Shown: one piece after another, positions 1 to 64,000 of the stretch
Layout of the letters: each line of letters starts with the position of its first letter
How positions within the stretch are numbered: position 1 is the first letter of the stretch
Origin: Ruania halotolerans
GTDB lineage: Bacteria > Actinomycetota > Actinomycetes > Actinomycetales > Beutenbergiaceae
Length of the DNA stretch: 64,000 bases
Direction: 5' to 3'
Assembly (NCBI RefSeq): GCF_021049285.1
Contig: NZ_CP088017.1
Location: 124,001-188,000, forward strand
Notes under the pieces: generated by a model
Databases searched by the model: none
What the model was told of the DNA's origin: nothing
The model's input: only the letters and a program-made list of their open reading frames with translations
Translations under genes and position numbers: made by a program

Positions 1-871
1 ACCAGATGTCGAACCGGTCGGCCACGTGCGGGAACAGCGAGACCGCGAGCACGGCACCCGCAGCGAACATGAGCAGGCCGATCACGATCCAGCTCGCGCG
101 CTCGGTGGCCACGTACACCATCGCCACGAACAGGCCGAAGAACAACAGTGACGTGCCCAGGTCGCGTTCCACCACGAGTACGCCGATACAGGCAGCCCAT
201 GCCACCACCAGCGGGCCGAGATCGCGCAGGCGGGGCAGCTGCAGTCCGAGCACTTTCGGCCCCGCGAGGGTCAGCACATCGCGGTTGGTCACCAGATACC
301 CGGCGAAGAAGATCGCCAGCAGGATCTTCGCCAGTTCAGCGGGTTGGAAGGAGTAGGGCCCGAGTTGGATCCACAGTCGCGCACCGTTGATGGTCGAGCC
401 CAGGCCGGGCACCATCGGCAGCACCAGCAGGATGATGCCGGCCACCATGGCCGTGAAGGTGTAGCGCCGCAGGATCCGGTGATCGCGGATCACCACGATC
501 ACGAGCACCGCCAGGGTCACGCCGAGGATGGTCCAGATCAGTTGCCGCGGGCCGAACCCGGCGTCCTGTCCGCGAGCGGCCAGGCCGATGTCGATCCGGT
601 GGATCATCGCCAGGCCGATGCCGTTCAGGGCGAGGGCGAGCGGGAGCAGCAGGGGGTCGGCATGCCGGGCCCGCCACCGCACCACCAGATGCAGCACCAC
701 GGCCGTGGCCACCAGGGTGAGTGCGTACGGACCGAAGTTCTCCGGCAGCGCCTCACCGGTGTTCAGGCCCACCAGGGCGTACCCGCCGATACCCAGGGCC
801 AACGCGAGCAGGAAGAGCCACACCTCGGCGGCGCGCCCGGTGCGGATACGGCTCGGTGCCACGGTGGCCAT
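1..871 (-). CDS. rodA: RodA/FtsW family SEDS peptidoglycan polymerase (3' end outside window)
   Basis: Partial gene of about 290 visible codons running off the left edge. The product is a polytopic membrane protein that polymerises lipid II glycan strands during elongation, working with a class B penicillin-binding protein. Visible hallmarks are a string of hydrophobic segments and the SEDS signatures INGARLWIQLGPYSFQPAEL and ERDLGTSLLFF. The ATG overlaps the pstP stop codon by one base (TGATG), so the two genes are translationally coupled. The order fhaA-fhaB-pstP-rodA matches the conserved actinobacterial cluster, which favours RodA over FtsW. pbpA, pknA and pknB would be expected next, beyond the edge. 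Confidence 0.93.
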   Translation of the reverse strand, partial: MATVAPSRIRTGRAAEVWLFLLALALGIGGYALVGLNTGEALPENFGPYALTLVATAVVLHLVVRWRARHADPLLLPLALALNGIGLAMIHRIDIGLAARGQDAGFGPRQLIWTILGVTLAVLVIVVIRDHRILRRYTFTAMVAGIILLVLPMVPGLGSTINGARLWIQLGPYSFQPAELAKILLAIFFAGYLVTNRDVLTLAGPKVLGLQLPRLRDLGPLVVAWAACIGVLVVERDLGTSLLFFGLFVAMVYVATERASWIVIGLLMFAAGAVLAVSLFPHVADRFDIW

Positions 872-2211
872 CAGGTGAGCACCGCCGTCAGGAGAATGGG
901 TGGTTCGATCGCCGTGGGGCTGGCCGTGGCATCCTCACTGGGATCCTCTGATGGCTCTGACGGCTCTGACGGCTCAGCCGGCAGCTGCTCGCGCAACCCG
1001 GCCACGATCTCCTCTGCCTCGTCCAGACTGGTGGCCGCGATGTGACCGGCCACCCGGGAACGGGCGAAGGTGGGCAGATCGGCCATCGCCAGGTCGGTCA
1101 CTTCGTGGACGTCCGAGAGGGCGAGCGGGCCGAGCTCTTGGGGGATGCCCTGATAGATCACCACGTGCTCGCCGTCGGTGCCCACGTAGTACTGCGTCTG
1201 GGACCAGCGGTAGCCGATCGTCGCCGCACCGGCCAGCAGCGCCAGGACCACCACGGCGGAGATTCCCCAGCGCAGCACCTTGCGCAGCACCGGCTCAGGC
1301 GGGTCGATCGCGGCCAGGGCGTCGCGTTCAGTGCGCCCGCTCTCGTCCGTGCCCGCCTCCTCGCTCGGAGTGGCGCGAGTGAGTGCCGCCGCACGGGCCG
1401 CGGCCCCAGATCCGCCGCGGGTGGGTCGCTCGCGATCCACTGCCGCCGCGCCCACGATCTGGGGTGCCATCTCGGGCAGATCGGTGGTGTCGACCACGTC
1501 GGCCAGCACGATCGTGACGTTGTCCGGTCCACCGGCACGTAAGGCAAGATCGATGAGCTGGTCTGCGCATCGGCCGGGGTCGGCTTCGGCCCGCAGTGTC
1601 TCGGCAATCGTCTCGGTGGAGACGTAGGAGGAGAGCCCGTCCGAGCAGAGCAGCCAGCGGTCGTCCACACGCGCCTCGCGCACGGATTCGTCCAGAGTCG
1701 GAGCGGAGGGGTCGTCGCTGAGCACCCGCAACACCACAGATCGGCGGGGGTGTTCCTCGGCCTCCTCGGGCGTGATCTGGCCGGTCGAGACGAGGTGGTG
1801 CACGAGGGTGTGATCTTCGGTGACCTGCACCAACTCGCCCGCTCGGAGCAGATAGGCACGCGAATCGCCCACGTGCACCATCGCGAGCTTGCGGCCTGAA
1901 CGCAGGAGCGCGATCACCGTGGTGCCGAGCCCGTGCAGTTCAGGCCGCTGGGACGAATAGTGGACCAGGTCGCGGTGGGCGGCATCGACCGCGTGGCGGA
2001 GCTGGTCGAGCAGGTCGTCGCCGCCATGGGCCTCGCCGTCCAGTGCCGCCAGATGTGCGACTGCCACTGAGGAAGCGATGTCGCCCCCAGCGGGACCGCC
2101 CATACCGTCGGCGAGTACGAGCAACTGGGGGCCGGCATAGCCGGAGTCCTGGTTGACGGAACGGACCAGACCCACATCGGAGCGGGCCGCGTATCTCAGT
2201 GCGACGGACAC
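871..2211 (-). CDS. pstP: PstP-type PP2C Ser/Thr protein phosphatase
   Basis: 446-residue membrane-anchored phosphatase that reverses PknA/PknB-type phosphorylation in cell growth and division. The N-terminal PP2C domain (about residues 5-235) carries the metal-binding motif DGMGG at 35-39, then VHVGDSRAYL, CSDGLSSYV and GGPDNVT. A basic and acidic linker follows, then one transmembrane helix near residues 308-330 and a short C-terminal domain. The extreme C terminus is a low-complexity Ser/Glu/Pro run (repeated SEPSE). It starts 6 bases after the fhaB stop and overlaps rodA. Length and topology match actinobacterial PstP. Confidence 0.95.
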   Translation of the reverse strand: MSVALRYAARSDVGLVRSVNQDSGYAGPQLLVLADGMGGPAGGDIASSVAVAHLAALDGEAHGGDDLLDQLRHAVDAAHRDLVHYSSQRPELHGLGTTVIALLRSGRKLAMVHVGDSRAYLLRAGELVQVTEDHTLVHHLVSTGQITPEEAEEHPRRSVVLRVLSDDPSAPTLDESVREARVDDRWLLCSDGLSSYVSTETIAETLRAEADPGRCADQLIDLALRAGGPDNVTIVLADVVDTTDLPEMAPQIVGAAAVDRERPTRGGSGAAARAAALTRATPSEEAGTDESGRTERDALAAIDPPEPVLRKVLRWGISAVVVLALLAGAATIGYRWSQTQYYVGTDGEHVVIYQGIPQELGPLALSDVHEVTDLAMADLPTFARSRVAGHIAATSLDEAEEIVAGLREQLPAEPSEPSEPSEDPSEDATASPTAIEPPILLTAVLT

Positions 2212-2217
2212 GCCCGG

Positions 2218-2712
2218 CTACCGCTGCAGCTCGATGACGGTCTGACCGATGCGGATCGGGGTGCCCACCCCGACCGGAACGGCCTCGCCCACCCGAGTGG
2301 ACCCGAGGTAGGTGCCGTTGCGCGAGCCCAGATCCTCCACCCACCACTGACCCTCGCCGGGGAAGATCCGTGCGTGCCGACCCGAGCAGTAGTCGTCGTC
2401 GAGAATGAGCGTGCAGCCGGGAGCGCGGCCGATCAACACGGCCGTGCTGCTGAGCTGCAACGTGGTGCCGTTCAACGGTCCCGCGGTCACGCGTAGGCGA
2501 GAGGGTGTCCCCTTGCCGCGCTGCTGGGCCTGGCCGGCCGGCGGAGCGGGCGGGCCGGGAGTGCGGCTCTCGGGCTTGCTCAGGACCGACCCTCGGGCGA
2601 GTACCCGGGTGCCGAAGACGTCCCGGCGGAGTACACCGATGGCGGAGAGCACCAGGAGCCACAGCAGGGCCAGGTAGCCCACTCGGAGCAGGGTGACGAT
2701 CAACTCACTCAT
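2218..2712 (-). CDS. fhaB: FHA-domain membrane protein FhaB (FipA-like)
   Basis: 164-residue protein with one N-terminal transmembrane helix (about residues 3-25) followed by a linker and a C-terminal forkhead-associated domain (about 85-160). FHA landmarks visible are IGRAPGC, CSGRHARI and DLGSRNGTYL, the loops that bind phosphothreonine. In actinobacteria FhaB is a docking protein for Ser/Thr-kinase-phosphorylated division and cell-wall partners. It sits directly upstream of pstP with a 6-base gap, in the expected operon order. Confidence 0.93.
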   Translation of the reverse strand: MSELIVTLLRVGYLALLWLLVLSAIGVLRRDVFGTRVLARGSVLSKPESRTPGPPAPPAGQAQQRGKGTPSRLRVTAGPLNGTTLQLSSTAVLIGRAPGCTLILDDDYCSGRHARIFPGEGQWWVEDLGSRNGTYLGSTRVGEAVPVGVGTPIRIGQTVIELQR

Positions 2713-2861
2713 GCGATGCCCTCTGGTGTGCCACTGCCTGCACCGCGCTCGCGGAGAGGAGGCAGGTTCGCGCGTTCGAGTGAGGGCGCAACGTGCCGCG
2801 GACAGGGGACGTGGCCTCGGAGCGACGTGCGAGCGGCCATCCGAAAATCACTCACCGCGCC

Positions 2862-3569
2862 TCACCGGGCGTCGTCCTCATCCGCGCCGGACCAGAACAT
2901 GATCCGGGTGCGGCCGATGGTCAGGGTGTTGCCGTCCACGAGCGTGGCCGCATCCACGTGATGGCCCTCCACGTACGTGCCATTCGTGGAGCCCAGGTCG
3001 GTGGCCACCACCCCGTCGATGGTGATCCGGATCTCCAGGTGGCGCCGGGAGACTCCGGTGTCGTCGACGATGATGTCGGCCTCGGAGCCTCGCCCGATCA
3101 CGGTGACCGGCCCGGTGAGCAGGTATCGCTGGCCGTCGATGTCCAGGATCGGGTGGCGGCGGCTGGGTCGATCCGTGGTGGCAGGGGCGACGGTGCCGCG
3201 TTTGGAGGAGGAGCGCACCCGGAACCGGCCCGGTTCGAGATCCTCGGCCTGGTCGAACTGCACATCCACCGGGCCAACGAACACGTAGTGCTGACTTGAG
3301 GCATGATCCGTGGCGGCGGTGATCATCTCCTCCGCCATCGCCTCTTCACCCCAGTCGAGCATCTGCTCGTAGTCTTTCCCGGCGAGCTCGATGGTGAACG
3401 TGTTCGGCACCACGGTGCGGCCCCGGGAGAGCGCGGCGGTGCGCTCATCCATATCCCGGCGGATGGCGCTGGCGATCTCCACGGGTTTGAGATCGGAACG
3501 GAACGCTTTGGCGAACGCATTGTTCACGACGCGCTCGACGCCCTTCTCGAAACGGTCGAGAACTCCCAC
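2862..3569 (-). CDS. fhaA: FhaA: DUF3662 plus FHA domain protein
   Basis: 235-residue protein with an N-terminal DUF3662/FhaA-N domain (about 1-125) and a C-terminal FHA domain (about 150-228; IGRGSEAD, SRRHLEI, DLGSTNGTYVEG). In mycobacteria FhaA binds phosphorylated MviN and restrains peptidoglycan synthesis. I chose the GTG at 3569 because the protein then begins VGVLDRFEKGVE, like other FhaA N termini, and a GGAGGT ribosome site lies about 6 bases upstream. The frame stays open far upstream through the tRNA region, but that extension has no homology character. The middle linker is shorter than in mycobacterial FhaA. Confidence 0.92.
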   Translation of the reverse strand: MGVLDRFEKGVERVVNNAFAKAFRSDLKPVEIASAIRRDMDERTAALSRGRTVVPNTFTIELAGKDYEQMLDWGEEAMAEEMITAATDHASSQHYVFVGPVDVQFDQAEDLEPGRFRVRSSSKRGTVAPATTDRPSRRHPILDIDGQRYLLTGPVTVIGRGSEADIIVDDTGVSRRHLEIRITIDGVVATDLGSTNGTYVEGHHVDAATLVDGNTLTIGRTRIMFWSGADEDDAR

Positions 3570-3856
3570 AGCGCACCTCCTCACTCGTCTCGCTGGATCC
3601 GACCCTGGCGGCGACCGCCCCGAGGACTCAGGCTCAGGGCCGTCGGCGGACACGGTTCTACCCTGGAATCGTATGCTGTTCCGCGCGCCCGCGGGGTCAG
3701 GCGTGCCGACTGAGTGCCGTCGCTGCACGTGCGCCGGGAAGATAGCCGACCCGCTGTGGCCCACGCCACGACGGGCAGATTCGCCGACGGTGCTGCGGAT
3801 CGTGTAGCCTTGACGACGGTGTTGACCCGCCGCTGCGGCGGCCAAATCACCAGCTC

Positions 3857-3940
3857 GCGCGAGTGGCGGAATAGGCAGACGCGCACGGTTCAGGTCCGTG
3901 TGCCCGAAAGGGCGTGGGGGTTCAACTCCCCCCTCGCGCA
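3857..3940 (+). tRNA. tRNA-Leu (anticodon CAG)
   Basis: Class II tRNA with a 7-bp acceptor stem GCGCGAG/CTCGCGC, a D arm, an anticodon stem CACGG/CCGTG enclosing the loop TTCAGGT (anticodon CAG), a long variable arm GCCCGAAAGGGC and a TTCAA T-loop in the stem GGGGG/CCCCC. The discriminator is A3940. The next bases are CCG, so the CCA tail is not encoded and must be added enzymatically, as is common in actinobacteria. Confidence 0.95.
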
Positions 3941-3949
3941 CCGAGCGAC

Positions 3950-3982
3950 AAGGCGGAATCCCGATGCACGGGATTCCGCCTT
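3950..3982 (+). terminator. Hairpin terminator after tRNA-Leu
   Basis: Perfect 13-bp stem: arm AAGGCGGAATCCC (3950-3962), 7-base loop, arm GGGATTCCGCCTT (3970-3982). It begins 9 bases after the tRNA 3' end. The T tract is short, but stem strength and position fit termination of the tRNA transcript. Confidence 0.8.
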
Positions 3983-4149
3983 CGCCATCTGGTGGACACC
4001 TCACCGACTCGTATGGGCGCGACTCGCCGGGCAGAGCCACGGCATCGTGGTGGCTGCACACTCTCCGAGAACGACGACGGCGACATCTGTCTCTACCTCG
4101 TAATCGCCACAGCCCCCATTTCCGGGCGTTGGTGCGGAGGATGGAGTGC

Positions 4150-4791
4150 ATGAGAACCAGACTGATCCTCGCGGCTTCGATGGCCGCGACCAGCCTCCTG
4201 CTCGCCGGGTGCGGCTCCTCCGGCGACTCCGAAGAGCCCATGGGCGAGACCATGACCTCCGCTGAGGAGACCACCGCCGGCGACATGGCCGAGGAGACGG
4301 CCTCTGACGAGGCGTCGGATGAACCGATGGGCGATGACGCCTCCTCCGGTGACACGGCGGGCGAGGATACGAGTGGCGAGTCCATGGCCACCCCGGAGCT
4401 GCTCACCTTCACTGCCACCACAGTGGACGGTGCGGAATTCGACGGCGCCAGCCTCGCCGGAAGTCCCGCCGTCCTGTGGTTCTGGGCACCGTGGTGCCCC
4501 ACCTGCCGGGCACAGATCCCGAATGTGACGTCCCTCGGTGAGCAGTACGCCGGCGAGGTCGCCGTCGTCGGTGTGGGTGGCCTGGATAGCGCTGAGGCCA
4601 TCGCCGACCTTGCTGCCGAGATCCCGAACGTGCAGCACCTCGTGGATGACGAAGGCGAGGTGTGGAGCCATTTCGGCATCACCCAGCAGAGTACGTTCGT
4701 GGTGCTCGACGCTCACGGTGAGATCGTGGATGAGGGCAGCCTTTCCGACGACCAGTTGAACACCACAGTGGCCGAGCTCGCCGACGCATGA
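4150..4791 (+). CDS. TlpA/ResA-like thioredoxin-fold lipoprotein
   Basis: 213-residue exported thiol-disulfide protein. A lipoprotein signal ends in LLAGC with the lipidated Cys at 21. A linker of about 55 residues follows that is very rich in Glu, Asp, Ser, Thr and Met, then a thioredoxin domain with WCPTC active-site cysteines at 116 and 119. It overlaps ccdA by four bases (ATGA), so it is the likely partner of CcdA, with electrons passing from CcdA to this protein outside the membrane. It resembles mycobacterial Mpt53/DsbF-type proteins. GGAGG at 4136-4140 supports this start; an in-frame ATG at 4141 is the alternative. The substrate is unknown. Confidence 0.88.
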   Translation: MRTRLILAASMAATSLLLAGCGSSGDSEEPMGETMTSAEETTAGDMAEETASDEASDEPMGDDASSGDTAGEDTSGESMATPELLTFTATTVDGAEFDGASLAGSPAVLWFWAPWCPTCRAQIPNVTSLGEQYAGEVAVVGVGGLDSAEAIADLAAEIPNVQHLVDDEGEVWSHFGITQQSTFVVLDAHGEIVDEGSLSDDQLNTTVAELADA

Positions 4792-5657
4792 TCGCCGGGG
4801 TGGACGCGTCCGCGATCGCGCTGGCGCTGGGAGCAGGACTGGTGGCGGCGGTGAACCCGTGCGGCTTCGCCCTGCTGCCGGCCTATCTCTCGCTGTTCGT
4901 GATCAAGGATGCTCCGCCCACCCGGCGCGGCGCCGTGCTTCGGGCGCTGCGCGCCAGCCTGGCGCTCACCATCGGCTTCTCGGCGGTGTTCGTCACCTTC
5001 GGGCTCGTGATCGCGCCGGTCGCGGCCGGGATCCAGGCCTACCTGCCGGTCTTCACCGTCGCCCTGGGCCTGGCCCTGCTTGCGGTCGGGTTCTGGGTGG
5101 CCCTGGGCCGCGCGCTTCCCAGCCTCCGGCTGCCTCGCCGGAAGGGAACGGCCCCGCCGCCGGTCACCGCGACGTGGCGCTCCATGATCGGCTTCGGCGC
5201 CTCCTATGCGGTGGCCTCCATCGGCTGCACGATCGCTCCGTTCCTGGCCGTGGTGGTCACCGCGTTCCGCTCTGACTCGGCTGCCGCCGGGCTCGTCCTG
5301 TTCGTGCTCTACGCGCTCGGGATGGGTGTGACCGTGGCGGTTGCAGCCACGGCCACAGCGCTCGCCCGGCGCGGTCTGGTCGGCTCGATGCGACGGATGG
5401 GTGCTGGCCTGCCCCGAATCGCCGGAGCGGTCCTTGCCATCGCCGGGGCATACGTGGCCTGGTACGGAATCTGGGAACTGCGGGTGCTGCACGCCGGCGC
5501 CGGCCCAGACCCCATCGTGGACGCCGCCGCCTCCGTGCAGCGCGTACTCGCCGATGCTGCCGAACAGCTGGGTCTGATCGGCCTCGGTATCGCCCTGGTC
5601 GCTCTCGTTGCGTTCGCGCTCATCCGCCGACGACGCAGGGAACCTGCCGCGGACTGA
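4788..5657 (+). CDS. ccdA: CcdA-type membrane thiol reductant carrier
   Basis: 289-residue polytopic protein of the CcdA/DsbD-transmembrane family. It carries reducing equivalents from cytoplasmic thioredoxin across the membrane to extracytoplasmic thiol proteins. The two conserved cysteines sit in NPCGFALLPAYLSLF (C25) and SIGCTIAPF (C147), each inside a hydrophobic segment. It is coupled to the preceding thioredoxin lipoprotein by ATGA overlap. No cytochrome c maturation genes (ccsA, ccsB) are nearby, so a general thiol-reducing role is as likely as cytochrome c biogenesis. The C terminus is a basic tail. Confidence 0.93.
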   Translation: MIAGVDASAIALALGAGLVAAVNPCGFALLPAYLSLFVIKDAPPTRRGAVLRALRASLALTIGFSAVFVTFGLVIAPVAAGIQAYLPVFTVALGLALLAVGFWVALGRALPSLRLPRRKGTAPPPVTATWRSMIGFGASYAVASIGCTIAPFLAVVVTAFRSDSAAAGLVLFVLYALGMGVTVAVAATATALARRGLVGSMRRMGAGLPRIAGAVLAIAGAYVAWYGIWELRVLHAGAGPDPIVDAAASVQRVLADAAEQLGLIGLGIALVALVAFALIRRRRREPAAD

Positions 5658-5943
5658 GCACGTTCATCCCCGGGCCCCGACGGGGCAGGGGGTCTTCTGC
5701 CGCGTCACGGCACGGTGGCCTCACCGCACTCTGGCCGCACCGCACTGCTGCCTCATGGCGCTGGCCGCACTGTGACGGGCCTGCGCAGGTGCCCCGGCTG
5801 CTGAGCGCAACAGGTCGTGGACAACCCGCGTTTGCCGACTCTTCATCTTCTCGTGGCCGTTCCGTCCATGAAATAGCCCTAGTCTGGTCGCATCGTCCAG
5901 ACGCCACACAGTCGGCATCCCTCCACCCGAAAGGCCTCGATCC

Positions 5944-6954
5944 ATGCGCAAGAGGATGATCGCGCCCGCCCTCGCTGCCACCGCGGCGCTCGCGCTCGCA
6001 GGCTGCAGTGCCGACGACGACGGCGGTTCCGGTTCCAGCGCCGAAGGCGAGTGGCCCGAGGAAATCACCCTGTCCTTGGTGCCCTCCGTCGAGGGGGAAG
6101 ACCTCGCCGAGGCACTCGACCCGCTCACCACCTATCTTTCAGAGGGGCTCGGCATCACCGTCGAAGGTGTCGTTGCCACCGATTACGCCGCCACCGTCGA
6201 GGCGCTCGGCGCCGGTCAGGCCCAGGTGCTGATCACCGATGCCGGCTCGCTGTACAACGCGATGGAGCAGTACGACGCCGAACTCATCCTGCGCGATGTG
6301 CGATTCGGCGCCACCTCCTACGCCTCGATCGCGATGACCAACAACCCGGACAAGTACTGCGCCGGTGACGTGGTCACGGCGACCTACGGCGCCACCGGGG
6401 ATGAGCTCTCCTACTGCAACGGCACCGAGGCAGGACCGGAGGCCGCCGGCCAGGGACCCGCCGGGCTGGAGGCGCTCGCCACCATCGACGACGGCACGCA
6501 GGTGGCCCTGCAGGCCGCCACCTCCCCGGCCGGGTACCAGTACCCGATCGTGGCGATGCGTGAGCAGGGCATCGACACCGACGCCGGCATCGTGCAGATC
6601 CCGGTGGAGGGCAACAACAACGCCGTGCTCGCGGTCGAGAACGGTGATGCCGAGGTGGGCTTCGCCTATTGGGACGCCCGCTCCACGGTCATCGAAGAAG
6701 CTCCGGACGTGGCCGAGAACGCCGTGGTGTTCGCCTACACCGAGATGATCCCGAACGGTGGCGTGGCCGTCACTCCGGATCTGCCGGAGGACCTCACCGC
6801 CGAGCTGACCGCTGTGATGGACGAGTACGCGGACTCCTCCGAGGAGGCGGCGTCAGTCATGTTCGATCTGGTCGGCCTCTCGGACTGGACCGCAGAGACC
6901 GAGGAGGAGCAGATCACCCGGTACGGCGAAATCCTCGCCGAGTTCAGCCAGTGA
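5944..6954 (+). CDS. phnD: PhnD-type substrate-binding lipoprotein
   Basis: 336-residue extracellular binding protein of the phosphate/phosphite/phosphonate (PhnD) family. The lipoprotein signal ends LALAGC with Cys 21. The mature part shows the family pattern: KIGLVPS-like opening ([18 protein letters not shown]), [20 protein letters not shown] and, near the end, [15 protein letters not shown]. It is the first gene of a five-gene run with its ATPase and two permeases. The ligand could be a phosphonate, phosphite or related oxyanion; sequence alone does not decide. No phosphonate-cleaving genes are in the window. Confidence 0.88.
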
Positions 6955-7787
6955 CGGCGGAGCCCCCACAGGTGGGCACCTCACCCACGAGCGCGGCGGC
7001 CGCCTCGGCCGCCGCGCCCTGGCCCATCTCGCTACAGAACGTCACGGTCACCTACCCCAACGGCACCCGAGCTTTGACGGATGTGTCGGTGCAGATCGAG
7101 CCGGGCGAGATCGTCTCCGTCGTCGGCCTCTCCGGATCGGGCAAGTCCACCCTGATCCGCACCATCAACGGGCTTGTCCCGGTGACCTCGGGCAGTGTGA
7201 GCGTCGGTGGGCACGATGTCGCCCGGGCGCGCGGACGAGCTCTGCGGGAACTGCGCGGGCACATCGGAATGATCTTCCAGGGCTTCAACCTCGCCGACCG
7301 GATCAGCGTGCTCGACAACGTGCTCGTCGGACGGTTCGCCCACACACCCAGCTACCGCACGCTGCTCAGGCTCACCAGCAAGGCCGACAAGCAGCTAGCC
7401 CTGCACGCACTGGACTCCGTCGGCATGATCGAGAAGGTCTGGACCCGGGCAGGCTCACTCTCCGGCGGTCAGAAGCAGCGGGTCGCCATCGCGCGAGCGC
7501 TCACGCAGCAACCCTCGGTGATGCTCGCGGACGAGCCGGTGGCCAGCCTCGATCCGCCGACGGCGCACGCCGTCATGAGCGATCTGGCCCGAACCAGCAC
7601 CGAACGCGGCCTGACCGTGATCATCAACATCCACCTGATGGATCTGGCCCGGCAATACACCAATCGGATGATCGGCCTGCGCGGCGGCGAGCTGGTCTAC
7701 GACGGTCCGGCGGCGGATGCCACTGATGCCGACTTCGAGGAGATCTACGGCCGACCCATCCGGAGCCGGGACCGGCTCGGGACCTGA
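6951..7787 (+). CDS. phnC: PhnC-type ABC transporter ATPase
   Basis: 278-residue ATPase that powers the PhnDCE importer. The Walker A motif GLSGSGKST, the Q loop, the signature [15 protein letters not shown] and Walker [14 protein letters not shown] are all intact, followed by a typical H-loop region ([10 protein letters not shown]). The frame is open upstream, but a GTG at 6951 overlaps the phnD stop (GTGA), giving a normal-length protein with an Ala-rich N-terminal extension of about 25 residues. Confidence 0.92.
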
Positions 7788-7791
7788 ACCG

Positions 7792-8622
7792 ATGAGCGAT
7801 ACGACCACTCTCGCGAACCCGGGCGGCCCGGCGCTGCACCTGCCCGCGCGACCACGCCGGCCGTGGCGCACGGCGGGGATCGTGGCCGTGCTGTGCATCT
7901 TCACGGCGCTCACCTGCCTCCCGGCGATCGGCGGCGTGGAGATCGACCTGGCCGCCATCACGCGCAACTGGTCCAACGGTGCGGACAAGATGGGCCAACT
8001 GCTCCGGCCGGACTTCGCCTTCCTGCCCCGCACCATCGGCCCGATGCTGGAGACGCTGGCCATGGCCGTGGCCGGAGCAGCATTCGCCGCCGTCATCTCC
8101 ATCCCGCTCACGCTCGCGGCCGCACGACCCAGCAACCCCAACCCCCTCACCCGCCAGCTGGTCCGGTTCCTGGTCAACGTGGACCGCGCCGTGCCGGACC
8201 TCGTCTTCGCCACCGTGCTGGTCGCGATGGTCGGCGTCGGCACCCTTCCCGGTTTCCTGACGCTCCTGCTCTTCGACATCGGCGTGGTGGTCAAGCTGGT
8301 CTCCGAGGCCGTCGAGGCGGCCGACCACCCCTACCTCGAGGCCGGCAAGGCAGCAGGAGGGACGCAGACCCAGCTCAACCAGGCCACCGTGCTGCCGCAA
8401 TCATGGTCGCTGCTGGCCAATCAATGGCTGTACTCGCTCGAGCTGAACGTCCGGATCTCGGCAATCCTGGGCATCGTCGGCGCGGGCGGTATCGGGCGAC
8501 TGCTGGATGAACGCCGCGGCTTCTACGCCTACGACGACGTCTCGGTGATCATCCTGGAGATCCTGGTTGTGGTGATCATCATCGAGATGTGCTCGACTGC
8601 GCTCCGGAAGCGGCTCCGATGA
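7792..8622 (+). CDS. phnE: PhnE-type ABC transporter permease 1
   Basis: 276-residue inner-membrane permease of the phosphonate/phosphite importer. The ATG at 7792 starts 4 bases after the phnC stop. Several transmembrane segments are visible, and the EAA-loop region reads EAVEAADHPYLEAGKAAGGT. The C-terminal core motif ILGIVGAGGIGRLLDE is characteristic of PhnE proteins. It forms a heterodimer candidate with the following permease, to which it is coupled by ATGA overlap. Confidence 0.9.
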   Translation: MSDTTTLANPGGPALHLPARPRRPWRTAGIVAVLCIFTALTCLPAIGGVEIDLAAITRNWSNGADKMGQLLRPDFAFLPRTIGPMLETLAMAVAGAAFAAVISIPLTLAAARPSNPNPLTRQLVRFLVNVDRAVPDLVFATVLVAMVGVGTLPGFLTLLLFDIGVVVKLVSEAVEAADHPYLEAGKAAGGTQTQLNQATVLPQSWSLLANQWLYSLELNVRISAILGIVGAGGIGRLLDERRGFYAYDDVSVIILEILVVVIIIEMCSTALRKRLR

Positions 8623-9485
8623 GCGGGGTGGCGCAGCGCTCCGCCCAGCAGGCGCCGATGAGCGAGCCGGTGGAACTCCGGGTACCCCCACGGCCCGCAC
8701 GCGCAGTGGCGACGCTGACGGCGGTGGTGGTGGGCGCCGTCGTGCTGGCCTCCACGGCGGGCCTGAACATCGCGTGGACCGAACTCGGCGACGTGCCGGG
8801 GCGGGTGGCCGAGTACCTGCGGCTGATGTTCGCCGAGCCGAACTGGGAGAAGCTGCCGCGCGCACTGTTCGAGACCTGGCGCTCCATCTCGATGGCGTGG
8901 CTCGGCGCCATCGGCTGCGTGGTGATCTCCATCCCGCTCGGGATGCTCGCGGCCCAGGGAGTGGGGCCCGCGTGGCTGCGCCTGGTGCTGCGGGGAATCT
9001 TCGCCGTGATCCGCGCCGTGCCCGAGGTGATCATCGCTCTCGTGCTGCTCACGGTCACCGGGCTCACCCCGTTCACCGGGGCACTCGCACTGGGCATCGC
9101 CGGAATCGGGACGCAGTCCAAGTGGGTCTACGAGACGATCGAGTCCGCACCGACCGGTGCCACCGAGGCCGTCCGCGCCGCCGGGGGTTCCACGGCGGAG
9201 GTCGCGAGGTGGGCGCTCTGGCCGGCGGTGGCCCCGGCGCTGACGTCCTTCGCGCTGTACCGTGTCGAGATCAACATCCGCACCTCCGCCGTGCTCGGTC
9301 TGGTCGGTGCGGGTGGCATCGGTTCGATGCTGTCCAACTACACCAACTTCCGCGAATGGGACACGGTCGGGATGTTGCTCATCGTGGTGGTGGTGATCAC
9401 CATGATGTTCGACCTGATCTCCGGCTCGATCCGCCGGCGCATCATGGAGGGAGCACGTGTCCGTGACGTGGACAGGACCCGCTGA
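8619..9485 (+). CDS. phnE: PhnE-type ABC transporter permease 2
   Basis: 288-residue second permease, paralogous to the upstream one. It shares the same C-terminal core (VLGLVGAGGIGSMLSNY), an EAA-type loop (ESAPTGATEAVRAAGGS) and multiple hydrophobic spans. It starts at ATG 8619 inside the stop of the first permease. Two tandem PhnE copies are common in actinobacterial PhnCDE systems. Its last 29 bases overlap the regulator gene that follows. Confidence 0.9.
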   Translation: MSGVAQRSAQQAPMSEPVELRVPPRPARAVATLTAVVVGAVVLASTAGLNIAWTELGDVPGRVAEYLRLMFAEPNWEKLPRALFETWRSISMAWLGAIGCVVISIPLGMLAAQGVGPAWLRLVLRGIFAVIRAVPEVIIALVLLTVTGLTPFTGALALGIAGIGTQSKWVYETIESAPTGATEAVRAAGGSTAEVARWALWPAVAPALTSFALYRVEINIRTSAVLGLVGAGGIGSMLSNYTNFREWDTVGMLLIVVVVITMMFDLISGSIRRRIMEGARVRDVDRTR

Positions 9486-10320
9486 GGCTCCGGTGTCTGC
9501 GCGGATCGCTGCGCTAGCACCCTCGCTGCAGCCGAGCGAACGGCGCGTCGTCGATGCCATCGCCGCCGACCTCGCCGCCGCCGTGGAGTGCACCGCACAG
9601 GAGATCGCGGACCGAGTCGGGGTGGGCCGGGCCTCGGTCATCCGCACCGCGCAGAGCCTCGGCTACGACGGCTACCCCCAGCTCCGGGTGGCCCTGGCGC
9701 GCGAAGTGGCCCTGGCCCCGGCCACCGAGCCGGCTGACGATTCGCCGATGGGGAGCCTACGTGCCGCTGTCGACCAGTTTGCCCGCACGCTGCCCCAGCT
9801 GACGGCGGCCCTGACCCCCGCAGACGTGGAACGCTTCGTCGAGGCCGTCGACCTTGCCCCCCGGGTGGTGCTCGTGGCCGCCGGGCTCTCCGCACCGCTG
9901 GGGCTGAGCATGGCGATGCGGCTCAGCGCCGCCGGCCGCCCGGCCGAGTACCTGCCGGACACGCTCTCCCAGCTGATCGCCGCCCGGAGCCTGGAACCGG
10001 GCTCGGTCTGTCTGGTGATCTCCGGGTCCGGAGCGAACCAGCCGAGCCTCGATGCCGCCGCGGCTGCGCACGAGGCCGGGGCGCAGGTGCTGGTGCTGAC
10101 CTCCTTCACGCGGGCGCCGATCGTCGAGCACGCCGATACGGTGCTGGTGATTCCCGCCGTCAGCGAGTCCTTCTCCGATGAGCTCGTGCACACCTCGCGG
10201 GCGGCGCTTTCGCTGGTGATCGAGGCACTGGTGGACCTGCTGGTCGCCCGGCGTGGCGCTCGCGGCCGGCAGGCACGTGCGGAGGCGATGGCGCTGGTGA
10301 GCAAGCGGCTCAGCGAATAG
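9457..10320 (+). CDS. RpiR/MurR-type transcriptional regulator with SIS domain
   Basis: 287-residue regulator with an N-terminal winged helix-turn-helix (about 15-90; QEIADRVGVGRASVIRTAQSLGY) and a C-terminal SIS phosphosugar-binding domain (about 115-260; VVLVAAGLSAPLGLSMAMRL, SGSGANQPSLDAAAAAHEAGAQVLVLT). The GTG at 9457 has GGAGG 6 bases upstream and lies inside the 3' end of the second permease gene. Position in the operon suggests it controls the importer. SIS regulators normally sense phosphorylated sugars, which hints that the imported compound could be a sugar phosphonate or phosphosugar-like molecule; this is inference. Confidence 0.88.
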   Translation: MSVTWTGPAEAPVSARIAALAPSLQPSERRVVDAIAADLAAAVECTAQEIADRVGVGRASVIRTAQSLGYDGYPQLRVALAREVALAPATEPADDSPMGSLRAAVDQFARTLPQLTAALTPADVERFVEAVDLAPRVVLVAAGLSAPLGLSMAMRLSAAGRPAEYLPDTLSQLIAARSLEPGSVCLVISGSGANQPSLDAAAAAHEAGAQVLVLTSFTRAPIVEHADTVLVIPAVSESFSDELVHTSRAALSLVIEALVDLLVARRGARGRQARAEAMALVSKRLSE

Positions 10321-10402
10321 GGGCGAGCAAAGGTCCTCGCTGCACCATGCACGTGTGGTTTCGAACGATGTGATCGCTGATAGTCATGCCGGTTGCGGCG
10401 GC

Positions 10403-11521
10403 TCAACGCTCCAGCAGCACCAGCGTCTCGAAGTGACCAGTGTGCGGGAACATATCCAGCACCCGGGCGCGGACCGGCGTCAGCGACGGCATCGCGGCCA
10501 CGTCCTGTGCCAGGGAATCTACGTGGCAGCTGGAGTAGAGCACGTGGCCGACCCCCGAACTTTCCAGACAGGCAGCCAACTCCGCCCCGATCCCACGCCG
10601 CGGCGGGTTCACCACCACCAGATCCGGCACGTCCTGTGCATGGCGCGCGAATGCACCGGCGTCGCCGGCCGCGAACTGCACCCCGCTCAGGCCGGCCCGC
10701 TCGGCGCTCGCAGTCGCCGCCGCCACGGCCTCGCCACTCGACTCGATCCCGGTCACCATCGCGCCGTCCCGGGCCAGGTGCATTGCGAACCCGCCCACCC
10801 CGCTGTACAGGTCCCAGGCGGTGCGGTACTCGAGGTGCGCAGTCCACTCGGCGGCCAACCGGTACAGGGTGGCCGCCATCGGGGTGTTCGTCTGGAAGAA
10901 ACCCTGTGGGCGCAGCGCCAACTCCACCGCACCGACCCGCATCGGCAGCAGCTCCTGCTCGGTGAGCAGGAGCTCCTCCTGCCCCTCCACCAAGGCGCTG
11001 TGCGTGGGGTGCAGGTTCACCGAGGCCACCACCAGGTTCGGCAACGTCTGCGTCAACCACCCCAGATGCTTGCGGATCCGGGGCACGGACTCGGTGGAGC
11101 GCAGCACGAACCGCACCAGCAACTCACCCTCGGGCGACCCCGTCACCAGCACATACTTCAACTCGCCCCGGCGGGTGGTGACGTCATAGGGCACCAGGCG
11201 GGCCGCCGTCACGAACTCGGCCAGCACCGGTAGCGCAGCGGCCACCGCCGGCTCGTGCAGCGGGCACTCCCGAAGATCTTGCACCTCCTTGCCGGAGGTG
11301 AGAATCCCTAGCTTCGGCGCGTCCACCGAACCGCCGGCCACCATCTTTGCCTTGTTCCGGAAGCCTGACTCGCCAGACGCCACCGGCGGCTCCCAGGCGA
11401 TCCCGGACTCACCGAGCGCGGCGCGTGCGCGCACGTCCTTGGCTGACAGCTGCACCTCATACGGCGTCTGAATCACGGTGCAGGAACGGCACCGGTCGCT
11501 CTCGTAATAGTCGCACCGCAC
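10403..11521 (-). CDS. rlmC: 23S rRNA (uracil-C5)-methyltransferase, RlmC type
   Basis: 372-residue SAM-dependent RNA m5U methyltransferase of the TrmA/RlmC/RlmD family. The N terminus begins with the iron-sulfur motif CDYYESDRCRSC (Cys 3, 11, 14), with a further Cys in LRECPLHEP. The absence of an N-terminal TRAM domain matches RlmC rather than RlmD. The SAM site DLYSGVGGFAMHLA, the NPPRRGIG motif and the catalytic-cysteine segment VLYSSCHVDS are present. It starts at a GTG and is transcribed divergently from the lacI gene to its right, with a palindromic element between them. Confidence 0.9.
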   Translation of the reverse strand: MRCDYYESDRCRSCTVIQTPYEVQLSAKDVRARAALGESGIAWEPPVASGESGFRNKAKMVAGGSVDAPKLGILTSGKEVQDLRECPLHEPAVAAALPVLAEFVTAARLVPYDVTTRRGELKYVLVTGSPEGELLVRFVLRSTESVPRIRKHLGWLTQTLPNLVVASVNLHPTHSALVEGQEELLLTEQELLPMRVGAVELALRPQGFFQTNTPMAATLYRLAAEWTAHLEYRTAWDLYSGVGGFAMHLARDGAMVTGIESSGEAVAAATASAERAGLSGVQFAAGDAGAFARHAQDVPDLVVVNPPRRGIGAELAACLESSGVGHVLYSSCHVDSLAQDVAAMPSLTPVRARVLDMFPHTGHFETLVLLER

Positions 11522-11539
11522 TCAGCCGAGCGTACGCCG

Positions 11540-11609
11540 CATCTGAACCCACTTTTCCTGCCTGAACCCGCGCCGTCGAGGATTCACACGCGAGAAGTGG
11601 GTTCAGATG
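11540..11609. repeat. Palindromic element A (REP-like), copy of element B
   Basis: Arms at 11540-11568 and 11581-11609 face each other across a 12-base spacer. The outer 15 bp (CATCTGAACCCACTT against AAGTGGGTTCAGATG) pair perfectly. The right arm matches the right arm of the element at 13678-13747 at 27 of 29 bases. It lies between two divergent gene starts, so it is not simply a terminator. Confidence 0.8.
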
Positions 11610-11658
11610 GGGAGTCAGCTGGGGGGCGGAGGCACGTCTTCGGCCTAGGCTGCTCCCC

Positions 11659-12606
11659 ATGCGGGTCACGATGCGGGAGGTCGCCGAGCGAGCGGGCGTC
11701 TCGGTCAAGACCGTCTCGCGCGTGGTCAACGGTGAGCCGTACATCCGGCCCGAGACCCTCGCGCAGGTGCAGGCGGCGATCGCCGAACTGGACTGGACCC
11801 CGAACGCCTCCGCGCGCACGCTCCGCACCGGCCGTACCGGTGTGCTGGGCATCATGGTTGCCGAACTGCGGCGGCCACTGCTGGCCGCCCTCGTGGAGGC
11901 CCTGGTCACGGAAGTGGACCGGCACGGTCTGCACGCGGCGGTCGAGCCGATTCACGACGACGCCACTCGCCTCGCCGATGTGCTCGCCGCCCGAGGGCGC
12001 ACCTTCGATGCCCTGCTTGCCGTCGACGCTCCCGCACTGCCCGCGATGGCCGATGACGGCGGTCCGCTCGTGCGCGTGGACGTCACCTCTGCCGCGCCGT
12101 CCGCGGGACGGCATCGGGTCTACGTGGACCGAGAGAGCGCCGGTGACCTGCTGCTCCGGCACCTGAGACTGATGGGGCGCTCCCGGATCGTCCGGCTCGG
12201 CCATGGCCCCTTGGACCTGCACCCCGAGCTTCCCGCGATCACCTTGGAAGACATGGACCGAGCGGCCGGCTACCGGGCCGCCCAGCGAGCCATCGTCGAT
12301 CACCCCCAGGTGGACGCCCTCGTGTGCGGAAGCGATGAGATTGCCCTCGGAGTCCTCGCCGGGCTCCATGCGGCCGGGGTGGAGGTCCCTGGCCGGGTGG
12401 CGGTGAGCGGTTTTGGTGACCTGGAGGATGGCCGGTTCGCCACTCCGTCCCTGACCACACTCGATCCGGACCCGGCGGGCCTGGCGAGGGCCGCCGTCGA
12501 CATGGCGCTGACCAGACTGCGTGATGCGGACGCCGGTGAGCGCGAAATCGCGGTGCCGGTCACGCTCGTGCGCCGTGAGTCCACCATGGGGGAGAGCCCC
12601 CGGTGA
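11659..12606 (+). CDS. LacI-family transcriptional regulator 1
   Basis: 315-residue regulator. The N-terminal LacI helix-turn-helix reads MREVAERAGVSVKTVSRVVN (from residue 5) with the hinge helix ASARTLRTGRTG. The periplasmic-binding-like effector domain ends with the usual dimer-contact and DNA-proximal pattern VAVSGFGDLEDGRFATPSLTTL. It is transcribed in the same direction as the second lacI and the GH127 operon, so control of that sugar cluster is likely. The effector domain is somewhat short, with the first half less conserved than in regulator 2. Confidence 0.9.
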   Translation: MRVTMREVAERAGVSVKTVSRVVNGEPYIRPETLAQVQAAIAELDWTPNASARTLRTGRTGVLGIMVAELRRPLLAALVEALVTEVDRHGLHAAVEPIHDDATRLADVLAARGRTFDALLAVDAPALPAMADDGGPLVRVDVTSAAPSAGRHRVYVDRESAGDLLLRHLRLMGRSRIVRLGHGPLDLHPELPAITLEDMDRAAGYRAAQRAIVDHPQVDALVCGSDEIALGVLAGLHAAGVEVPGRVAVSGFGDLEDGRFATPSLTTLDPDPAGLARAAVDMALTRLRDADAGEREIAVPVTLVRRESTMGESPR

Positions 12607-12664
12607 GCGACACGCCGATCAGCATGCGGGGTTTCACGTTTCCCCTCGGACGGGCGTGCCCGCG

Positions 12665-13684
12665 ATGAGCGCCAAGCCGACCCTGGATGATGTGGCCGCC
12701 GTGGCCGGAGTCTCCGCGAAGACGGTTTCGAATGTGCTCCTGGACCGCCCGCATGTGGCTGCCGCAACCCGGGAGCGGGTGCATGCGGCGGTGAAGACCG
12801 TTGGCTATCAGGTGAACCGGGCCGGTCGGGGCCTCGCCTCGGGGCGCAGCGGCCGGATCGCTGTGGTGGTCCCCAACCTGTACCAGCCGTATTTCGCCGA
12901 GATCGCCGAACGTCTCATCCTCGCGCTTGCCGCCGCAGGGTTCACGAGCACTCTGCGCGTGGCGCTCGATGCTCGCGCCGAGCGGGATGCGGTGCGTGGC
13001 GCGACCACGGCAGACGCTGACGGCGTGATCATCTGCCCGCACCACCTCAGTGCCGACCTGCTGGGCGCACGCACGCCCGACCGGCCGGTGGTGCAGGTCG
13101 GCGGCGGGCCGACCGGACTGGTGGACGTCGTTGTGATGGGGGAGCGGGACGGCTTCGAAGCCGTCACCCGGCATCTCCTTGACTCGGGACGGCGCAGGCT
13201 CGCCCTGGTCTGGAACGCCACGGCCAGCGGGCGGCCCGAGGGTTCGCGCTATGAGGGTTTCGTTGCCGCCCACCGCTCGCGCGGCCTCGAGCCCGACCCT
13301 GGGCTCATGGTGGCCGGATCGGACTGGGATCGCCGGGTGTCCGGATACGAGGCGATGACCGGGTTGCTGCGCACCGGAGCTCAGTTCGACGCGGTGGTGG
13401 GCATCAATGACGCAGTGGCAGTCGGGGCGATGCGCGCATTGCGCAGTCACGGGTTGCGCGTGCCCGAAGACGTGGCCGTGACCGGCTTCGATGACACGGA
13501 TGAGGCCGGCTTCACCGTGCCGCCGCTGACCTCGGTCAGTCCCGAGCAGGAGCTGATGGTGACTGCGGCTGTGCAGATGCTCATGGAGCGTCTCGACGGC
13601 CTGGACTCCGCCGCTCGCGAGCATCGCACCGGCGCTCACCTGGTGCCACGCGCCTCATCCGGCGCCGCCCGTTCCCGCGTCTGA
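12665..13684 (+). CDS. LacI-family transcriptional regulator 2
   Basis: 339-residue LacI regulator. The ATG at 12665 gives a standard N terminus with the helix-turn-helix LDDVAAVAGVSAKTVSNVLL (residues 6-25), a hinge RGLASGRSGRIAVVVPNLYQ and a full effector-binding domain (VVGINDAVAVGAMRAL, VAVTGFDDTDEAGFTVPPLTSV). It starts 58 bases after regulator 1. Its stop codon lies inside the left arm of palindromic element B. Immediate proximity to the GH127 gene makes it the best candidate repressor of that operon. Confidence 0.92.
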   Translation: MSAKPTLDDVAAVAGVSAKTVSNVLLDRPHVAAATRERVHAAVKTVGYQVNRAGRGLASGRSGRIAVVVPNLYQPYFAEIAERLILALAAAGFTSTLRVALDARAERDAVRGATTADADGVIICPHHLSADLLGARTPDRPVVQVGGGPTGLVDVVVMGERDGFEAVTRHLLDSGRRRLALVWNATASGRPEGSRYEGFVAAHRSRGLEPDPGLMVAGSDWDRRVSGYEAMTGLLRTGAQFDAVVGINDAVAVGAMRALRSHGLRVPEDVAVTGFDDTDEAGFTVPPLTSVSPEQELMVTAAVQMLMERLDGLDSAAREHRTGAHLVPRASSGAARSRV

Positions 13685-13747
13685 ACCCGTTTTTCGCGTC
13701 TGAACCCTACGCTGCAGCGGTTCAGACGCGAGAAGTGGGTTCAGATG
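13678..13747. repeat. Palindromic element B (REP-like), copy of element A
   Basis: 29-base arms at 13678-13706 and 13719-13747 pair at 25 positions across a 12-base spacer. Each arm contains two direct copies of a TCTGAACC-type octamer, so the element is a nested repeat. It covers the stop codon of the second lacI gene and sits upstream of the GH127 promoter. Same architecture and spacer length as element A at 11540-11609. Confidence 0.8.
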
Positions 13748-13770
13748 CTTGCTCTCCTCTGTCTTGCGGT

Positions 13771-13800
13771 TGACAACGCTGAATGCTCGCCCGTACTGTC
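13771..13800 (+). promoter_or_regulatory. Candidate promoter and LacI operator for the GH127 operon
   Basis: TTGACA at 13771-13776 and TACTGT at 13795-13800 are separated by 18 bases. The -35 region continues as TTGACAACGCTGAA. Its left half, TTGACAACG, resembles the half-site of many actinobacterial LacI operators, though the right half is imperfect. It sits 29 bases before the GH127 start. Confidence 0.45.
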
Positions 13801-13828
13801 CTCGCAGATCACCCGCGAAGGAGCACAT

Positions 13829-15748
13829 GTGACGTATCAGCAGGCGGCGGCGACGTCGCCCTCTCCGGCCTCGGGCCACCTGGTCGGCGTCGCACCGGCC
13901 ATTCCCCGCGCCAGCACCGGGCAACATCGTCCGCTCGACCTGCGCGAGGTCCGGCTCAGTTCCGACGGCGCGCTGGGCGCCTGGCAGCAGCGCAATGCCG
14001 AGGCCACCATCGGCCACTGCATCACCAACCTCGAGACTTCCGGGGTGCTCGACAACTTCCGCCGGGTAATCGGGGATTCCGACGCCGAGTACCGCGGCTT
14101 CGTCTTCGCCGACTCCGACCTCTACAAGACGATCGAGGCGGTCGCCTGGGAGATCGCCCGCACCGGCACCACCGGCTGGGACGGCTGGCTCGACGACGTC
14201 ATCGCGCTCGTCGCCCGCGTGCAGGAGGGCTCCGGCTACGTGGTGACCTGGATTCAGGGCGTGCATCCGGAGAAGAAGTTCGCCGAGCTGGAGTGGACGC
14301 ACGAGATGTACGTCGCCGGCCACATGATCCAGGCCGGCGTCGCTCTCGCCCGCGCCGCGGGCCGGGACGATCTGCTCACTCTCGCCCGCCGCTTCGCCGA
14401 TCTGCTCGACGATCGCTTCGGCCCCGGCGGGGATGAGGGGATCTGCGGCCATCCAGAGATCGAGACCGCACTGGTCGAGCTCTACCGCCACACCGGCGAG
14501 CGCCGCTACCTCACCCTCGCCGAGCGGATGATCGACCTGCGCGGCACCGGGCTGCTCAAGGTCGGCGGCCTGGGCGCCACCTACTTCCAGGACCACGCGC
14601 CCGTACGGGAGGCGAGGGACGCCGTCGGGCATGCGGTGCGCCAGCTGTACCTGAATGCCGGGGCCACCGATGTGTACCTGGAGACCGGGGAACCGGCGCT
14701 CGCTGAGGTGCTGCACGCGCAGTGGGAGAGCGTGCATCACCGCAAGATGTACCTCACCGGCGCATTCGGCTCCCGGCACCGGGACGAGGCATTCGGGGAC
14801 GACTACGAGCTCCCCTCCGATCGCGCCTATGCCGAGACCTGCGCCACCATCGCGGACCTGCACTGGACCTGGCGGATGCTGCTCGCCGCCGACCGCCCAG
14901 TGGCTGCCTACGCCGAGATCATCGAGCGGGAGCTGCACAATGCCCTCGCCGCCGCTGTGGACACCACCGGCACGCGCTTCTTCTACGCCAACCCGCTGCA
15001 GCTGCGCCCGGACCGGTTCAGCGAGGAGAACGCACCACGGGACCGGCAGCCCTGGTATACCTGCGCATGCTGTCCGCCGAACCTCGCCCGCCTGGTGGCC
15101 CAGCTCGGCTCGTATGTGGCCTCGGCCACGGCCGATGAACTCGCGCTGCACCTGATCGCCGATGCCGAGATCGATGCGCCGGCGTATCTGGGCGGGGGCA
15201 CCCTGCGGGTGTCCACCCGCTACCCCGACGACGGTCAGGTCACCCTGGCCATAGACGGATCAGCAAGTCTGCGGGTAGCCCTGCGCGTGCCGAGCTGGTC
15301 GGAGCGGACCGCCCTCGACGGCGAACCGGTGACCCCCGACCCGGATGGCTACCTGCGCCTAACCGTCACCGAGCCAGTCACGCTCACTCTGGACCTGACC
15401 CCTCGCTGGACCCGGGCGCACCACCGTGCCGACGCCCTGCGCGGGGCGCGGGCGATTGAGGTGGGCCCGCGGGTGTACTGCGTGGAGCAGGTGGACCTGC
15501 CCGACGGCGTGGCTCTCGATGACGTGCTGGTTGCCGAGGGTGCCGAGTTGAGCGCACAGGAGCAGGGCGGGCAGATGCGGATCGGCCTGCGCGGGATCCT
15601 CCGCGCGGAGCGCGCCGCAGACGAGTTGTACCCGGGCGCCCCTCAACAGGCCGAGCCCGGCACTGACCTGGCGATGACCGCCGTCCCGTTCGCCTCCTGG
15701 GGCAACCGGGGCAGCACAGCGATGCGGGTGTGGATACCCGTTGTCTGA
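13829..15748 (+). CDS. GH127 family beta-L-arabinofuranosidase
   Basis: 639-residue glycoside hydrolase of family GH127 (former DUF1680), which releases beta-L-arabinofuranose. The zinc and nucleophile residues of the Bifidobacterium HypBA1 enzyme have counterparts here: Glu336 and Cys338 in AETCATIADLHW, and the pair Cys414-Cys415 in WYTCACCPPN, with nearly the same spacing. There is no signal peptide, so it acts in the cytoplasm on imported oligosaccharides. The GTG at 13829 follows GAAGGAG. It is followed by an ABC importer that probably brings in its substrate. The exact sugar is inferred from the family. Confidence 0.9.
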   Translation: MTYQQAAATSPSPASGHLVGVAPAIPRASTGQHRPLDLREVRLSSDGALGAWQQRNAEATIGHCITNLETSGVLDNFRRVIGDSDAEYRGFVFADSDLYKTIEAVAWEIARTGTTGWDGWLDDVIALVARVQEGSGYVVTWIQGVHPEKKFAELEWTHEMYVAGHMIQAGVALARAAGRDDLLTLARRFADLLDDRFGPGGDEGICGHPEIETALVELYRHTGERRYLTLAERMIDLRGTGLLKVGGLGATYFQDHAPVREARDAVGHAVRQLYLNAGATDVYLETGEPALAEVLHAQWESVHHRKMYLTGAFGSRHRDEAFGDDYELPSDRAYAETCATIADLHWTWRMLLAADRPVAAYAEIIERELHNALAAAVDTTGTRFFYANPLQLRPDRFSEENAPRDRQPWYTCACCPPNLARLVAQLGSYVASATADELALHLIADAEIDAPAYLGGGTLRVSTRYPDDGQVTLAIDGSASLRVALRVPSWSERTALDGEPVTPDPDGYLRLTVTEPVTLTLDLTPRWTRAHHRADALRGARAIEVGPRVYCVEQVDLPDGVALDDVLVAEGAELSAQEQGGQMRIGLRGILRAERAADELYPGAPQQAEPGTDLAMTAVPFASWGNRGSTAMRVWIPVV

Positions 15749-15770
15749 CACCTGAACACATCAGAAAGGT

Positions 15771-15790
15771 GCACGGCCGAACGGTCGTGC
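15771..15790 (+). other. Small hairpin between GH127 and the binding-protein gene
   Basis: GCACGGCCG (15771-15779) and CGGTCGTGC (15782-15790) form a 9-bp stem with one mismatch and a two-base turn, just upstream of the ribosome site of the next gene. It may help set relative expression within the operon. Confidence 0.35.
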
Positions 15791-15809
15791 GAGGACTCGA
15801 GGAGGAGTC

Positions 15810-17432
15810 ATGATCCGGAACACGAAGAGATGGCGGTACGCACCCGCCGTAGCCGCGGCGACGGCCGGTGCGCTCGCGCTGACCGCCTGCTCCGGCGGAA
15901 GCGATGGGAGCGAGGGCGGTGGGGGCGACACCCTGCAGATCCTCGTGCTCAAGCACCCGCTGACCGGGGCGATGGCCGATATGGGCTGGGTGGGTGACCT
16001 GGAGGAGGCCGCCGGGGTCACGATCGAGTGGGAGGAGGTCTCGGCGGATTGGGACCAGAAGAAGTCCACGATGCTCGCCGCCGGGGACATTCCGGACCTG
16101 GTTGTCGGCGTGAACTCGATCACCAATGCCGACCAGGCCACGTTCACCGGGCTGTTCGAGGACCTCAGTGACGATATGGACGCCCTGCCGAATGTGGCGG
16201 CCATGTTCGACGCCTTGCCGGAGACCGAGCAGATGGCAACCAGCACTGACGGGCAGATCTACGGGTTGCCGAGCTACCGGCGGTTCTGGCCGGACACCGC
16301 CACGCGGCAGTTCATCAACCAGCAGTGGCTGGACAACCTCGGCCTCGAGCAGCCGACCACCTGGGACGAGCTGCACGAGGTGCTGCTCGCCTTCAAGGAC
16401 GAGGATGCGAACGGCAACGGTGACCCGAACGATGAGATCCCGATGGACTGGGCACCGGCGGGCGACACCGGCTTCGGCTTCTTCCAACCCACGGTGCTGC
16501 TCGGCGGCCTCGGCATGCCGATCTCCGACGGCGGTGGGCAGGGCTACTTCGTCGAGGACGGCCAGGTGGGCAACTTCCTCATCGATGAGCGCTACCGCGA
16601 CCTGATCGCCTTCCTGCACGAGCTCTACGCCGACGGACTGATCAGCCAGGATGTGATGACCCAGGACTACTCCGCGTACCAGTCCGTGGCTCGGGGCGAC
16701 GGGGATGACGCCCGCGTCGGGTTCACCTGGGGCTGGACCGGATCGGACCGGGTGGGTGCGCAGCTGGCCGAGCAGTACACCGCCATGGCGCCACTGGTGG
16801 CCGACGCCTCGATGGATCCGAGCGAGGTGAGCTGGTCCTACGACGCCTATGGCCTCAACTACGGCGTCAACTCGATCACCATGGCCGCCCAGAGTGACAA
16901 CCGCGAGGCCGCCCTGGCCGTGATCAACGCCTTCTACGATCAGGACATCTCCGTGCAGGCGCTCTGGGGCGATCTGGGTGAGAACGTCGAAGAGACCGGG
17001 TCCGGTGCGTATGAGGTGCTGCCTCCCGCCGATGGCGAGACGGACCCGTCCTCCTGGAAGTGGACCACCACGTTGGCCGACAACAGCCCCGGGTGGATTC
17101 GTGACGACATCGAGGTGACCCTGCCGTCCGACCTGCAGGAAGCCGTAGAGCAGTACGAGCCGCTGGCTGCCGCGGTGGAGAACGTGGACCCCGCGACGGA
17201 CATCTTCCCCGGTGCGCTGATCCGGATGAGCGAGGAGGACCTGAACCAGCTCTCGCTCAACAACACCGCCGTGTTCGGGATCGCGATGCAGCGCTGGGCC
17301 ACGTGGATCACCGAGGGTGGCGTGGAGGCCGACTGGGACACCTATGTGGCCGAGGTGGAGGGCGCGGGCCTGGCGCAGAACATCGAGATCCACCAGGGCT
17401 ACTACTCCGAGTTCGCCGGCTCACAGGGCTGA
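15810..17432 (+). CDS. Extracellular sugar-binding lipoprotein, LplA type
   Basis: 540-residue substrate-binding protein of the large LplA-like class used by oligosaccharide ABC importers. The lipoprotein signal ends ALTAC with Cys 27. The mature region contains the typical segments MLAAGDIPDLVVG, IYGLPSYRRFWPDTATRQFINQQWLDNLG and TWDELHEVLLAFKDEDANGNGDPNDEIP, the last being a calcium-loop-like stretch common in this class. A 61-base spacer separates it from GH127. The following permeases are of the matching LplB/LplC type. Confidence 0.92.
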   Translation: MIRNTKRWRYAPAVAAATAGALALTACSGGSDGSEGGGGDTLQILVLKHPLTGAMADMGWVGDLEEAAGVTIEWEEVSADWDQKKSTMLAAGDIPDLVVGVNSITNADQATFTGLFEDLSDDMDALPNVAAMFDALPETEQMATSTDGQIYGLPSYRRFWPDTATRQFINQQWLDNLGLEQPTTWDELHEVLLAFKDEDANGNGDPNDEIPMDWAPAGDTGFGFFQPTVLLGGLGMPISDGGGQGYFVEDGQVGNFLIDERYRDLIAFLHELYADGLISQDVMTQDYSAYQSVARGDGDDARVGFTWGWTGSDRVGAQLAEQYTAMAPLVADASMDPSEVSWSYDAYGLNYGVNSITMAAQSDNREAALAVINAFYDQDISVQALWGDLGENVEETGSGAYEVLPPADGETDPSSWKWTTTLADNSPGWIRDDIEVTLPSDLQEAVEQYEPLAAAVENVDPATDIFPGALIRMSEEDLNQLSLNNTAVFGIAMQRWATWITEGGVEADWDTYVAEVEGAGLAQNIEIHQGYYSEFAGSQG

Positions 17433-17455
17433 GAGACGTCGTCATCTGCTGACCC

Positions 17456-17494
17456 GGTGCGGTCGGTGGGCGTTTCGGGCCCATCGACCGCACC
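17456..17494 (+). terminator. Intercistronic hairpin after binding-protein gene
   Basis: A 16-bp stem, GGTGCGGTCGGTGGGC (17456-17471) with GCCCATCGACCGCACC (17479-17494), has one G-T wobble and a 7-base loop. No T tract follows. It lies between the highly demanded binding-protein gene and the permeases, so it probably attenuates readthrough or protects the upstream message 3' end. Confidence 0.7.
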
Positions 17495-17523
17495 GCCAGC
17501 CACCTTGATCGAAGGAGATCGCT

Positions 17524-18522
17524 GTGACCGCGACAACCACCGGCCCCGCGAGGCCACCAGGGGTGGTGCCTTCGCGGGGCCCCGCACCTGACCCGCCGAA
17601 GGGGAGGCGAACCGGCGTGCCCGCGTTGCGGCGACACGTGCACCGTTACTGGCAACTGTGGGTGATGGCCCTGCCCGCGATCGCGTTCGTGGCCATCTTC
17701 GCCTACGTGCCGATGTACGGGTTGCAGCTCGCGTTCCGGGAGTTCGACTTCGCCGCCGGGCTCACCGGTGGTGAGTGGGTGGGACTGAAGTACTTCCGCC
17801 AGTTCTTCGAGAGTCCGCAGTTCTGGACCCTGATGCGCAACACCGTGGTGATCAGCATGACCACCCTGGTGGTGGGGTTCGTCGCCCCGATCGCCCTCGC
17901 GCTGATGGTCAACCAGGTGATCGGGCGCCGCCGCAAGCGGTTCCTGCAGACCGCCACCTACCTGCCGCACTTCATCTCGATCGTGGTGATCGTGGGCATG
18001 CTGCAGGTCTTCCTCTCCCCCTCCTCCGGGCTGATCACCCGGGTGGCCGAGATGGTGGGCGTCTCCGGCTCGAACTTCCTCGGCGACACCTCGGCCTTCG
18101 TGCCCGTCTACGTGATCTCGGAGGTCTGGCAGCACGCCGGGTGGAACAGCATCATCTACCTCGCCGCGCTGGCCAGTGTGGACACCCAGCTGTACGAGGC
18201 GGCCCGGATCGACGGGGCGGGGCGGTTCACGATCATCCGCCACATCGATATCCCCGCGTTGGTGCCCACGATGATCATCCTGTTCATCCTCAACATGGGC
18301 ACCGTGCTCAGCACCGGCTTCGAGAAGATCTTCCTGATGCAGAACCCCCTGAACCTGGGGGTCTCCGAGGTGCTCGCCACCTACGTGTACAAGATCGGCA
18401 TCCTGTCCAACCAGTTCAGCTACGGAACGGCGATCGGGCTGTTCAACACCCTGATCAACTTCGCCTTCCTGGTGATCGCCAACCAGATCGCCAAGCGCGT
18501 ATCCAATACGAGTCTGTGGTGA
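17524..18522 (+). CDS. ABC sugar permease, LplB type
   Basis: 332-residue membrane permease. Six hydrophobic spans are visible, with the EAA loop EAARIDGAGRFTIIRHIDIPAL typical of oligosaccharide permeases. The N-terminal 40 residues are a Pro/Arg-rich cytoplasmic tail. The GTG at 17524 follows AAGGAG at good spacing. It pairs with the next permease, to which it is joined by a four-base GTGA overlap. Confidence 0.92.
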   Translation: MTATTTGPARPPGVVPSRGPAPDPPKGRRTGVPALRRHVHRYWQLWVMALPAIAFVAIFAYVPMYGLQLAFREFDFAAGLTGGEWVGLKYFRQFFESPQFWTLMRNTVVISMTTLVVGFVAPIALALMVNQVIGRRRKRFLQTATYLPHFISIVVIVGMLQVFLSPSSGLITRVAEMVGVSGSNFLGDTSAFVPVYVISEVWQHAGWNSIIYLAALASVDTQLYEAARIDGAGRFTIIRHIDIPALVPTMIILFILNMGTVLSTGFEKIFLMQNPLNLGVSEVLATYVYKIGILSNQFSYGTAIGLFNTLINFAFLVIANQIAKRVSNTSLW

Positions 18523-19436
18523 GCCGCATGCGACTGTCCTCCCTGAAGCACCGCACCCCCGGCGACATCGCCTTCACGATCGGGCTGGTGGTCACCTGCA
18601 CCGTGGTGCTGTTCGTCACGCTGTACCCGATCTACTTCGTGGTGATCGCCTCCGTCAGTGACCCCACGATGGTGGCCACCGGGCGCGTCTGGTTCATCCC
18701 GCAGGGGATCTCCTGGTTCGGGTACGAGCAGATCCTCGCCGACCAGCGAATCTGGACCGGGTACCGGAACACGATCCTCTACACCGTGGTGGGCACTGCA
18801 GTGAACCTGCTGGTGACCCTGCCCGCCGCGTACGCACTCTCCCGGCGCGAATTCCGCCCGCGGAAGGTGCTGATGTTCTTCTTCGCGTTCACCATGTTCT
18901 TCAACGGCGGGCTCATCCCGATGTACCTGCTGCTGCGGGACCTCAACCTGCTCGACAACTGGCTGGTGTTCATCCTGCCGACGGCGGTGAACGTGTACAA
19001 CCTGATCATCGCCCGGGCGTTCTTCGAGAACTCCCTGCCCGAGGAGCTCTTCGAGGCGGCCACGATCGACGGATCGAACTACTTCCAGTTCTTCCTCCGG
19101 ATGGCGTTGCCGCTGTCCATGGCGATCATCTCGGTGATCGGCCTGTACTACCTCGTGCAGCACTGGAATGACTTCTTCACGGGCCTGGTGTTCGTGCGTG
19201 ACTACGACAAGCAACCGCTGCAGATCGTGCTGCGCGACATCCTCATCTCCAATCAGGCCTTCTCGGGCGGGGCCGGCGGGTCCGGGGGATCGGGAGGCGG
19301 CAGTTACGCCCAGCAGTTCGCCGACCAGATCAAGTACGGCGTGATCGTGGTCTCGACCCTGCCGGTGATCGTGCTCTACCCGTTCCTGCAGCGATACTTC
19401 GAAAAGGGTGTGCTGATCGGGTCGGTGAAGGGCTGA
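18519..19436 (+). CDS. ABC sugar permease, LplC type
   Basis: 305-residue permease partner of the LplB-type protein. The EAA loop reads EAATIDGSNYFQFFLRMALPLS. The GTG at 18519 overlaps the previous stop; ATG 18528 is an alternative start. An unusual Gly/Ser-rich stretch (AFSGGAGGSGGSGGGSYAQ) interrupts the extracytoplasmic loop before the last transmembrane helix, where most homologues have a short polar loop. No ATPase gene is in the operon, so a shared MsiK-type ATPase elsewhere in the genome is expected. Confidence 0.9.
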   Translation: MSRMRLSSLKHRTPGDIAFTIGLVVTCTVVLFVTLYPIYFVVIASVSDPTMVATGRVWFIPQGISWFGYEQILADQRIWTGYRNTILYTVVGTAVNLLVTLPAAYALSRREFRPRKVLMFFFAFTMFFNGGLIPMYLLLRDLNLLDNWLVFILPTAVNVYNLIIARAFFENSLPEELFEAATIDGSNYFQFFLRMALPLSMAIISVIGLYYLVQHWNDFFTGLVFVRDYDKQPLQIVLRDILISNQAFSGGAGGSGGSGGGSYAQQFADQIKYGVIVVSTLPVIVLYPFLQRYFEKGVLIGSVKG

Positions 19437-20146
19437 TGCAACGCCTCCTCGGCTGGCACCAGCGGATCGGCCGGTTCGGTCTGCGGTTGCTCTGCCTGCA
19501 CGTGCTCTGGCTGGCGTGGACGCTGCGCGGTGGCGTGGTGTTCGGCATCTTCCCTGCCACATCGGCCGTGCACGGGGTACTCCGCGACGATGCCCGGTTC
19601 GCGCGGCAGCATCCCGACGATTGGCCACCGTTGCGGGGTCTGCGAGCCCGGTTCGCGCAGCTGTGGCGGGCCGAGTTCGCCGCCGCCAACCGGCTCGGCA
19701 CCCTCCTGGGCGTGATCTGGGCGGTGCTGCTGGTGGACCGCGTGCTGGTGACGAGGCTGGATTTCAGCAGCCTCGGCGGCCCGGAGAGTCTCGGCCCGGT
19801 GCTCGCCGGTGCGCACACCGTGGCCGGGGTGGTCCTCGCGCTCCTGACGATGGTGGTGTGGCCGTTGCAGGCCCACTTCGACGACGGCGCTCGTGTGCTG
19901 CTGCGCCGCAGCCTCGTGCTGGTGGCCGGCCGGCCCATGATCGCCGCGCTCACCGCGGCCGGTGGGGGACTGGTGGTGTGTGCCTACTATCTGGTGCCCG
20001 GGCTCGTCCCCGTGTTCGGGGTCACGGCACCCGCAGCGATGGCGACTGCCTGTCTGTGGCGCACCGGTGTGCTCGCCGCCCCGGCACCTGCTTCTGCCCA
20101 CGCACCCATCCCCGCCGCGCACCCGAGCCTGGCCACGACCCACTGA
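19436..20146 (+). CDS. YesL-family (DUF624) membrane protein
   Basis: 236-residue integral membrane protein. The N-terminal region LLCLHVLWLAWTLRGGVVFGIFPATSAVHGVLRD is typical of DUF624/YesL proteins, which are repeatedly encoded beside LplABC-type sugar importers in Gram-positive bacteria. About five hydrophobic segments are visible and the C terminus is Ala/Pro-rich. Its ATG overlaps the last base of the upstream permease stop, so expression is coupled. Molecular function is not established; a role linked to the importer is inferred from context. Confidence 0.8.
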   Translation: MQRLLGWHQRIGRFGLRLLCLHVLWLAWTLRGGVVFGIFPATSAVHGVLRDDARFARQHPDDWPPLRGLRARFAQLWRAEFAAANRLGTLLGVIWAVLLVDRVLVTRLDFSSLGGPESLGPVLAGAHTVAGVVLALLTMVVWPLQAHFDDGARVLLRRSLVLVAGRPMIAALTAAGGGLVVCAYYLVPGLVPVFGVTAPAAMATACLWRTGVLAAPAPASAHAPIPAAHPSLATTH

Positions 20147-20215
20147 TTTGCGATCGAATGATCGTCGAACCCGACGAGGCACGGATGAGCGTGCCTCGAC
20201 CACCGAGGAGAACCG

Positions 20216-21364
20216 TTGAGACGTGAACCGCTCCGCACCACTACCGTCCACCGCGGCGCCGTCGGGGAGATGGGCTCGCTGTACACCCGCCTCCTGGTCA
20301 CTGACGCGGACGGCCCGAACGCCGGCGCCATCCTGCTCACCTGGGAGCTACGGCTCGGTGTGGCAGACGACGGCGGCCCGTCCTTCCCGATCTGGCGCAG
20401 TCTGGACGGGGGGCACAGCTGGGCGACGCTCTCCGAGGTGCCCGACCTGCGCTACGGGTACGGCAACCGCTATCAGCCGATGCTGTACGAACTTCCCGCG
20501 GATATCGCGCACCTGCGCCGCGGGGACCTCCTGCTCGCCGGGAACGCGATCCCGGCCGATGGGTCCAGCACGCACCTGGTGCTGTACTCCTCCTCCGACG
20601 GTGGCCGCACCTGGGCGTATGAATCGACTGTTGACTCCGGTGGCCCGGCGATCTACTCCCCGCGTAGCGATGCGGCGACGACCGCCGTCTGGGAACCGGA
20701 CCTGCACCTGATCGAGGGAGTGCTGCACTGCTTCTTCGCCGACGAGCGGGAGAAAGATCGCGGGATGCTGCAGGTGATCGCACGCCGTTCGAGCACCGAC
20801 CTGCGCACCTGGTCCGAGAAAGACCTGATCTCCGGCGTGGGGGACCGCTTCCACCGCCCGGGCATGTTCGTGGGCACGGGCGAGATGCCCGACGGCGTCC
20901 ATCGCGCCGTCATCGAGGTGGTCGGCCCGGCCGAGGTGCCGGTGCACCTGCTCACCAGCCGCGACGGCACTGACTGGGGTGACCCGGCCGCCGTCGGACT
21001 GCCGTTGCGCGCCGAGGACGGTGTGGCGATCTCCGGGACCCCGACCATCGCCTGGCGCGAACGAGCTGATGGCGCGGTGGAGATGATCGCCACCGGCCGG
21101 CACAGCCTGCGCGACGGCGTGGCCGGCAACCGGGCGCTGCGCAGCCTCGACCTCGGCGCCACCTGGACGTCCTTCGAATTGCCCACACCCGCCGAACGGT
21201 TGCTCACCGGAGACGGGTCCGGCTACTCCCAGTCGGTGCGATGGAACGCCGACGGTGACCTGGTGCACGCCACCACGGTGCGCTCGGCCACGGGAAGTCA
21301 TGACGTGGTCGTATCCGTGGCGCTCGCCGGTTCAGCGGGCCCGCGGGATCAGCACGCTCGGTGA
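20216..21364 (+). CDS. BNR/Asp-box repeat protein, sialidase-like fold
   Basis: 382-residue protein predicted to form a beta-propeller. Asp-box repeats are visible as SLDGGHSW, SSDGGRTW and a degenerate SLDLGATW. Such repeats occur in sialidases, in other exo-glycosidases and in lyases, so the specificity is open. There is no signal peptide, which with the operon position points to intracellular processing of the imported glycan. The start is a TTG at 20216, chosen because GAGGAG lies 5 bases upstream and no better start is in frame. It follows the YesL gene by 69 bases. Confidence 0.75.
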   Translation: MRREPLRTTTVHRGAVGEMGSLYTRLLVTDADGPNAGAILLTWELRLGVADDGGPSFPIWRSLDGGHSWATLSEVPDLRYGYGNRYQPMLYELPADIAHLRRGDLLLAGNAIPADGSSTHLVLYSSSDGGRTWAYESTVDSGGPAIYSPRSDAATTAVWEPDLHLIEGVLHCFFADEREKDRGMLQVIARRSSTDLRTWSEKDLISGVGDRFHRPGMFVGTGEMPDGVHRAVIEVVGPAEVPVHLLTSRDGTDWGDPAAVGLPLRAEDGVAISGTPTIAWRERADGAVEMIATGRHSLRDGVAGNRALRSLDLGATWTSFELPTPAERLLTGDGSGYSQSVRWNADGDLVHATTVRSATGSHDVVVSVALAGSAGPRDQHAR

Positions 21365-21374
21365 TGTGAAACGG

Positions 21375-22355
21375 CTACCCCACCCGGGGGTCCTGGATCT
21401 CCTCACCGAGGAGAGCGGGGAGGCTCCCGGAGTAGAGGATGCGGTAGATCGCTTCCGGGAGTTCGGGGTCGACGAATTGCACCTGCACCCAGTCACCGGC
21501 CTCGGCGACCTCCCCGCCGCCCAGGATCTCCTGCCAACTGCGCTGGGACACCGGATCGGTGCCCGAACCGAGTGACTCGCGGACGGTCTCCACCAGCGCC
21601 GCCGGGTCCTCAGTGCGCAGGCACAACGTCGTCACGGGTTCGTCGACGTCACCGCCGAACCCGATGGCCAGGGACGTGACCGGCGCAGCCGCCTCACCGG
21701 AGTGCAGTTCGGCCGCGACCACCTCACCCACGCAGTCGCTCACCCCAGCGTAGATCTCGGCATCGGAGGCGCGTTCGCCGGTGCCCTCCACGAGGTCAAC
21801 CACCATCCCCTGCTGGGATGAGCCGATGAAGGCGTGGTCGTCGAACCACACGGTGTTCATCTGGTTGATCACCTGCGGGGGCAGCAGGTCGTCGTCGAGG
21901 TCGGTCTCAGCGTCACCGCGGCGCACGAGAAGCGTGCCACCGTCCAGGTCGCTCGAGTCGCCTGCTGCCCCGGCGAAGAACTCCTGCACCGCTGCGCCGT
22001 CCACACCGTCGAACCGGAACGCCGTGTGCGGTGGCCTGCCCAGGGACATCACGTGGGCGTCGTCGGAACCCGGGGCAGGCAGCAGGGCCGGATCGAGCTG
22101 GCGATAGATGGTCGCGAGACCGCCGTATCCGAGCAGGCCCGCCGTGGCGAACGGGTGCGGGTGCTCGTCGTAGCCGCCCAGCTCGGTGACTGCCGAGACG
22201 TCCGTCCATGCGATCATCGTCAGGTTCTCCTCAGTCGCCGGGATCGTCTCCAGCGCCGCGGAGAGTCCGTCCGCCGAGGGGCCGGGATCGCAGGCCACGA
22301 GGGCGGCCGCGGCGGCGAGCGTGGTCCCGGCGGCGAGAACGTGTCGAGTTCGCAT
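21375..22355 (-). CDS. Putative lipoprotein of unknown function
   Basis: 326-residue protein beginning MRTRHVLAAGTTLAAAAALVAC, a lipoprotein signal with the lipidated cysteine at 22. The mature protein is acidic, lacks further transmembrane segments and matches no family I recognise. Two internal cysteines (in SDCVGEV and TTLCLRT) could form a disulfide outside the membrane. It is transcribed convergently with the BNR gene, with only 10 bases between the stops. A GTG 24 bases upstream (22379) is an alternative start but would bury the signal sequence. Confidence 0.7.
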   Translation of the reverse strand: MRTRHVLAAGTTLAAAAALVACDPGPSADGLSAALETIPATEENLTMIAWTDVSAVTELGGYDEHPHPFATAGLLGYGGLATIYRQLDPALLPAPGSDDAHVMSLGRPPHTAFRFDGVDGAAVQEFFAGAAGDSSDLDGGTLLVRRGDAETDLDDDLLPPQVINQMNTVWFDDHAFIGSSQQGMVVDLVEGTGERASDAEIYAGVSDCVGEVVAAELHSGEAAAPVTSLAIGFGGDVDEPVTTLCLRTEDPAALVETVRESLGSGTDPVSQRSWQEILGGGEVAEAGDWVQVQFVDPELPEAIYRILYSGSLPALLGEEIQDPRVG

Positions 22356-22530
22356 CCGCCCATCATGGCGCGACGGCACCTCGGGTCAACTGGACGCCAT
22401 GGGCCGATCTGCCCATCGGGGTCAACAGTGGCTCTGGCACCGGTTCGGTGGTCCCGCTTTGTCGGGCTCGACAACGCCGGCCGGCCAGGGCTCGGGCAAG
22501 ACTGGGAGTCACCCGATATCTGGAGGATGA

Positions 22531-23127
22531 ATGTCGATCGCTGCCGCAACTCCCCGCGACTATCTGCTGCGCCCCTGGGCAGGCAGCAGGGTGCGTGATG
22601 CCGCGCTGGTCTCAGGCGCGGTGTTGCTCACGGCGCTGCTCGCCCAGGTCTCGATCCCAGTGCCGGGATCACCGGTTCCGGTGACCGGTCAGACGTTGGC
22701 GGTGCTGCTCGTCGGCGCCACGATGGGACTGCACCGAGGGGTCGCAGCGATGGGCGTCTACCTCCTCCTCGGAGCGGTCGGTCTGCCAGTGTTCGCCGAC
22801 GGTTCCGCGGGAGCCGCTGCGCTGATTGGGCCCACCGGTGGCTACCTGGCCGGCTTCCTGCTCGCGGCGGCCGCGATGGGGCGGCTCGCAGAGCGCGGCT
22901 GGGACCGGACACCGCTGCGGATGCTCGCGCTGGGAGTGCTGGGCCAGGCCATCGTGTTCGCCGTTGGAGTGCCCTGGCTCGCGGTCTCGGTGGGACTCGG
23001 CCCCGCTGACGCGATCGCCGCCGGCTTCACACCGTTCATCGTCGGTGGTCTGATCAAGAGCGCGGTCGCCGGGATGCTGCTGCCCGGCGCCTGGCGACTC
23101 GTCCGGCGCGACAGTACCGGCGGTTAG
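22531..23127 (+). CDS. bioY: BioY biotin transporter substrate-binding subunit
   Basis: 198-residue S component of the energy-coupling-factor biotin importer. Family features are the opening PVPGSPVPVTGQTLAVLLVGATMGLH, the YLLLGAVGLPVFADG segment and GPTGGYLAGFLLAA, with six hydrophobic spans. No EcfA or EcfT genes are adjacent, so it either works alone or uses a distant energising module. An upstream stretch of about 150 bases separates it from the divergent lipoprotein gene. Confidence 0.94.
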   Translation: MSIAAATPRDYLLRPWAGSRVRDAALVSGAVLLTALLAQVSIPVPGSPVPVTGQTLAVLLVGATMGLHRGVAAMGVYLLLGAVGLPVFADGSAGAAALIGPTGGYLAGFLLAAAAMGRLAERGWDRTPLRMLALGVLGQAIVFAVGVPWLAVSVGLGPADAIAAGFTPFIVGGLIKSAVAGMLLPGAWRLVRRDSTGG

Positions 23128-23224
23128 CAGCACCGCACGTGCCCACGGGCAGGGTCGTGGCACCGCTCTTGCTGGGAAGCGGCCAGAACATTGCTCACAG
23201 GTGGCAGTGGTGGGGACGTAGCAT

Positions 23225-24925
23225 GTGCACGTGACCGCGCGACCCGGCCCCGGCCGTCGGCCGCGCCAGGGGCGCCGCCCCGGTGCTCGGCCGGCCGATT
23301 TCTCCTCCGCCCTCCCACCCGACTTTCACTCCCCCCGCTCGACCCAGGAGTTCGACGCCTCGCCGGAAGTCGATACCGACGGCGTCCCCGATGCCGCCCC
23401 GGTACCGACGCTACGGCCCGCCATCCCGCGCCGATCGAGGCCCGATGCTCCCGGCCGTAAGAAGCGCGGAACGGGCAGCGAGGCGGTTCCCAAACCGGTC
23501 TGGTCGTTGCGCGATCAAGCGCGCCGGATGGTCGCCGGATACGGCCCGCCGAGCGTGCCGTTCCCGGGGTCGCGGCACACCTCCGAACTCTCCGCCGAAG
23601 AGGAACGCGCCGTCCTTGATCTGGTGCTGCGCGCCGGTGAGGCGATGCTCGCCACCGGCGCCCCGGTGGCCGATGCCACGGCCGAGATGTTGCGCATGTC
23701 CGATGGCCTCGGCGTGAAGAACCTGACCGTGGACATCACGTTCATCTCGCTGACAGCCACGATCGACCGGGCCGACGATCCGGTCACCAAGGTGCGCGTG
23801 ATCAACACGCGTACGTCCGACTACAGCCGCCTCACCGACATCTCACGGCTGATCAGCCAGATCAGTGAACGCAAGGTGGCCATCACCGAGGCAGATACCC
23901 GGCTCACTCGAATCCTGACCTCTCCGCACCCCTACCGCAGGGCCGTCGTCACCGTGGCACTGGGGATCATGGCGGCCGGCGTTGCCGTCCTGCTCGGTGG
24001 CGGCTGGGCCGTGGCGATGGTGGCTGCCGCGACCACCATGACGATCGACCGGATTCTGCGATTCCTGCGCCACCGGGGGCTGCCGTACCTGTTCCAGCAG
24101 GTGGTGGGCGCCGGGATAGCCACCGTCGTGGGCGTCATGCTGTTGTGGGGGCAGAATCACGTGGATTGGGACCGAGCGTTGATGCCGCCCTCCCTGGTGG
24201 TGGCCTCGGGCATCGTGGTGCTGCTCGCCGGACTCTCCCTGGTGGGTGCCGCCGAAGACGCGATCTCAGGATTCCCACTCACCGCAGCCGCCCGATCCTT
24301 CGAAGTGGTGCTGGGCACGATGGGCATCGTGGTGGGGATCGGCATCGTGCTGGAGGTGGGCCGCCGCATCGGCGTGCCGTTGAGCGTCGGAGACTTGAAC
24401 GCCCGGGCGAACGTCCCGTTCCTGACGAGGGTCCTCGCTAGCGCGGTCATCGCTGCCGCCTGGTCGGTGGCGAGTTATACCCGGCTCCGCACCGTCGCCC
24501 TGGTGGCTGCGGTGGCCGCCGCCGCGGCAGCGGTCTACGAGCTCATCACGTTGCTGGGCAACGGCATCAATGAGGACTCCTCCGGGGTGGCCGCCGCCGC
24601 CACCCCCGCGTTCGTGGCGGCGCTGGCCGTGGGTCTGCTCGCCGGCGCCGTCTGTGAACGTGTCAGCGTGCCCACCATGGTGATCTCGGTCTGTGGTGTC
24701 ACGCCGTTCCTGCCTGGTCTGTCCATCTATGGCGCGATGTACAACATCGTGGACTCGGGAGGCTTCCTCATCGAGGGGCTCGATCTCCTGGTCCGCGCCG
24801 GATCGGTCGGCCTCGCTCTTGCGGCGGGTGTGACCTTGGGAGAGTTCCTCGCCACACCGCTCACATCGGAGGCGGACAAGTGGCAACGCAAGATGATGGC
24901 GCGCGCCCGCGGCTCACGTATCTGA
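23225..24925 (+). CDS. ThrE-like threonine/serine exporter family protein
   Basis: 566-residue membrane protein. A hydrophilic N-terminal region of about 110 residues, rich in Arg and Pro, precedes the conserved ThrE cytoplasmic domain (VLRAGEAMLATGAPVADATAEMLRMSDGLG, VRVINTRTSDYSRLTDISRLISQI). About ten transmembrane spans follow in two halves, corresponding to the fused ThrE/DUF3815 arrangement of Corynebacterium ThrE. It probably exports small hydroxy amino acids. Starts are GTG 23225 or GTG 23231; neither has a strong ribosome site. Confidence 0.85.
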   Translation: MHVTARPGPGRRPRQGRRPGARPADFSSALPPDFHSPRSTQEFDASPEVDTDGVPDAAPVPTLRPAIPRRSRPDAPGRKKRGTGSEAVPKPVWSLRDQARRMVAGYGPPSVPFPGSRHTSELSAEEERAVLDLVLRAGEAMLATGAPVADATAEMLRMSDGLGVKNLTVDITFISLTATIDRADDPVTKVRVINTRTSDYSRLTDISRLISQISERKVAITEADTRLTRILTSPHPYRRAVVTVALGIMAAGVAVLLGGGWAVAMVAAATTMTIDRILRFLRHRGLPYLFQQVVGAGIATVVGVMLLWGQNHVDWDRALMPPSLVVASGIVVLLAGLSLVGAAEDAISGFPLTAAARSFEVVLGTMGIVVGIGIVLEVGRRIGVPLSVGDLNARANVPFLTRVLASAVIAAAWSVASYTRLRTVALVAAVAAAAAAVYELITLLGNGINEDSSGVAAAATPAFVAALAVGLLAGAVCERVSVPTMVISVCGVTPFLPGLSIYGAMYNIVDSGGFLIEGLDLLVRAGSVGLALAAGVTLGEFLATPLTSEADKWQRKMMARARGSRI

Positions 24926-25018
24926 CCCAACCCGGCGCCGACGGCGGCGTGGCGGCTTGGTTCATGGCCCGCGCAGGATCACCATGAGAGGGATTCGGCG
25001 ACGGCGAGGAGGGCGTTC

Positions 25019-25780
25019 GTGCGTATCGTGGTGACGGGCGGTTCAGGGCAGCTCGGCAGTGAAGTGGTGCGCAGGGTCCGCGAGCTCGGGCATGTGGCCG
25101 TGCCGGCGAGCCGGCGGTGGGGAGTGAACGTGACCACCGGGCAGGGTCTCGGTGCCGCACTGACCGGAGCGGACGCCGTCGTGCACTGTGCGAGCAGCCC
25201 ATGGCGCCCCCGTGCCACGGACACCGGCGGCACCGAGCAGCTGCTGGCCGCGGTGGCGGCGATGCCGCGCCCCGCGCACGTGGTGCACGTCTCGATCGTG
25301 GGGTGCGATGCGAATCCGTACCCGTACTACCGGGCCAAGACGGCGGCCGAGGAGCTGGTCATGGCGGCCGCCGTGCCCGCCACGGTGGTTCGTGCGACGC
25401 AGTTCCACACGCTGGTGGCTGCCCTCGCGCGTGCGTCCACTCTGGGCCGCGCCCACCTGGCGCTGGATGCCGCTGCACAGCCCGTGGACGTGGGGTGGGT
25501 GGCACGCGAGCTCGTCGACCACGCGCTCGGGAGCCCCCCTGCGGGCGCCGTGCGCGCTCTCGATCTGGCCGGTCCCGAGGTGCTCACCGTCTCCGAGGCG
25601 GTCTCCGCGGTGCGAGACCATGATGGCCGCCCGCGCACGCGTGCGGTCCGGATGCCGACCCTGGGCCGCACCCTGCGCGCATTCGCCCAGCGGTCCAACC
25701 TGCCGGGCCCAGGCGCTGTCGTCGGCGGGCCCTCCTTCACGGACTGGCTGGCCGGACAGCCAGCGCCAGCCGGCCGGTGA
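25019..25780 (+). CDS. NAD(P)-binding atypical SDR / NmrA-like protein
   Basis: 253-residue Rossmann-fold protein beginning VRIVVTGGSGQLGSEVVRRV, with the glycine-rich dinucleotide motif at residues 7-13. A typical Tyr-x-x-x-Lys occurs in YPYYRAKTAAEELV, and the rest resembles extended/atypical SDRs that act on nucleotide-linked or lipid substrates. The GTG at 25019 follows GGAGGG. It stands alone and converges on the minus-strand operon. Substrate unknown. Confidence 0.8.
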   Translation: MRIVVTGGSGQLGSEVVRRVRELGHVAVPASRRWGVNVTTGQGLGAALTGADAVVHCASSPWRPRATDTGGTEQLLAAVAAMPRPAHVVHVSIVGCDANPYPYYRAKTAAEELVMAAAVPATVVRATQFHTLVAALARASTLGRAHLALDAAAQPVDVGWVARELVDHALGSPPAGAVRALDLAGPEVLTVSEAVSAVRDHDGRPRTRAVRMPTLGRTLRAFAQRSNLPGPGAVVGGPSFTDWLAGQPAPAGR

Positions 25781-25786
25781 GCGCGG

Positions 25787-26113
25787 TCACCCGGTGACGA
25801 TGTCCCCTCGCTGCACCATGGTCCGGTCCACTCCGTCCAACAGGAGGCCGACGTGGTCCCCGGCCTCGGCCACCTGTGACGTGGCATGGAACTGCTCGAG
25901 CCCGGCGATCCGGACGGCCACCACCATCTGACCGTCGCGGGTCACCGTCACGGGCTGGCCGGTGACCAGGCGCCCGTGGTCGACCCTTCCGGTGACGACC
26001 GTGCCACGCCCGGTGATGGAGAAGACATCCTCGACTGTGAGCCCGCCGCTGGTGAAATCCGCCGGGGACGTCTCGGGGACCGGTCCGGTTGCCTTCCGTG
26101 TGCGCCAGAACAT
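25787..26113 (-). CDS. Stand-alone EF-Tu domain-2-like protein
   Basis: 108-residue protein consisting of little more than an elongation-factor domain 2 beta-barrel: LTVEDVFSITGRGTVVTGRV followed by GDHVGLLLDGVDRTMVQRGDIV, very like the segment of EF-Tu after the GTPase domain. There is no G domain, so no GTP hydrolysis. It lies 22 bases downstream of an APH-family gene in the same operon. Short proteins of this kind exist in other actinobacteria but their role is unknown to me; binding to RNA or a translation factor is only a guess. Confidence 0.75.
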   Translation of the reverse strand: MFWRTRKATGPVPETSPADFTSGGLTVEDVFSITGRGTVVTGRVDHGRLVTGQPVTVTRDGQMVVAVRIAGLEQFHATSQVAEAGDHVGLLLDGVDRTMVQRGDIVTG

Positions 26114-26135
26114 GGTGGTGACGGTACCAAGGCTT

Positions 26136-27059
26136 TCAGCGCGCGTCAGGTGCGTCGAGCAGCTGGGCGGTGCCATGCTCGGCGATCGCTGCCATGTGCG
26201 GGTCGTCGGCGTGCGCCGCGAACACGGCCGTGAGGCCGGCTGCCCAGGCGCGGGCACGGGACCACAGGGCATCGTCGGTACCGAACCCTGCCGGCAATCC
26301 GGCGTTCTCCCGGTCCGCGGTGGCGTAGGCCACCACGAGGCCCGCACGGCCGCGGGCGGTGAAGGTGAGCCACGCCGTCGCGAGGTCGGCAGCAGGGTCG
26401 CCAGCGGTCACGTCGCCGAAGTCGAGCACCGCGGCCAGCCTGCTCCGGCGGGTGAGCAGGTTCAATGGGTGCGGGTCACCGTGCAGCCAGACGGGCGGCC
26501 CGGCGTGGGCCCGGACGTGAGCGTGCCGTTCGAAGACCTCGGCCAGTTCAGCGCCGCGTGGCACAGCCGGTTCGGTGAACCTCGACCGGATCGCCTCGGC
26601 GCGCTCTGCCAGCGGCACACCACGGACCGGGTTGGCCGGTGCATCCGGATCCGCCGGAAGGTGCAGGGCCGCGAAGAACCGGCCCAGTCGAGCCGCCCAC
26701 ACATCCCGGGAACCGGGCGGATCAAGGACAGCCATCCGACCGTCAATCCACCGCAGGATCGACCAGGACCAGGGGTAGTACTCCGTAGGCCGGCCCACGC
26801 GCACCACCTCGGGCACCGGCACCGGCAGCCGAGGCGCAAGGCGAGGCAGCACGAGCTGCTCATGTTCGACCAGACGCGCCGCCACCTCCCGCCGGGGCAG
26901 GCGAACCAACAGGGTGGAGCCGAGGCGGACCATCACGTTGTCCCAGCCACTGGCCACCACGCTCAACGGCCGCTCGGCCAGTTCGGGATGCTGATCGGTG
27001 AGCAGGCGGCGGACCAGGTCCTCGTCGATCCTCACCTCGGCATCGGGGGCGCCCGCCAT
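26136..27059 (-). CDS. Aminoglycoside phosphotransferase (APH) family kinase-like protein
   Basis: 307-residue protein with the protein-kinase-like APH fold. The catalytic loop WLHGDPHPLNLL and metal-binding VLDFGDVTAGDPAADLA are intact, as is an upstream ASGWDNVMVRLG nucleotide-binding segment. Members phosphorylate antibiotics, sugars or other small alcohols; the sequence does not show which. The ATG at 27059 overlaps the preceding SDR stop codon by one base, giving normal family length. It is unlikely to be called a resistance gene from sequence alone. Confidence 0.85.
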   Translation of the reverse strand: MAGAPDAEVRIDEDLVRRLLTDQHPELAERPLSVVASGWDNVMVRLGSTLLVRLPRREVAARLVEHEQLVLPRLAPRLPVPVPEVVRVGRPTEYYPWSWSILRWIDGRMAVLDPPGSRDVWAARLGRFFAALHLPADPDAPANPVRGVPLAERAEAIRSRFTEPAVPRGAELAEVFERHAHVRAHAGPPVWLHGDPHPLNLLTRRSRLAAVLDFGDVTAGDPAADLATAWLTFTARGRAGLVVAYATADRENAGLPAGFGTDDALWSRARAWAAGLTAVFAAHADDPHMAAIAEHGTAQLLDAPDAR

Positions 27060-28006
27060 CAGGGCAGGGTCTGATCGAGTGCGGCGATCGCCCCGTCGAG
27101 GTGCGGGTACCGGAACTCGAAATCGCCCAACCGCTCGGAGGTCACGTGCCGGCCCGTCAGCGCCAGGGCCGGGTCGGTGCGCAGCACCACGGATCCAAGC
27201 TGAACCAGTGGCGCTGGCGTCGGGGGAGCCCAGTCCGGCCGGCCGACGTGCCGCCGCATCGCCGCCATCAGCTCGGCGTTGCGGACGGGGTTCGGAGCAG
27301 CCGCCACCAGCACGCCGTCGGGGAGCCTCAACGCTCCCAGTCCCAATGCCGCGCAGGCCAGCTCCAGCCAGTCCGTCAGGTGGATCCAGGAGAACCACTG
27401 CCGCCCCGAACCCACCGGGCCGCCGAGCCCCATCCGGACCGGGAACATCAGCCGCTGCAGCACCGGGGAGTCGCCACCGAGCACGATCGAGATCCTCATG
27501 ATGTGCAGGTGCTCGGTGGGCGCGCCGGCGGCTGCTTCCTCCCACGGGGCGGCCACCCCGGTCATCTGCGGCAGCCCTGGTGGGATGTCCGGGACGGGCG
27601 AGCTCTCGGTCAGGTGAGCCTCGCCGCCGTCGGACCAGATCGCCGTCGTGCTCGCCTGCAGCCAGTGCTGCACCGGCGCGCTCGCCGCCTGTGCGGCCTG
27701 CACCAGCGCCCGGGTGGCGTGCACCCGGGAGTCGCGCAGTTCAGCGATCGCGGCCCGCGTGGGCCGGCAGTCCACGAGCTTGCCGGCCAGGTTCGCCACC
27801 CGCACGTCCGGTCCGTCCAATTCGGCCGCCCAGCCACCGCTGCCGACGGCGTCCCAGCGCACCTGCCGGTAAGGCAGGTCCGGGCGTGGGGTGCGGGTGA
27901 GCAACACGGCCTCCGCACCGCGCCGACTCACCTCGGCGGCCAGTGCGGTCCCGAGGAACCCGGTGCCGCCGGCGATGACCACCCGGGGCGCAGAGCTGAC
28001 TGTCAT
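27059..28006 (-). CDS. TIGR01777 family epimerase-like protein (YfcH-like)
   Basis: 315-residue extended-SDR protein. It opens VVIAGGTGFLGTALAAEVSRRG, has NLAG and SRVHATRALVQA segments of the YfcH group, and ends with the DUF1731 module (GDFEFRYPHLDGAIAAL). Function of the family is uncertain; members bind NAD(P). It is the second gene of a four-gene minus-strand operon, 10 bases after the phosphoribosyltransferase gene. Confidence 0.87.
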   Translation of the reverse strand: MTVSSAPRVVIAGGTGFLGTALAAEVSRRGAEAVLLTRTPRPDLPYRQVRWDAVGSGGWAAELDGPDVRVANLAGKLVDCRPTRAAIAELRDSRVHATRALVQAAQAASAPVQHWLQASTTAIWSDGGEAHLTESSPVPDIPPGLPQMTGVAAPWEEAAAGAPTEHLHIMRISIVLGGDSPVLQRLMFPVRMGLGGPVGSGRQWFSWIHLTDWLELACAALGLGALRLPDGVLVAAAPNPVRNAELMAAMRRHVGRPDWAPPTPAPLVQLGSVVLRTDPALALTGRHVTSERLGDFEFRYPHLDGAIAALDQTLP

Positions 28007-28016
28007 GAGCGCCTCC

Positions 28017-28568
28017 TCAGGCTTCAGTGGTCGCGGCGGCGGTCACGGGCGGGAGCGTCGACCACGGGAACGCGATCCACCGGTCGGTGCGCCGCCAGGT
28101 GTAGTCCGGCTCGATCACCGAACGTGGCTTGGTGTAGAGCACGGCGCTGCGCGCCTCGGCGGGCAGGTGCTCGGAGGGCGCACGCACGTGCTGGTCCGTG
28201 GCCGGAGCCGACCCGGTGCGCAGGAGTCGCATCACCATCTCCAGCGTGCGCCCGGAGTCGGCCACATCGTCAACCACCAGCACCTTCGCGCCAGCGAGCA
28301 CCGAGGTATCCAGGAGGGGCGGAAGCAGGAGTGGCTCGGGAAGGGTCTGGTCCACTCCGGTGTAGAACTCCACGTTCATCGCACCCATTGCCTTGACCCC
28401 GAGGGCGTACGCGATCGCGCCCGCCGGGATCAAGCCACCACGCGCCACGGCGATCACCAGATCGGGCATCCAGCCACCGCCGGAGACCAGTTGGGCCAAC
28501 TCCCGGCTGGCCTCTCCGAATCGGTTCCACGGCAGAACTTCGCGGGGCGGCGGTGCGGCTGTGGTCAT
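28017..28568 (-). CDS. Purine phosphoribosyltransferase (PRTase type I)
   Basis: 183-residue enzyme with the PRPP-binding loop KVLVVDDVADSGRTLEMV and the segment PDLVIAVARGGLIPAGAIAYALGV, both typical of Gpt/hypoxanthine-xanthine-type phosphoribosyltransferases. It probably salvages a purine base using PRPP in the cytoplasm. The start at 28568 (MTTAAPPPREV) gives normal length, although the frame is open further upstream. First gene of the operon with the SDR, APH and EF-Tu-domain genes. Confidence 0.86.
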   Translation of the reverse strand: MTTAAPPPREVLPWNRFGEASRELAQLVSGGGWMPDLVIAVARGGLIPAGAIAYALGVKAMGAMNVEFYTGVDQTLPEPLLLPPLLDTSVLAGAKVLVVDDVADSGRTLEMVMRLLRTGSAPATDQHVRAPSEHLPAEARSAVLYTKPRSVIEPDYTWRRTDRWIAFPWSTLPPVTAAATTEA

Positions 28569-28626
28569 GGCCTCGACTCTAGGACATCGCCGCGCGCGGC
28601 CACCGTGGCCCGGGTACTGTCGCGCC

Positions 28627-29472
28627 ATGGTCGATGACAAGCGGCAACGGGAACGGATGGGCGATACCGACCTCGATATCGAGGAGGAGCTGGTTGTCGA
28701 AGCAGCGACCACCGTCACCGAGGGGACCAAGCGTCTCAATCGCACCTGGGTCGAACTCATCGTCACCGGTCTCTTCGGCGGGATCGACATCGGGTTGGGG
28801 ATCCTGGCGATGATCCTCGTCAAACAGGCCACCGACTCCGACATCCTGGCCGGGATGGCTTTCGGCGTCGGGCTCCTGGCACTGAAGTTGGCCCACTCGG
28901 AACTGTTCACCGAGGAGTTTCTCCTGCCCATCAACGCGATTGTGGCGGGCCAGGGCACGTGGCCACAGTTGCTGCGCCTGTGGTCGGCCACGCTCGTGGG
29001 CAACCTGACGGGTGGCGTGGCCTTCGCGTGGCTGACGGTGCTGGCCCTGCCCAACTATCACGGCACGCTCATCGAGAGCGCGAACGAGTATCTCGATCCG
29101 GGCTCGACCGGTGCCATGATCGGGTTATCGCTGCTCGCCGGTGCCACCATCACCCTGTCCACGCGCATGCAACAGGGAACGTCCAACGATGTGGTCGTCG
29201 CGCTCATCTGCCTGGCCTCGGGCCTGCTCGTGATCGGCCTGGGCATGTTGCACGGGGCGCTGAACGCGATCGTGATATTCGCCGCCATGTTCGCCGGGGC
29301 GGACATCACCCTCTGGCAGTTCCTGTCCTGGTTCGGCGTCGTCATCGTGTTCAACATGCTCGGCGGCCTCCTCGTCATCACCGTGCCCCGGCTCGCGCGC
29401 ACGCACCGCGTCCTCCGCGCAGTGCGCAACGGGGAACTGAGCCTCGAGAAGCTTGAGGAAGAGGCAGCGTAG
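28627..29472 (+). CDS. Formate/nitrite transporter (FNT) family channel
   Basis: 281-residue membrane channel. About 45 hydrophilic N-terminal residues precede six hydrophobic spans. FNT-type features include KLAHSELFTEEFLLPINAIVAG and GNLTGGVAFAWL, the latter matching the conserved channel-loop region. FNT proteins pass formate, nitrite, hydrosulfide or other small anions; this copy belongs to the YfdC-like branch with a long N-terminal tail. It is divergent from the phosphoribosyltransferase gene, 58 bases away. Confidence 0.86.
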   Translation: MVDDKRQRERMGDTDLDIEEELVVEAATTVTEGTKRLNRTWVELIVTGLFGGIDIGLGILAMILVKQATDSDILAGMAFGVGLLALKLAHSELFTEEFLLPINAIVAGQGTWPQLLRLWSATLVGNLTGGVAFAWLTVLALPNYHGTLIESANEYLDPGSTGAMIGLSLLAGATITLSTRMQQGTSNDVVVALICLASGLLVIGLGMLHGALNAIVIFAAMFAGADITLWQFLSWFGVVIVFNMLGGLLVITVPRLARTHRVLRAVRNGELSLEKLEEEAA

Positions 29473-29533
29473 GGCCACAGCCGCCGCCCGGTCGCCGGAT
29501 TCGAGGATGGTCGGGCTCTACTAGCGTGAGGGC

Positions 29534-30382
29534 ATGCCCGTACGTCTGATCGCCACCGATCTCGATGGGACCCTGCTGGACGGTGACCTCGCAGTGACCA
29601 CCCGCACCCGAGCGGCCCTGGATGCCGCCCGCACGGCCGGGATCACTGTGGTGCCGGTCACCGCTCGTCAACCGATCGGCCTGGCCCAGATCGCCACCGC
29701 CGCCGGGTTCACCGGATGGGCGCTGTGCGGCAACGGGGCACGCGCCTACCACCTGACATCGCAGGAGACACTGTTCGAGGCGTACCTGAGCGTGGCCGCA
29801 CAACAGGGGCTTGCCGAGGCGCTGCTCGAACTGGCACCCGATGCGCTCTTCGTCTCGGTGCGTCAGGGCGGTGAGGAGTTCGTGGCGCAGCAGGGATATG
29901 CGGATCTGGCGGAGTTCAACGATCACAAGCGGGAACCGGGCACGATGGCTCCGGCCACCCTGGCGGAGGTGCTCGCCGAACCGAGTCTGAAGCTGGTCGT
30001 GCGCCACCCGGGCATCGACAATGATCAGCTGGTGGCCACCATTCGAGGACTGGGCCTGCCCGGCTTCGAAGTCACGCACTCCGGGGCACCGTTCGTGGAG
30101 GTGCTCGCCGAGGGCGTCACGAAGGCGTGGGGACTGGCGCGGCTGTGTACGCACCTGAGCGTGGAGCCGGCCGAGGTGCTTGCATTCGGTGATGCGCCCA
30201 ATGATGCCGAGATGCTCGCCTGGGCGGGCCGTGGCGTCGCCGTGGCGAACGCTGCCCCGCACACCCTGGCCGCGGCGGACGAGATCACCGCCGCGCATAC
30301 CGACGAGGGCGTGGCGCAGACGATCGAACGTCTGCTCGCGGACGCCTCACCTCAGCCGAGGGTCACCCCGAGAAGGTCGTAG
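29534..30382 (+). CDS. HAD-superfamily Cof-type phosphatase
   Basis: 282-residue HAD-IIB hydrolase. Motif I DLDGTLLDGD starts at residue 9, the C2 cap domain spans about 85-190, and motif IV AFGDAPNDAEMLAWAGRGVAVANA is near the C terminus. Such enzymes dephosphorylate sugar phosphates, flavins or other small molecules in the cytoplasm. The ATG at 29534 places motif I at the usual distance. It ends just before a strong bidirectional terminator. Confidence 0.9.
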   Translation: MPVRLIATDLDGTLLDGDLAVTTRTRAALDAARTAGITVVPVTARQPIGLAQIATAAGFTGWALCGNGARAYHLTSQETLFEAYLSVAAQQGLAEALLELAPDALFVSVRQGGEEFVAQQGYADLAEFNDHKREPGTMAPATLAEVLAEPSLKLVVRHPGIDNDQLVATIRGLGLPGFEVTHSGAPFVEVLAEGVTKAWGLARLCTHLSVEPAEVLAFGDAPNDAEMLAWAGRGVAVANAAPHTLAAADEITAAHTDEGVAQTIERLLADASPQPRVTPRRS

Positions 30383-30428
30383 CAGTCTCATCCTCGGTCG
30401 ACGATGCCGTCCGTGCGGATGCGCCGGG

Positions 30429-30464
30429 CATCGGCCGCGGCGGTTCGTGCCGCCGCGGCCGATG
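30429..30464. terminator. Bidirectional hairpin terminator
   Basis: Perfect 15-bp stem CATCGGCCGCGGCGG (30429-30443) with CCGCCGCGGCCGATG (30450-30464) and a 6-base loop. It sits between the convergent HAD phosphatase and csbD genes. Confidence 0.85.
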
Positions 30465-30469
30465 GGGCC

Positions 30470-30643
30470 TCACTTGTTGAAGGCGTCCTTGACGTTCTCG
30501 CCAGCCTGCTTCAGGTCGGCCGCCGCCTGGTCCTTGCGTCCCTCAGCGGTCAGTTCCTCGTTGTCGGTCGCCTTCCCGGCAGCCTCCTTCGCCTTTCCGG
30601 AGGCGTCCTGTGCGGCATTGCGGATCTTGTCGTCGGTACCCAT
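30470..30643 (-). CDS. CsbD family stress-response protein
   Basis: 57-residue hydrophilic protein, MGTDDKIRNAAQDASGKAKE and so on, rich in Lys, Ala and Glu with predicted amphipathic helices, typical of CsbD proteins induced by general stress. The start at 30643 has GAAGGG 6 bases upstream; ATG 30649 is too close to that site. It is the last gene of the minus-strand Asp23 cluster, 51 bases after the membrane-anchor gene, and ends at the bidirectional terminator. Function beyond stress induction is unknown. Confidence 0.88.
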   Translation of the reverse strand: MGTDDKIRNAAQDASGKAKEAAGKATDNEELTAEGRKDQAAADLKQAGENVKDAFNK

Positions 30644-30694
30644 CGTCATCCCTTCGATATGTCGGAGCGGCCGGCAGGGGCCGGTCCAGGCGCA

Positions 30695-31276
30695 TCAGTC
30701 GATGCGCCGGTGGCCGCCGTCTCTTCTGGCGACGGCCAGGTCGATTCGACCCGTACAGGAGGATGCCCGCACCATCTGGGCCGCCTGGGCGGCCACACGG
30801 GCGACATGCTCACTGACGGCGTCGAGGTCAGCTGCGGCCTCGATCGTCACCGTGCCCTCGAGCACGATTGCGGTGCGCTCGCGAATGAAGCGCAAATCGG
30901 CCTTCCGGATCTGTGGATCGCTCGCACAGGCGCGCTGTGCCGCAGCTGCGACCGCACCGGGCTCCACGACGGCACGAGTGCCGGCCGTGTCCAGGACTCG
31001 CACTGTTTCGGTACGGAGCCGGCGCGCCCACGCCACCAGTGCGACCACCACGAGGACGGCCAGCACCGCAGCGAGGGCGGCAGCGGCGTTCACCATGTCC
31101 TGATCGTCGATGCGCTCCAGCGCAGCAGCCGCGCCCCAGTCGGCTGCGAGCTCGGGCCAGTCCTGCGGCCACCATGGGGTGTGGGTGGCTGCCACGGCCA
31201 CGCCGGCGAGGACGAGCATGACGCCGGCGAGCAGCACGAGCGTTCGGATCAGTGCGTTGCCACGGCGCGCTCTCAT
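30695..31276 (-). CDS. AmaP-like membrane anchor with alkaline-shock-type domain
   Basis: 193-residue protein with two N-terminal transmembrane helices (about 10-30 and 60-85) separated by a Trp-rich loop. A C-terminal domain of about 100 residues resembles the Asp23/AmaP fold (VEPGAVAAAAQRACASDPQIRKADLRFIRER). In Staphylococcus, AmaP tethers Asp23 to the membrane; the same topology and operon setting suggest an equivalent here. It overlaps the upstream gene by four bases. Confidence 0.72.
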   Translation of the reverse strand: MRARRGNALIRTLVLLAGVMLVLAGVAVAATHTPWWPQDWPELAADWGAAAALERIDDQDMVNAAAALAAVLAVLVVVALVAWARRLRTETVRVLDTAGTRAVVEPGAVAAAAQRACASDPQIRKADLRFIRERTAIVLEGTVTIEAAADLDAVSEHVARVAAQAAQMVRASSCTGRIDLAVARRDGGHRRID

Positions 31277-31842
31277 CGTTCCCCCGTCGCCTCGCGGACG
31301 TGAACCGTGATCGCCGAGGTGCCGGCCAGCGGGGCCAGACGCCGGTCCACGGCCTGGCGAACAGCCTCTTCGATGCCGTCCGGGCCGGTCGCCGTCACGC
31401 TGACGGTGAGCCGCCGAGAGGTGGCGACTGTGGCTGCCGTGAGTACGCCGTCGGTCGCCAGCGCGGCCGTCGAGGCGAGCCGGGCGATGCCCTGATCGCG
31501 GACGGACAACGCCGGCCAGGCACGGAACGAGCGCCCGTCGCGACGGCGCTGCGGCAGCGCTGCGCCGATCAAGAGCAGGCCGATCAGCAGCGCTGAGCCG
31601 GCGAGCGCGAGGTCGGCCCATGACTCACCGGTGAACTCCGCCACCGTGGTCAGCGCACTGCCCAGCCACGACGTTGCGGTGCCACCCTGCCAGGCCGTCA
31701 CGGCGTGCTGTCCGAGCAGCACCGAGATGCCGGCGGCGAGGATCACGAGCACGGCGCGCACGATGTGTAGCCCGCCGCGACGGCGCGGTCGCGGCGTGGC
31801 AGGCAGGGCGGGGAGCTCGCCCGTCCCGGTCGGTGCAGCCAT
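31273..31842 (-). CDS. DUF6286-type membrane protein of the Asp23 cluster
   Basis: 189-residue protein with two hydrophobic helices (about 27-47 and 78-97) and a cytoplasmic C-terminal domain (LTVSVTATGPDGIEEAVRQAVDRRLAPLAG). This matches the DUF6286 proteins that accompany Asp23/Gls24 genes in actinobacteria. ATG 31842 overlaps the stop of the preceding small Asp23-like gene by one base. Role inferred from cluster: membrane partner for the envelope-stress proteins. Confidence 0.7.
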   Translation of the reverse strand: MAAPTGTGELPALPATPRPRRRGGLHIVRAVLVILAAGISVLLGQHAVTAWQGGTATSWLGSALTTVAEFTGESWADLALAGSALLIGLLLIGAALPQRRRDGRSFRAWPALSVRDQGIARLASTAALATDGVLTAATVATSRRLTVSVTATGPDGIEEAVRQAVDRRLAPLAGTSAITVHVREATGER

Positions 31843-32168
31843 CAACGAACCTTCCGCGCAGTGACGGCAGTGGGAAAGAGCACGTCATCGATGGCGATCG
31901 TCACGTGATCGGCGTCCACCCCGGCAAAGCGGGAGAGGGCCGAACGCACTCGCTCGGCGATCCGCCCGGCCACTGCATCGGCGGGCTCGGGCCAGTACGC
32001 GGCCGTGCTGATCTCGATGCGGGCCCGCCGCCCCGCCACCTGTGCCCGGGCCCGCGCCCCAGGTCGAGGCTCGTGCACATACTCGCGGGCGGCGTCCGCA
32101 GCAGCGCGGGCGGCGATCCGTTCCACCACCCGAGGGGCGAGTGTGATCGAGCCGGCCAGGTCACCCAC
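31842..32168 (-). CDS. Small Asp23/Gls24-like protein
   Basis: 108-residue protein without transmembrane helices. The pattern GSITLAPRVVERIAARAAADA then a central basic strand and VAGRIAERVRSALSRFAGVDADHVTIAIDDVLF follows the Asp23 fold: an N-terminal helix, beta strands, a long helix and a final strand. It starts at GTG 32168, overlapping the upstream small membrane gene by eight bases. Probably assembles with the other Asp23-type proteins of the operon. Confidence 0.75.
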   Translation of the reverse strand: MGDLAGSITLAPRVVERIAARAAADAAREYVHEPRPGARARAQVAGRRARIEISTAAYWPEPADAVAGRIAERVRSALSRFAGVDADHVTIAIDDVLFPTAVTARKVR

Positions 32169-32337
32169 GACGACGGCCCAGCAGGCTCCCGAGGTCGAAG
32201 GAGCCGTCGATCAGTGCGCCGAGCACGAGGCCGAGCGCGCCGAGCACCACAGCGAGGAGGAATCCGGTGAAGCCGCCGGTGATCACGGCCAGTGCCAGCA
32301 GCAGGCCCGCGAGTAGGCCGGTCGTCGTTGCATTCAT
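32161..32337 (-). CDS. Small hydrophobic membrane protein, DUF2273-like
   Basis: 58-residue protein, MNATTTGLLAGLLLALAVIT and onward, made of two closely packed transmembrane segments and ending GSLLGRRRG. DUF2273 proteins of similar size sit between amaP and asp23 in Firmicutes, so this is the likely equivalent. The start ATG at 32337 overlaps the upstream gene end at 32334 by four bases, and the 3' end overlaps the next GTG, so it is well supported despite its size. Confidence 0.75.
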   Translation of the reverse strand: MNATTTGLLAGLLLALAVITGGFTGFLLAVVLGALGLVLGALIDGSFDLGSLLGRRRG

Positions 32338-32705
32338 CGTGTGTGCTCCTCGTGGTCTCGTTCGTGATGGTCCGGTGCCGCCAACTCATCCACATGCACC
32401 AGCACCGGTGCCCCTGTGGCTGTGGCCACCGCCTCGTGCACTGCTCCCGCGACGTCGGGGATTCGTGAGCCGAGAGCGAGCAATACGTGCACGTGCACGG
32501 TCCCGTTCACGAGACGTACTCCTGGAATGGTCCTCCCGGGCAGGTACGTCCGCACTTCGGAGAGCCGGCCGGTGTGCAGGTCGATCACCTGGGGAACGTC
32601 CAGTGCCGCCGCCCGCGCACGCGATGCCGTCTCGGCCGTCGTGCCCGGATCCGGATCCGGGCGATGCTGGCGTTCGGCCACCGACAGGCTCACTGGCAAG
32701 GTCAC
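32334..32705 (-). CDS. Divergent Asp23/Gls24-like protein
   Basis: 123-residue soluble protein. The stretch VRLVNGTVHVHVLLALGSRIPDVAGAVHEAVATATGAPVLVHVDEL matches the C-terminal half of the Asp23 fold, while the N-terminal third is a variable, probably flexible region; the C terminus is rich in His and Glu. Its GTG overlaps the preceding gene by four bases (GTGA). Function inferred from the operon. Confidence 0.7.
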   Translation of the reverse strand: MTLPVSLSVAERQHRPDPDPGTTAETASRARAAALDVPQVIDLHTGRLSEVRTYLPGRTIPGVRLVNGTVHVHVLLALGSRIPDVAGAVHEAVATATGAPVLVHVDELAAPDHHERDHEEHTR

Positions 32706-33193
32706 TGGACTCGGGGCTCAGCAGGCTGAGTGCGGTCCTCGCCCTCATCCTCGTTCTCGTCCCCGGGCAGGTGCACGTCGGTAACAGCGATGTTCACCTC
32801 GACCACTGTCAGGCCCGTCATCCGCTGGATGGAGGAGGCGATGTTGTCGCGAACGGACTGAGCCACATCGGCGATGGCCACGCCGTACTCGGCAATGAAC
32901 TCCACGTCCACCGCGCACTCGACGGTACCGACCTCGACGCGGACGCCCTGGCTGTAGTTGGTGGAACCACCGGGGATGCGCTCACGGATCGCACTGAATG
33001 CCCGCGCGGCTCCGCCGCCGATGTCATAGACGCCCGTGACGTCCCGGGCGGCGATACCAGCGATCTTGCTGACCACGGTGTCGGCGATGGTGGTGGTGCC
33101 CAGTTCGGTGTCCAGCGGCCCGGTGGGCTTGGCGACGTCACTCGACATGCCTGTGGTGGCGGTTTGGTGGGCGGGTGCGGACTTCTCAGCCAT
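32702..33193 (-). CDS. Asp23/Gls24 family envelope stress protein
   Basis: 163-residue protein and the best-conserved member of the cluster. It shows the full family pattern: TTIADTVVSKIAGIAARDVTGVYDIGGG, VRVEVGTVECAVDVEFIAEYGV and ADVAQSVRDNIASSIQRMTGLTVVEVNIAVTDVHL. In Firmicutes, Asp23 forms membrane-associated rafts linked to cell-wall stress. I chose ATG 33193 (MAEKSAPAHQT); upstream codons lack family character. It is the first gene of a six-gene coupled operon ending with csbD, divergent from an ECF sigma gene. Confidence 0.88.
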   Translation of the reverse strand: MAEKSAPAHQTATTGMSSDVAKPTGPLDTELGTTTIADTVVSKIAGIAARDVTGVYDIGGGAARAFSAIRERIPGGSTNYSQGVRVEVGTVECAVDVEFIAEYGVAIADVAQSVRDNIASSIQRMTGLTVVEVNIAVTDVHLPGDENEDEGEDRTQPAEPRVQ

Positions 33194-33278
33194 GGCAGAA
33201 CCTCTCCGTGTGGGCGGACCCGTGCGGACCGTCATACAGTGAGTGCACGTAGCGCACGGAAGCTCACGGCTCTGGACG

Positions 33279-33294
33279 TGTGACATTGATCACT
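33279..33294. promoter_or_regulatory. Crp-like palindrome in the asp23/sigma divergent region
   Basis: TGTGA-N6-TCACT at 33279-33294 matches the Crp half-sites TGTGA/TCACA at 9 of 10 positions. It lies 16 bases before the sigma-factor start codon, in the only regulatory gap between that gene and the divergent Asp23 operon. Confidence 0.35.
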
Positions 33295-33310
33295 AGCTGC
33301 GGGGAGTGCG

Positions 33311-33853
33311 GTGGACACCTCGGATACCGGCTTGATGCGGCGGACCCGCAATGGCGACAAGGCGGCGTTCGAGGAGATCGTCCGTCGCCATGGTCCGGCG
33401 ATGTATCGATTCGGGCTTCGCATGCTGCGCGACGAGGATGCCGTGCGCGACTGCGTCCAGGAGGCATTCGTCTCCGCCTGGGAAGGTGCGGGACGTTTCC
33501 GGGGTGAGGCGGCCGTGAAGACATGGCTGTTCGCCATCCTCGCGAACAAGATCCGCCGTCACTTGCGTGTGCGCGGGCGGGAGATGGCCACGGACCTGGA
33601 TGAGGTTGATATCTGCGCACCGCCGCAGTACGGCCCGGAGCGGCGGGCGCTCGCAGGGAGCATGATGGCCGAGTTGGAGCAGGCGCTCGACGACCTGCCG
33701 CTTGCACAGCGTGCGTGCTGGATCCTGTACGAGGTGGAAGGCCTCTCGTACGAACGAATCGCGCACATTCAGGGAACCACGGTGGGTGCCGTGCGCGGGG
33801 CGATCTATCGCGCCAGACAAGGCCTGGAACGGAGACTCGAGGCATGGAGATGA
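33311..33853 (+). CDS. ECF-type RNA polymerase sigma factor
   Basis: 180-residue sigma-70 family factor with region 2 (FEEIVRRHGPAMYRFGLRMLRDEDAVRDCVQEAFVSAW) and region 4 (ALDDLPLAQRACWILYEVEGLSYERIAHIQGTTVGAVRGAIYRARQGL). There is no region 1 or 3, as expected for extracytoplasmic-function factors. GTG start at 33311. It is divergent from the Asp23 operon and coupled to a downstream Asp23-like gene, so it likely drives this envelope-stress module. No classical anti-sigma factor is adjacent. Confidence 0.92.
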   Translation: MDTSDTGLMRRTRNGDKAAFEEIVRRHGPAMYRFGLRMLRDEDAVRDCVQEAFVSAWEGAGRFRGEAAVKTWLFAILANKIRRHLRVRGREMATDLDEVDICAPPQYGPERRALAGSMMAELEQALDDLPLAQRACWILYEVEGLSYERIAHIQGTTVGAVRGAIYRARQGLERRLEAWR

Positions 33854-34302
33854 GGCGAGACGAGCTGGAGCCGCCCTCGGACCTGCTCGCCCGGGCGGCC
33901 GGCGAACTACGCCAGCTCACCGACGACGGATGGGTGCGTGCCGAGCGCGGGGTCCTCGATCGGGTGACCCGCGCCCTGCGGAACGCCCCGTCGGTGCGGG
34001 GTGTGCACGCCGGCGGGGAGTTCCTGCTCTCGGCGACGGTGCTCAGTGCGCAGGTGGCCGAGCGGGTGGACACCGTGCCGGATGCGCGAGCGTTCTCCGT
34101 TCATATCACCACCGATGACGACGATCGGCTGGATGGTCTGACGATCACGTTGAGCGTGGCCTACGGTGCGCCGATCGGTCCGGTGAGCGAACAGGCTCGC
34201 CTCGCCGCGGCCGCCGCGGCAACGGACGCTCTGGGGGACGAGGTGAGCGGCGATCGGGTGACCGTGGACGTCATCGTCGAGGATGTGCACGTCGGGGAGT
34301 GA
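33850..34302 (+). CDS. Asp23-like protein coupled to the ECF sigma gene
   Basis: 150-residue soluble protein. The C-terminal half (FSVHITTDDDDRLDGLTITLSVAYGAPIGPVSEQARLAAAAAATDAL then VTVDVIVEDVHVGE) follows the Asp23 strand-helix-strand pattern; the N-terminal 45 residues are helical and charged. ATG 33850 overlaps the sigma stop (ATGA); ATG 33844 is an alternative. This position is normally held by an anti-sigma factor, but no transmembrane helix or zinc-binding HxxxCxxC motif is present. Confidence 0.72.
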   Translation: MRRDELEPPSDLLARAAGELRQLTDDGWVRAERGVLDRVTRALRNAPSVRGVHAGGEFLLSATVLSAQVAERVDTVPDARAFSVHITTDDDDRLDGLTITLSVAYGAPIGPVSEQARLAAAAAATDALGDEVSGDRVTVDVIVEDVHVGE

Positions 34303-34310
34303 ATCGCGGT

Positions 34311-34631
34311 TCAGTGCGATGCTGCTGCGATGCGGTCGCCCCAGGCTGCGAGCGGGTCGAGTAGCTCGTTCAGTTCGACGCCCTGGTCGGTGAGCCGGTA
34401 ATCGACCCGCAGGGGAAAGCCCTCGCCGGCGGTGCGCGTGATGAGGCCATCGCGCGCGAGTTCGCGCAACTGATCGGCGAGTACCTTCTCCGAGATTCCC
34501 CCGATGGCCCGGCGCAACTCCGCAAATCGCCGATCGCCCTCGGCGAGGCGCCAGAGGATCGTCGGCTTCCACTTCGAACCGATCAGGTCGAAGACGACGT
34601 TGACGCCGCACTGTTGCTGCTCTTCAGTCAT
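34311..34631 (-). CDS. HxlR-family transcriptional regulator
   Basis: 106-residue winged-helix regulator, beginning MTEEQQQCGVNVVFDLIGSKW. The HxlR core is visible in WRLAEGDRRFAELRRAIGGISEKVLADQLRELARDGLITR. A single cysteine near the N terminus (Cys8) is at the position used for redox or electrophile sensing in some HxlR proteins. It is divergent from the reductase gene on its right and probably controls it. ATG 34631 is preferred; the open frame upstream overlaps the reductase start. Confidence 0.88.
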   Translation of the reverse strand: MTEEQQQCGVNVVFDLIGSKWKPTILWRLAEGDRRFAELRRAIGGISEKVLADQLRELARDGLITRTAGEGFPLRVDYRLTDQGVELNELLDPLAAWGDRIAAASH

Positions 34632-34710
34632 TGCGCGCTCACCCCTGGGTTTGTCCGCACCTGATTGTACGTACTGGACCGGCTCCGTAGGCCCGTCGAT
34701 CATGGTGAAC

Positions 34711-35610
34711 ATGACAGATATTCATACAGAATCCACGATTGCCGTGCTCGGACTCGGCGCTATGGGTGCGGCCATCGCTCGAGCCGCGTCCACGCATGGA
34801 CACCGGGTCGTGGCGTGGAACCGGACGCCGCGACCCGCTGAGGAGTTCGGCTTCGAGCGAGCGAGCGGGATCGAGGTGGTCGACTCGCCCGGCGCCGCGG
34901 TGTCCGGGGCGGATCTCGTCCTCGTCTGCGTGCGCCACCACGAGGCCAGCCGGGCTGTGATCGAGGAGATCGCCCCGGTAGCGGCCGGCCTCGTGGTCGT
35001 CAACATCTCCACCGCCACTCCGGCGGACGCCGCAGCCTCAGCGACGCACGCCGCGGACCTCGGAATTCGCTACGTGACCGGCGCGGTGATGGTCCCCACG
35101 CCGATGGTCGGGACCGAACAGTGCTTCGTCATCTACGCGGGATCCGATGCTGACATCGCACAGGTCCGGCCGCTCTTCGACGCCTTGCAGGGCACGAGCG
35201 ACGTCGTGGGTGAGGACCACGCGGTCCCGCCCGCCCTGGACCTGGCGATGCTCGATATCTACTTCGCCGGCATGTACGCGCACCTGCACGCGACGGCCCT
35301 CGCCCATGCGCACGGCATCGAGCCGGCGCAGTTCCTGCCCTATGCCGAGGGCATCGTGGACACGCTCGGTGGATCGCTCCCGGGTCTGACCGCTGCCGTT
35401 GCGCAGCGCAGCTACGACAGCGGCGAGGCTCGTCTCGACATGTGCCTGTCATTCCTGGAGCACATCGTCACCTCGAGCCGCGAAGCGGGGATCGATCCGG
35501 GCCCCGCCGAGCTTGTTCGCGAGGCGTCAGCACGCGCGTTGCGTCGTTGGCCGGGCAGCACCGACTGGGACGTCGTCGCGGAGGACATGGTGCCCGCACG
35601 GACCCAGTGA
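34711..35610 (+). CDS. NAD(P)-dependent imine reductase-like / 6PGDH-fold oxidoreductase
   Basis: 299-residue dehydrogenase. The Rossmann motif VLGLGAMGAAIARAASTHGHRVVAWNRT lies at the N terminus. The C-terminal all-helical domain (DLAMLDIYFAGMYAHLHATALAHAHGIEP) matches imine reductases and related beta-hydroxyacid dehydrogenase-like proteins, which act as dimers with a shared active site. Substrate unknown. ATG 34711 or in-frame ATG 34702 are both possible. It is divergent from the HxlR gene, which likely senses its substrate or an electrophile. Confidence 0.82.
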   Translation: MTDIHTESTIAVLGLGAMGAAIARAASTHGHRVVAWNRTPRPAEEFGFERASGIEVVDSPGAAVSGADLVLVCVRHHEASRAVIEEIAPVAAGLVVVNISTATPADAAASATHAADLGIRYVTGAVMVPTPMVGTEQCFVIYAGSDADIAQVRPLFDALQGTSDVVGEDHAVPPALDLAMLDIYFAGMYAHLHATALAHAHGIEPAQFLPYAEGIVDTLGGSLPGLTAAVAQRSYDSGEARLDMCLSFLEHIVTSSREAGIDPGPAELVREASARALRRWPGSTDWDVVAEDMVPARTQ

Positions 35611-35708
35611 CGCCAGCTCGCAGCGATCCACGATGCTCCGGTCCTCACCCTGGGCGGCCACGACCGGAACCTCGCGCCGCCTGTGCGCCTGCGAGTAGCG
35701 TTCGTGAC

Positions 35709-36725
35709 GTGCGTGATCGAGCCGTGGCCGCCCTGGAGCGGGTGGCGTTCCTCCTGGAACGACAACTCGCCGACTCCCACCGGGTCCAGGCCTTCCGCCG
35801 CGCCGCCCGCCGGCTCGCCGTCACCGATCCGGCGGAGGTGGCGCAGCGGATCGGGGCAGGCACGCTCACCCAACTGCCGGATGTGGGCCCGCGCACGGCT
35901 GCGGTGGCCGCCGCTGCCGCCCGCGGCGAAGCGAACCCCTATCTCGACGAACTGGAGGAGCACGCGGGGCCACTGGCTGAGGGAGGAGCGAGCGTCCGGT
36001 CGTGGCTGCGCGGGGATCTGCATACCCACTCCGACGCCTCCGACGGCGGCAGCCCGATTGAGGAGATGGCGGCGGCAGCGATCGGCCTCGGGCACTCCTA
36101 CATCGCTCTCACCGACCACTCGCCCAGCCTCACCGTCGCCCGTGGACTCAGCCCGGACCGCCTGCGCGCGCAACTCGACCAGGTGGCCGCATTGAACGCG
36201 GAGCTGGCACCGTTCCGCATCCTCACCGGGGTGGAGGTGGACATCCTCACCGACGGCAGTCTGGACGGCGAGAACGACCTGCTGGACCAGGTGGATGTGG
36301 TGGTGGCGAGTGTGCACTCGAAGCTGCGGATGCCCGCGGAGGCGATGACCCGGCGGATGGTGCAGGCGATCGCCAACCCGCGGGTGGACGTACTGGGCCA
36401 TTGCACGGGACAGAAGGTGGCGGGGCCACGGACGCGGCCGCCGTCGGACTTCGACGCCGAGATCGTTTTCGCGGCATGCCGACGGTTCGACGTGGCCGTG
36501 GAGATCAACGCCCGACCCGAACGGCGCGACCTACCCGATGACCTGATTCGCCTCGCGCTGGACTCCGGCTGCGTCGTGACAATCGACTCCGATGCGCACG
36601 CCCCCGGGCAGCTGGACTTCCTCGACCACGGTTGCGCTCGCGCCGCAGCGCTCGGCATCGGGCGAGAACGAATCCTCAATGCAGGCAGCGCTGCGGAGGT
36701 GCTCGCCTTCACCGGCCGTGCGTGA
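35709..36725 (+). CDS. PHP-domain phosphoesterase with HhH N-terminal region
   Basis: 338-residue protein. The first 95 residues resemble the helix-hairpin-helix and 8-kDa region of family X DNA polymerases (LTQLPDVGPRTAAVAAAAARGE). The C-terminal PHP domain has metal-ligand motifs GDLHTHSDASDGG, ALTDHSPSL, GVEVDIL, ASVHSKL and DSDAHAP. It looks like a PolX protein that has lost the central polymerase palm. It may process DNA ends or hydrolyse a small phosphate ester. GTG 35709 is the best start; the frame is open upstream. Confidence 0.82.
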   Translation: MRDRAVAALERVAFLLERQLADSHRVQAFRRAARRLAVTDPAEVAQRIGAGTLTQLPDVGPRTAAVAAAAARGEANPYLDELEEHAGPLAEGGASVRSWLRGDLHTHSDASDGGSPIEEMAAAAIGLGHSYIALTDHSPSLTVARGLSPDRLRAQLDQVAALNAELAPFRILTGVEVDILTDGSLDGENDLLDQVDVVVASVHSKLRMPAEAMTRRMVQAIANPRVDVLGHCTGQKVAGPRTRPPSDFDAEIVFAACRRFDVAVEINARPERRDLPDDLIRLALDSGCVVTIDSDAHAPGQLDFLDHGCARAAALGIGRERILNAGSAAEVLAFTGRA

Positions 36726-36782
36726 ACGGACGCACGAGCGGGTTAGATTAGGTAACCCGGATCGCACCGACGAAGGACATCG

Positions 36783-37049
36783 ATGGCCACTCGCACCGCG
36801 ACGATCGCCTCCCCGGTGGGACTGCATGCACGCCCCGCGGCCGTCTTCACCCGCGCGGTGGAGGATTCCGGCGTGGCCGTCCGCATCTCCAAGGACGGAT
36901 CAGTGCCTCAGGACGCGGCGAGCATCCTCGGCGTGATGACCCTCGGGGCACGGCATGGCGACACCGTGACGCTGCACGCCGACGGTCCCGGATCCGAGGA
37001 GGCGCTCGACCAATTGGCCGATTTGCTCTCCCATGATCTGACCGAGTGA
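36783..37049 (+). CDS. ptsH: HPr phosphocarrier protein
   Basis: 88-residue HPr that carries phosphate from enzyme I to sugar-specific PTS components. The active-site histidine is His15 in SPVGLHARPAAVF. Ser47, in DAASILGVMTLG, is at the position of the regulatory serine of low-G+C HPr proteins. GAAGG precedes the ATG at 36783. No ptsI or sugar-specific enzyme II genes are adjacent, so it must work with distantly encoded partners. Confidence 0.93.
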   Translation: MATRTATIASPVGLHARPAAVFTRAVEDSGVAVRISKDGSVPQDAASILGVMTLGARHGDTVTLHADGPGSEEALDQLADLLSHDLTE

Positions 37050-37056
37050 GCCCGCA

Positions 37057-37083
37057 TGTCCACCGTGTCCACCGTGTCCACCG
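37057..37083 (+). repeat. Three tandem 9-bp repeats
   Basis: Exactly three copies of TGTCCACCG in a row (37057-37083), in the gap between ptsH and the TetR gene. Too short and unspaced to be a CRISPR array. The 9-base period would be in frame, but no gene is evident here. Confidence 0.8.
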
Positions 37084-37119
37084 TGGGCGCCTCGCGGCGC
37101 CGACGTCCGAGGAGGCCTA

Positions 37120-37677
37120 GTGGCGCGACGTGAAGAGGTCGATCGCAAGATCCATCAGGCCGCGATGGAGCTCCTGCGTGCGCATGGTCCTGCGTCGGTC
37201 ACCGTGGAAGCCGTGGCCGCGGCGTCGGGCGTTGCCCGCACCACCATCTATCGCCGGCACAAGGACTCAGGCGCCGTGCTCGAGTCGGCCCTGAAGGAGA
37301 TCGCCGCCTCGAACGTGCTGATCCCCACCGATGACGTGTGGACGGATATGCGTCAGGCAATCCGGCTGCTCATCGCCACGTTCCAGGAAAACCAGGGGGT
37401 GGGGGTCTTCCTCGGCCTCATCACGGGCGGTGACCCTGAGCTAGTGGAGTTGATCCGGGAGAAGCTGCTCCGGCCGCGGATGGAATTGGGTATCGCCCGG
37501 ATGCGCGCAGGTGTCGCGGCCGGGCAGATCCGCGCCGATGCCGATGTGGAGACCGCTGCCGACCTGGTGCTCGGGGCGGTAGCGGCCCGATTCGCGCACG
37601 CCGGGACCTTCCCGGAGGAGTGGATCGACTCTGTGGTGACACTGATGAGGCAAGCGCTCGAAGCCCGCGCGCAGTGA
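37120..37677 (+). CDS. TetR-family transcriptional regulator
   Basis: 185-residue repressor with an N-terminal TetR helix-turn-helix (VTVEAVAAASGVARTTIYRRHKDSGAVLESAL) and a C-terminal ligand-binding domain of the TetR_C_11-like type. GTG 37120 has GGAGG directly upstream. It sits 188 bases before the lipid operon, and a perfect palindrome between them is its likely operator. The C-terminal domain would bind a lipid or acyl-CoA signal if it acts on that operon; this is inference. Confidence 0.9.
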   Translation: MARREEVDRKIHQAAMELLRAHGPASVTVEAVAAASGVARTTIYRRHKDSGAVLESALKEIAASNVLIPTDDVWTDMRQAIRLLIATFQENQGVGVFLGLITGGDPELVELIREKLLRPRMELGIARMRAGVAAGQIRADADVETAADLVLGAVAARFAHAGTFPEEWIDSVVTLMRQALEARAQ

Positions 37678-37774
37678 CCCACGCCCGCCCGGTGCCGGTA
37701 ACGACCCATCCGTTCGGCCGCCGGTGACGAACCCACCACTGGCAGGGCACCCGATCCTCGGCGTACGCTAGCCA

Positions 37775-37799
37775 TATCGCTACACACTGTGTAGCGATA
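37775..37799. promoter_or_regulatory. Perfect 25-bp palindrome, likely TetR operator
   Basis: Arms TATCGCTACACA (37775-37786) and TGTGTAGCGATA (37788-37799) flank a single central base. It lies 66 bases before the first lipid-operon gene, next to a TACGCT sequence at 37764-37769 that could be a -10 box. Shape and size fit a TetR dimer-pair operator. Confidence 0.8.
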
Positions 37800-37864
37800 G
37801 CACGGTCGTCCGGCTCGGGCCGGCGGCGGTGCACCGGCCCGCACTCGTACCGGAACCAGGAACT

Positions 37865-38662
37865 ATGGCCTTCAATATTGATCGCTTCGCCCGCGACTCT
37901 GTGGCGGTGAACTGGGAGGACCTCGATCTCGAGTCCTTCGCCCACGATCCCCTGCCGGCCGAGTCGCTGCGCACCTTGCGTTATATGTGTGACGTCGAGT
38001 ACCACACGGTCTGCTACCTGAGGGACATGCTCGTCACCCCATCGCGCGGGGAGGGCGAGGTGAACGCCTTCATGGCCATGTGGAACCGGGAGGAGTTCTG
38101 GCACGGTGAGGCGCTCGCTCACGTGCTTGAACTCCATGGCATCACGGTCAGCTACGACGAGCTCAAGGCGAAGCGGGTCAAGCTCGGCTGGCGGGATCGG
38201 ATCGCCCCGGTCAAGCAGGCCTTGCTCTCCAATGTGGTGGGTAAGGACTTCGTGGCCGTGCACATGATCTGGGGTGCAGTGAACGAATGGACCGCATCGG
38301 CCGCCTACAAGCGGCTCGCCGCCCTGGAAGGTCATCCGGCGCTCGCGGTGCTGCTGAAGCGGATCGCCGCCCAGGAGGCCAAGCACGTGGCCTTCTATGC
38401 GACCCAGGCACGCACCCGGCTGGAGGGCAACGCGAAGGCGCAGAAGCTCGCGCGGCTGGCCCTGTCCACGGCGTGGCGCCCAGTCGGCGCCGGCATCGCC
38501 ACTGATGACGAGGTCACCTACGTGATGGGGCAATTGTTCGGTGGTGCTGACGGGCGCAAGGAGATTCAGGCGATCGACCGCCACATCGCCAAGCTGCCGG
38601 GGATGGAGGGCCTGACGATCGTGGCGGACGCTCTGGACTCCCGAGGGATCGCGGCAGCGTGA
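37865..38662 (+). CDS. Ferritin-like di-iron protein, acyl-ACP-desaturase-like
   Basis: 265-residue helical protein with the six ligands of a carboxylate-bridged di-iron centre: Glu45 (DVEYHTV), Glu77 and His80 (EEFWHG), Glu141 (VNEWTA), and Glu171 and His174 (QEAKHVAFY). The two E-x-x-H motifs and spacing resemble soluble acyl-ACP desaturases, although the protein is shorter. It has no transmembrane segment. The ATG at 37865 follows AGGAA. First gene of an operon containing fatty acyl reductase, SDR, acyltransferase and alkyl-DHAP-synthase-like genes, so it likely oxidises or desaturates a lipid chain or alkyl ether. The exact reaction is not shown by sequence. Confidence 0.8.
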   Translation: MAFNIDRFARDSVAVNWEDLDLESFAHDPLPAESLRTLRYMCDVEYHTVCYLRDMLVTPSRGEGEVNAFMAMWNREEFWHGEALAHVLELHGITVSYDELKAKRVKLGWRDRIAPVKQALLSNVVGKDFVAVHMIWGAVNEWTASAAYKRLAALEGHPALAVLLKRIAAQEAKHVAFYATQARTRLEGNAKAQKLARLALSTAWRPVGAGIATDDEVTYVMGQLFGGADGRKEIQAIDRHIAKLPGMEGLTIVADALDSRGIAAA

Positions 38663-39453
38663 GCAGCATGAGCACGCGGGCTTTCGATGTCCGCGACTAC
38701 GCTCGGACCCCTGGCGAACTGCGCCCCACGGACCTTGACCTGGGTGCCGTGGCGGATCTACCGGCACAGGTTCGTCGCACCCTGGCGCACCTGTGGTCGA
38801 CTGAGCGCACGCTATTGGACCTGATGCGCGATCTGCTGGTCACTCCCACCCACGCCGAGGCACGGGTGACGGCGTTCCTGACGACCTGGGCGTACGAGCA
38901 GTACTGGATCGCCCAGTCGATCGGCGCCGTCCTGGACGTCAACGACGGCGCCGGGGAAGGTCCGCCGGACACCCCGCTCGGGCGGGTGCGCCGCGGATGG
39001 GACGAAAGGGCCCGGCCCACCGTGGATGCGATCCGCACCAACCTGCTCGGCAGCGAGGTGGTGGCCGCCCACATGAGCACCGGATGGCTGAACACCGCTG
39101 TGATGGACCTCGCCTACCGGCGAATCGGTCACATGGAACCTCGGCTGCGGAACGTGACGGACGCCGTCGCCGGAATCAAAGCCCGGCACCTGGAGTTCTA
39201 CGCGGACGAGGCACAGGTGCGCCTCGCCGCCTCCGCCGGGGCGCGCCGTCGTGCCGCTCGTACCGTGCGTCGGTGGACGTGGCCAGGCGTGCGCTATGGC
39301 GGACTGGCAGCCGCGCGGCCGGTCGTGGTCCACCTGTTCGCCGACCCGTCCGCACGCCCTGGCGTGCGGGCCGTCGATGCGGGCGTCGCCGCCCTGCCCG
39401 GGCTCGGCCAGAGTGCTCCGCTACGCACGGCGCTGGGGCAATTCCTGCGCTGA
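38659..39453 (+). CDS. Degenerate paralogue of the di-iron protein
   Basis: 264-residue protein homologous along its length to the preceding gene product (shared RDMLVTP/RDLLVTP, AYKRL/AYRRI and FYA blocks). Aligning the two, Glu45 corresponds to Glu49 and His174 to His177. Glu77, His80, Glu141 and Glu171 are replaced by Gln81, Ile84, Thr146 and Lys174. It therefore cannot hold a normal di-iron centre and is probably a structural or regulatory partner of the active subunit. GTG 38659 overlaps the previous stop (GTGA), which implies coupled 1:1 synthesis. Not a pseudogene: the reading frame is intact. Confidence 0.78.
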   Translation: MSSMSTRAFDVRDYARTPGELRPTDLDLGAVADLPAQVRRTLAHLWSTERTLLDLMRDLLVTPTHAEARVTAFLTTWAYEQYWIAQSIGAVLDVNDGAGEGPPDTPLGRVRRGWDERARPTVDAIRTNLLGSEVVAAHMSTGWLNTAVMDLAYRRIGHMEPRLRNVTDAVAGIKARHLEFYADEAQVRLAASAGARRRAARTVRRWTWPGVRYGGLAAARPVVVHLFADPSARPGVRAVDAGVAALPGLGQSAPLRTALGQFLR

Positions 39454-39491
39454 GGCCACGGCACTGTCCCGGGCCGCGTACAGTAACCGGG

Positions 39492-41759
39492 GTGTCGGAC
39501 CCACTGAAGAACGCCCATGTCCTGGTGACGGGCGCCACCGGATTCGTTGGCCAGGCCGTGGTGGAGAAACTGCTCTCGGCCTACCCGACGACGCGGATCG
39601 CACTCCTGGTGCGTCCGCGCGGTGCGCTCACCGCGCAGGACCGGGTGACGAAGATGCTGAAGAAGCCCGTGTTCGGAACCTGGCGTGAGCGCGTGGGTGC
39701 CGAGACTGCCGATGCCGAGGTCGCCCGCAGAATCACGGTCATCGCCGGGGACCTGGGCGATGTGCCCGCGTTGCCGACGGACCTGACGCATGTGGTGCAC
39801 TCCGCCTCCACCGTCTCCTTCGATCTGCCGATCGACGAGGCGTTCGCCGCCAACGTCGGCGGTCCGGTGAGCCTGTACGAGGCGCTCGAGGCCAGTGGTG
39901 CGGATCCGCATGTGGTGCACGTCTCCACCTGTTACGTGGCGGGGCTGCGCAAGGGCATGACCGAAGAGCGCAGCCTGGAACACTCGGTGGACCGCGTGGT
40001 CGAGACGACCCGGGCGTTGCGCGCCCGTGATTCCGTCGAGGCGGCCTCCCGGCGCCCCCAGGTGCTGGACAAGATCGTGGCCAAGGCGCGCGCCGCGCAT
40101 CGCCGCGCCGGTGCACAGGCGGTGGCCCAGGCTGCTGAACAAGCCCGGAAGGCATGGGTGAATGACCAACTCGTGGCCGCCGGACGTACCCGCGCGACCT
40201 CGCTCGGCTGGCCGGACGTCTACACCTTCACCAAGGCGCTCGGTGAGCGGGTGGCCGAAGACCTGTGGGCCGGCGGTGGGCACCGCCTCTCGATTGTGCG
40301 ACCCACCATCATCGAGAGCTCGCTGGAACACCCCTTCCCGGGGTGGATCGACGGCTTCAAGGTGGCCGACCCGCTGATCGCCGCGTACGGGCGGGGCATG
40401 CTGCCGGAGTTCCCGGGGCTCGCGGACACCATCCTCGATGTCATTCCCGTGGACCATGTGGTGAACGCGATCCTCGCCGCAGCGGCGAGTCCGCCCCCGC
40501 AGCGGGAAGCGCAGTACTTCCAAGTGGCGTCGGGGCGGCGGAATCCGTTGCGCTTCACCACCATCCTGGGACTGCTGCGCGGCTATTTCCAGAAGCACCC
40601 CCTCACCGACGACGACGGTTCGTTCGTGCAAGTACCGAACTGGACCTTCCCGAACGGCCCTGCGGTGCAGCGCTCCCTGCGCCGGCGCCAGATGGCTGTG
40701 GATCTCGCCGACACGGTGGTGGGCAAACTCCCGGCGAATGACACCACCCGGGAGTGGATCTCGGGGGTCTACAAGGCCAAACGTGATCTGGGCACGTTGC
40801 GCAAGTTCACCGATCTCTACCAGGCGTACACGCAGACCGAGGTGGTCTTCGATGACGCCAACACCCGCGCCCTGCACGAGGCGCTGCCCGAGGACCGCCG
40901 GGCCGAGCACGGGTTCGACGTCACCGCCATCGACTGGACGTACTACCTGCAAGAGGTGCACGTTCCCAAGGTGCCCGGCCTGATGCGCACGCGCGGACCG
41001 AAGGCCCCGCCGAACACCCGCGTGAAGAGCCTGCCGCAACGCGAAGATGTGCTCGCGGTCTTCGACCTGCACGGCACGGTGGCTGCCGCCAGCCTGATCG
41101 AGCACTACGTGTGGGTCGAACTCGCTGCCAAGGGCGTCGTTCCCGCACTGAAAGGGCTCGGCGGGATGGTGGCCTCCTCGGGCACCTATCTGCAGGCCGA
41201 GTGGCGTGACCGCGGAGACTTCATCCGCAGTTTCATGCGGCGTTACGCCGGAGTGGACGAGGCCGAGCTGCGTGAGGTCATCGCCACCAAGGTCACGCCC
41301 TCCCTGCGTGCCCGGCTGCTCGTCGATGCCACCGAACGGATCGCGCAGCATCGTGCCGCCGGGCACCGGACGGTGCTGGTGAGCGGTCAGATCGACGTTT
41401 TCGTGGAACCGCTGGCGGACATGTTCGATGTGATCGTCGCCGGTGAGATGGAGAAGGACGCCACCGGCGGCTGGACCGGTCACCTGGCCACCTCCCCGCT
41501 CGTGGACGAGGCCCGTGCGTCCTGGCTACGCAGGTACGCCCGCGACGAGGGGATGGATCTGGCCGGCTCCTATGCCTACGGAGACACCTACGCCGATCGC
41601 CCGTGGCTGGAGGTGGTGGGCAAGGCGAACGTCGTGAACCCGGATGCCAGCCTCTACCGGTTCGCCCGGGAGAAGCGGTGGCCGGTGCACTCCTGGACCA
41701 CGACGGCGGAGGGCAGGTTCTCGCCGATTCTGCGCTCGTTCATGGGGGTTCGCCGATGA
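39492..41759 (+). CDS. Fatty acyl reductase fused to HAD-IB domain
   Basis: 755-residue two-domain protein. Residues 1-480 form an extended-SDR fatty acyl-CoA reductase: NADPH motif GATGFVG (14-20) and catalytic Tyr244/Lys248 in DVYTFTKALGE. Residues 520-755 form a HAD-IB (PSPase-like) domain with VLVSGQ and GDTYADRPWLE motifs. HAD motif I reads DLHGT at 525-529, with His in place of the second catalytic Asp, so phosphatase activity is doubtful. The first half should turn acyl-CoA into fatty alcohol or aldehyde. GTG 39492 is chosen because the Rossmann motif then lies at the usual distance. Confidence 0.87.
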   Translation: MSDPLKNAHVLVTGATGFVGQAVVEKLLSAYPTTRIALLVRPRGALTAQDRVTKMLKKPVFGTWRERVGAETADAEVARRITVIAGDLGDVPALPTDLTHVVHSASTVSFDLPIDEAFAANVGGPVSLYEALEASGADPHVVHVSTCYVAGLRKGMTEERSLEHSVDRVVETTRALRARDSVEAASRRPQVLDKIVAKARAAHRRAGAQAVAQAAEQARKAWVNDQLVAAGRTRATSLGWPDVYTFTKALGERVAEDLWAGGGHRLSIVRPTIIESSLEHPFPGWIDGFKVADPLIAAYGRGMLPEFPGLADTILDVIPVDHVVNAILAAAASPPPQREAQYFQVASGRRNPLRFTTILGLLRGYFQKHPLTDDDGSFVQVPNWTFPNGPAVQRSLRRRQMAVDLADTVVGKLPANDTTREWISGVYKAKRDLGTLRKFTDLYQAYTQTEVVFDDANTRALHEALPEDRRAEHGFDVTAIDWTYYLQEVHVPKVPGLMRTRGPKAPPNTRVKSLPQREDVLAVFDLHGTVAAASLIEHYVWVELAAKGVVPALKGLGGMVASSGTYLQAEWRDRGDFIRSFMRRYAGVDEAELREVIATKVTPSLRARLLVDATERIAQHRAAGHRTVLVSGQIDVFVEPLADMFDVIVAGEMEKDATGGWTGHLATSPLVDEARASWLRRYARDEGMDLAGSYAYGDTYADRPWLEVVGKANVVNPDASLYRFAREKRWPVHSWTTTAEGRFSPILRSFMGVRR

Positions 41760-42568
41760 AGGGCAGCACCCACACGACACCGGTCCCGATCGCCGGGACC
41801 GCCCTCATCACCGGCGGCACCTCCGGGATCGGACTCGCCTTCGCTCGGGCGCTCGCCGCCCGCGGGTGTGACCTGGTGCTTGTGGCACGAACGCAGCACC
41901 GGCTCGATTCCACGGCCGAGGAGTTGCGCGGCGCGCACGGGATCGCCGTGCATACCATCGTGGCCGATCTGGCCCGGCGAGAGGACGTCGCGGTCCTCGC
42001 ACGCCGGCTCGAGGATGAGGCTGCGCCGGTGGACATCTTCGTCAACAACGCCGGAAGCGGGCTGCACGAGCCGCTGACCGCGAGAGACATCTCCGCGCAT
42101 GACCAGGCGATCGAGGTGATGCTCCGGGCAGTGCTCGTGCTCGGTGGCGCAGCCGGGCGAGCGATGGAAGCTCGCGGGACCGGCATCATCGTGAATGTGG
42201 CCTCCGTGGCGAGTCAGGTCGCCATGGGCAACTACTCCGCGATCAAGGCGTGGGTGGCCACCTGGTCGGAGAGCCTGAGCCTGGAGCTGGAAGGGACCGG
42301 CGTGCAGGTGCTGACCCTGATGCCAGGGTGGGTGCGCACCGAGTTCCACGAGCGCGCCAAGATCAAGACCTCCGCCATTCCCGCCTTCCTGTGGCTGGAT
42401 GCCGACCGGCTGGTGGCTGACTGCCTGGCCGATCTGGAGCGCGGCCGCACCTGGTCGGTACCATCCAAACGATTCAAGGTCGTCTCCTGGTGCGCTGATC
42501 ACTTCCCGAGGGCAGTGGTGCGACGCGCCACGGCCCGGATCCGGAAGGGGAGGAGCACCCATGAGTGA
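41756..42568 (+). CDS. Short-chain dehydrogenase/reductase
   Basis: 270-residue classical SDR. It has the cofactor motif TGGTSGIGLAFA, NNAG, and the catalytic Ser-Tyr-Lys set in VASVASQVAMGNYSAIKAWV. It overlaps the FAR-HAD gene by ATGA and the acyltransferase gene by eight bases. In an ether-lipid pathway this enzyme would be the candidate for reducing the keto group of 1-alkyl-dihydroxyacetone phosphate, or a fatty aldehyde; that assignment is from context. The C-terminal helix is basic. Confidence 0.88.
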   Translation: MKGSTHTTPVPIAGTALITGGTSGIGLAFARALAARGCDLVLVARTQHRLDSTAEELRGAHGIAVHTIVADLARREDVAVLARRLEDEAAPVDIFVNNAGSGLHEPLTARDISAHDQAIEVMLRAVLVLGGAAGRAMEARGTGIIVNVASVASQVAMGNYSAIKAWVATWSESLSLELEGTGVQVLTLMPGWVRTEFHERAKIKTSAIPAFLWLDADRLVADCLADLERGRTWSVPSKRFKVVSWCADHFPRAVVRRATARIRKGRSTHE

Positions 42569-43334
42569 GCGACGCGAGCGGCGGCGAACCAGTCGGTACC
42601 TCTCGCCCGTGCACCGCTGGGCGCGCTACCTCGCGCAGCGGCTGATCCTGCGGCCGATCATCTTCTCGAACGTGCGGGTCACGGTGGAGGGCGAACGGCA
42701 CGTGGCGGATCTGGACGGTCCGTTCATCGTGGTCGCCAACCACTCCAGCCACCTGGATGCCCCGCTGTGCATCACGGCATTGCCGTACTCGGTCACCAAG
42801 AACGTGGCCACCGCCGTGGCAGCGGACTACTTCTACCAGTCCACCTGGCGCAGTTCACTGACATCGCTGTTCTTCAACTCCTACCCGGTCGAGCGGGGTA
42901 AACCCCGGGGGAAGTCCTCAGGGCTGTCGGTGGCGCTGTTGCGGCAGGGGGTGCCGCTGCTGATCTTCCCCGAGGGCACACGCTCGCGGACCGGGGAGAT
43001 GGCCGATTTCACTCCGGGCGCCGCGGCGCTGGGGCGCGCGCTGCGGGTGCCGATCGTGCCGGTGGCGCTGGTGGGCGCGCATGATGCGATGCCGCCTGGC
43101 ACCTTCTGGCCCAAGTCCGGGCGGATGCCGGTGAAGGTTCTCATCGGCAAGCCGGTGCGGGTACGCCCGCGGGAGGCGCTCGCCGATCTGAACTCCCGCC
43201 TGACCGCGCGGGTGCGTGCCATGCATACGATGCAGACCTCGTATGTGCTGGTTCCCGAGGACGACCGTGCGGAGTCCGGACAGGCCGGGAGTACAGAGGA
43301 CGACATGCCGGATGCACAAGAAGGGATCTCATGA
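42561..43334 (+). CDS. PlsC-type glycerophosphate/DHAP acyltransferase
   Basis: 257-residue acyltransferase of the PlsC/AGPAT family. The catalytic motif NHSSHLD (H-x4-D) and the substrate-binding FPEGTRSRTGEM are intact, with VPIVPVALVG downstream. It adds an acyl chain to a glycerol phosphate or dihydroxyacetone phosphate backbone at the membrane. Translationally coupled on both sides. The C-terminal 25 residues are acidic and probably disordered. Confidence 0.9.
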   Translation: MSERRERRRTSRYLSPVHRWARYLAQRLILRPIIFSNVRVTVEGERHVADLDGPFIVVANHSSHLDAPLCITALPYSVTKNVATAVAADYFYQSTWRSSLTSLFFNSYPVERGKPRGKSSGLSVALLRQGVPLLIFPEGTRSRTGEMADFTPGAAALGRALRVPIVPVALVGAHDAMPPGTFWPKSGRMPVKVLIGKPVRVRPREALADLNSRLTARVRAMHTMQTSYVLVPEDDRAESGQAGSTEDDMPDAQEGIS

Positions 43335-45013
43335 CCAACGTCGTGCACCAGAAGTGGTGGGGGTGGGGCGTCGAAGGAGTGGCCTTCAGTCCTGACGGCA
43401 AGCCCGGCTTCGCTCCGTTCCTGCGCGAGGCCATCGGGCTGGACGTGTCCGGCCCGGCCGGAAGCCCGCCGACCTTCGACGAGCTGGATGTGCCCGCCTC
43501 CCGGTTGCCGGACGAGCTCGGCGCGACGTTGCGCCGGATCGTGGGCGATCACCAGGTCGCCACCGACGACATGGACCGGGTGGTGCACACCTACGGCAAG
43601 GGCCTGCGGGATCTGGTGCGGGTACGGGCCGGGGATCTGCCGCGGCTGCCGGATGTGGTGGTCTACCCGGCGAACGAAGACGAGGTTCAGCAGATCGTCG
43701 ATGCGGTGGTGGCGGCTGACGGGGTACTGATCCCGTTCGGCGGCGGTTCGAACATCTCCGGCTCGCTCACCCCGGAGGCGGGGGAGGAGCGCACGGTGGT
43801 CTCACTCGACCTGGGCCGGCTGAACCGGGTGCTGGAGATCGACGAAGACGCCGGGTTGGCACGGGTGCAGGCCGGCGGCCTGGGCCCCGATCTGGAGGCC
43901 CAGCTCACCGAAAGAGGCTGGACCATGGGTCATCAGCCGGACTCGTTCAAGCACTCCACCCTGGGCGGCTGGATCGCGACCCGCTCCTCCGGGATGCAAT
44001 CGGACAAGTACGGCGATATCGCGGACATCACGCGCGGTATGCGGGTGGTGCTGCCCGGCAAGGTCGTGGTGCTGCGGCCACTGCCGAGCACGTCCACCGG
44101 ACCGAGCCTGCGGGAGATGATCCTCGGCTCCGAGGGCCGCCTCGGCGTGATCACCGAGGCCTGGGTGCACGTGCACCGGGTGCCCGCCAACCGTGAAGTG
44201 ATCGCCTACCTGTACCCGAACTGGGCAGCAGGCATCGCCGCGATGCAGGAGATCTCCGTCTCGGACGCGACGCCGAGCATCACCCGCGTCTCGGACGCCG
44301 CCGAGACCGGGTTCTCGCTGGCCACGCGCAAGGAGTCCAAGGGGCTGTCCAGCAAGGTCGGCGAGGGGCTGTTCGAGTTGCTGCGCCGCCGCGGCTGGGA
44401 CCTGAACAAGGTGTGCATCTCCTATATCGGCTACGAGGGCGGCTCGGCGAAGGTGCGCGCCGACAAGTCCGAGGTGGGCAAGATCGTCGGCCGCCACGGT
44501 GGCATCAAGCTCGGCAAGGGTCCGGGGGCGATGTATGACCAGAAGAAGTTCGACACCCCGTATCTGCGCGACTTCCTGCTCGACCGGGGCGCCCTCGGGG
44601 ACGTCTCCGAGACGGCCGCCCCGTGGTCACGGCTGGGTGAGGTGTACGTCTCGACCGTGCGCGCCGCGCGCAAGGCGTTCACCGATCTGGACGTCCATGG
44701 CTTCATCATGTGCCACCTCTCGCACTCGTATCACTCCGGTGCGTGCCTGTACTTCACGTTTGCCTTCCCGCCGCGGGATGACTCCCCGCAGCTGGAGCAG
44801 TACGACGTGGTCAAGAGCGCGATCCAGCAGTCCTTCATCGACCACGGCGGCACGCTCTCCCACCACCACGGTGTGGGCACCGATCACGCCCCGTGGATGG
44901 AGCAGGACATCTCCGAGGCCGGTGTGGATCTCATGGTGGGACTGTTGCAATCGGCCGACCCGGGCCGCCACCTCAACCCCGGCACACTGCTCCCCCCGCA
45001 CCGGGAGTGGTGA
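43331..45013 (+). CDS. Alkyldihydroxyacetonephosphate synthase-like FAD enzyme
   Basis: 560-residue FAD-dependent protein of the alkyl-DHAP synthase (AGPS) group in the PCMH/VAO superfamily. It opens KWWGWGVEGVAFS, the hallmark N terminus. An FAD-binding region (VYPANEDEVQQIVDAVVAADGVLIPFGGGSNI) and the C-terminal HHHGVGTDHAPWM active-site block are present. AGPS swaps the acyl group of acyl-DHAP for a fatty alcohol, forming the ether bond. With the FAR, acyltransferase and SDR next to it, all steps of ether-lipid initiation are represented. Start overlaps the acyltransferase stop (ATGA). Other actinobacterial members act on unknown substrates. Confidence 0.87.
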   Translation: MTNVVHQKWWGWGVEGVAFSPDGKPGFAPFLREAIGLDVSGPAGSPPTFDELDVPASRLPDELGATLRRIVGDHQVATDDMDRVVHTYGKGLRDLVRVRAGDLPRLPDVVVYPANEDEVQQIVDAVVAADGVLIPFGGGSNISGSLTPEAGEERTVVSLDLGRLNRVLEIDEDAGLARVQAGGLGPDLEAQLTERGWTMGHQPDSFKHSTLGGWIATRSSGMQSDKYGDIADITRGMRVVLPGKVVVLRPLPSTSTGPSLREMILGSEGRLGVITEAWVHVHRVPANREVIAYLYPNWAAGIAAMQEISVSDATPSITRVSDAAETGFSLATRKESKGLSSKVGEGLFELLRRRGWDLNKVCISYIGYEGGSAKVRADKSEVGKIVGRHGGIKLGKGPGAMYDQKKFDTPYLRDFLLDRGALGDVSETAAPWSRLGEVYVSTVRAARKAFTDLDVHGFIMCHLSHSYHSGACLYFTFAFPPRDDSPQLEQYDVVKSAIQQSFIDHGGTLSHHHGVGTDHAPWMEQDISEAGVDLMVGLLQSADPGRHLNPGTLLPPHREW

Positions 45014-45039
45014 AGTAACCCGCATCAGCCACTGCCGAA

Positions 45040-45086
45040 CGCAAAGTTCTACGGCCTTTCTCGAATAGAAGCCGCAGAACTTTGCG
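45040..45086. terminator. Long hairpin downstream of the lipid operon
   Basis: CGCAAAGTTCTACGGC (45040-45055) pairs with GCCGCAGAACTTTGCG (45071-45086): 16 bp with one A/G difference across a 15-base loop. It lies after the alkyl-DHAP-synthase gene and before the GPH transporter, so it probably ends the operon. Its symmetry is also like a repetitive extragenic palindrome. Confidence 0.7.
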
Positions 45087-45150
45087 CTCGACGCGGGCTC
45101 CTGACGACGCCCCCTTGCCCGGTCAGTGCGATGTGCCCTTGAATGCCTGT

Positions 45151-46512
45151 GTGAGACCCGCAGAGGTTCCTCCGGCCGGTGACGTTGCTGATCGTGCTGC
45201 TGCTGGCACCACGGTGCGGCCGACCCCGCCGTGGCGCTACGCCATCGGCATGTTCGGCACGTCGATCCCGATCAACCTGATCAAGGGATCGATGATCCTG
45301 TACTACGTCGACATCCTCGGACTCGACGTGCGGGCGTACGGGATCGTCATGGTCATCTACGCGATCATCGATGCCATCGACAATCCGGTGCTCGGGTATC
45401 TCTCCGACCGCACCCGCACCCGGTTCGGCCGGCGGCGTCCCTGGTTGCTGGTCGGGGCGCCCCTGCTGGCCGCCTGCATGGTGGCGTTCTTCTCCGCTCC
45501 CGACTCGCTCGAGGGTGTCGGGCTGGTGCTGTGGTTCGCGGTGTTCGCCATCGGCTGCGAGGCGTTCGACTCGATGCTGAACGCCAACTACGGGGCGTTG
45601 CTGCCGGAACTCTTCCCGGCGGAACGGCGCCGCGCGGTGGCCAACTCGCTGCGGCAGGGCTTTCAACTCGTGGCGCTGGTGATCTCTCTCGCTGTGACGC
45701 CGCTGCTCACCACCCAGGTGTTCGGCACCGAGACCACGACCGGGGGATTCACCACTACGGCCCTCATCTACGGCGCGATCGCTGTGCTGGCGATCACCTT
45801 CATGGCGCTCTCGGTCCGGGAGAACCCACGCTATTCCACGCGGCAGCGGCCACGGTTCCTCCCTGCGATCGCTTCGGTGGTGCGTAACCCGTTGTTCTGG
45901 CAGGTGGGCCTCGTGGGGGCCTGCTACGGGATCGCGATGGCCCTGGTGCTCAGCGGTGTGCAGCTCTACGTCCGGTACAGCCTCGGCCTGCCGGTGGCCA
46001 ACGCGCTCTACCTGCAAGGAGCGGTGATCGGCGTGACCGCCCTCGCGCTGCTCGGGTGGACAAGGCTGGTGGCCAGGTTCGGCGCCCCGCGGATGTGGCG
46101 GATCGCCTTCACCGTGCTGGCCGCCGGTTTCGTCGCCCTCTTCTTCGCCGCGGACCTGGTGACGGGCATCCTCGCCGGGGTCGTGCTCGGCCTCGGCTGG
46201 TCAGGCATGCTGGCCACCAACGATCTGATCGTCGCGCGTGTGCTTGACGGCGATGCCGCCCGCCATGGTGAGCATCGGGAGGGCCTGTTCCTCTCAGCCT
46301 TCGGGTTCTTCGGCCGCCTCAACGGTGTGGTCACCGGGCTCGCGCTCGCCTCGCTCGGCGTCTTCTTCGGTTACAACTCAGGAGACGACCCGGGCAACGA
46401 TCCAGGCCTTGCGTTCCGGATCTACCTCACCGTGTACCCGTTCGCACTGGCGGTGATCGGCGCCATCGCGTCTCGCTTCATCCGGATCCCCGAGGCGGGA
46501 ACGCCGCAGTGA
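45151..46512 (+). CDS. GPH-family sugar:cation symporter (MFS)
   Basis: About 453 residues with roughly 12 transmembrane spans. Typical glycoside-pentoside-hexuronide features include YYVDILGLDVRAYGIVMVIYAIIDAIDNPVLGYLSDRTRTRFGRRRPWLLVGAPL. It should bring in a glycoside or uronide with a cation. The start is uncertain: GTG 45151 and GTG 45133 lack clear ribosome sites, and a TTG at 45082 would lie inside the hairpin. It is joined by GTGA overlap to the YdjC gene. Confidence 0.88.
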   Translation: MRPAEVPPAGDVADRAAAGTTVRPTPPWRYAIGMFGTSIPINLIKGSMILYYVDILGLDVRAYGIVMVIYAIIDAIDNPVLGYLSDRTRTRFGRRRPWLLVGAPLLAACMVAFFSAPDSLEGVGLVLWFAVFAIGCEAFDSMLNANYGALLPELFPAERRRAVANSLRQGFQLVALVISLAVTPLLTTQVFGTETTTGGFTTTALIYGAIAVLAITFMALSVRENPRYSTRQRPRFLPAIASVVRNPLFWQVGLVGACYGIAMALVLSGVQLYVRYSLGLPVANALYLQGAVIGVTALALLGWTRLVARFGAPRMWRIAFTVLAAGFVALFFAADLVTGILAGVVLGLGWSGMLATNDLIVARVLDGDAARHGEHREGLFLSAFGFFGRLNGVVTGLALASLGVFFGYNSGDDPGNDPGLAFRIYLTVYPFALAVIGAIASRFIRIPEAGTPQ

Positions 46513-47336
46513 CCCGGTGCCTGGTCCTCACTGCCGATGACCTCGGACGCGATGACGAGACCTCGCGCGAGATCGTTGATCTGGCGAGCACCTCGCTCAT
46601 CACCGCCACCACCCTGATCCCGGTGGCCCCGCGGGCGAGCGAGGCGGCCGCTCAGATCCGCCGCACCGCCGTCACCACACGCCTGCACCTGACCCTGACC
46701 AGTGAGCACGATCTGCTGCCCTGGCGCCCACTCACCGGTACGCACGCCCCCAGCCTGGTCGGTTCCGGCGGCACGCTGATGAGGGACCCGCACCGGCTCG
46801 GCGCGAGCGGCGAGACGGGCGAGGTCATCGCCGAACTGGAGGCGCAGTTGGCCTGGTCCCGCGGCCAGGGGTTGTACATCACCGCAGCCGATTCCCACGC
46901 CGGGACCCTCTACGGCCTGCACGGTCGCTCATGGCTGGAACCGGCGCTGCGGTGGTGCGCCCGGCACGGTCTGGCTTTCCGGCTTCCCCGCGATCTGGTG
47001 CCCTACCTCGGCGGACCGGCGCCCGAGCCGCTACGCAGCGCTCATGCCAGGGCCATCGCACTCGCCGACGAACTCGGCGTACGGATCCCGCAGACGATGA
47101 TCACCAACCATCGCGCCCGCCCCGAGTGGGGTTCATACACCGCCTTCCGGCAGGCGATGCTCACCCAGCTCGCGGCCCTGCCCGAAGGCATCAGCGAACT
47201 CTTCCTGCACCCCACCGGTCCCTCCGCCGAGCAGCGTCCGGAGGACACGCGGCGCTGGGAGGCGAGGTTGCTGCACGATGAGACGTTCCGGGAGGCGATC
47301 CGTACCGAAGAGATCACCCTCGTGGCAGGCTGGTAG
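46509..47336 (+). CDS. YdjC/ChbG family carbohydrate deacetylase-like protein
   Basis: 275-residue member of the YdjC fold, whose characterised members remove N-acetyl groups from chito-oligosaccharides using a metal ion. Metal-site motifs are LTADDLG near the N terminus, TTRLHLTLTSE, and ADSHAGTLYG. Coupled to the GPH transporter by a four-base overlap and followed 2 bases later by a PHP hydrolase gene. The substrate here is unknown; the three-gene unit suggests uptake then de-esterification or deacetylation. Confidence 0.85.
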   Translation: MTRCLVLTADDLGRDDETSREIVDLASTSLITATTLIPVAPRASEAAAQIRRTAVTTRLHLTLTSEHDLLPWRPLTGTHAPSLVGSGGTLMRDPHRLGASGETGEVIAELEAQLAWSRGQGLYITAADSHAGTLYGLHGRSWLEPALRWCARHGLAFRLPRDLVPYLGGPAPEPLRSAHARAIALADELGVRIPQTMITNHRARPEWGSYTAFRQAMLTQLAALPEGISELFLHPTGPSAEQRPEDTRRWEARLLHDETFREAIRTEEITLVAGW

Positions 47337-47338
47337 TT

Positions 47339-48568
47339 GTGGCTCGCACCGTTCATCGCCTCCGGCTCGGTCTCGCTGATCTTCTCCAGACGCCCTATCC
47401 CACCATTCCTTTCGATCTGCCCCCGGGGGCCGAGAGCGTGGAGGTGCGGCTGGCCTATGACACCGATGCCGCCGTCATCGACCTGGGCTGCGAAGGGCCC
47501 GCGGGCTGGCGTGGCTGGTCCGGTGGGGCACGCGATCGGTTGGTGATCGGACCTACCGCGGCCACACCGGGATACCTGCCCGGAGAACTCGAGACAGGGC
47601 AGTGGTCAGTTCAGCTCGGCCTCTATCGACTCCCGGCCGACCCCATCGAGGTCACGGTCACGGTGATCAGTCCGGCGCAGTCGCGGGTCGAACCCGAACC
47701 TGCTCCGCTGCCACCCCGCGAGGCAGCGCCCCGCGGGAGCACCCGCCGCCTTCCCGCCGAGCCCGGCCTGACCTGGTACGCAGGGGACCTGCATGCACAC
47801 AGCACGCACTCCGACGGTGAGCAGTCCCTGGCCGAGCTCGCTGCGCTCGCCGTCACCGCGGGGTTGGACTTCCTGGCCGTGACCGATCACAACACCGTGT
47901 CCCATCATGGGCTGCTCCCCGCCGTCGGTGGTGCGCTCGGCATCACCTTGCTGCCCGGGCAAGAGGTGACCACCGCTCGTGGGCACGCGAACGTCTTCGG
48001 CGATGTCGGATGGATCGACTTCCGCCGGCCTGCCGCCGACTGGATCGCCGACGCCCAGGACCGCGGTGGCCTGGTGAGCATCAATCACCCACTCGAAGGC
48101 GAATGGGCGTGGCAGCACCGGCTTGCCGCACTTCCGCAGGCCCTCGAGTTGTGGCACATCACCTGGTTCCGGGATCTGCGGTCCACCGAACCATGGGGAT
48201 TGTGGCCGCAGTGGCGACCGGACGCCGTCCTGCTCGGGGGGAGCGACTATCACAACCCCGATCACGGCTACCTTCCAGGGACGCCGACCACCTGGGTTGC
48301 GGCAGAATCACCAGATCCCGCGGCGATCATGGCGGCCATCGCCGCCGGCCGCACCGCGATCTCTCACCCCGGCCCCGATTCGGCGGTGCTGCTCCGAGTC
48401 GGCGATGAACTGGTTGCCCTTGGTGCCGAGGGAGCCGTTCTCACCGATGTTGACGGCCGTGCCCAGCTGGTCACCAGCCCACGGGCTCGCATCCCGCTGG
48501 ACCGTGCCGGCCGGCCGCCGTACCGTCTCACGGATCCAGAGCGCCGGCTCCTCGCACTCAGTCCGTGA
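47339..48568 (+). CDS. CehA/McbA-type PHP metallohydrolase
   Basis: 409-residue protein. The N-terminal 140 residues form a beta-rich accessory region. The PHP metal-binding domain starts at WYAGDLHAHSTHSDGEQ and continues with FLAVTDHNTVSHH, LLPGQEVTT, VSINHPLEG and GGSDYHNPDHG. This is the CehA/McbA pattern, named for carbaryl-ester hydrolases, but most members act on unknown natural substrates. No signal peptide, so it is cytoplasmic. GTG start 2 bases after the YdjC stop. Confidence 0.85.
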   Translation: MARTVHRLRLGLADLLQTPYPTIPFDLPPGAESVEVRLAYDTDAAVIDLGCEGPAGWRGWSGGARDRLVIGPTAATPGYLPGELETGQWSVQLGLYRLPADPIEVTVTVISPAQSRVEPEPAPLPPREAAPRGSTRRLPAEPGLTWYAGDLHAHSTHSDGEQSLAELAALAVTAGLDFLAVTDHNTVSHHGLLPAVGGALGITLLPGQEVTTARGHANVFGDVGWIDFRRPAADWIADAQDRGGLVSINHPLEGEWAWQHRLAALPQALELWHITWFRDLRSTEPWGLWPQWRPDAVLLGGSDYHNPDHGYLPGTPTTWVAAESPDPAAIMAAIAAGRTAISHPGPDSAVLLRVGDELVALGAEGAVLTDVDGRAQLVTSPRARIPLDRAGRPPYRLTDPERRLLALSP

Positions 48569-48655
48569 GGGCTACCCAGGGCTGTGCGCAACCCACCCGG
48601 GTGTGCACGGACCGGGGGATTCGTTACCTGCTGGACATGTGCTCCGCCGTCGTGG

Positions 48656-48782
48656 TGTGGACGACGACAGCCTGCGCTGTGGACAAGTGCGCGTGGCCGT
48701 GGATTGCCCACAGCGTGGTCCCCAGGCTGTACACAGATCGGACCCAGAAGTCCACAACAACACGCCGTTCACCTGTGGATGA
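48656..48782. promoter_or_regulatory. Cluster of DnaA-box-like sequences upstream of nrdHIEF
   Basis: Within the 418-base gene-free stretch 48569-48986 are TGTGGACAA at 48678-48686 (exact complement of TTGTCCACA), TGTGGACGA at 48656-48664, TGTGGATGA at 48774-48782, and AAGTCCACA at 48748-48756. The rest of the stretch shows no gene; its 3' part holds the NrdR boxes. The cluster may bind DnaA. Confidence 0.5.
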
Positions 48783-48805
48783 CACGCATGTGATCCGACA
48801 CGCCA

Positions 48806-48853
48806 ACACAACCTCTAGGGGTCTGCCGCAAGTGGCACCACTAGGTGTAGTGT
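48806..48853. promoter_or_regulatory. Paired NrdR boxes upstream of nrdH
   Basis: Two 16-base boxes spaced 32 bases start to start: ACACAACCTCTAGGGG (48806-48821) and CCACTAGGTGTAGTGT (48838-48853). The second contains perfect arms CACTA/TAGTG around a 4-base centre, as in the NrdR consensus. Spacing of about three helical turns is typical of NrdR-repressed ribonucleotide reductase promoters. Confidence 0.78.
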
Positions 48854-48986
48854 CTTCCTAGTCGCACAACGTCGAGGCCGACGCAGCGGCTCCGACGAAT
48901 GACACGGATGTAGTTACACGGCGGGAAGTCCGGGGGCTCCGCCATGAACGAGCACAGAATTGAAGGAAGAGGAAGGGACGCCAATC

Positions 48987-49244
48987 ATGACCATCACCGT
49001 CTTCAGCAAGCCGGCATGTGTGCAGTGCGACGCCACGTACCGGGCGCTCAAGAAGCACGGTCTCGATTACGAGGTGGTGGACATCTCCACCGATGCCGAG
49101 GCCCTGGAGTCGGTGAAGGCCCTGGGCTACCAGCAGGCACCCGTGGTGTTCGCCGGTGGGGACCACTGGTCCGGCTTCCGCCCGGACAAGATCAAAGCGC
49201 TCGCAGCCGCTGCGGTCTCGCAGACCTCCGCTGCACTTGCCTGA
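48987..49244 (+). CDS. nrdH: NrdH glutaredoxin-like electron donor
   Basis: 85-residue redox protein that reduces class Ib ribonucleotide reductase. Active-site CVQC at 11-14 followed by DATYRALKKHG, and the NrdH-specific WSGFRPDKIKAL near the end. GGAAGGG precedes ATG 48987. First gene of nrdHIEF. Confidence 0.95.
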   Translation: MTITVFSKPACVQCDATYRALKKHGLDYEVVDISTDAEALESVKALGYQQAPVVFAGGDHWSGFRPDKIKALAAAAVSQTSAALA

Positions 49245-49339
49245 CCGCTTGAGCAGATGACGATGGCCGAGAGCAACACTCGGCCACCATCGAAACCTTC
49301 GCCGAACCACACGCACCAGCCAGTGGGAGTGTCACAGAA

Positions 49340-49741
49340 GTGACGGGCATCGTGTACTTCTCCTCCACGTCGGAGAACACGCGCCGGTTCATCGACCGGC
49401 TCGATCTCCCGGCGAGGCGGATCCCGCTGCGCGCCGGGGACGACGCGCTGCACGTGAAAGAGCCGTACGTGCTGTTCACCCCCACCTACGGCAGTGGGAA
49501 CGGACGCGGTGCAGTACCCAAGCAGGTGATCCGGTTCCTCAACGATGAGAAGAACCGCTCGCTGATCCGCGGGGTGGTGGCAGCAGGGAACACGAACTTC
49601 GGTTCCGGCTACTGCCTCGCCGGGAACATCGTGGCCCGCAAGTGCCAGGTGCCCCACCTCTACAACTTCGAACTACTAGGAACCACTGAGGACGTCGTGC
49701 GCGTCCGCGAGGGATTGGGACAGTTTTGGCTGCAACAGTGA
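49340..49741 (+). CDS. nrdI: NrdI flavodoxin-like activator
   Basis: 133-residue flavodoxin-like protein that supplies superoxide to form the dimanganese-tyrosyl radical cofactor of NrdF. FMN-binding features include [11 protein letters not shown] at the N terminus and [30 protein letters not shown] start at 49340, 95 bases after nrdH, and a short overlap with nrdE. Confidence 0.94.
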
Positions 49742-51879
49742 CTGAGGACGCGACCGAGATCGACGCACCCGGGATGGACTACCACGGGCTCAACGCGATG
49801 TTGAATCTCTATGGTCCGAACGGGGAGATCCAGTTCTCCAAGGATCGCGAGGCGGCGCGGCAGTACTTCCTGCAGCACGTCAACCAGAACACGGTCTTCT
49901 TCCACAACCTCGCGGAGAAGCTGGACTATCTCGTTGAGCACGGCTACTACGAGACCGAGGTGCTCGAGAAGTACTCGCGCGAGTTCGTGCAGCAGCTCTT
50001 CGATCACGCCTACGCGAAGAAGTTCCGGTTCCAGACCTTCCTCGGCGCGTTCAAGTACTACACCTCGTACACGCTGAAGACCTTCGACGGCAAGCGCTAT
50101 CTCGAGCGCTTCGAGGACCGGGTCGCGATGGTCGCACTCACCCTGGCCGATGGTGACGAGAGCTTTGCCATCGAGATGGTGGACGAGATCATCGCCGGGC
50201 GGTTCCAGCCGGCCACCCCCACGTTCCTGAACTCGGGCAAGAAGCAGCGCGGTGAGCCGGTCTCCTGCTTCCTGCTGCGTATCGAGGACAACATGGAGTC
50301 GATCGCGCGGGCGATCAACTCCGCCCTGCAGCTGTCCAAGCGCGGTGGTGGGGTGGCGCTCCTGCTGAGCAACATCCGTGAGCACGGTGCGCCGATCAAG
50401 AAGATCGAGAACCAGTCCTCCGGGGTGATCCCGGTGATGAAGCTGCTCGAGGACTCCTTCTCCTACGCCAATCAGCTCGGAGCACGCCAGGGTGCCGGCG
50501 CCGTCTACCTGCACGCTCACCACCCGGACATCCTGCGGTTCCTGGACACCAAGCGGGAGAACGCGGACGAGAAGATCCGGATCAAGACCCTCTCCCTGGG
50601 AGTGGTGATCCCGGACATCACCTTCGAGCTGGCGAAGAACGACGAGGACATGTACCTGTTCTCCCCGTATGACGTCGAGCGCGTGTACGGCAAGCCGTTC
50701 GCCGAGGTGAACGTCTCCGAGCACTATCGCGAGATGGTCAACGACGGTCGGATCAAGAAGAAGAAGATCAACGCGCGCGAGTTCTTCCAGACCCTCGCCG
50801 AGATCCAGTTCGAGTCGGGTTACCCGTACGTGATGTTCGAGGACACGGTGAACCGGGCGAACCCGATCGCCGGCAAGATCACCCACTCGAACCTGTGCTC
50901 GGAGATCCTGCAGGTCTCTACGGCGTCGACCTACAACGACGACCTCTCCTACAACCACGTGGGCAAGGACATCTCCTGCAACCTGGGCTCGATGAACATT
51001 GCGCTCTCGATGGACTCACCGGACCTGGGCAAGACGGTGGGTACGGCGATCCGGGCGCTGACGGCGGTCTCGGACCAGACCCACATCTGGTCCGTCCCCT
51101 CGATCGAGCAGGGCAACAACGACTCCCACGCCATCGGCCTCGGGCAGATGAACCTGCATGGCTACCTCGCCCGGGAGCGGATCCACTACGGGTCCGACGA
51201 GGGCGTGGACTTCACGAACATGTACTTCTACACGGTGCTCTTCCACGCGCTGACGGAGTCGAACAAGCTGGCCATCGAGCGCGGGAAAGCGTTCAAGGGT
51301 TTCGAGAACTCCACCTATGCCTCTGGGGCGTTCTTCGACAAGTACCTCAATGAGACCTGGGAGCCGGCCACCGAGCGGGTGCGCCAGCTGTTCGACGAGG
51401 CCGGCGTGCGCCTGCCCACGCGTGCGGACTGGGTGGCGCTGAAGGCGTCGGTGCAGGAGCACGGCATCTACAACCAGAACCTGCAGGCCGTTCCGCCGAC
51501 CGGCTCGATCTCCTACATCAACAACTCCACCTCCTCGATCCACCCGGTGGCCTCGAAGATCGAGATCCGCAAGGAAGGCAAGATCGGGCGGGTCTACTAC
51601 CCGGCGCCCTTCCTGACGAACGACAACCTCGAGTACTTCCAGGACGCCTACGAGATCGGCTACGAGAAGGTCATCGACACCTACGCCGCGGCCACCCAGC
51701 ACGTGGACCAGGGGCTCAGTCTGACGCTCTTCTTCAAGGACACGGTGACCACGCGTGAGGTGAATAAGGCGCAGATCTACGCCTGGAAGAAGGGCATCAA
51801 GACGCTCTACTACATCCGGCTCCGTCAGCTCGCGCTGGAGGGGACTGAGGTGGAAGGTTGCGTCAGCTGCATGCTGTAG
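49726..51879 (+). CDS. nrdE: Class Ib ribonucleotide reductase alpha subunit
   Basis: 717-residue catalytic subunit that reduces ribonucleoside diphosphates. Characteristic blocks are [37 protein letters not shown] and [15 protein letters not shown]. It ends in the redox pair EGCVSCML that is re-reduced by NrdH. The start is uncertain: TTG 49726 (MAATVTE) or GTG 49738, which overlaps the nrdI stop as GTGA. Both give an N terminus of normal family length. Confidence 0.96.
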
Positions 51880-51883
51880 CTGA

Positions 51884-52936
<1,053 letters not shown>

Positions 52937-52968
52937 TCCAGTGAGATCCCGGTGTTGTGCGCCGTCTG

Positions 52969-54282
52969 TTACCGCACGGAAGCCGTGACGGTGAACTTCG
53001 GATTACGCACGATCTGTCGCGTGGTGCCGACGAGCGCCTCCAGTTGCGGCCGGTAGCGCAGGTGCGAGTTCCACACGCACCACAGCTCGCCACCGGGTCG
53101 CAGCACGCGGGCCGCGTCGGCGAACAGGCGTGGTGCGATCCGAGCGGTGACGGCAGCGCCGGAGTGGAACGGCGGATTGAGCAGAATCAGGTCGGCCGAC
53201 GCGGCGGGCTGGGAGCCGAGTGCGTCGTCTCGGACCACGGTGACGCCGGACCGCCCGCCGAGAGCTGAGTGCGGAATCGATCCGCTCGCTGCGGCCACTC
53301 CGTTGGCCATGGCCGTCGCGGTTGCCGAGGCGATGGCAGCGGCGGAGTGGTCGGTGGCGATCACCCGCGCATCTGGGTGCGCCAGTGCGTACGACACCGC
53401 GAGGACGCCCGTGCCGCACCCCAGGTCGATCACCTGTGACGCGTCCGGCGCCTGGTCGAGCACGCTGAGCAGCAGACGCGTGCCGATGTCGACGCCCGCG
53501 CCTGCGAACGCGGCGCCGTGTGCGCAGATCGTCAGTCCTGTCGCTTCGTCGCGTTCCGCACGCGGCCAGGCCGGCGCGCCGGGGCGATCGGAGGTTCCGC
53601 TCGTGCCCGGCCGTTCGGTGGTGGGGCGTACGCGGGCTTGAGGGTCCGATGCACGCAGTACCCGCGACTTGCCGACGCCCCGGTCGGCCGTGACCGTGCC
53701 GAAATGCCTGGCCAGCACACCGTTCATCGCGGGCGTCATGTGCTTCACTCGCCCGCCCGCAACGACGCGAACCGCCGGGTCGGCGTGGTCCGCAATGAGG
53801 CCCGCGATCTCGTCGAGTGCGCCGAGCGACCGCGGTAGTTGGATCAGCACGAGCGTCGCGCCCGCGAACAGGTCGCCGTCCAGCTGGTGCCAGCTCGCCC
53901 CTGGCACCACGATGCTGTCGACGTCCGACGCCTGCGCCAGCCCGACGGCAACCGCGTTCAGCCGCGCCGCCCGTTCTCCGGTGAGGGCGTCCTGATGCAC
54001 CTGCACCCGGAAGCCCGCGGCAGCTAGCGGCAGCGCGAGCGCACCATACCGATCCCCCACCACGACCACGCTCGCGACGTGCGCAGGTGTCGTGGACTCT
54101 TGCCGTTGCGGACGTTCGAGTGCGGGAGACGTGCGCATCTCGCGAGCAGGATCGAGGCCGGCCGATTCCAGAATCAGCCGGTCGCTTGCGTCGGCCGCCA
54201 CCAGATCGTGCGCCTCGACATCCGGCCGCCGTCGCATGCGTGGGGCGAACGCGTCGAACGTTTCGCGGACCGTCGACGCCAT
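52969..54282 (-). CDS. RlmG/RsmC-like rRNA guanine-N2 methyltransferase
   Basis: 437-residue SAM-dependent methyltransferase with the two-domain RsmC/RlmG layout: a degenerate N-terminal half (about 20-230) and a catalytic C-terminal MTS domain with VIDLGCGTGVLAVSYAL and the nucleobase-binding motif LLNPPFHSG. A Pro/Arg-rich linker joins the halves. It probably makes m2G in rRNA. The ATG at 54282 (MASTVRETFDAF) is preferred over an upstream start. Convergent with nrdF, 32 bases between the stops. Confidence 0.82.
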   Translation of the reverse strand: MASTVRETFDAFAPRMRRRPDVEAHDLVAADASDRLILESAGLDPAREMRTSPALERPQRQESTTPAHVASVVVVGDRYGALALPLAAAGFRVQVHQDALTGERAARLNAVAVGLAQASDVDSIVVPGASWHQLDGDLFAGATLVLIQLPRSLGALDEIAGLIADHADPAVRVVAGGRVKHMTPAMNGVLARHFGTVTADRGVGKSRVLRASDPQARVRPTTERPGTSGTSDRPGAPAWPRAERDEATGLTICAHGAAFAGAGVDIGTRLLLSVLDQAPDASQVIDLGCGTGVLAVSYALAHPDARVIATDHSAAAIASATATAMANGVAAASGSIPHSALGGRSGVTVVRDDALGSQPAASADLILLNPPFHSGAAVTARIAPRLFADAARVLRPGGELWCVWNSHLRYRPQLEALVGTTRQIVRNPKFTVTASVR

Positions 54283-54363
54283 ACCGTCCACACTAGGGCA
54301 CCTCGACCGTGCATCCGCTGGCGTCCGCCCGGACACCGGCTTCGTCGTCCTCGGGCTGACCTC

Positions 54364-54507
54364 GTGCTCAATCCTGAGATCAGGAGAATCACAGCGCCAT
54401 CGACGGTTGCGGCGTTCGCCGACCTTGTCGTCGAACTGCGTGAGCCGGGCTGGATAGGTGCCGAGGTCGGTACTCCTGCCCGCACCGTCTCACGGGTGCA
54501 TGCGTGA
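54364..54507 (+). pseudogene. Possible remnant of an IS481-like transposase
   Basis: In this 341-base gene-free gap (54283-54623) one frame reads PEIRRITAPSTVAAFADLVVE and then EVGTPARTVSRV before a stop. The latter resembles the helix-turn-helix of IS481-type integrases. Too short and isolated to be a gene; offered as a possible scar only. Confidence 0.2.
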
Positions 54508-54524
54508 TCGTCGATACCTTCCGC

Positions 54525-54555
54525 TTGACCTCAAGATAACTTGAGGTCCTACTTT
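54525..54555 (+). promoter_or_regulatory. SoxR-type promoter with near-canonical SoxR box
   Basis: -35 TTGACC (54525-54530) and -10 TACTTT (54550-54555) are separated by 19 bases, the long spacer used by MerR-family activators. Between them lies the dyad GACCTCAAG/CTTGAGGTC (54527-54535 and 54540-54548), almost identical to the enterobacterial SoxR site CCTCAAGTTAACTTGAGG. Confidence 0.9.
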
Positions 54556-54623
54556 CGGACAGGCCGCCAACTCTGGTGGCGCGGACACGATCCGCTCTGT
54601 CATACGCACCGAAAGACGACCCC

Positions 54624-56060
54624 ATGACTCTGAAGCCCGAACGCGCTGCTCTCGACGGCAGTTGGCGTGAACTGCTCGGCAGCCGTTATGCACCGATTGC
54701 CTCGGTACTCGCTGGTGGTGTGCTGTTGGAGGCGAGCAATGTGTACCTCACCACCAGCCTCCTGCCGACGATCGTGGGGGAGATCGGCGGTGCGGAGTTC
54801 TACGCGTGGACGATGATGACGTTCCTGCTGGCGTCAGTGGTGAGCGCAATGCTGGTGAGCAGGATTCTGACTCGGCATGGGGCCGTGCGCGCGTACGTGC
54901 TGGCGCTCGGGTTGTTCGCGGTGGGGTCGTTGCTGTGCGCGGCGAGTCCATGGATGTCGGCGTTGTTGTTCGGACGCGCGGTGCAGGGTCTCGGTGGTGG
55001 TCTGCTCGCGGGACTCGGGTATGCGCTGATCCAGCGGGCCCTACCGGAGCGGCTGTGGGCGCGGGGTGCGGCGTTGATGTCCGCGATGTGGGGTGTGGGC
55101 AATATCGTGGGCCCGGTCGTCGGGGGCCTGTTCGCGCAGCTTGAGGCGTGGCGGCTCGCGTTCGTCGCACTTGCTGTCGTGACGGCGCTGATCGGCGTCG
55201 TCGCGGTTCGGGCTCTTCCGCGCACGGCGCGGGGTCGGTCGAGCGATCCGGTGCCGTGGACCTCGTTGGGGGTGCTCGCGGGCGGTGTGGGCGCCGTAGG
55301 TATCGCGAGCGTCGTGCCGAGCGGCGCGGGCACCGTGACGGCCCTCGTCGTCGGTGTCGGTCTGTGTGCCTGGTTCGTCCGTCACGAGCGCCGGGGCGGC
55401 AACGGCATCCTGCCGCGGGTGACGTTCGCCAGCGGGTCTTCGCTCGGGTGGGTCTACCTGACCGTCGCGGTGCTGGCTTTCGCGATCGGCACCGAGGCGT
55501 TCATCCCGCTGTTCGGCCAAGAGGTCGGCGGTCTGATCCCATTCGTCGCCGGCCTGCTCGGAGCGGCGCTGTCGTTGGGGTGGTCCTTGACGCAGATCTT
55601 CACCGCCAACGCCACCGGCATCCGCTCTCGTCGCATCCTGACCGCTGCCGGGCCGCTCGTCGTCGCGCTCGGACTCGCCGCCTACGGCCTGCTCCAGCAC
55701 GAAGGACCCTCAACCCTGGTCATCGTGCTCTGGTTCATCACGCTGTTCGTGGCCGGTGCCGGCATCGGGTTCGGATTCCCACACCTCACCGTCGCGGCTC
55801 TCGGCAGCACGACCGATGAGGAGGAGGGCGCCAAAGCCGCCGCGGCAGTGAACACCGTGTTCATCATCGCAAGTGCCTTCAGCGCCGCACTCGCCGGCGT
55901 TCTGGTCAACATCGCCACACCCGACTACGTCGGATCCGCCCAGCTTCTGCTGTTCGTGTTCGCCGGTATCACCGCATTCGGGATCTTCATCGCGCGCGGC
56001 GCGAGCCAGGGCATCGGAACCCGACCCTCGACCGACGCCGACGAGCGGGTGACGGCATGA
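54624..56060 (+). CDS. MFS multidrug-type exporter under SoxR control
   Basis: 478-residue transporter with about 14 transmembrane spans, DHA2-like. Family blocks are TTSLLPTIVGEIGG, the motif RAVQGLGGGLLAGLGYALIQRALPER and MWGVGNIVGPVVGGLF. The ATG at 54624 lies about 69 bases after the SoxR -10 box. Probably exports a redox-cycling compound or antibiotic. Followed by soxR, 48 bases downstream and in the same direction, so both are likely one transcript. Confidence 0.9.
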   Translation: MTLKPERAALDGSWRELLGSRYAPIASVLAGGVLLEASNVYLTTSLLPTIVGEIGGAEFYAWTMMTFLLASVVSAMLVSRILTRHGAVRAYVLALGLFAVGSLLCAASPWMSALLFGRAVQGLGGGLLAGLGYALIQRALPERLWARGAALMSAMWGVGNIVGPVVGGLFAQLEAWRLAFVALAVVTALIGVVAVRALPRTARGRSSDPVPWTSLGVLAGGVGAVGIASVVPSGAGTVTALVVGVGLCAWFVRHERRGGNGILPRVTFASGSSLGWVYLTVAVLAFAIGTEAFIPLFGQEVGGLIPFVAGLLGAALSLGWSLTQIFTANATGIRSRRILTAAGPLVVALGLAAYGLLQHEGPSTLVIVLWFITLFVAGAGIGFGFPHLTVAALGSTTDEEEGAKAAAAVNTVFIIASAFSAALAGVLVNIATPDYVGSAQLLLFVFAGITAFGIFIARGASQGIGTRPSTDADERVTA

Positions 56061-56108
56061 GCCGCGACCACTGCCTCGAGTCATCGTGAGGTCAAGGGAG
56101 AGGCGGAG

Positions 56109-56549
56109 ATGTCGTTAGAGCCGGATGACCTGCTCGCGATCGGTGAGGTGACACGGCGAACCGGCGTGCCGGCATCTGCCCTGCACTTCTACGAGCAGCT
56201 GGGCCTCATCGCTTCCACACGCACCGCAGGCAATCAGCGCCGGTACCGACGGCACATGCTTCGGCGCATTTCATTGGTCGTGGTCGCGAAGCGGCTCGGC
56301 ATCCCGCTGAGCGATGTGCAGGAGGTCTTCCAGGGACTGCCGCTCGATGACCCGCCATCACAGCGTGACTGGCGGCGGGTCGCTCAGGTGTGGCGTGCGG
56401 AGCTGGAGGCACGGCGCACTCAACTCGACCGCCTCCAGCGTGAACTCACGGGATGCATTGGCTGCGGCTGCCTGTCGCTCAAGGCCTGCCGGTTGCTCAA
56501 TCCCGACGATGCGCTGGGCGGCGACGGGCCGGGGCCACGTCGCATCTGA
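56109..56549 (+). CDS. soxR: SoxR redox-sensing MerR-family activator
   Basis: 146-residue MerR regulator. The N-terminal helix-turn-helix reads AIGEVTRRTGVPASALHFYEQLGLI. The C terminus has the [2Fe-2S] cysteine set CIGCGCLSLKAC, the SoxR signature, preceded by the dimerisation helix. It senses redox-cycling drugs through oxidation of its cluster. Its binding site lies in the promoter of the upstream exporter gene. There is no soxS nearby, consistent with actinobacterial SoxR acting directly on export and detoxification genes. Confidence 0.94.
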   Translation: MSLEPDDLLAIGEVTRRTGVPASALHFYEQLGLIASTRTAGNQRRYRRHMLRRISLVVVAKRLGIPLSDVQEVFQGLPLDDPPSQRDWRRVAQVWRAELEARRTQLDRLQRELTGCIGCGCLSLKACRLLNPDDALGGDGPGPRRI

Positions 56550-56603
56550 GGTGTTCTCGGCCCGTCGCTTCGTCCCAGCACGCTGTCCGGCCCTGACCGC
56601 AGA

Positions 56604-57500
56604 CTATTTGCCTCCGGTGGTGGCGATGCCTTTGACGAGGTATTTCTGTCCGAGCATGAAGGCGAGGAACATGGGGATCAGGGAGACGATGGACATGGCG
56701 AACATGGCTCCCCAGTTGGAGCCGGAGGTGGCGTCGAGGAAGGATTTCAGGGCGACGGGGACGGTGTACATGTCGGGGGAGGTGAGGTAGATCAGGGAGG
56801 TGAAGAAGTCGCTCCACATCCAGATGAAGGTGAAGATGGCTGTGGTTGCTAGTGCGGGGATCATCAGGGGGATGAGGACTTGACCGAAGATGCGTGGGTG
56901 GCCGGCGCCGTCGATGCGGGCTGCTTCGTCGAGGTCTTTGGGGATGCCGCGGATGAACTGGACCATGAGGAAGACGAAGAATGCGTCGGTGGCGAGGAAT
57001 TTTGGTAGGACCAGGGGCAGGAATGTGTTCACCATGTCGAAGCTGTTGAACAGGATGTACTGGGGGACCACGACGACGTGGAAGGGCAGCATGATCGTCA
57101 TGAGCATGATCGCGAACCAGATGCCGCGTCCGCGGAATTTCAGTCGGGCGAAGGCGTAGGCGGCGAGGGAGCAGGAGATCAGGTTCCCCAGGATCGCTCC
57201 ACCGACGACGATGGCGGAGTTGACCAGGTAGTAGTCGAAGGGGTGGGCTAGGGCGAACCAGCCTTCGGTGTAGTTCTCCAGGTAGAGCTCGTTAACCCAT
57301 AGCCCGGGGGTGCGGAAGATGACCTCGGTGGGGCGCAGGGAGCTGACGATCATCCATAGCAGTGGGTAGATCATCAGCAGGGTCGCGCCGATCAGCACTG
57401 CGTGCTTACCCAGACTGCGTGCCAGGGTGGCGGGCCCGCCCTCGCGTTTGGACGTTGCGGTGTCGATACCGCCGGAGATGTGCGTGCGGGTCTCAGTCAT
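56604..57500 (-). CDS. ABC sugar permease, MalG type
   Basis: 298-residue permease with six spans and the EAA loop DEAARIDGAGHPRIFGQVLIPL. Last gene of a minus-strand importer operon (binding protein, two permeases, no ATPase), converging on soxR. Start ATG 57500 overlaps the previous gene by eight bases. Codon choice seems less GC3-biased than in neighbouring operons. Confidence 0.92.
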   Translation of the reverse strand: MTETRTHISGGIDTATSKREGGPATLARSLGKHAVLIGATLLMIYPLLWMIVSSLRPTEVIFRTPGLWVNELYLENYTEGWFALAHPFDYYLVNSAIVVGGAILGNLISCSLAAYAFARLKFRGRGIWFAIMLMTIMLPFHVVVVPQYILFNSFDMVNTFLPLVLPKFLATDAFFVFLMVQFIRGIPKDLDEAARIDGAGHPRIFGQVLIPLMIPALATTAIFTFIWMWSDFFTSLIYLTSPDMYTVPVALKSFLDATSGSNWGAMFAMSIVSLIPMFLAFMLGQKYLVKGIATTGGK

Positions 57501-58452
57501 CGTAGAACACCCAGTATTTGGAGGCGAAGAAGTTGATCGCGGTGAAGGTGGCGATGATCAGCAGTAGCAGCCATCCCATCGCGGAGGCGTATCCCATGTT
57601 GAACCGGGTGAAGCCCTGTTCGTAGAGGTAGAGGGTGTAGAACAGGGTCGAGTCCGAAGGTCCGCCGGTGCCGTTGGAGACCACGAACGCCTGGGTAAAG
57701 GACTGGAACGCGTTGATGATCTGCAGGACCAGGTTGAAGAACACGATCGGCGATAGCAGCGGCATCGTGATCTGGGTGAACTTGCGCCAGCGTCCGGCCC
57801 CGTCCAGGGACGAGGCCTCGTAGTACATCACCGGGATCTGACGCAGCCCGGCGAGGAAGATCACCATCGGGGAACCGAAGGTCCACACGTTCAACAGGAT
57901 CAGCGTCCACAACGCGGTATCGGGATCCGAGACGTATCCGGTGTTCGCCTCCACACCCAGCAGCTGCAGGATCTGGTTCACCAGGCCGGTGGTGCCGAAG
58001 ATCTGGCGCCACAGCAACGCGATCGCGACCGAGGAGCCCAGCATCGAGGGCAGATAGAACACCGACCGGTAGAACGCCAGCCCGCGCATGCCCTTATCGA
58101 GCAGCATCGCCACACCCAGAGCCAGCGCCAACTGCAACGGCACACCCACGAACACGTAGATGAACGTGACCTTCAACGACTGATGCAACCGCGAATCGGT
58201 CACCATCGCCTGCCAGTTATCCAAGCCCAGGAAATTCGGCGGCTGCAGCAACGCGTAATCAGTCAAGGACAAATACAACGACGCCAACATCGGCCCCAGG
58301 GTGAAAACGAACAACCCCACCAGCCACGGCAACAAGAACAGGTACCCAGCCCTGTTATCGCGCCCATTCTCCTTACGCCGCGCCGCCCGCTCCTGCGGAG
58401 TGAGAGCCTTACGGCCCCCACCCAGCTTGGACAGCTCAGAAATCGCACTCAT
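57493..58452 (-). CDS. ABC sugar permease, MalF type
   Basis: 319-residue permease with a cytoplasmic N-terminal basic tail (QERAARRKENGRDNRAG), six hydrophobic spans and the EAA-like loop YEASSLDGAGRWRKFTQITMPLL. ATG 58452 overlaps the binding-protein stop by one base (TGATG). It pairs with the MalG-type permease that follows. Confidence 0.92.
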   Translation of the reverse strand: MSAISELSKLGGGRKALTPQERAARRKENGRDNRAGYLFLLPWLVGLFVFTLGPMLASLYLSLTDYALLQPPNFLGLDNWQAMVTDSRLHQSLKVTFIYVFVGVPLQLALALGVAMLLDKGMRGLAFYRSVFYLPSMLGSSVAIALLWRQIFGTTGLVNQILQLLGVEANTGYVSDPDTALWTLILLNVWTFGSPMVIFLAGLRQIPVMYYEASSLDGAGRWRKFTQITMPLLSPIVFFNLVLQIINAFQSFTQAFVVSNGTGGPSDSTLFYTLYLYEQGFTRFNMGYASAMGWLLLLIIATFTAINFFASKYWVFYDD

Positions 58453-59750
58453 CAGGCCAGGGCTGCCGTGAGTTCGTCGACGAATTGCTGTGCGGCATCG
58501 GCTGCGGAAGCGTTCCCGAACAGCATGTCGTTCCCGTGCCGGGCCATGATCGTTCCGAACTGGCCACCTCCGGGGGGTGGCGCGATCGGCGTGTCGGCGA
58601 GCTCGGGCTCGATGGCCTCGATGAACTCCGAGACGCGCTGCTGGGCACCGGAGAGGTTCGGGCGGATGGCCGCAGAGATCTCGCCGTTCGGCGGAATGCC
58701 CCGCTCGGCCAATTCGATCTCAGCTGCCGTCATGGAGTTCATCCACCAGTTGATCAGCGCTACCGCACCCTCCGGATCCTCGGTGGTGGCCGAGGCCGAC
58801 CACAGCATGGACGCCTTGTACCAGGCCATCCGCTGGGCGGCGCTGCCATCGATGCTCGGGAAGCGCAGGAGCTGGCGCTCACTGCCGCCCGATGTCTCCA
58901 CGGCCTCGAGCTGGTTCGACCAGATCATTGACATCGCGGTGCGGCCGACGATGAAGTCCTGCTGGTCCAGGGGCTTGCTGGAGTCCTCCTCGATCTGCGA
59001 GGCGCTCGGGATAGCACCGTCGTCAGACCACTGTTGCTGCATCCCGAACCACGCGCGTGCGTCATCAACGGTGAAGCCGATCTGGTTGCCCTCGACGAAC
59101 AACTCCTTGCCCTGCTGGCGCAGCCAGGCGCTGAACATGGCGTCGTTGCTGATGATCGCGGAACTGCCGATGGCCTCGCCACTGTCCGAGATGGCGACGG
59201 CGATGTCGTGCCAGTCCTCCCAGGTCCAGGTGGTGTCATCGGGAATATCGACCCCTGCTGCCTCGAAGATCTCCGGATTGATCATCACGGTGGGTGTGTT
59301 GATCCCCGCGTTGACGCCGTAGAGCGTGTCCTCGATGATCCCGGAGCCGACGGTTCCTTCGATGAAGTTCTCGGTGTCTGCCCCGTACTCGGCCAGATCC
59401 AGCAGCGCCCCACGCTGGCCGTACTCGCTGATGTAGGCCATATCCATCTGGATGATGTCAGGAGCTGTGCCGCCGGCGGTCTGGGTCGCGAGGCGGTCCC
59501 AGTAGCTGGCCCACTCCCCCGGCTGCGGTTCGACGGTGACGCCGGAGTTCTCCTCCATGTACGCGTCGAGTGCTTCCGTGGTGTTCGCATTGCGCACTTC
59601 GTTGCCCCACCAGGTGAACTGCAGGGTCCCCGAAGCGCCGGGCTCACCCGAGCCTCCTTCGTTGCCACCTCCGCGGCGGCAACCAGCGAGGGTGGCCCCG
59701 GTAGCGCCCAGGGCGCCCATAGCCAAAATGTGTCGACGGCTGAGCTCCAT
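58452..59750 (-). CDS. Extracellular sugar-binding lipoprotein (Tat-type signal)
   Basis: 432-residue family-1 solute-binding protein. The signal MELSRRHILAMGALGATGAT ends in LAGC and carries a twin arginine, suggesting export of folded protein by Tat followed by lipidation. Mature segments TLQFTWWGNEVRNANTTEAL and TAPDIIQMDMAYISEYGQRGALLDL are typical of sugar binding proteins. AAAGGAG precedes ATG 59750. First gene of the minus-strand importer, divergent from GH125. Confidence 0.92.
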   Translation of the reverse strand: MELSRRHILAMGALGATGATLAGCRRGGGNEGGSGEPGASGTLQFTWWGNEVRNANTTEALDAYMEENSGVTVEPQPGEWASYWDRLATQTAGGTAPDIIQMDMAYISEYGQRGALLDLAEYGADTENFIEGTVGSGIIEDTLYGVNAGINTPTVMINPEIFEAAGVDIPDDTTWTWEDWHDIAVAISDSGEAIGSSAIISNDAMFSAWLRQQGKELFVEGNQIGFTVDDARAWFGMQQQWSDDGAIPSASQIEEDSSKPLDQQDFIVGRTAMSMIWSNQLEAVETSGGSERQLLRFPSIDGSAAQRMAWYKASMLWSASATTEDPEGAVALINWWMNSMTAAEIELAERGIPPNGEISAAIRPNLSGAQQRVSEFIEAIEPELADTPIAPPPGGGQFGTIMARHGNDMLFGNASAADAAQQFVDELTAALA

Positions 59751-59962
59751 CACCGTCTCCTTTCATCGTCGAAAGTCGCATGCCGGGCGGCACACGGTGA
59801 CCATAACCGGGGTCCACGGCATCTGCGCGGGCAGTTGCCAAGTATTGCCTTGGCTGGCGTAACGGCCGCCCTTGTCGCCTTGGCCTGGTCACCTCAGGCC
59901 CTGCCGGGATCGCGCAGTGACGACGTTCGGCCGGACCGCAGCGTCTCAGCGCGCACCTACCC

Positions 59963-59991
59963 TTGACGTCTTTGAAACTATTCGATATATC
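59963..59991 (+). promoter_or_regulatory. Candidate promoter of the GH125 operon
   Basis: TTGACG (59963-59968) and TATATC (59986-59991) with a 17-base spacer, ending about 33 bases before the GH125 start. The AT-rich stretch GAAACTATTCGATATATC within it stands out in this GC-rich genome and may hold an operator. Confidence 0.5.
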
Positions 59992-60024
59992 TAATGCGTT
60001 GCCAGGTCGAGCCGAGGAGATCCC

Positions 60025-61383
60025 ATGCCGCATCCGCTCCGGAATCAGATCGATCCGGTGCTGCTCGATTCGCTGGTCGCTGCGGCTCGCGACCAACTCG
60101 GCCACACCGCTGCGATCATGTTCGGCGAGGCAATGCGGCGCACCCTCAGCGACGCCGTCGTGCTCGCTGAGGACGGCACTGCGTTCGTGCTCACCGGCGA
60201 CATCCCCGCCATGTGGCTGCGGGACTCCGCTGCCCAGATGCGCCCCTACGTGGCGTTGGCCCATCTCGATGACGGCCTCGCCGACCTGGTTGCCGCGATC
60301 GTGCGGCGTCAGTGGGATCAGCTGGTGCGCGATCCGTATGCGAACGCCTTCAACAACGGTCCCACCGGCGCCGGGCATCAGGGGGACCAGACGGCCATGA
60401 CACCGTGGACCTGGGAGCGCAAGTACGAGGTGGATTCGCTCGCCTTCCCCATCCAGCTCGCGCACCAGCTGTGGCTGGCCACCGGACGCCGGGATCATCT
60501 GGACGCGACCTTCGCCGAGGCGGCCCGCAGGGTGATCGAGACGATCCGCACCGAGCAGGATCACACCGCTCGATCGGACTACTCCTTCGAACGCACCGAG
60601 GCGGGCGCGGGACCGCTGGACACCCTGACCCGAGGCGGCCAGGGCTCACCGGTCGCAGTGACCGGGATGACGTGGAGCGCCTTTCGCCCCAGCGACGATG
60701 CGTGCACCTACCACTACAACGTGCCCGGCAACCTGTTCGCCGCCGCGTCCCTGCGCGCGCTCGCCGAACTCGCCGAGGACGCTCGTGAGGAGGCGGTCGA
60801 CGGCCTCACCCGTGCCGGCCTGGCCGCCGACGCCCGCACCCTGGCCGAGGAGATCGAAGCCGCCGTGGCCACCCACGCCCGGGGGCAGAGCGACCACGGC
60901 ACTGTCTGGGCGTACGAGGTGGACGGGCTCGGGCACCAGCTGCTCACCGACGATGCCAATATGCCCAGCCTGCTCTCGCTCCCGCTGACCGGTGGCATCG
61001 ACCCGGCCGACCCCACCTATCGGGCCACCCGTGATCTGGTGCTCAGCCGGACCAACCCGACCTACGCCGTCGGCGCCACGGGTGACGGCGTGGGCAGCCC
61101 ACACACCCCGCCCCGCTACGTGTGGCCGATCGCCACCGCCGTACGAGGCCTGACGGCGCCCGACCGTGAGGAAGCGCTGCACTGCCTGGAGCTGCTGGTC
61201 GCCACCCAGGGCGCCCGGGGGCGGATGAGCGAGTCCTATCACGTGGATGACCCCGGGCAGTTCACCCGGGAGTGGTTCTCCTGGGCGGACTCGATGTTCT
61301 GCGAGCTGGTGCTGCACCTGCTCGGGCACCACGTACCGGACCGCACCACCACGCGAGCGGAACGGTCCGCCGTCAACGGATAG
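60025..61383 (+). CDS. GH125 exo-alpha-1,6-mannosidase
   Basis: 452-residue metal-independent glycoside hydrolase of family GH125 (former DUF1237), which trims alpha-1,6-linked mannose from the non-reducing end. Family blocks are LTGDIPAMWLRDSAAQMRPY, ERKYEVDSLAFPIQLA and TGMTWSAFRPSDDACTYHYN. There is no signal peptide, so it acts on imported manno-oligosaccharides. It is flanked by two complete ABC importers, one divergent and one downstream. ATG 60025 follows GAGGAG. Confidence 0.92.
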   Translation: MPHPLRNQIDPVLLDSLVAAARDQLGHTAAIMFGEAMRRTLSDAVVLAEDGTAFVLTGDIPAMWLRDSAAQMRPYVALAHLDDGLADLVAAIVRRQWDQLVRDPYANAFNNGPTGAGHQGDQTAMTPWTWERKYEVDSLAFPIQLAHQLWLATGRRDHLDATFAEAARRVIETIRTEQDHTARSDYSFERTEAGAGPLDTLTRGGQGSPVAVTGMTWSAFRPSDDACTYHYNVPGNLFAAASLRALAELAEDAREEAVDGLTRAGLAADARTLAEEIEAAVATHARGQSDHGTVWAYEVDGLGHQLLTDDANMPSLLSLPLTGGIDPADPTYRATRDLVLSRTNPTYAVGATGDGVGSPHTPPRYVWPIATAVRGLTAPDREEALHCLELLVATQGARGRMSESYHVDDPGQFTREWFSWADSMFCELVLHLLGHHVPDRTTTRAERSAVNG

Positions 61384-61429
61384 ACAGGCGGCCGCCGGCC
61401 GCGCACCTGATCGACGAAGGAGACGATCG

Positions 61430-62380
61430 ATGGCAGTCACGAGTGAGGTGTCCGCGCGAGCGGACAGAGCGCGGGGTGGGGCACCGCCCCCGGCCAGGCA
61501 GAACAGAACCGGTAAGCAATGGCGCATCCAGGAACGGTGGGCGTGGCTGTTCGTGGCCCTGCCGATGGCGCTGTTCGCGCTGTTCGTGCTCATCCCGGCA
61601 GTGATGGCGCTGGCGATGAGCGCCACGAACTACTCCATCATCGGAGACTGGGACTGGCTCGGACTGGAGAACTACCGCACGCTGTTCCTTGACCCGTACT
61701 TCGCGATCGCCCTGCGCAACACCGCCTGGTACACGCTGATGTTCGTGCCCTCGGGCCTGGTGGTCGCCCTCGCGACGGCGCTGCTGCTGAATCGCCGGGT
61801 GAAGGTGGCGGCGCTGTTCCGCACCTTCTTCTACGTGCCGGTGGTCTCGTCCACGGTGGCAACGGCAAGCATCTGGTACTGGCTGCTGAACCCGCAGTTC
61901 GGGCTGCTCAATGTGGCGCTCGGCTGGGTCGGTATCGATGGTCCGGCGTGGTTGTACGACTCCGCCTGGGCGATGCCTGCGATCGTGATGATGAGCGTCT
62001 GGGCCGGCTTCGGCACCAACATGATGATCTATCTCGGCGGGCTGCAGGGCATCCCGCCACAGCTGTACGAGTCCTCCCGCCTGGACGGGGCCTCCTGGTG
62101 GCAGCAGTTCCGGTTCATCATCTGGCCGAGCCTGTCCCGCACCACCTTCCTGGTCTCCACGCTGCTCGTGATCGGTGCCTTCCAGGTGTTCGATCAGGCG
62201 TACGTGCTCACCAAGGGCGGGCCCGGCAACTCCACCATCACCCTCGTCTACTACGTGTACACGCAGGGCTTCGGCAACCTCGAGATGGGCTACGCCTCCG
62301 CCATCTCCTTCGTGCTGTTCGTGATCATCGCCATCTTCGCGCTGATCAACGTGCGGATCACCGGGAGGGACAACACATGA
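61430..62380 (+). CDS. ABC sugar permease, MalF type (second importer)
   Basis: 316-residue permease with about six spans and the EAA loop YESSRLDGASWWQQFRFIIWPSL. GAAGGAGA precedes ATG 61430, 46 bases after GH125. It overlaps the next permease by four bases. Distinct from the MalF-type gene at 57.5-58.5 kb, so the two importers likely take up different glycans. Confidence 0.92.
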   Translation: MAVTSEVSARADRARGGAPPPARQNRTGKQWRIQERWAWLFVALPMALFALFVLIPAVMALAMSATNYSIIGDWDWLGLENYRTLFLDPYFAIALRNTAWYTLMFVPSGLVVALATALLLNRRVKVAALFRTFFYVPVVSSTVATASIWYWLLNPQFGLLNVALGWVGIDGPAWLYDSAWAMPAIVMMSVWAGFGTNMMIYLGGLQGIPPQLYESSRLDGASWWQQFRFIIWPSLSRTTFLVSTLLVIGAFQVFDQAYVLTKGGPGNSTITLVYYVYTQGFGNLEMGYASAISFVLFVIIAIFALINVRITGRDNT

Positions 62381-63339
62381 GCGCACCATCAGCACTTCCC
62401 CCGACGCAAGCGGCCACCGCCGCGGTGCACACCGCTGGCGTGCCGGCTCATACCTCCGATCGCCGACGGCGCAAGGGTGCGCTGGCCCGCATCGGCGCCG
62501 TCGCGTGGTGGCTGGCCGTGCTGGCGGTCTCCGTGCTCACGGTCTTCCCGCTGGTGTGGACGATCATCACCTCCCTCAAGCCCGCCGGTGACATCCTCTC
62601 CGGCGCCCTGGATCTGATCCCCGAGACGGTCACGCTGGAGAACTACCAGCGGGTGTTCGTGGAAGTGCCCTTCGCGCGGTACTTCCTGAACTCCCTGGTT
62701 CTCGCCGTGGCCGGAGTGGTGGCGAATCTGTTCTTCGGCTCCCTCGCCGGGTATGCCTTCGCGAAGTTGAAGTTCCGCGGACGGAAGGCGCTGTTCGCCA
62801 CTCTGCTCTCCTCGCTGATGATCCCCGGAATCGTCACGATGGTGCCCTCCTTCCTGGTGCTGCGTGCCTTCCCGCTGGCCGGTGGAAACACCATCCTCGG
62901 CCAAGGTGGCGTCGGGTTCCTGAACACCTACTGGGCGATCATCCTGCCCGGTGCCGCAGGCGCCTTCGCGGTGTTCTTCATGCGGCAGTTCTTCGCCTCC
63001 ATCCCGGACGAGCTGGGCGAGGCGGCCAGGATCGACGGCGCCTCCGAGTTTCGCATCTTCGCTCAGGTATACCTGCCGCTGGCGAAGGCCGGCGCCGCGG
63101 TGCTCGCGATCCTCACCTTCCAGGCCGGGTGGAACAACTTCATGTGGCCGCTGATCGTGCTGAACGTGCAGGAGATGTGGACCGTGCAGGTGGGTCTGGC
63201 CTCCTTCATCACCGACTACGCCACCGACTACGGGCCGCTGATGGCGGGCACCGTGATCTCCAGCCTTCCCGTGCTGCTGCTGTTCGTCTTCGCGCAGCGC
63301 TACATCATCGAAGGGGTCGCTCATGTCAACGCTCGTTAG
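62377..63339 (+). CDS. ABC sugar permease, MalG type (second importer)
   Basis: 320-residue permease with a 40-residue Ala/Arg-rich cytoplasmic N terminus, six spans and the EAA loop GEAARIDGASEFRIFAQVYLPL. ATG 62377 overlaps the previous stop (ATGA); its 3' end overlaps the following binding-protein gene by 17 bases. No ATPase gene follows within the window. Confidence 0.92.
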   Translation: MSAPSALPPTQAATAAVHTAGVPAHTSDRRRRKGALARIGAVAWWLAVLAVSVLTVFPLVWTIITSLKPAGDILSGALDLIPETVTLENYQRVFVEVPFARYFLNSLVLAVAGVVANLFFGSLAGYAFAKLKFRGRKALFATLLSSLMIPGIVTMVPSFLVLRAFPLAGGNTILGQGGVGFLNTYWAIILPGAAGAFAVFFMRQFFASIPDELGEAARIDGASEFRIFAQVYLPLAKAGAAVLAILTFQAGWNNFMWPLIVLNVQEMWTVQVGLASFITDYATDYGPLMAGTVISSLPVLLLFVFAQRYIIEGVAHVNAR

Positions 63340-64000
63340 CAGGCGCAGGGTGCTCGCCGGCCTGGCCGGTGCCGGGGCACTGACTCTGGGAGCGTGCGCC
63401 GCGCCGAACCAGCCGCGCTACACTGCCTCCGGTGCCCGGGTCCTGACCATGTGGGGCGGGTGGGCCGGCGATCAGGCCGCCCAGATCGACTCCCAGCTGC
63501 AGGCCTTCAACGCCGAGCACCCCGAGGTGGAGTTCCGGTACGTGCCGCAAGGCGCGCTGGAGGAGAAGCTGCTCACCGGGATCGCCGCCGGCAACGTACC
63601 GGATGTGGTGCTCTGGGACAGGTGGCGCACCGCCACCTTCGCCCGCCGCGGCGCGCTGCGCCGGATCGATGACCTCGCCGAGCGCGACGGGGTGGACCTG
63701 GGCGGCTTCTTCCCCGAGGCGCTGCGCGAGATGCAGGTCGACGGTGAGGCCTTTGGGCTCCCGCTGATCGTGGACGCGCGCGCCATCTTCTACAACAAGA
63801 CCCACCTGGAGGAGGCGGGCCTGGAGCCACCCAGCAACTGGGAAGAGCTGGCCGAGGCCGCCGAGGAACTCACCATCCGCGAGGGCGGGCGCCTGCAACG
63901 CGCAGGCTTCGAACTGCAGGACGTGGGGCTGTTCGCGATGTGGCTGCAGCAGGCCGGCGGTCAGATGCTCGACGACTCCGGTGCCCGGACCGCCTTCGAC
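63323..64000 (+). CDS. Extracellular sugar-binding lipoprotein (partial, runs off right edge)
   Basis: 226 codons are visible and the gene continues beyond the window. The signal MSTLVSRRRVLAGLAGAGAL ends TLGAC with a twin-arginine motif, so Tat export and lipidation are likely. Mature blocks VLTMWGGWAGDQAAQIDSQLQAF and GIAAGNVPDVVLWDR are typical of family-1 solute-binding proteins. Overlaps the permease gene by 17 bases. It is the binding protein of the second importer beside GH125. Confidence 0.9.
   Translation, partial: MSTLVSRRRVLAGLAGAGALTLGACAAPNQPRYTASGARVLTMWGGWAGDQAAQIDSQLQAFNAEHPEVEFRYVPQGALEEKLLTGIAAGNVPDVVLWDRWRTATFARRGALRRIDDLAERDGVDLGGFFPEALREMQVDGEAFGLPLIVDARAIFYNKTHLEEAGLEPPSNWEELAEAAEELTIREGGRLQRAGFELQDVGLFAMWLQQAGGQMLDDSGARTAFD

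Follow-up and report, generated by a model that had tools for sequence, protein, structure and literature searches.

A compact actinobacterial operon that probably makes ether lipids and may turn them into plasmalogens through a ferritin-like protein pair

A six-gene operon in Ruania halotolerans probably makes ether-linked membrane lipids, and the two related proteins at its 5′ end, DI1 and DI2, may turn these lipids into plasmalogens using oxygen. The operon is read here, with modest rather than firm confidence, as an oxygen-dependent plasmalogen route of the AGPS type in which a ferritin-like DI1–DI2 oxidase forms the vinyl ether bond. For a broader version of this proposal the balance is even. 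It would give aerobic actinobacteria a third kind of plasmalogen route, with an AGPS core and a DI1–DI2 heteromer acting as a 1′-desaturase unrelated to CarF, on substrates presumably without an ethanolamine head group; the route would have spread partly by horizontal transfer and would be the source of the Subtercola dimethyl acetals (DMAs) reported since 2000.

The window (the whole 64,000-nucleotide stretch of DNA analysed) carries a TetR-family regulator (37120..37677, + strand; Pfam TetR_N E 1.9e-8 and TetR_C_11 E 1.7e-16, both above cut-off), followed by a perfect 25-bp palindrome at 37775..37799, TATCGCTACACA-C-TGTGTAGCGATA, with 12-bp arms around a 1-nt centre, and then by DI1, DI2, FAR-HAD, SDR, PlsC and AGPS. 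Adjacent genes overlap by 4-8 bp at four of the five junctions, the only non-overlapping one being the 38-bp gap between DI2 and FAR-HAD, so that the near-contiguous, mostly overlapping arrangement described in the initial annotation is present in full. All seven genes occur in identical order in Ruania rhizosphaerae (L009; 66-90% identity), and the arrangement is therefore not due to chance. A TetR orthologue holds the matching position in L009-L015 (59-83% identity). The palindrome is probably the TetR operator, and the two would control the operon; a related inverted repeat, CGCTACA..TGTAGCG, lies 5′ of DI1 in four of the seven other loci (L009, L012, L013 and L014), while L010, L011 and L015 have no inverted repeat with arms of at least 8 bp in that region. 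An RNA element at the locus was rejected, as the window contains no Rfam match at gathering scores. An extra conserved operon gene was likewise rejected. Among the 30 largest clusters of neighbouring genes from 80 loci, and leaving aside the operon genes and TetR, a DAGK-type kinase occurs in 18 of the 80, and every other cluster is found at 10 loci or fewer. No conserved redox-partner gene adjoining the cluster was found among these neighbours.

The ether-lipid core proposed in the initial annotation is well founded. The last gene (43331..45013, +) is strongly assigned by sequence to the alkyl-DHAP synthase family, with phmmer E 2.2e-113 to 2uuu and 2.6e-90 to 4bby. Its homology to the solved AGPS 2uuu is full-length (aligned residues 66-553, 488 residues) and comprises the FAD_binding_4 and FAD-oxidase_C domains. 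The HHH, Tyr and two Arg motifs align; 68-70 of 71 orthologues retain them, and the others have gaps there. They correspond to the HHH motif, Tyr578, Arg419 and Arg515 of the mammalian active site. FAR-HAD (39492..41759, +) is a fusion of a fatty acyl reductase with a HAD-IB domain (NAD_binding_4 E 3.1e-47, Sterile E 7.9e-9, HAD E 1.7e-28) that keeps the GxxGxxG and YxxxK motifs. The SDR reductase (41756..42568, +; adh_short E 6.2e-39), a proposed alkyl-DHAP reductase, has its YxxxK in 60 of 60 aligned orthologues, and the PlsC-type acyltransferase (42561..43334, +; Acyltransferase E 3e-22) has HX4D and FPEG motifs kept in 68-70 of 70. The further claim of a complete ether-lipid route holds for the core genes and their motifs. 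Its completeness is partly conjectural, because the nucleophile motif of the HAD half is a non-canonical DxE or DxH (not DxD) without a defined step and PlsC may serve more than one acylation.

By family, FAR would convert branched acyl thioesters to fatty alcohols, and AGPS, whose family relationship is strong, would put the alcohol in place of the acyl group on acyl-DHAP, giving 1-O-alkyl-DHAP. The SDR would reduce this to 1-O-alkyl-glycerol-3-phosphate by analogy with PexRAP, with PlsC acylating DHAP and/or the sn-2 position. The carboxylate/histidine di-metal site of DI1, supplied with O2 and electrons from an outside donor, would then remove hydrogens from C1′-C2′ of the alkyl ether, leaving a 1-alk-1′-enyl (vinyl) ether. 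DI2, with its broken metal site, may join DI1 in a hetero-oligomer and serve there to hold or present the lipid.

DI1 (37865..38662, +), the proposed catalytic subunit, is an uncharacterised ferritin-like protein. It belongs to the ferritin-like di-metal carboxylate superfamily by its four-helix core and its E, ExxH, E, ExxH ligands (E45, E77, H80, E141, E171 and H174), all six of which are invariant in 81 of 81 alignment rows. The AlphaFold2 model (pLDDT 83.7) places the helices at 32-56, 64-89, 127-155 and 158-186. Its best PDB matches, DesA2, R2lox and plant acyl-ACP desaturases, weakly suggest a likeness to acyl-ACP desaturases and R2lox, with no Foldseek match at E <= 0.001. All 20 DI1 members match Pfam FA_desaturase_2 (best E 1.5e-5), but the DI1 of the window, to which the comparison in bits refers, scores 16.3 bits (E 0.0046) against a cut-off of 22.7. 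The earlier label of a desaturase-like di-iron protein thus survives in the sense of the ferritin-like superfamily with six ligands kept, not as membership of the desaturase family. A viral origin of DI1 was rejected, a pattern search having found no relative in viral_contigs. Distant homologues (34-46% identity) occur at 14 loci in other classes (L105-L117, L119) and were left out of the pathway evidence; the DNA flanking them contains no FAR-HAD, PlsC or AGPS, and shows one weak SDR (L110) and one weak TetR (L113).

DI2 (38659..39453, +) is a degenerate paralogue of DI1, as first proposed, with a profile-profile E of 2.9e-54 between the two. At least two metal ligands are gone in all 80 rows, leaving no intact site: the equivalents of H80 and E171 are lost in 80 of 80 and that of E77 in 77 of 80, while those of E45, E141 and H174 are retained in 79, 58 and 66 of 80, respectively. 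Since H80 and E171 are lacking throughout, the degeneracy is no strain-specific accident, and DI2 is proposed to be a non-catalytic partner. The best folds for its predicted structure (pLDDT 87.3) include class Ie ribonucleotide reductase R2.

The initial annotation would have been undermined had the pair not travelled with the AGPS and FAR genes, and it does travel with them. All four core genes accompany DI1 at 70 of 80 loci, and three of the four at a further 3 loci where contigs are cut. The clusters come in four gene orders, one of which places FAR-HAD between DI2 and DI1, and whole clusters are also present at three loci of Streptomyces and two of Phytoactinopolyspora. Across 376 genomes of the order, DI1 occurs in 51, an AGPS orthologue in 70 and both in 44 (Fisher 1.3e-31, phylogeny ignored; counted by genus, 11/14 versus 6/93, 1.2e-8). 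Neighbourhood alone is insufficient to explain this, because DI1 and the AGPS orthologue lie more than 20 kb apart or on separate contigs in 28 of the 44. AGPS paralogues have no such link to DI1, which is present in 1 of 31 genomes with a paralogue only. The 26 genomes with an AGPS orthologue and no DI1 indicate that the pair behaves like an add-on. Seven of the 51 DI1 genomes lack the orthologue, five of them forming one nested Agromyces-type clade, and the pair can thus persist independently of the core.

Neither known plasmalogen route is detectable in the window genome. CarF had been set aside as the enzyme here, and rightly so: a profile search for the CarF/PEDS1 domain PF10520 finds none in this genome, the same search being positive in 12 of 296 genomes across the phylum, and a membrane PEDS1 encoded elsewhere in the genome was rejected on this ground. 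The HGD-D domain (PF06050), which we take to be part of PlsA and use as its marker, was not found in this and 21 of 21 other genomes by a search that is positive in E. coli and M. jannaschii; the anaerobic PlsA route was accordingly rejected for the window genome. Neither domain was found in five Subtercola genomes, that of S. vilae DB165 included. PlsA/PlsR genes have been reported in some Actinobacteria (PMC9702350, in part), so the anaerobic route is a possibility for the group overall.

Plasmalogen markers were reported long ago from related aerobic bacteria, and the operon could account for them. Dimethyl acetals are such markers, and they can arise from free aldehydes too. In keeping with the plasmalogen-type product first suggested, relatives with the full gene set have published DMAs. 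Totals in four Subtercola species are ~21-29% (PMC5945732, Table 2), with chain lengths matching the cellular acids, and S. vilae DB165 contains i-16:0 (17.0%), a-15:0 (3.2%) and a-17:0 (1.9%) DMAs, about 22% in sum (PMC5945732). A complete cluster is present in a strain named Subtercola vilae DB165 (L025) and likewise in S. boreus and S. lobariae, but the latter genomes come from other strain numbers. Among other genera, Frigoribacterium is DMA-positive (PMC12823222) and Frondihabitans is given as DMA-negative in the available text of PMC5945732. This negative is possibly unsafe, because Frondihabitans is reported with major C14:0 2-OH and the MIDI system gave the name 14:0 2-OH to a-15:0 DMA in Kineococcus rubinsiae, which has 2.9% of it (PMC7472656). 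DI1 is absent at E 1e-60 from 11 of 11 Kineococcus-genus genomes with an AGPS orthologue, and a search of six of these down to E 1e-3 yielded two marginal hits; thus either another enzyme acts there or K. rubinsiae differs. Among the matches listed from the open-licence literature, none gives lipid data for Ruania, as far as their accessible text goes.

The pair might instead oxidise the chain elsewhere, by mid-chain desaturation or hydroxylation of acyl or alkyl groups, with the core making saturated 1-O-alkyl lipids and no vinyl ether being formed. The nearest folds of DI1, acyl-ACP desaturases and R2lox, and the Agromyces-type genomes that retain the pair without an AGPS orthologue both speak for this. 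It is nonetheless unlikely in view of Subtercola, which has the pair: one species of the four has a trace of a-15:1, the sole unsaturated acid in the table, compared with the ~21-29% of DMAs (PMC5945732), and although 14:0 2-OH reaches 10.3% in S. lobariae (PMC5945732), MIDI gave a-15:0 DMA that very name (PMC7472656). Rather improbable, too, is the idea that the pair is unrelated to the Subtercola DMAs and that these originate from another enzyme or from fatty aldehydes, free or bound, that FAR produces. The DMA reported in Kineococcus (PMC7472656), where the pair was not detected, would fit this origin, which has to contend with the failure to detect markers of both known routes in the five Subtercola genomes and with a strong pair-core association that needs a product.

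Oxidation at C1′ could equally yield a hemiacetal and cleavage, and the co-occurrence fits both outcomes. Even so, an ether-cleaving turnover oxygenase like alkylglycerol monooxygenase (AGMO), limiting ether lipid and co-regulated with its synthesis, is very improbable, since in the window DI1 comes straight after the operator, at the head of a biosynthetic operon, and AGMO is a membrane protein of a family other than ferritin-like. Production of hydrocarbons by FAR and an oxygenase like the aldehyde-deformylating enzymes is hardly credible. The cyanobacterial alkane system does pair a reductase with a ferritin-like di-iron protein, and Foldseek places 6d9f, whose title names aldehyde deformylating activity, 36th among the DI1 matches. 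However, 20 DI1 members match 13 Pfam families, none of which is an aldehyde decarbonylase family, AGPS, SDR and PlsC would be left without explanation, and the DMA chains are full length (PMC5945732). The plasmalogen reading, for its part, has against it that a soluble enzyme would need access to membrane lipid, that the Agromyces-type clade has the pair without the core, and that Kineococcus has DMA without a detected pair. The weak fold matches of DI1, the lack of a conserved redox-partner gene and the possible formation of DMAs from free aldehydes also weigh against it. As a whole, the view first taken of this operon keeps its core, its pair-core linkage, the failure to detect CarF and the DMAs of relatives; ether lipids in this organism, vinyl ether formation by the pair and, in part, the completeness of the route are its conjectural side.

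A 2022 review singles out the myxobacteria that carry CarF as exceptional among aerobic bacteria in having plasmalogens (PMC9131029, in part), and the oxygen-dependent route is treated as eukaryotic in the available text of PMC9702350. The DMAs of Subtercola, Frigoribacterium and Kineococcus are recorded in taxonomic papers whose accessible parts name no gene, and no published description of the operon was found in the open-licence literature among the matches listed. If the plasmalogen reading is true, the Subtercola DMA marker, at least, gains a gene set, which would aid the prediction of plasmalogens from genomes. Unrelated di-iron folds would have given rise to oxygen-dependent vinyl ether formation on two or more occasions, with a possibly soluble enzyme as the alternative to a membrane one.

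DI1 shares the ferritin-like helix bundle and the E/ExxH/E/ExxH ligands with DesA2, plant stearoyl-ACP desaturase and R2lox. In contrast to the soluble acyl-ACP desaturases and R2lox, to which it is 12-18% identical, it falls under the Pfam cut-off, gives no Foldseek match at E <= 0.001 and is paired with DI2, in which the metal site is broken. DI2 resembles class Ie R2 and yeast Rnr4-type subunits, in which metal ligands are replaced, in having lost its ligands, mostly with Lys replacing Glu; its neighbours, however, form a lipid operon with no nucleotide reductase. The PlsA/PlsR system of Clostridium starts from a diacyl lipid, works by reduction and has the HGD-D domain not found here, but it would share its end product with the operon if the plasmalogen reading is right. 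With the aerobic pathway of animals and myxobacteria (FAR1, GNPAT, AGPS, PexRAP and PEDS1, the last being CarF/TMEM189) the operon has FAR, an acyltransferase, AGPS and a reductase in common, and differs in its ferritin-like pair and in having no detected CarF/PEDS1 homologue. The lipids may differ as well: phosphatidylethanolamine is not named among the polar lipids of S. vilae in the available text of PMC5945732, which lists two unidentified phospholipids. The ether core is commoner than the oxidase here, just as elbD is commoner than CarF in myxobacteria (PMC9131029, in part).

The TetR gene (37120-37677), palindrome (37775-37799, perfect arms of 12 bp) and six genes reported in the initial annotation are present in the window, which spans positions 124001-188000 of a 4.27-Mb genome assembled as a single contig. 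Successive genes of the cluster overlap by 4, 4, 8 and 4 bp except at a single gap of 38 bp, an arrangement that fits one transcription unit. A CGCTACA..TGTAGCG repeat akin to the palindrome precedes the first gene, DI1, in four of seven other loci. Simple scans, a weak test in a high-GC actinobacterium, found no sigma-70-like promoter (+ strand) or terminator-like site. An HPr gene lies upstream and MFS transporter, YdjC-like and PHP-like proteins are encoded downstream; none is among the neighbours widely shared across 80 homologous loci, an HPr-like cluster (named by eye) occurring in six of them.

Four of the genes form a core that very probably makes alkyl ether lipids. The firmest prediction among them is AGPS (43331-45013), which matches 2uuu, the Dictyostelium AGPS structure, at E 2.2e-113 and the peroxisomal enzyme 4bby at 2.6e-90. 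It keeps the active-site HHH motif, tyrosine and two arginines, conserved in 71 orthologues except for gaps. In FAR-HAD (39492-41759) the FAR nucleotide-binding motif is found in 72 and YxxxK in 74 of 76 aligned orthologues, the remainder being gaps; SDR (41756-42568) has YxxxK in 60/60, and PlsC (42561-43334) carries HX4D and FPEG motifs. The HAD nucleophile motif (41058-41087) is DxE in 68 and DxH in six of 74 orthologues scored (76 less two gapped), DxH in the window protein, and not DxD; the fused phosphatase-like domain may thus differ from ordinary phosphate hydrolysis. A DAGK_cat/YegS-type lipid kinase cluster, two members of which were checked by Pfam, occurs in 18/80 loci (e.g., L025 10879-11979 and L036 2330-3325), in keeping with a lipid role.

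The remaining two genes encode DI1 (37865-38662) and its paralogue DI2 (38659-39453). The closest named relatives of DI1 are from Ruania rhizosphaerae (91%) and R. albidiflava (86%). The window protein matches neither Pfam nor NCBIfam families at their cut-offs; judged from weak matches of 20 members to FA_desaturase_2, rubrerythrin, COQ7 and AcsF models, DI1 is a predicted member of the ferritin-like oxidase superfamily. Its model is a helix bundle (pLDDT 83.7, residues 105-124 poor) whose best solved matches are M. tuberculosis DesA2, R2lox and plant acyl-ACP desaturases (E ~3e-3, TM ~0.45-0.60), and the ligands E45, E77, H80, E141, E171 and H174 are invariant in 81/81 rows. DI2 is homologous by profiles (E 2.9e-54, 31% identity), with R2lox and class Ie R2 proteins as best folds. 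It has lost E77 in 77/80, H80 in 80/80 and E171 in 80/80 sequences, mostly to Lys, Ile and Lys respectively, and retains E45 (79/80), E141 (58/80) and H174 (66/80), confirming the degenerate paralogue noticed initially. DI2 is nevertheless kept in 79/80 loci, the remaining one (L045) being cut; such wide retention without a metal site argues for a hetero-oligomer with DI1.

The expectation that the pair travels with the core was borne out. In the best 80 of 167 DI1 relatives, a sample leaning to close kin, all four core genes lie beside DI1 in 70 loci, three in three, FAR-HAD only in three and none in four. Five of the ten loci lacking the full core are on contigs cut nearby (L015, L023, L045, L055, L071), in L016 and L019 the AGPS orthologue (59 and 63%) lies at another site in the genome, L068 has an AGPS match of 33% only, and the Agromyces loci L078 and L083 have partial matches of 29-36% only. 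The window order, DI1-DI2-FARHAD-SDR-PlsC-AGPS, is seen in six loci (Ruania, Occultella). In 55 loci AGPS-PlsC-SDR diverges from DI2-FARHAD-DI1; five others share this layout but have an additional PlsC, and L041 and L056 show two further orders. The extra PlsC lies between FAR-HAD and DI1 (L025, L028, L029, L040, L060), together with a Lar_N (lactate racemase-like) gene in Subtercola vilae (L025, 7564-9833).

Across 376 genomes sampled evenly from the order, DI1 (E <= 1e-60) was found in 51, an AGPS orthologue (at least 52% identity) in 70 and both in 44, including seven congeners of the window genome. AGPS orthologues occur in 11/14 DI1 genera versus 6/93 others, P values for the association ignoring relatedness; in genera g7 and g212 the sole DI1 genome is the sole one with the orthologue, and DI1 is present in 1/31 genomes having only an AGPS paralogue (34-39%). 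The two genes are within 7 kb in 16 of the 44; among the other 28, 21 of which belong to one family (f80), they are distant on the same contig in 12 and on different contigs in 16, where the two may still be closely linked.

Seven genomes carry DI1 without an AGPS orthologue. Five (G225, G268, which has a 36% paralogue, G533, G594 and G603, Agromyces allii) group with two Agromyces loci in a single clade that lies within the AGPS-linked copies and adjoins Agreia; the simplest reading is that the core was lost once while the pair was retained. G434, a congener of four of them, keeps DI1 and AGPS <6 kb apart. The other two (G305, G336) have distant DI1 copies (50-51%) without DI2 in the adjoining DNA examined. 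Agromyces-type DI2-DI1 without the core alongside is seen in L078, L083, L102, L103 and L136-L138, in L102 between peptidyl-tRNA hydrolase-like and Mfd-like genes (named by eye). Conversely, 26 genomes have an AGPS orthologue without DI1. Among ten whose AGPS surroundings were inspected, five show the full core (L127-L131), L125 and L126 PlsC, L122 and the short contig L124 SDR, and L123 none. Cores that lack the pair are consistent with its having a tailoring role, and the pair likely acts on the core's ether lipids. Eleven of the 26 belong to g219, the genus that includes Kineococcus radiotolerans, whose small contig matches plasmid NC_009660 with 100% identity across 4 kb.

That the pair makes the vinyl ether is somewhat favoured. 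Dimethyl acetals (DMAs), a plasmalogen marker, comprise i-16:0 (17.0%), a-15:0 (3.2%) and a-17:0 (1.9%) in S. vilae DB165 and total ~21-29% in three other Subtercola species (PMC5945732, Table 2). The complete cluster is present in DB165 itself (L025), S. lobariae (L034) and S. boreus P27479, P27444 and P27979 (L028, L029, L048), the S. boreus lipid data being from another strain, DSM 13056, and S. frigoramans being absent from the loci. Agreia, reportedly with i-15:0 DMA at no more than 4%, also carries the cluster (L082, L085-L087), and a-15:0 aldehyde/DMA is reported from Frigoribacterium adelgis (PMC12823222). PF10520 (CarF/PEDS1; positive control matched in G026) and PF06050 (taken as a PlsA marker) were each found in 0/11 genomes (five Subtercola, two Agreia, two Ruania, one Occultella, one Streptomyces); markers of both published plasmalogen chemistries are thus undetected where DMA is abundant. 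Against this reading, Kineococcus rubinsiae contains 2.9% a-15:0 DMA by GC-MS (PMC7472656), and DI1 was found at E 1e-60 in 0/11 genomes of its genus, six searched to E 1e-3 giving two marginal matches. Either a further enzyme exists or K. rubinsiae differs; Kineococcus is also a problem for the pair as a tailoring system.

Among the open-licence papers listed, no title or abstract tied a ferritin-like protein to plasmalogen synthesis. A non-homologous enzyme is thus proposed for the key step of plasmalogen formation. According to one review, plsA/plsR occur in anaerobes, in certain facultative anaerobes and in several orders of actinobacteria (PMC9702350); another singles out the myxobacteria as exceptional among bacteria that live aerobically (PMC9131029). 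The elb operon of M. xanthus likewise has a HAD protein, ElbB (PMC9131029).
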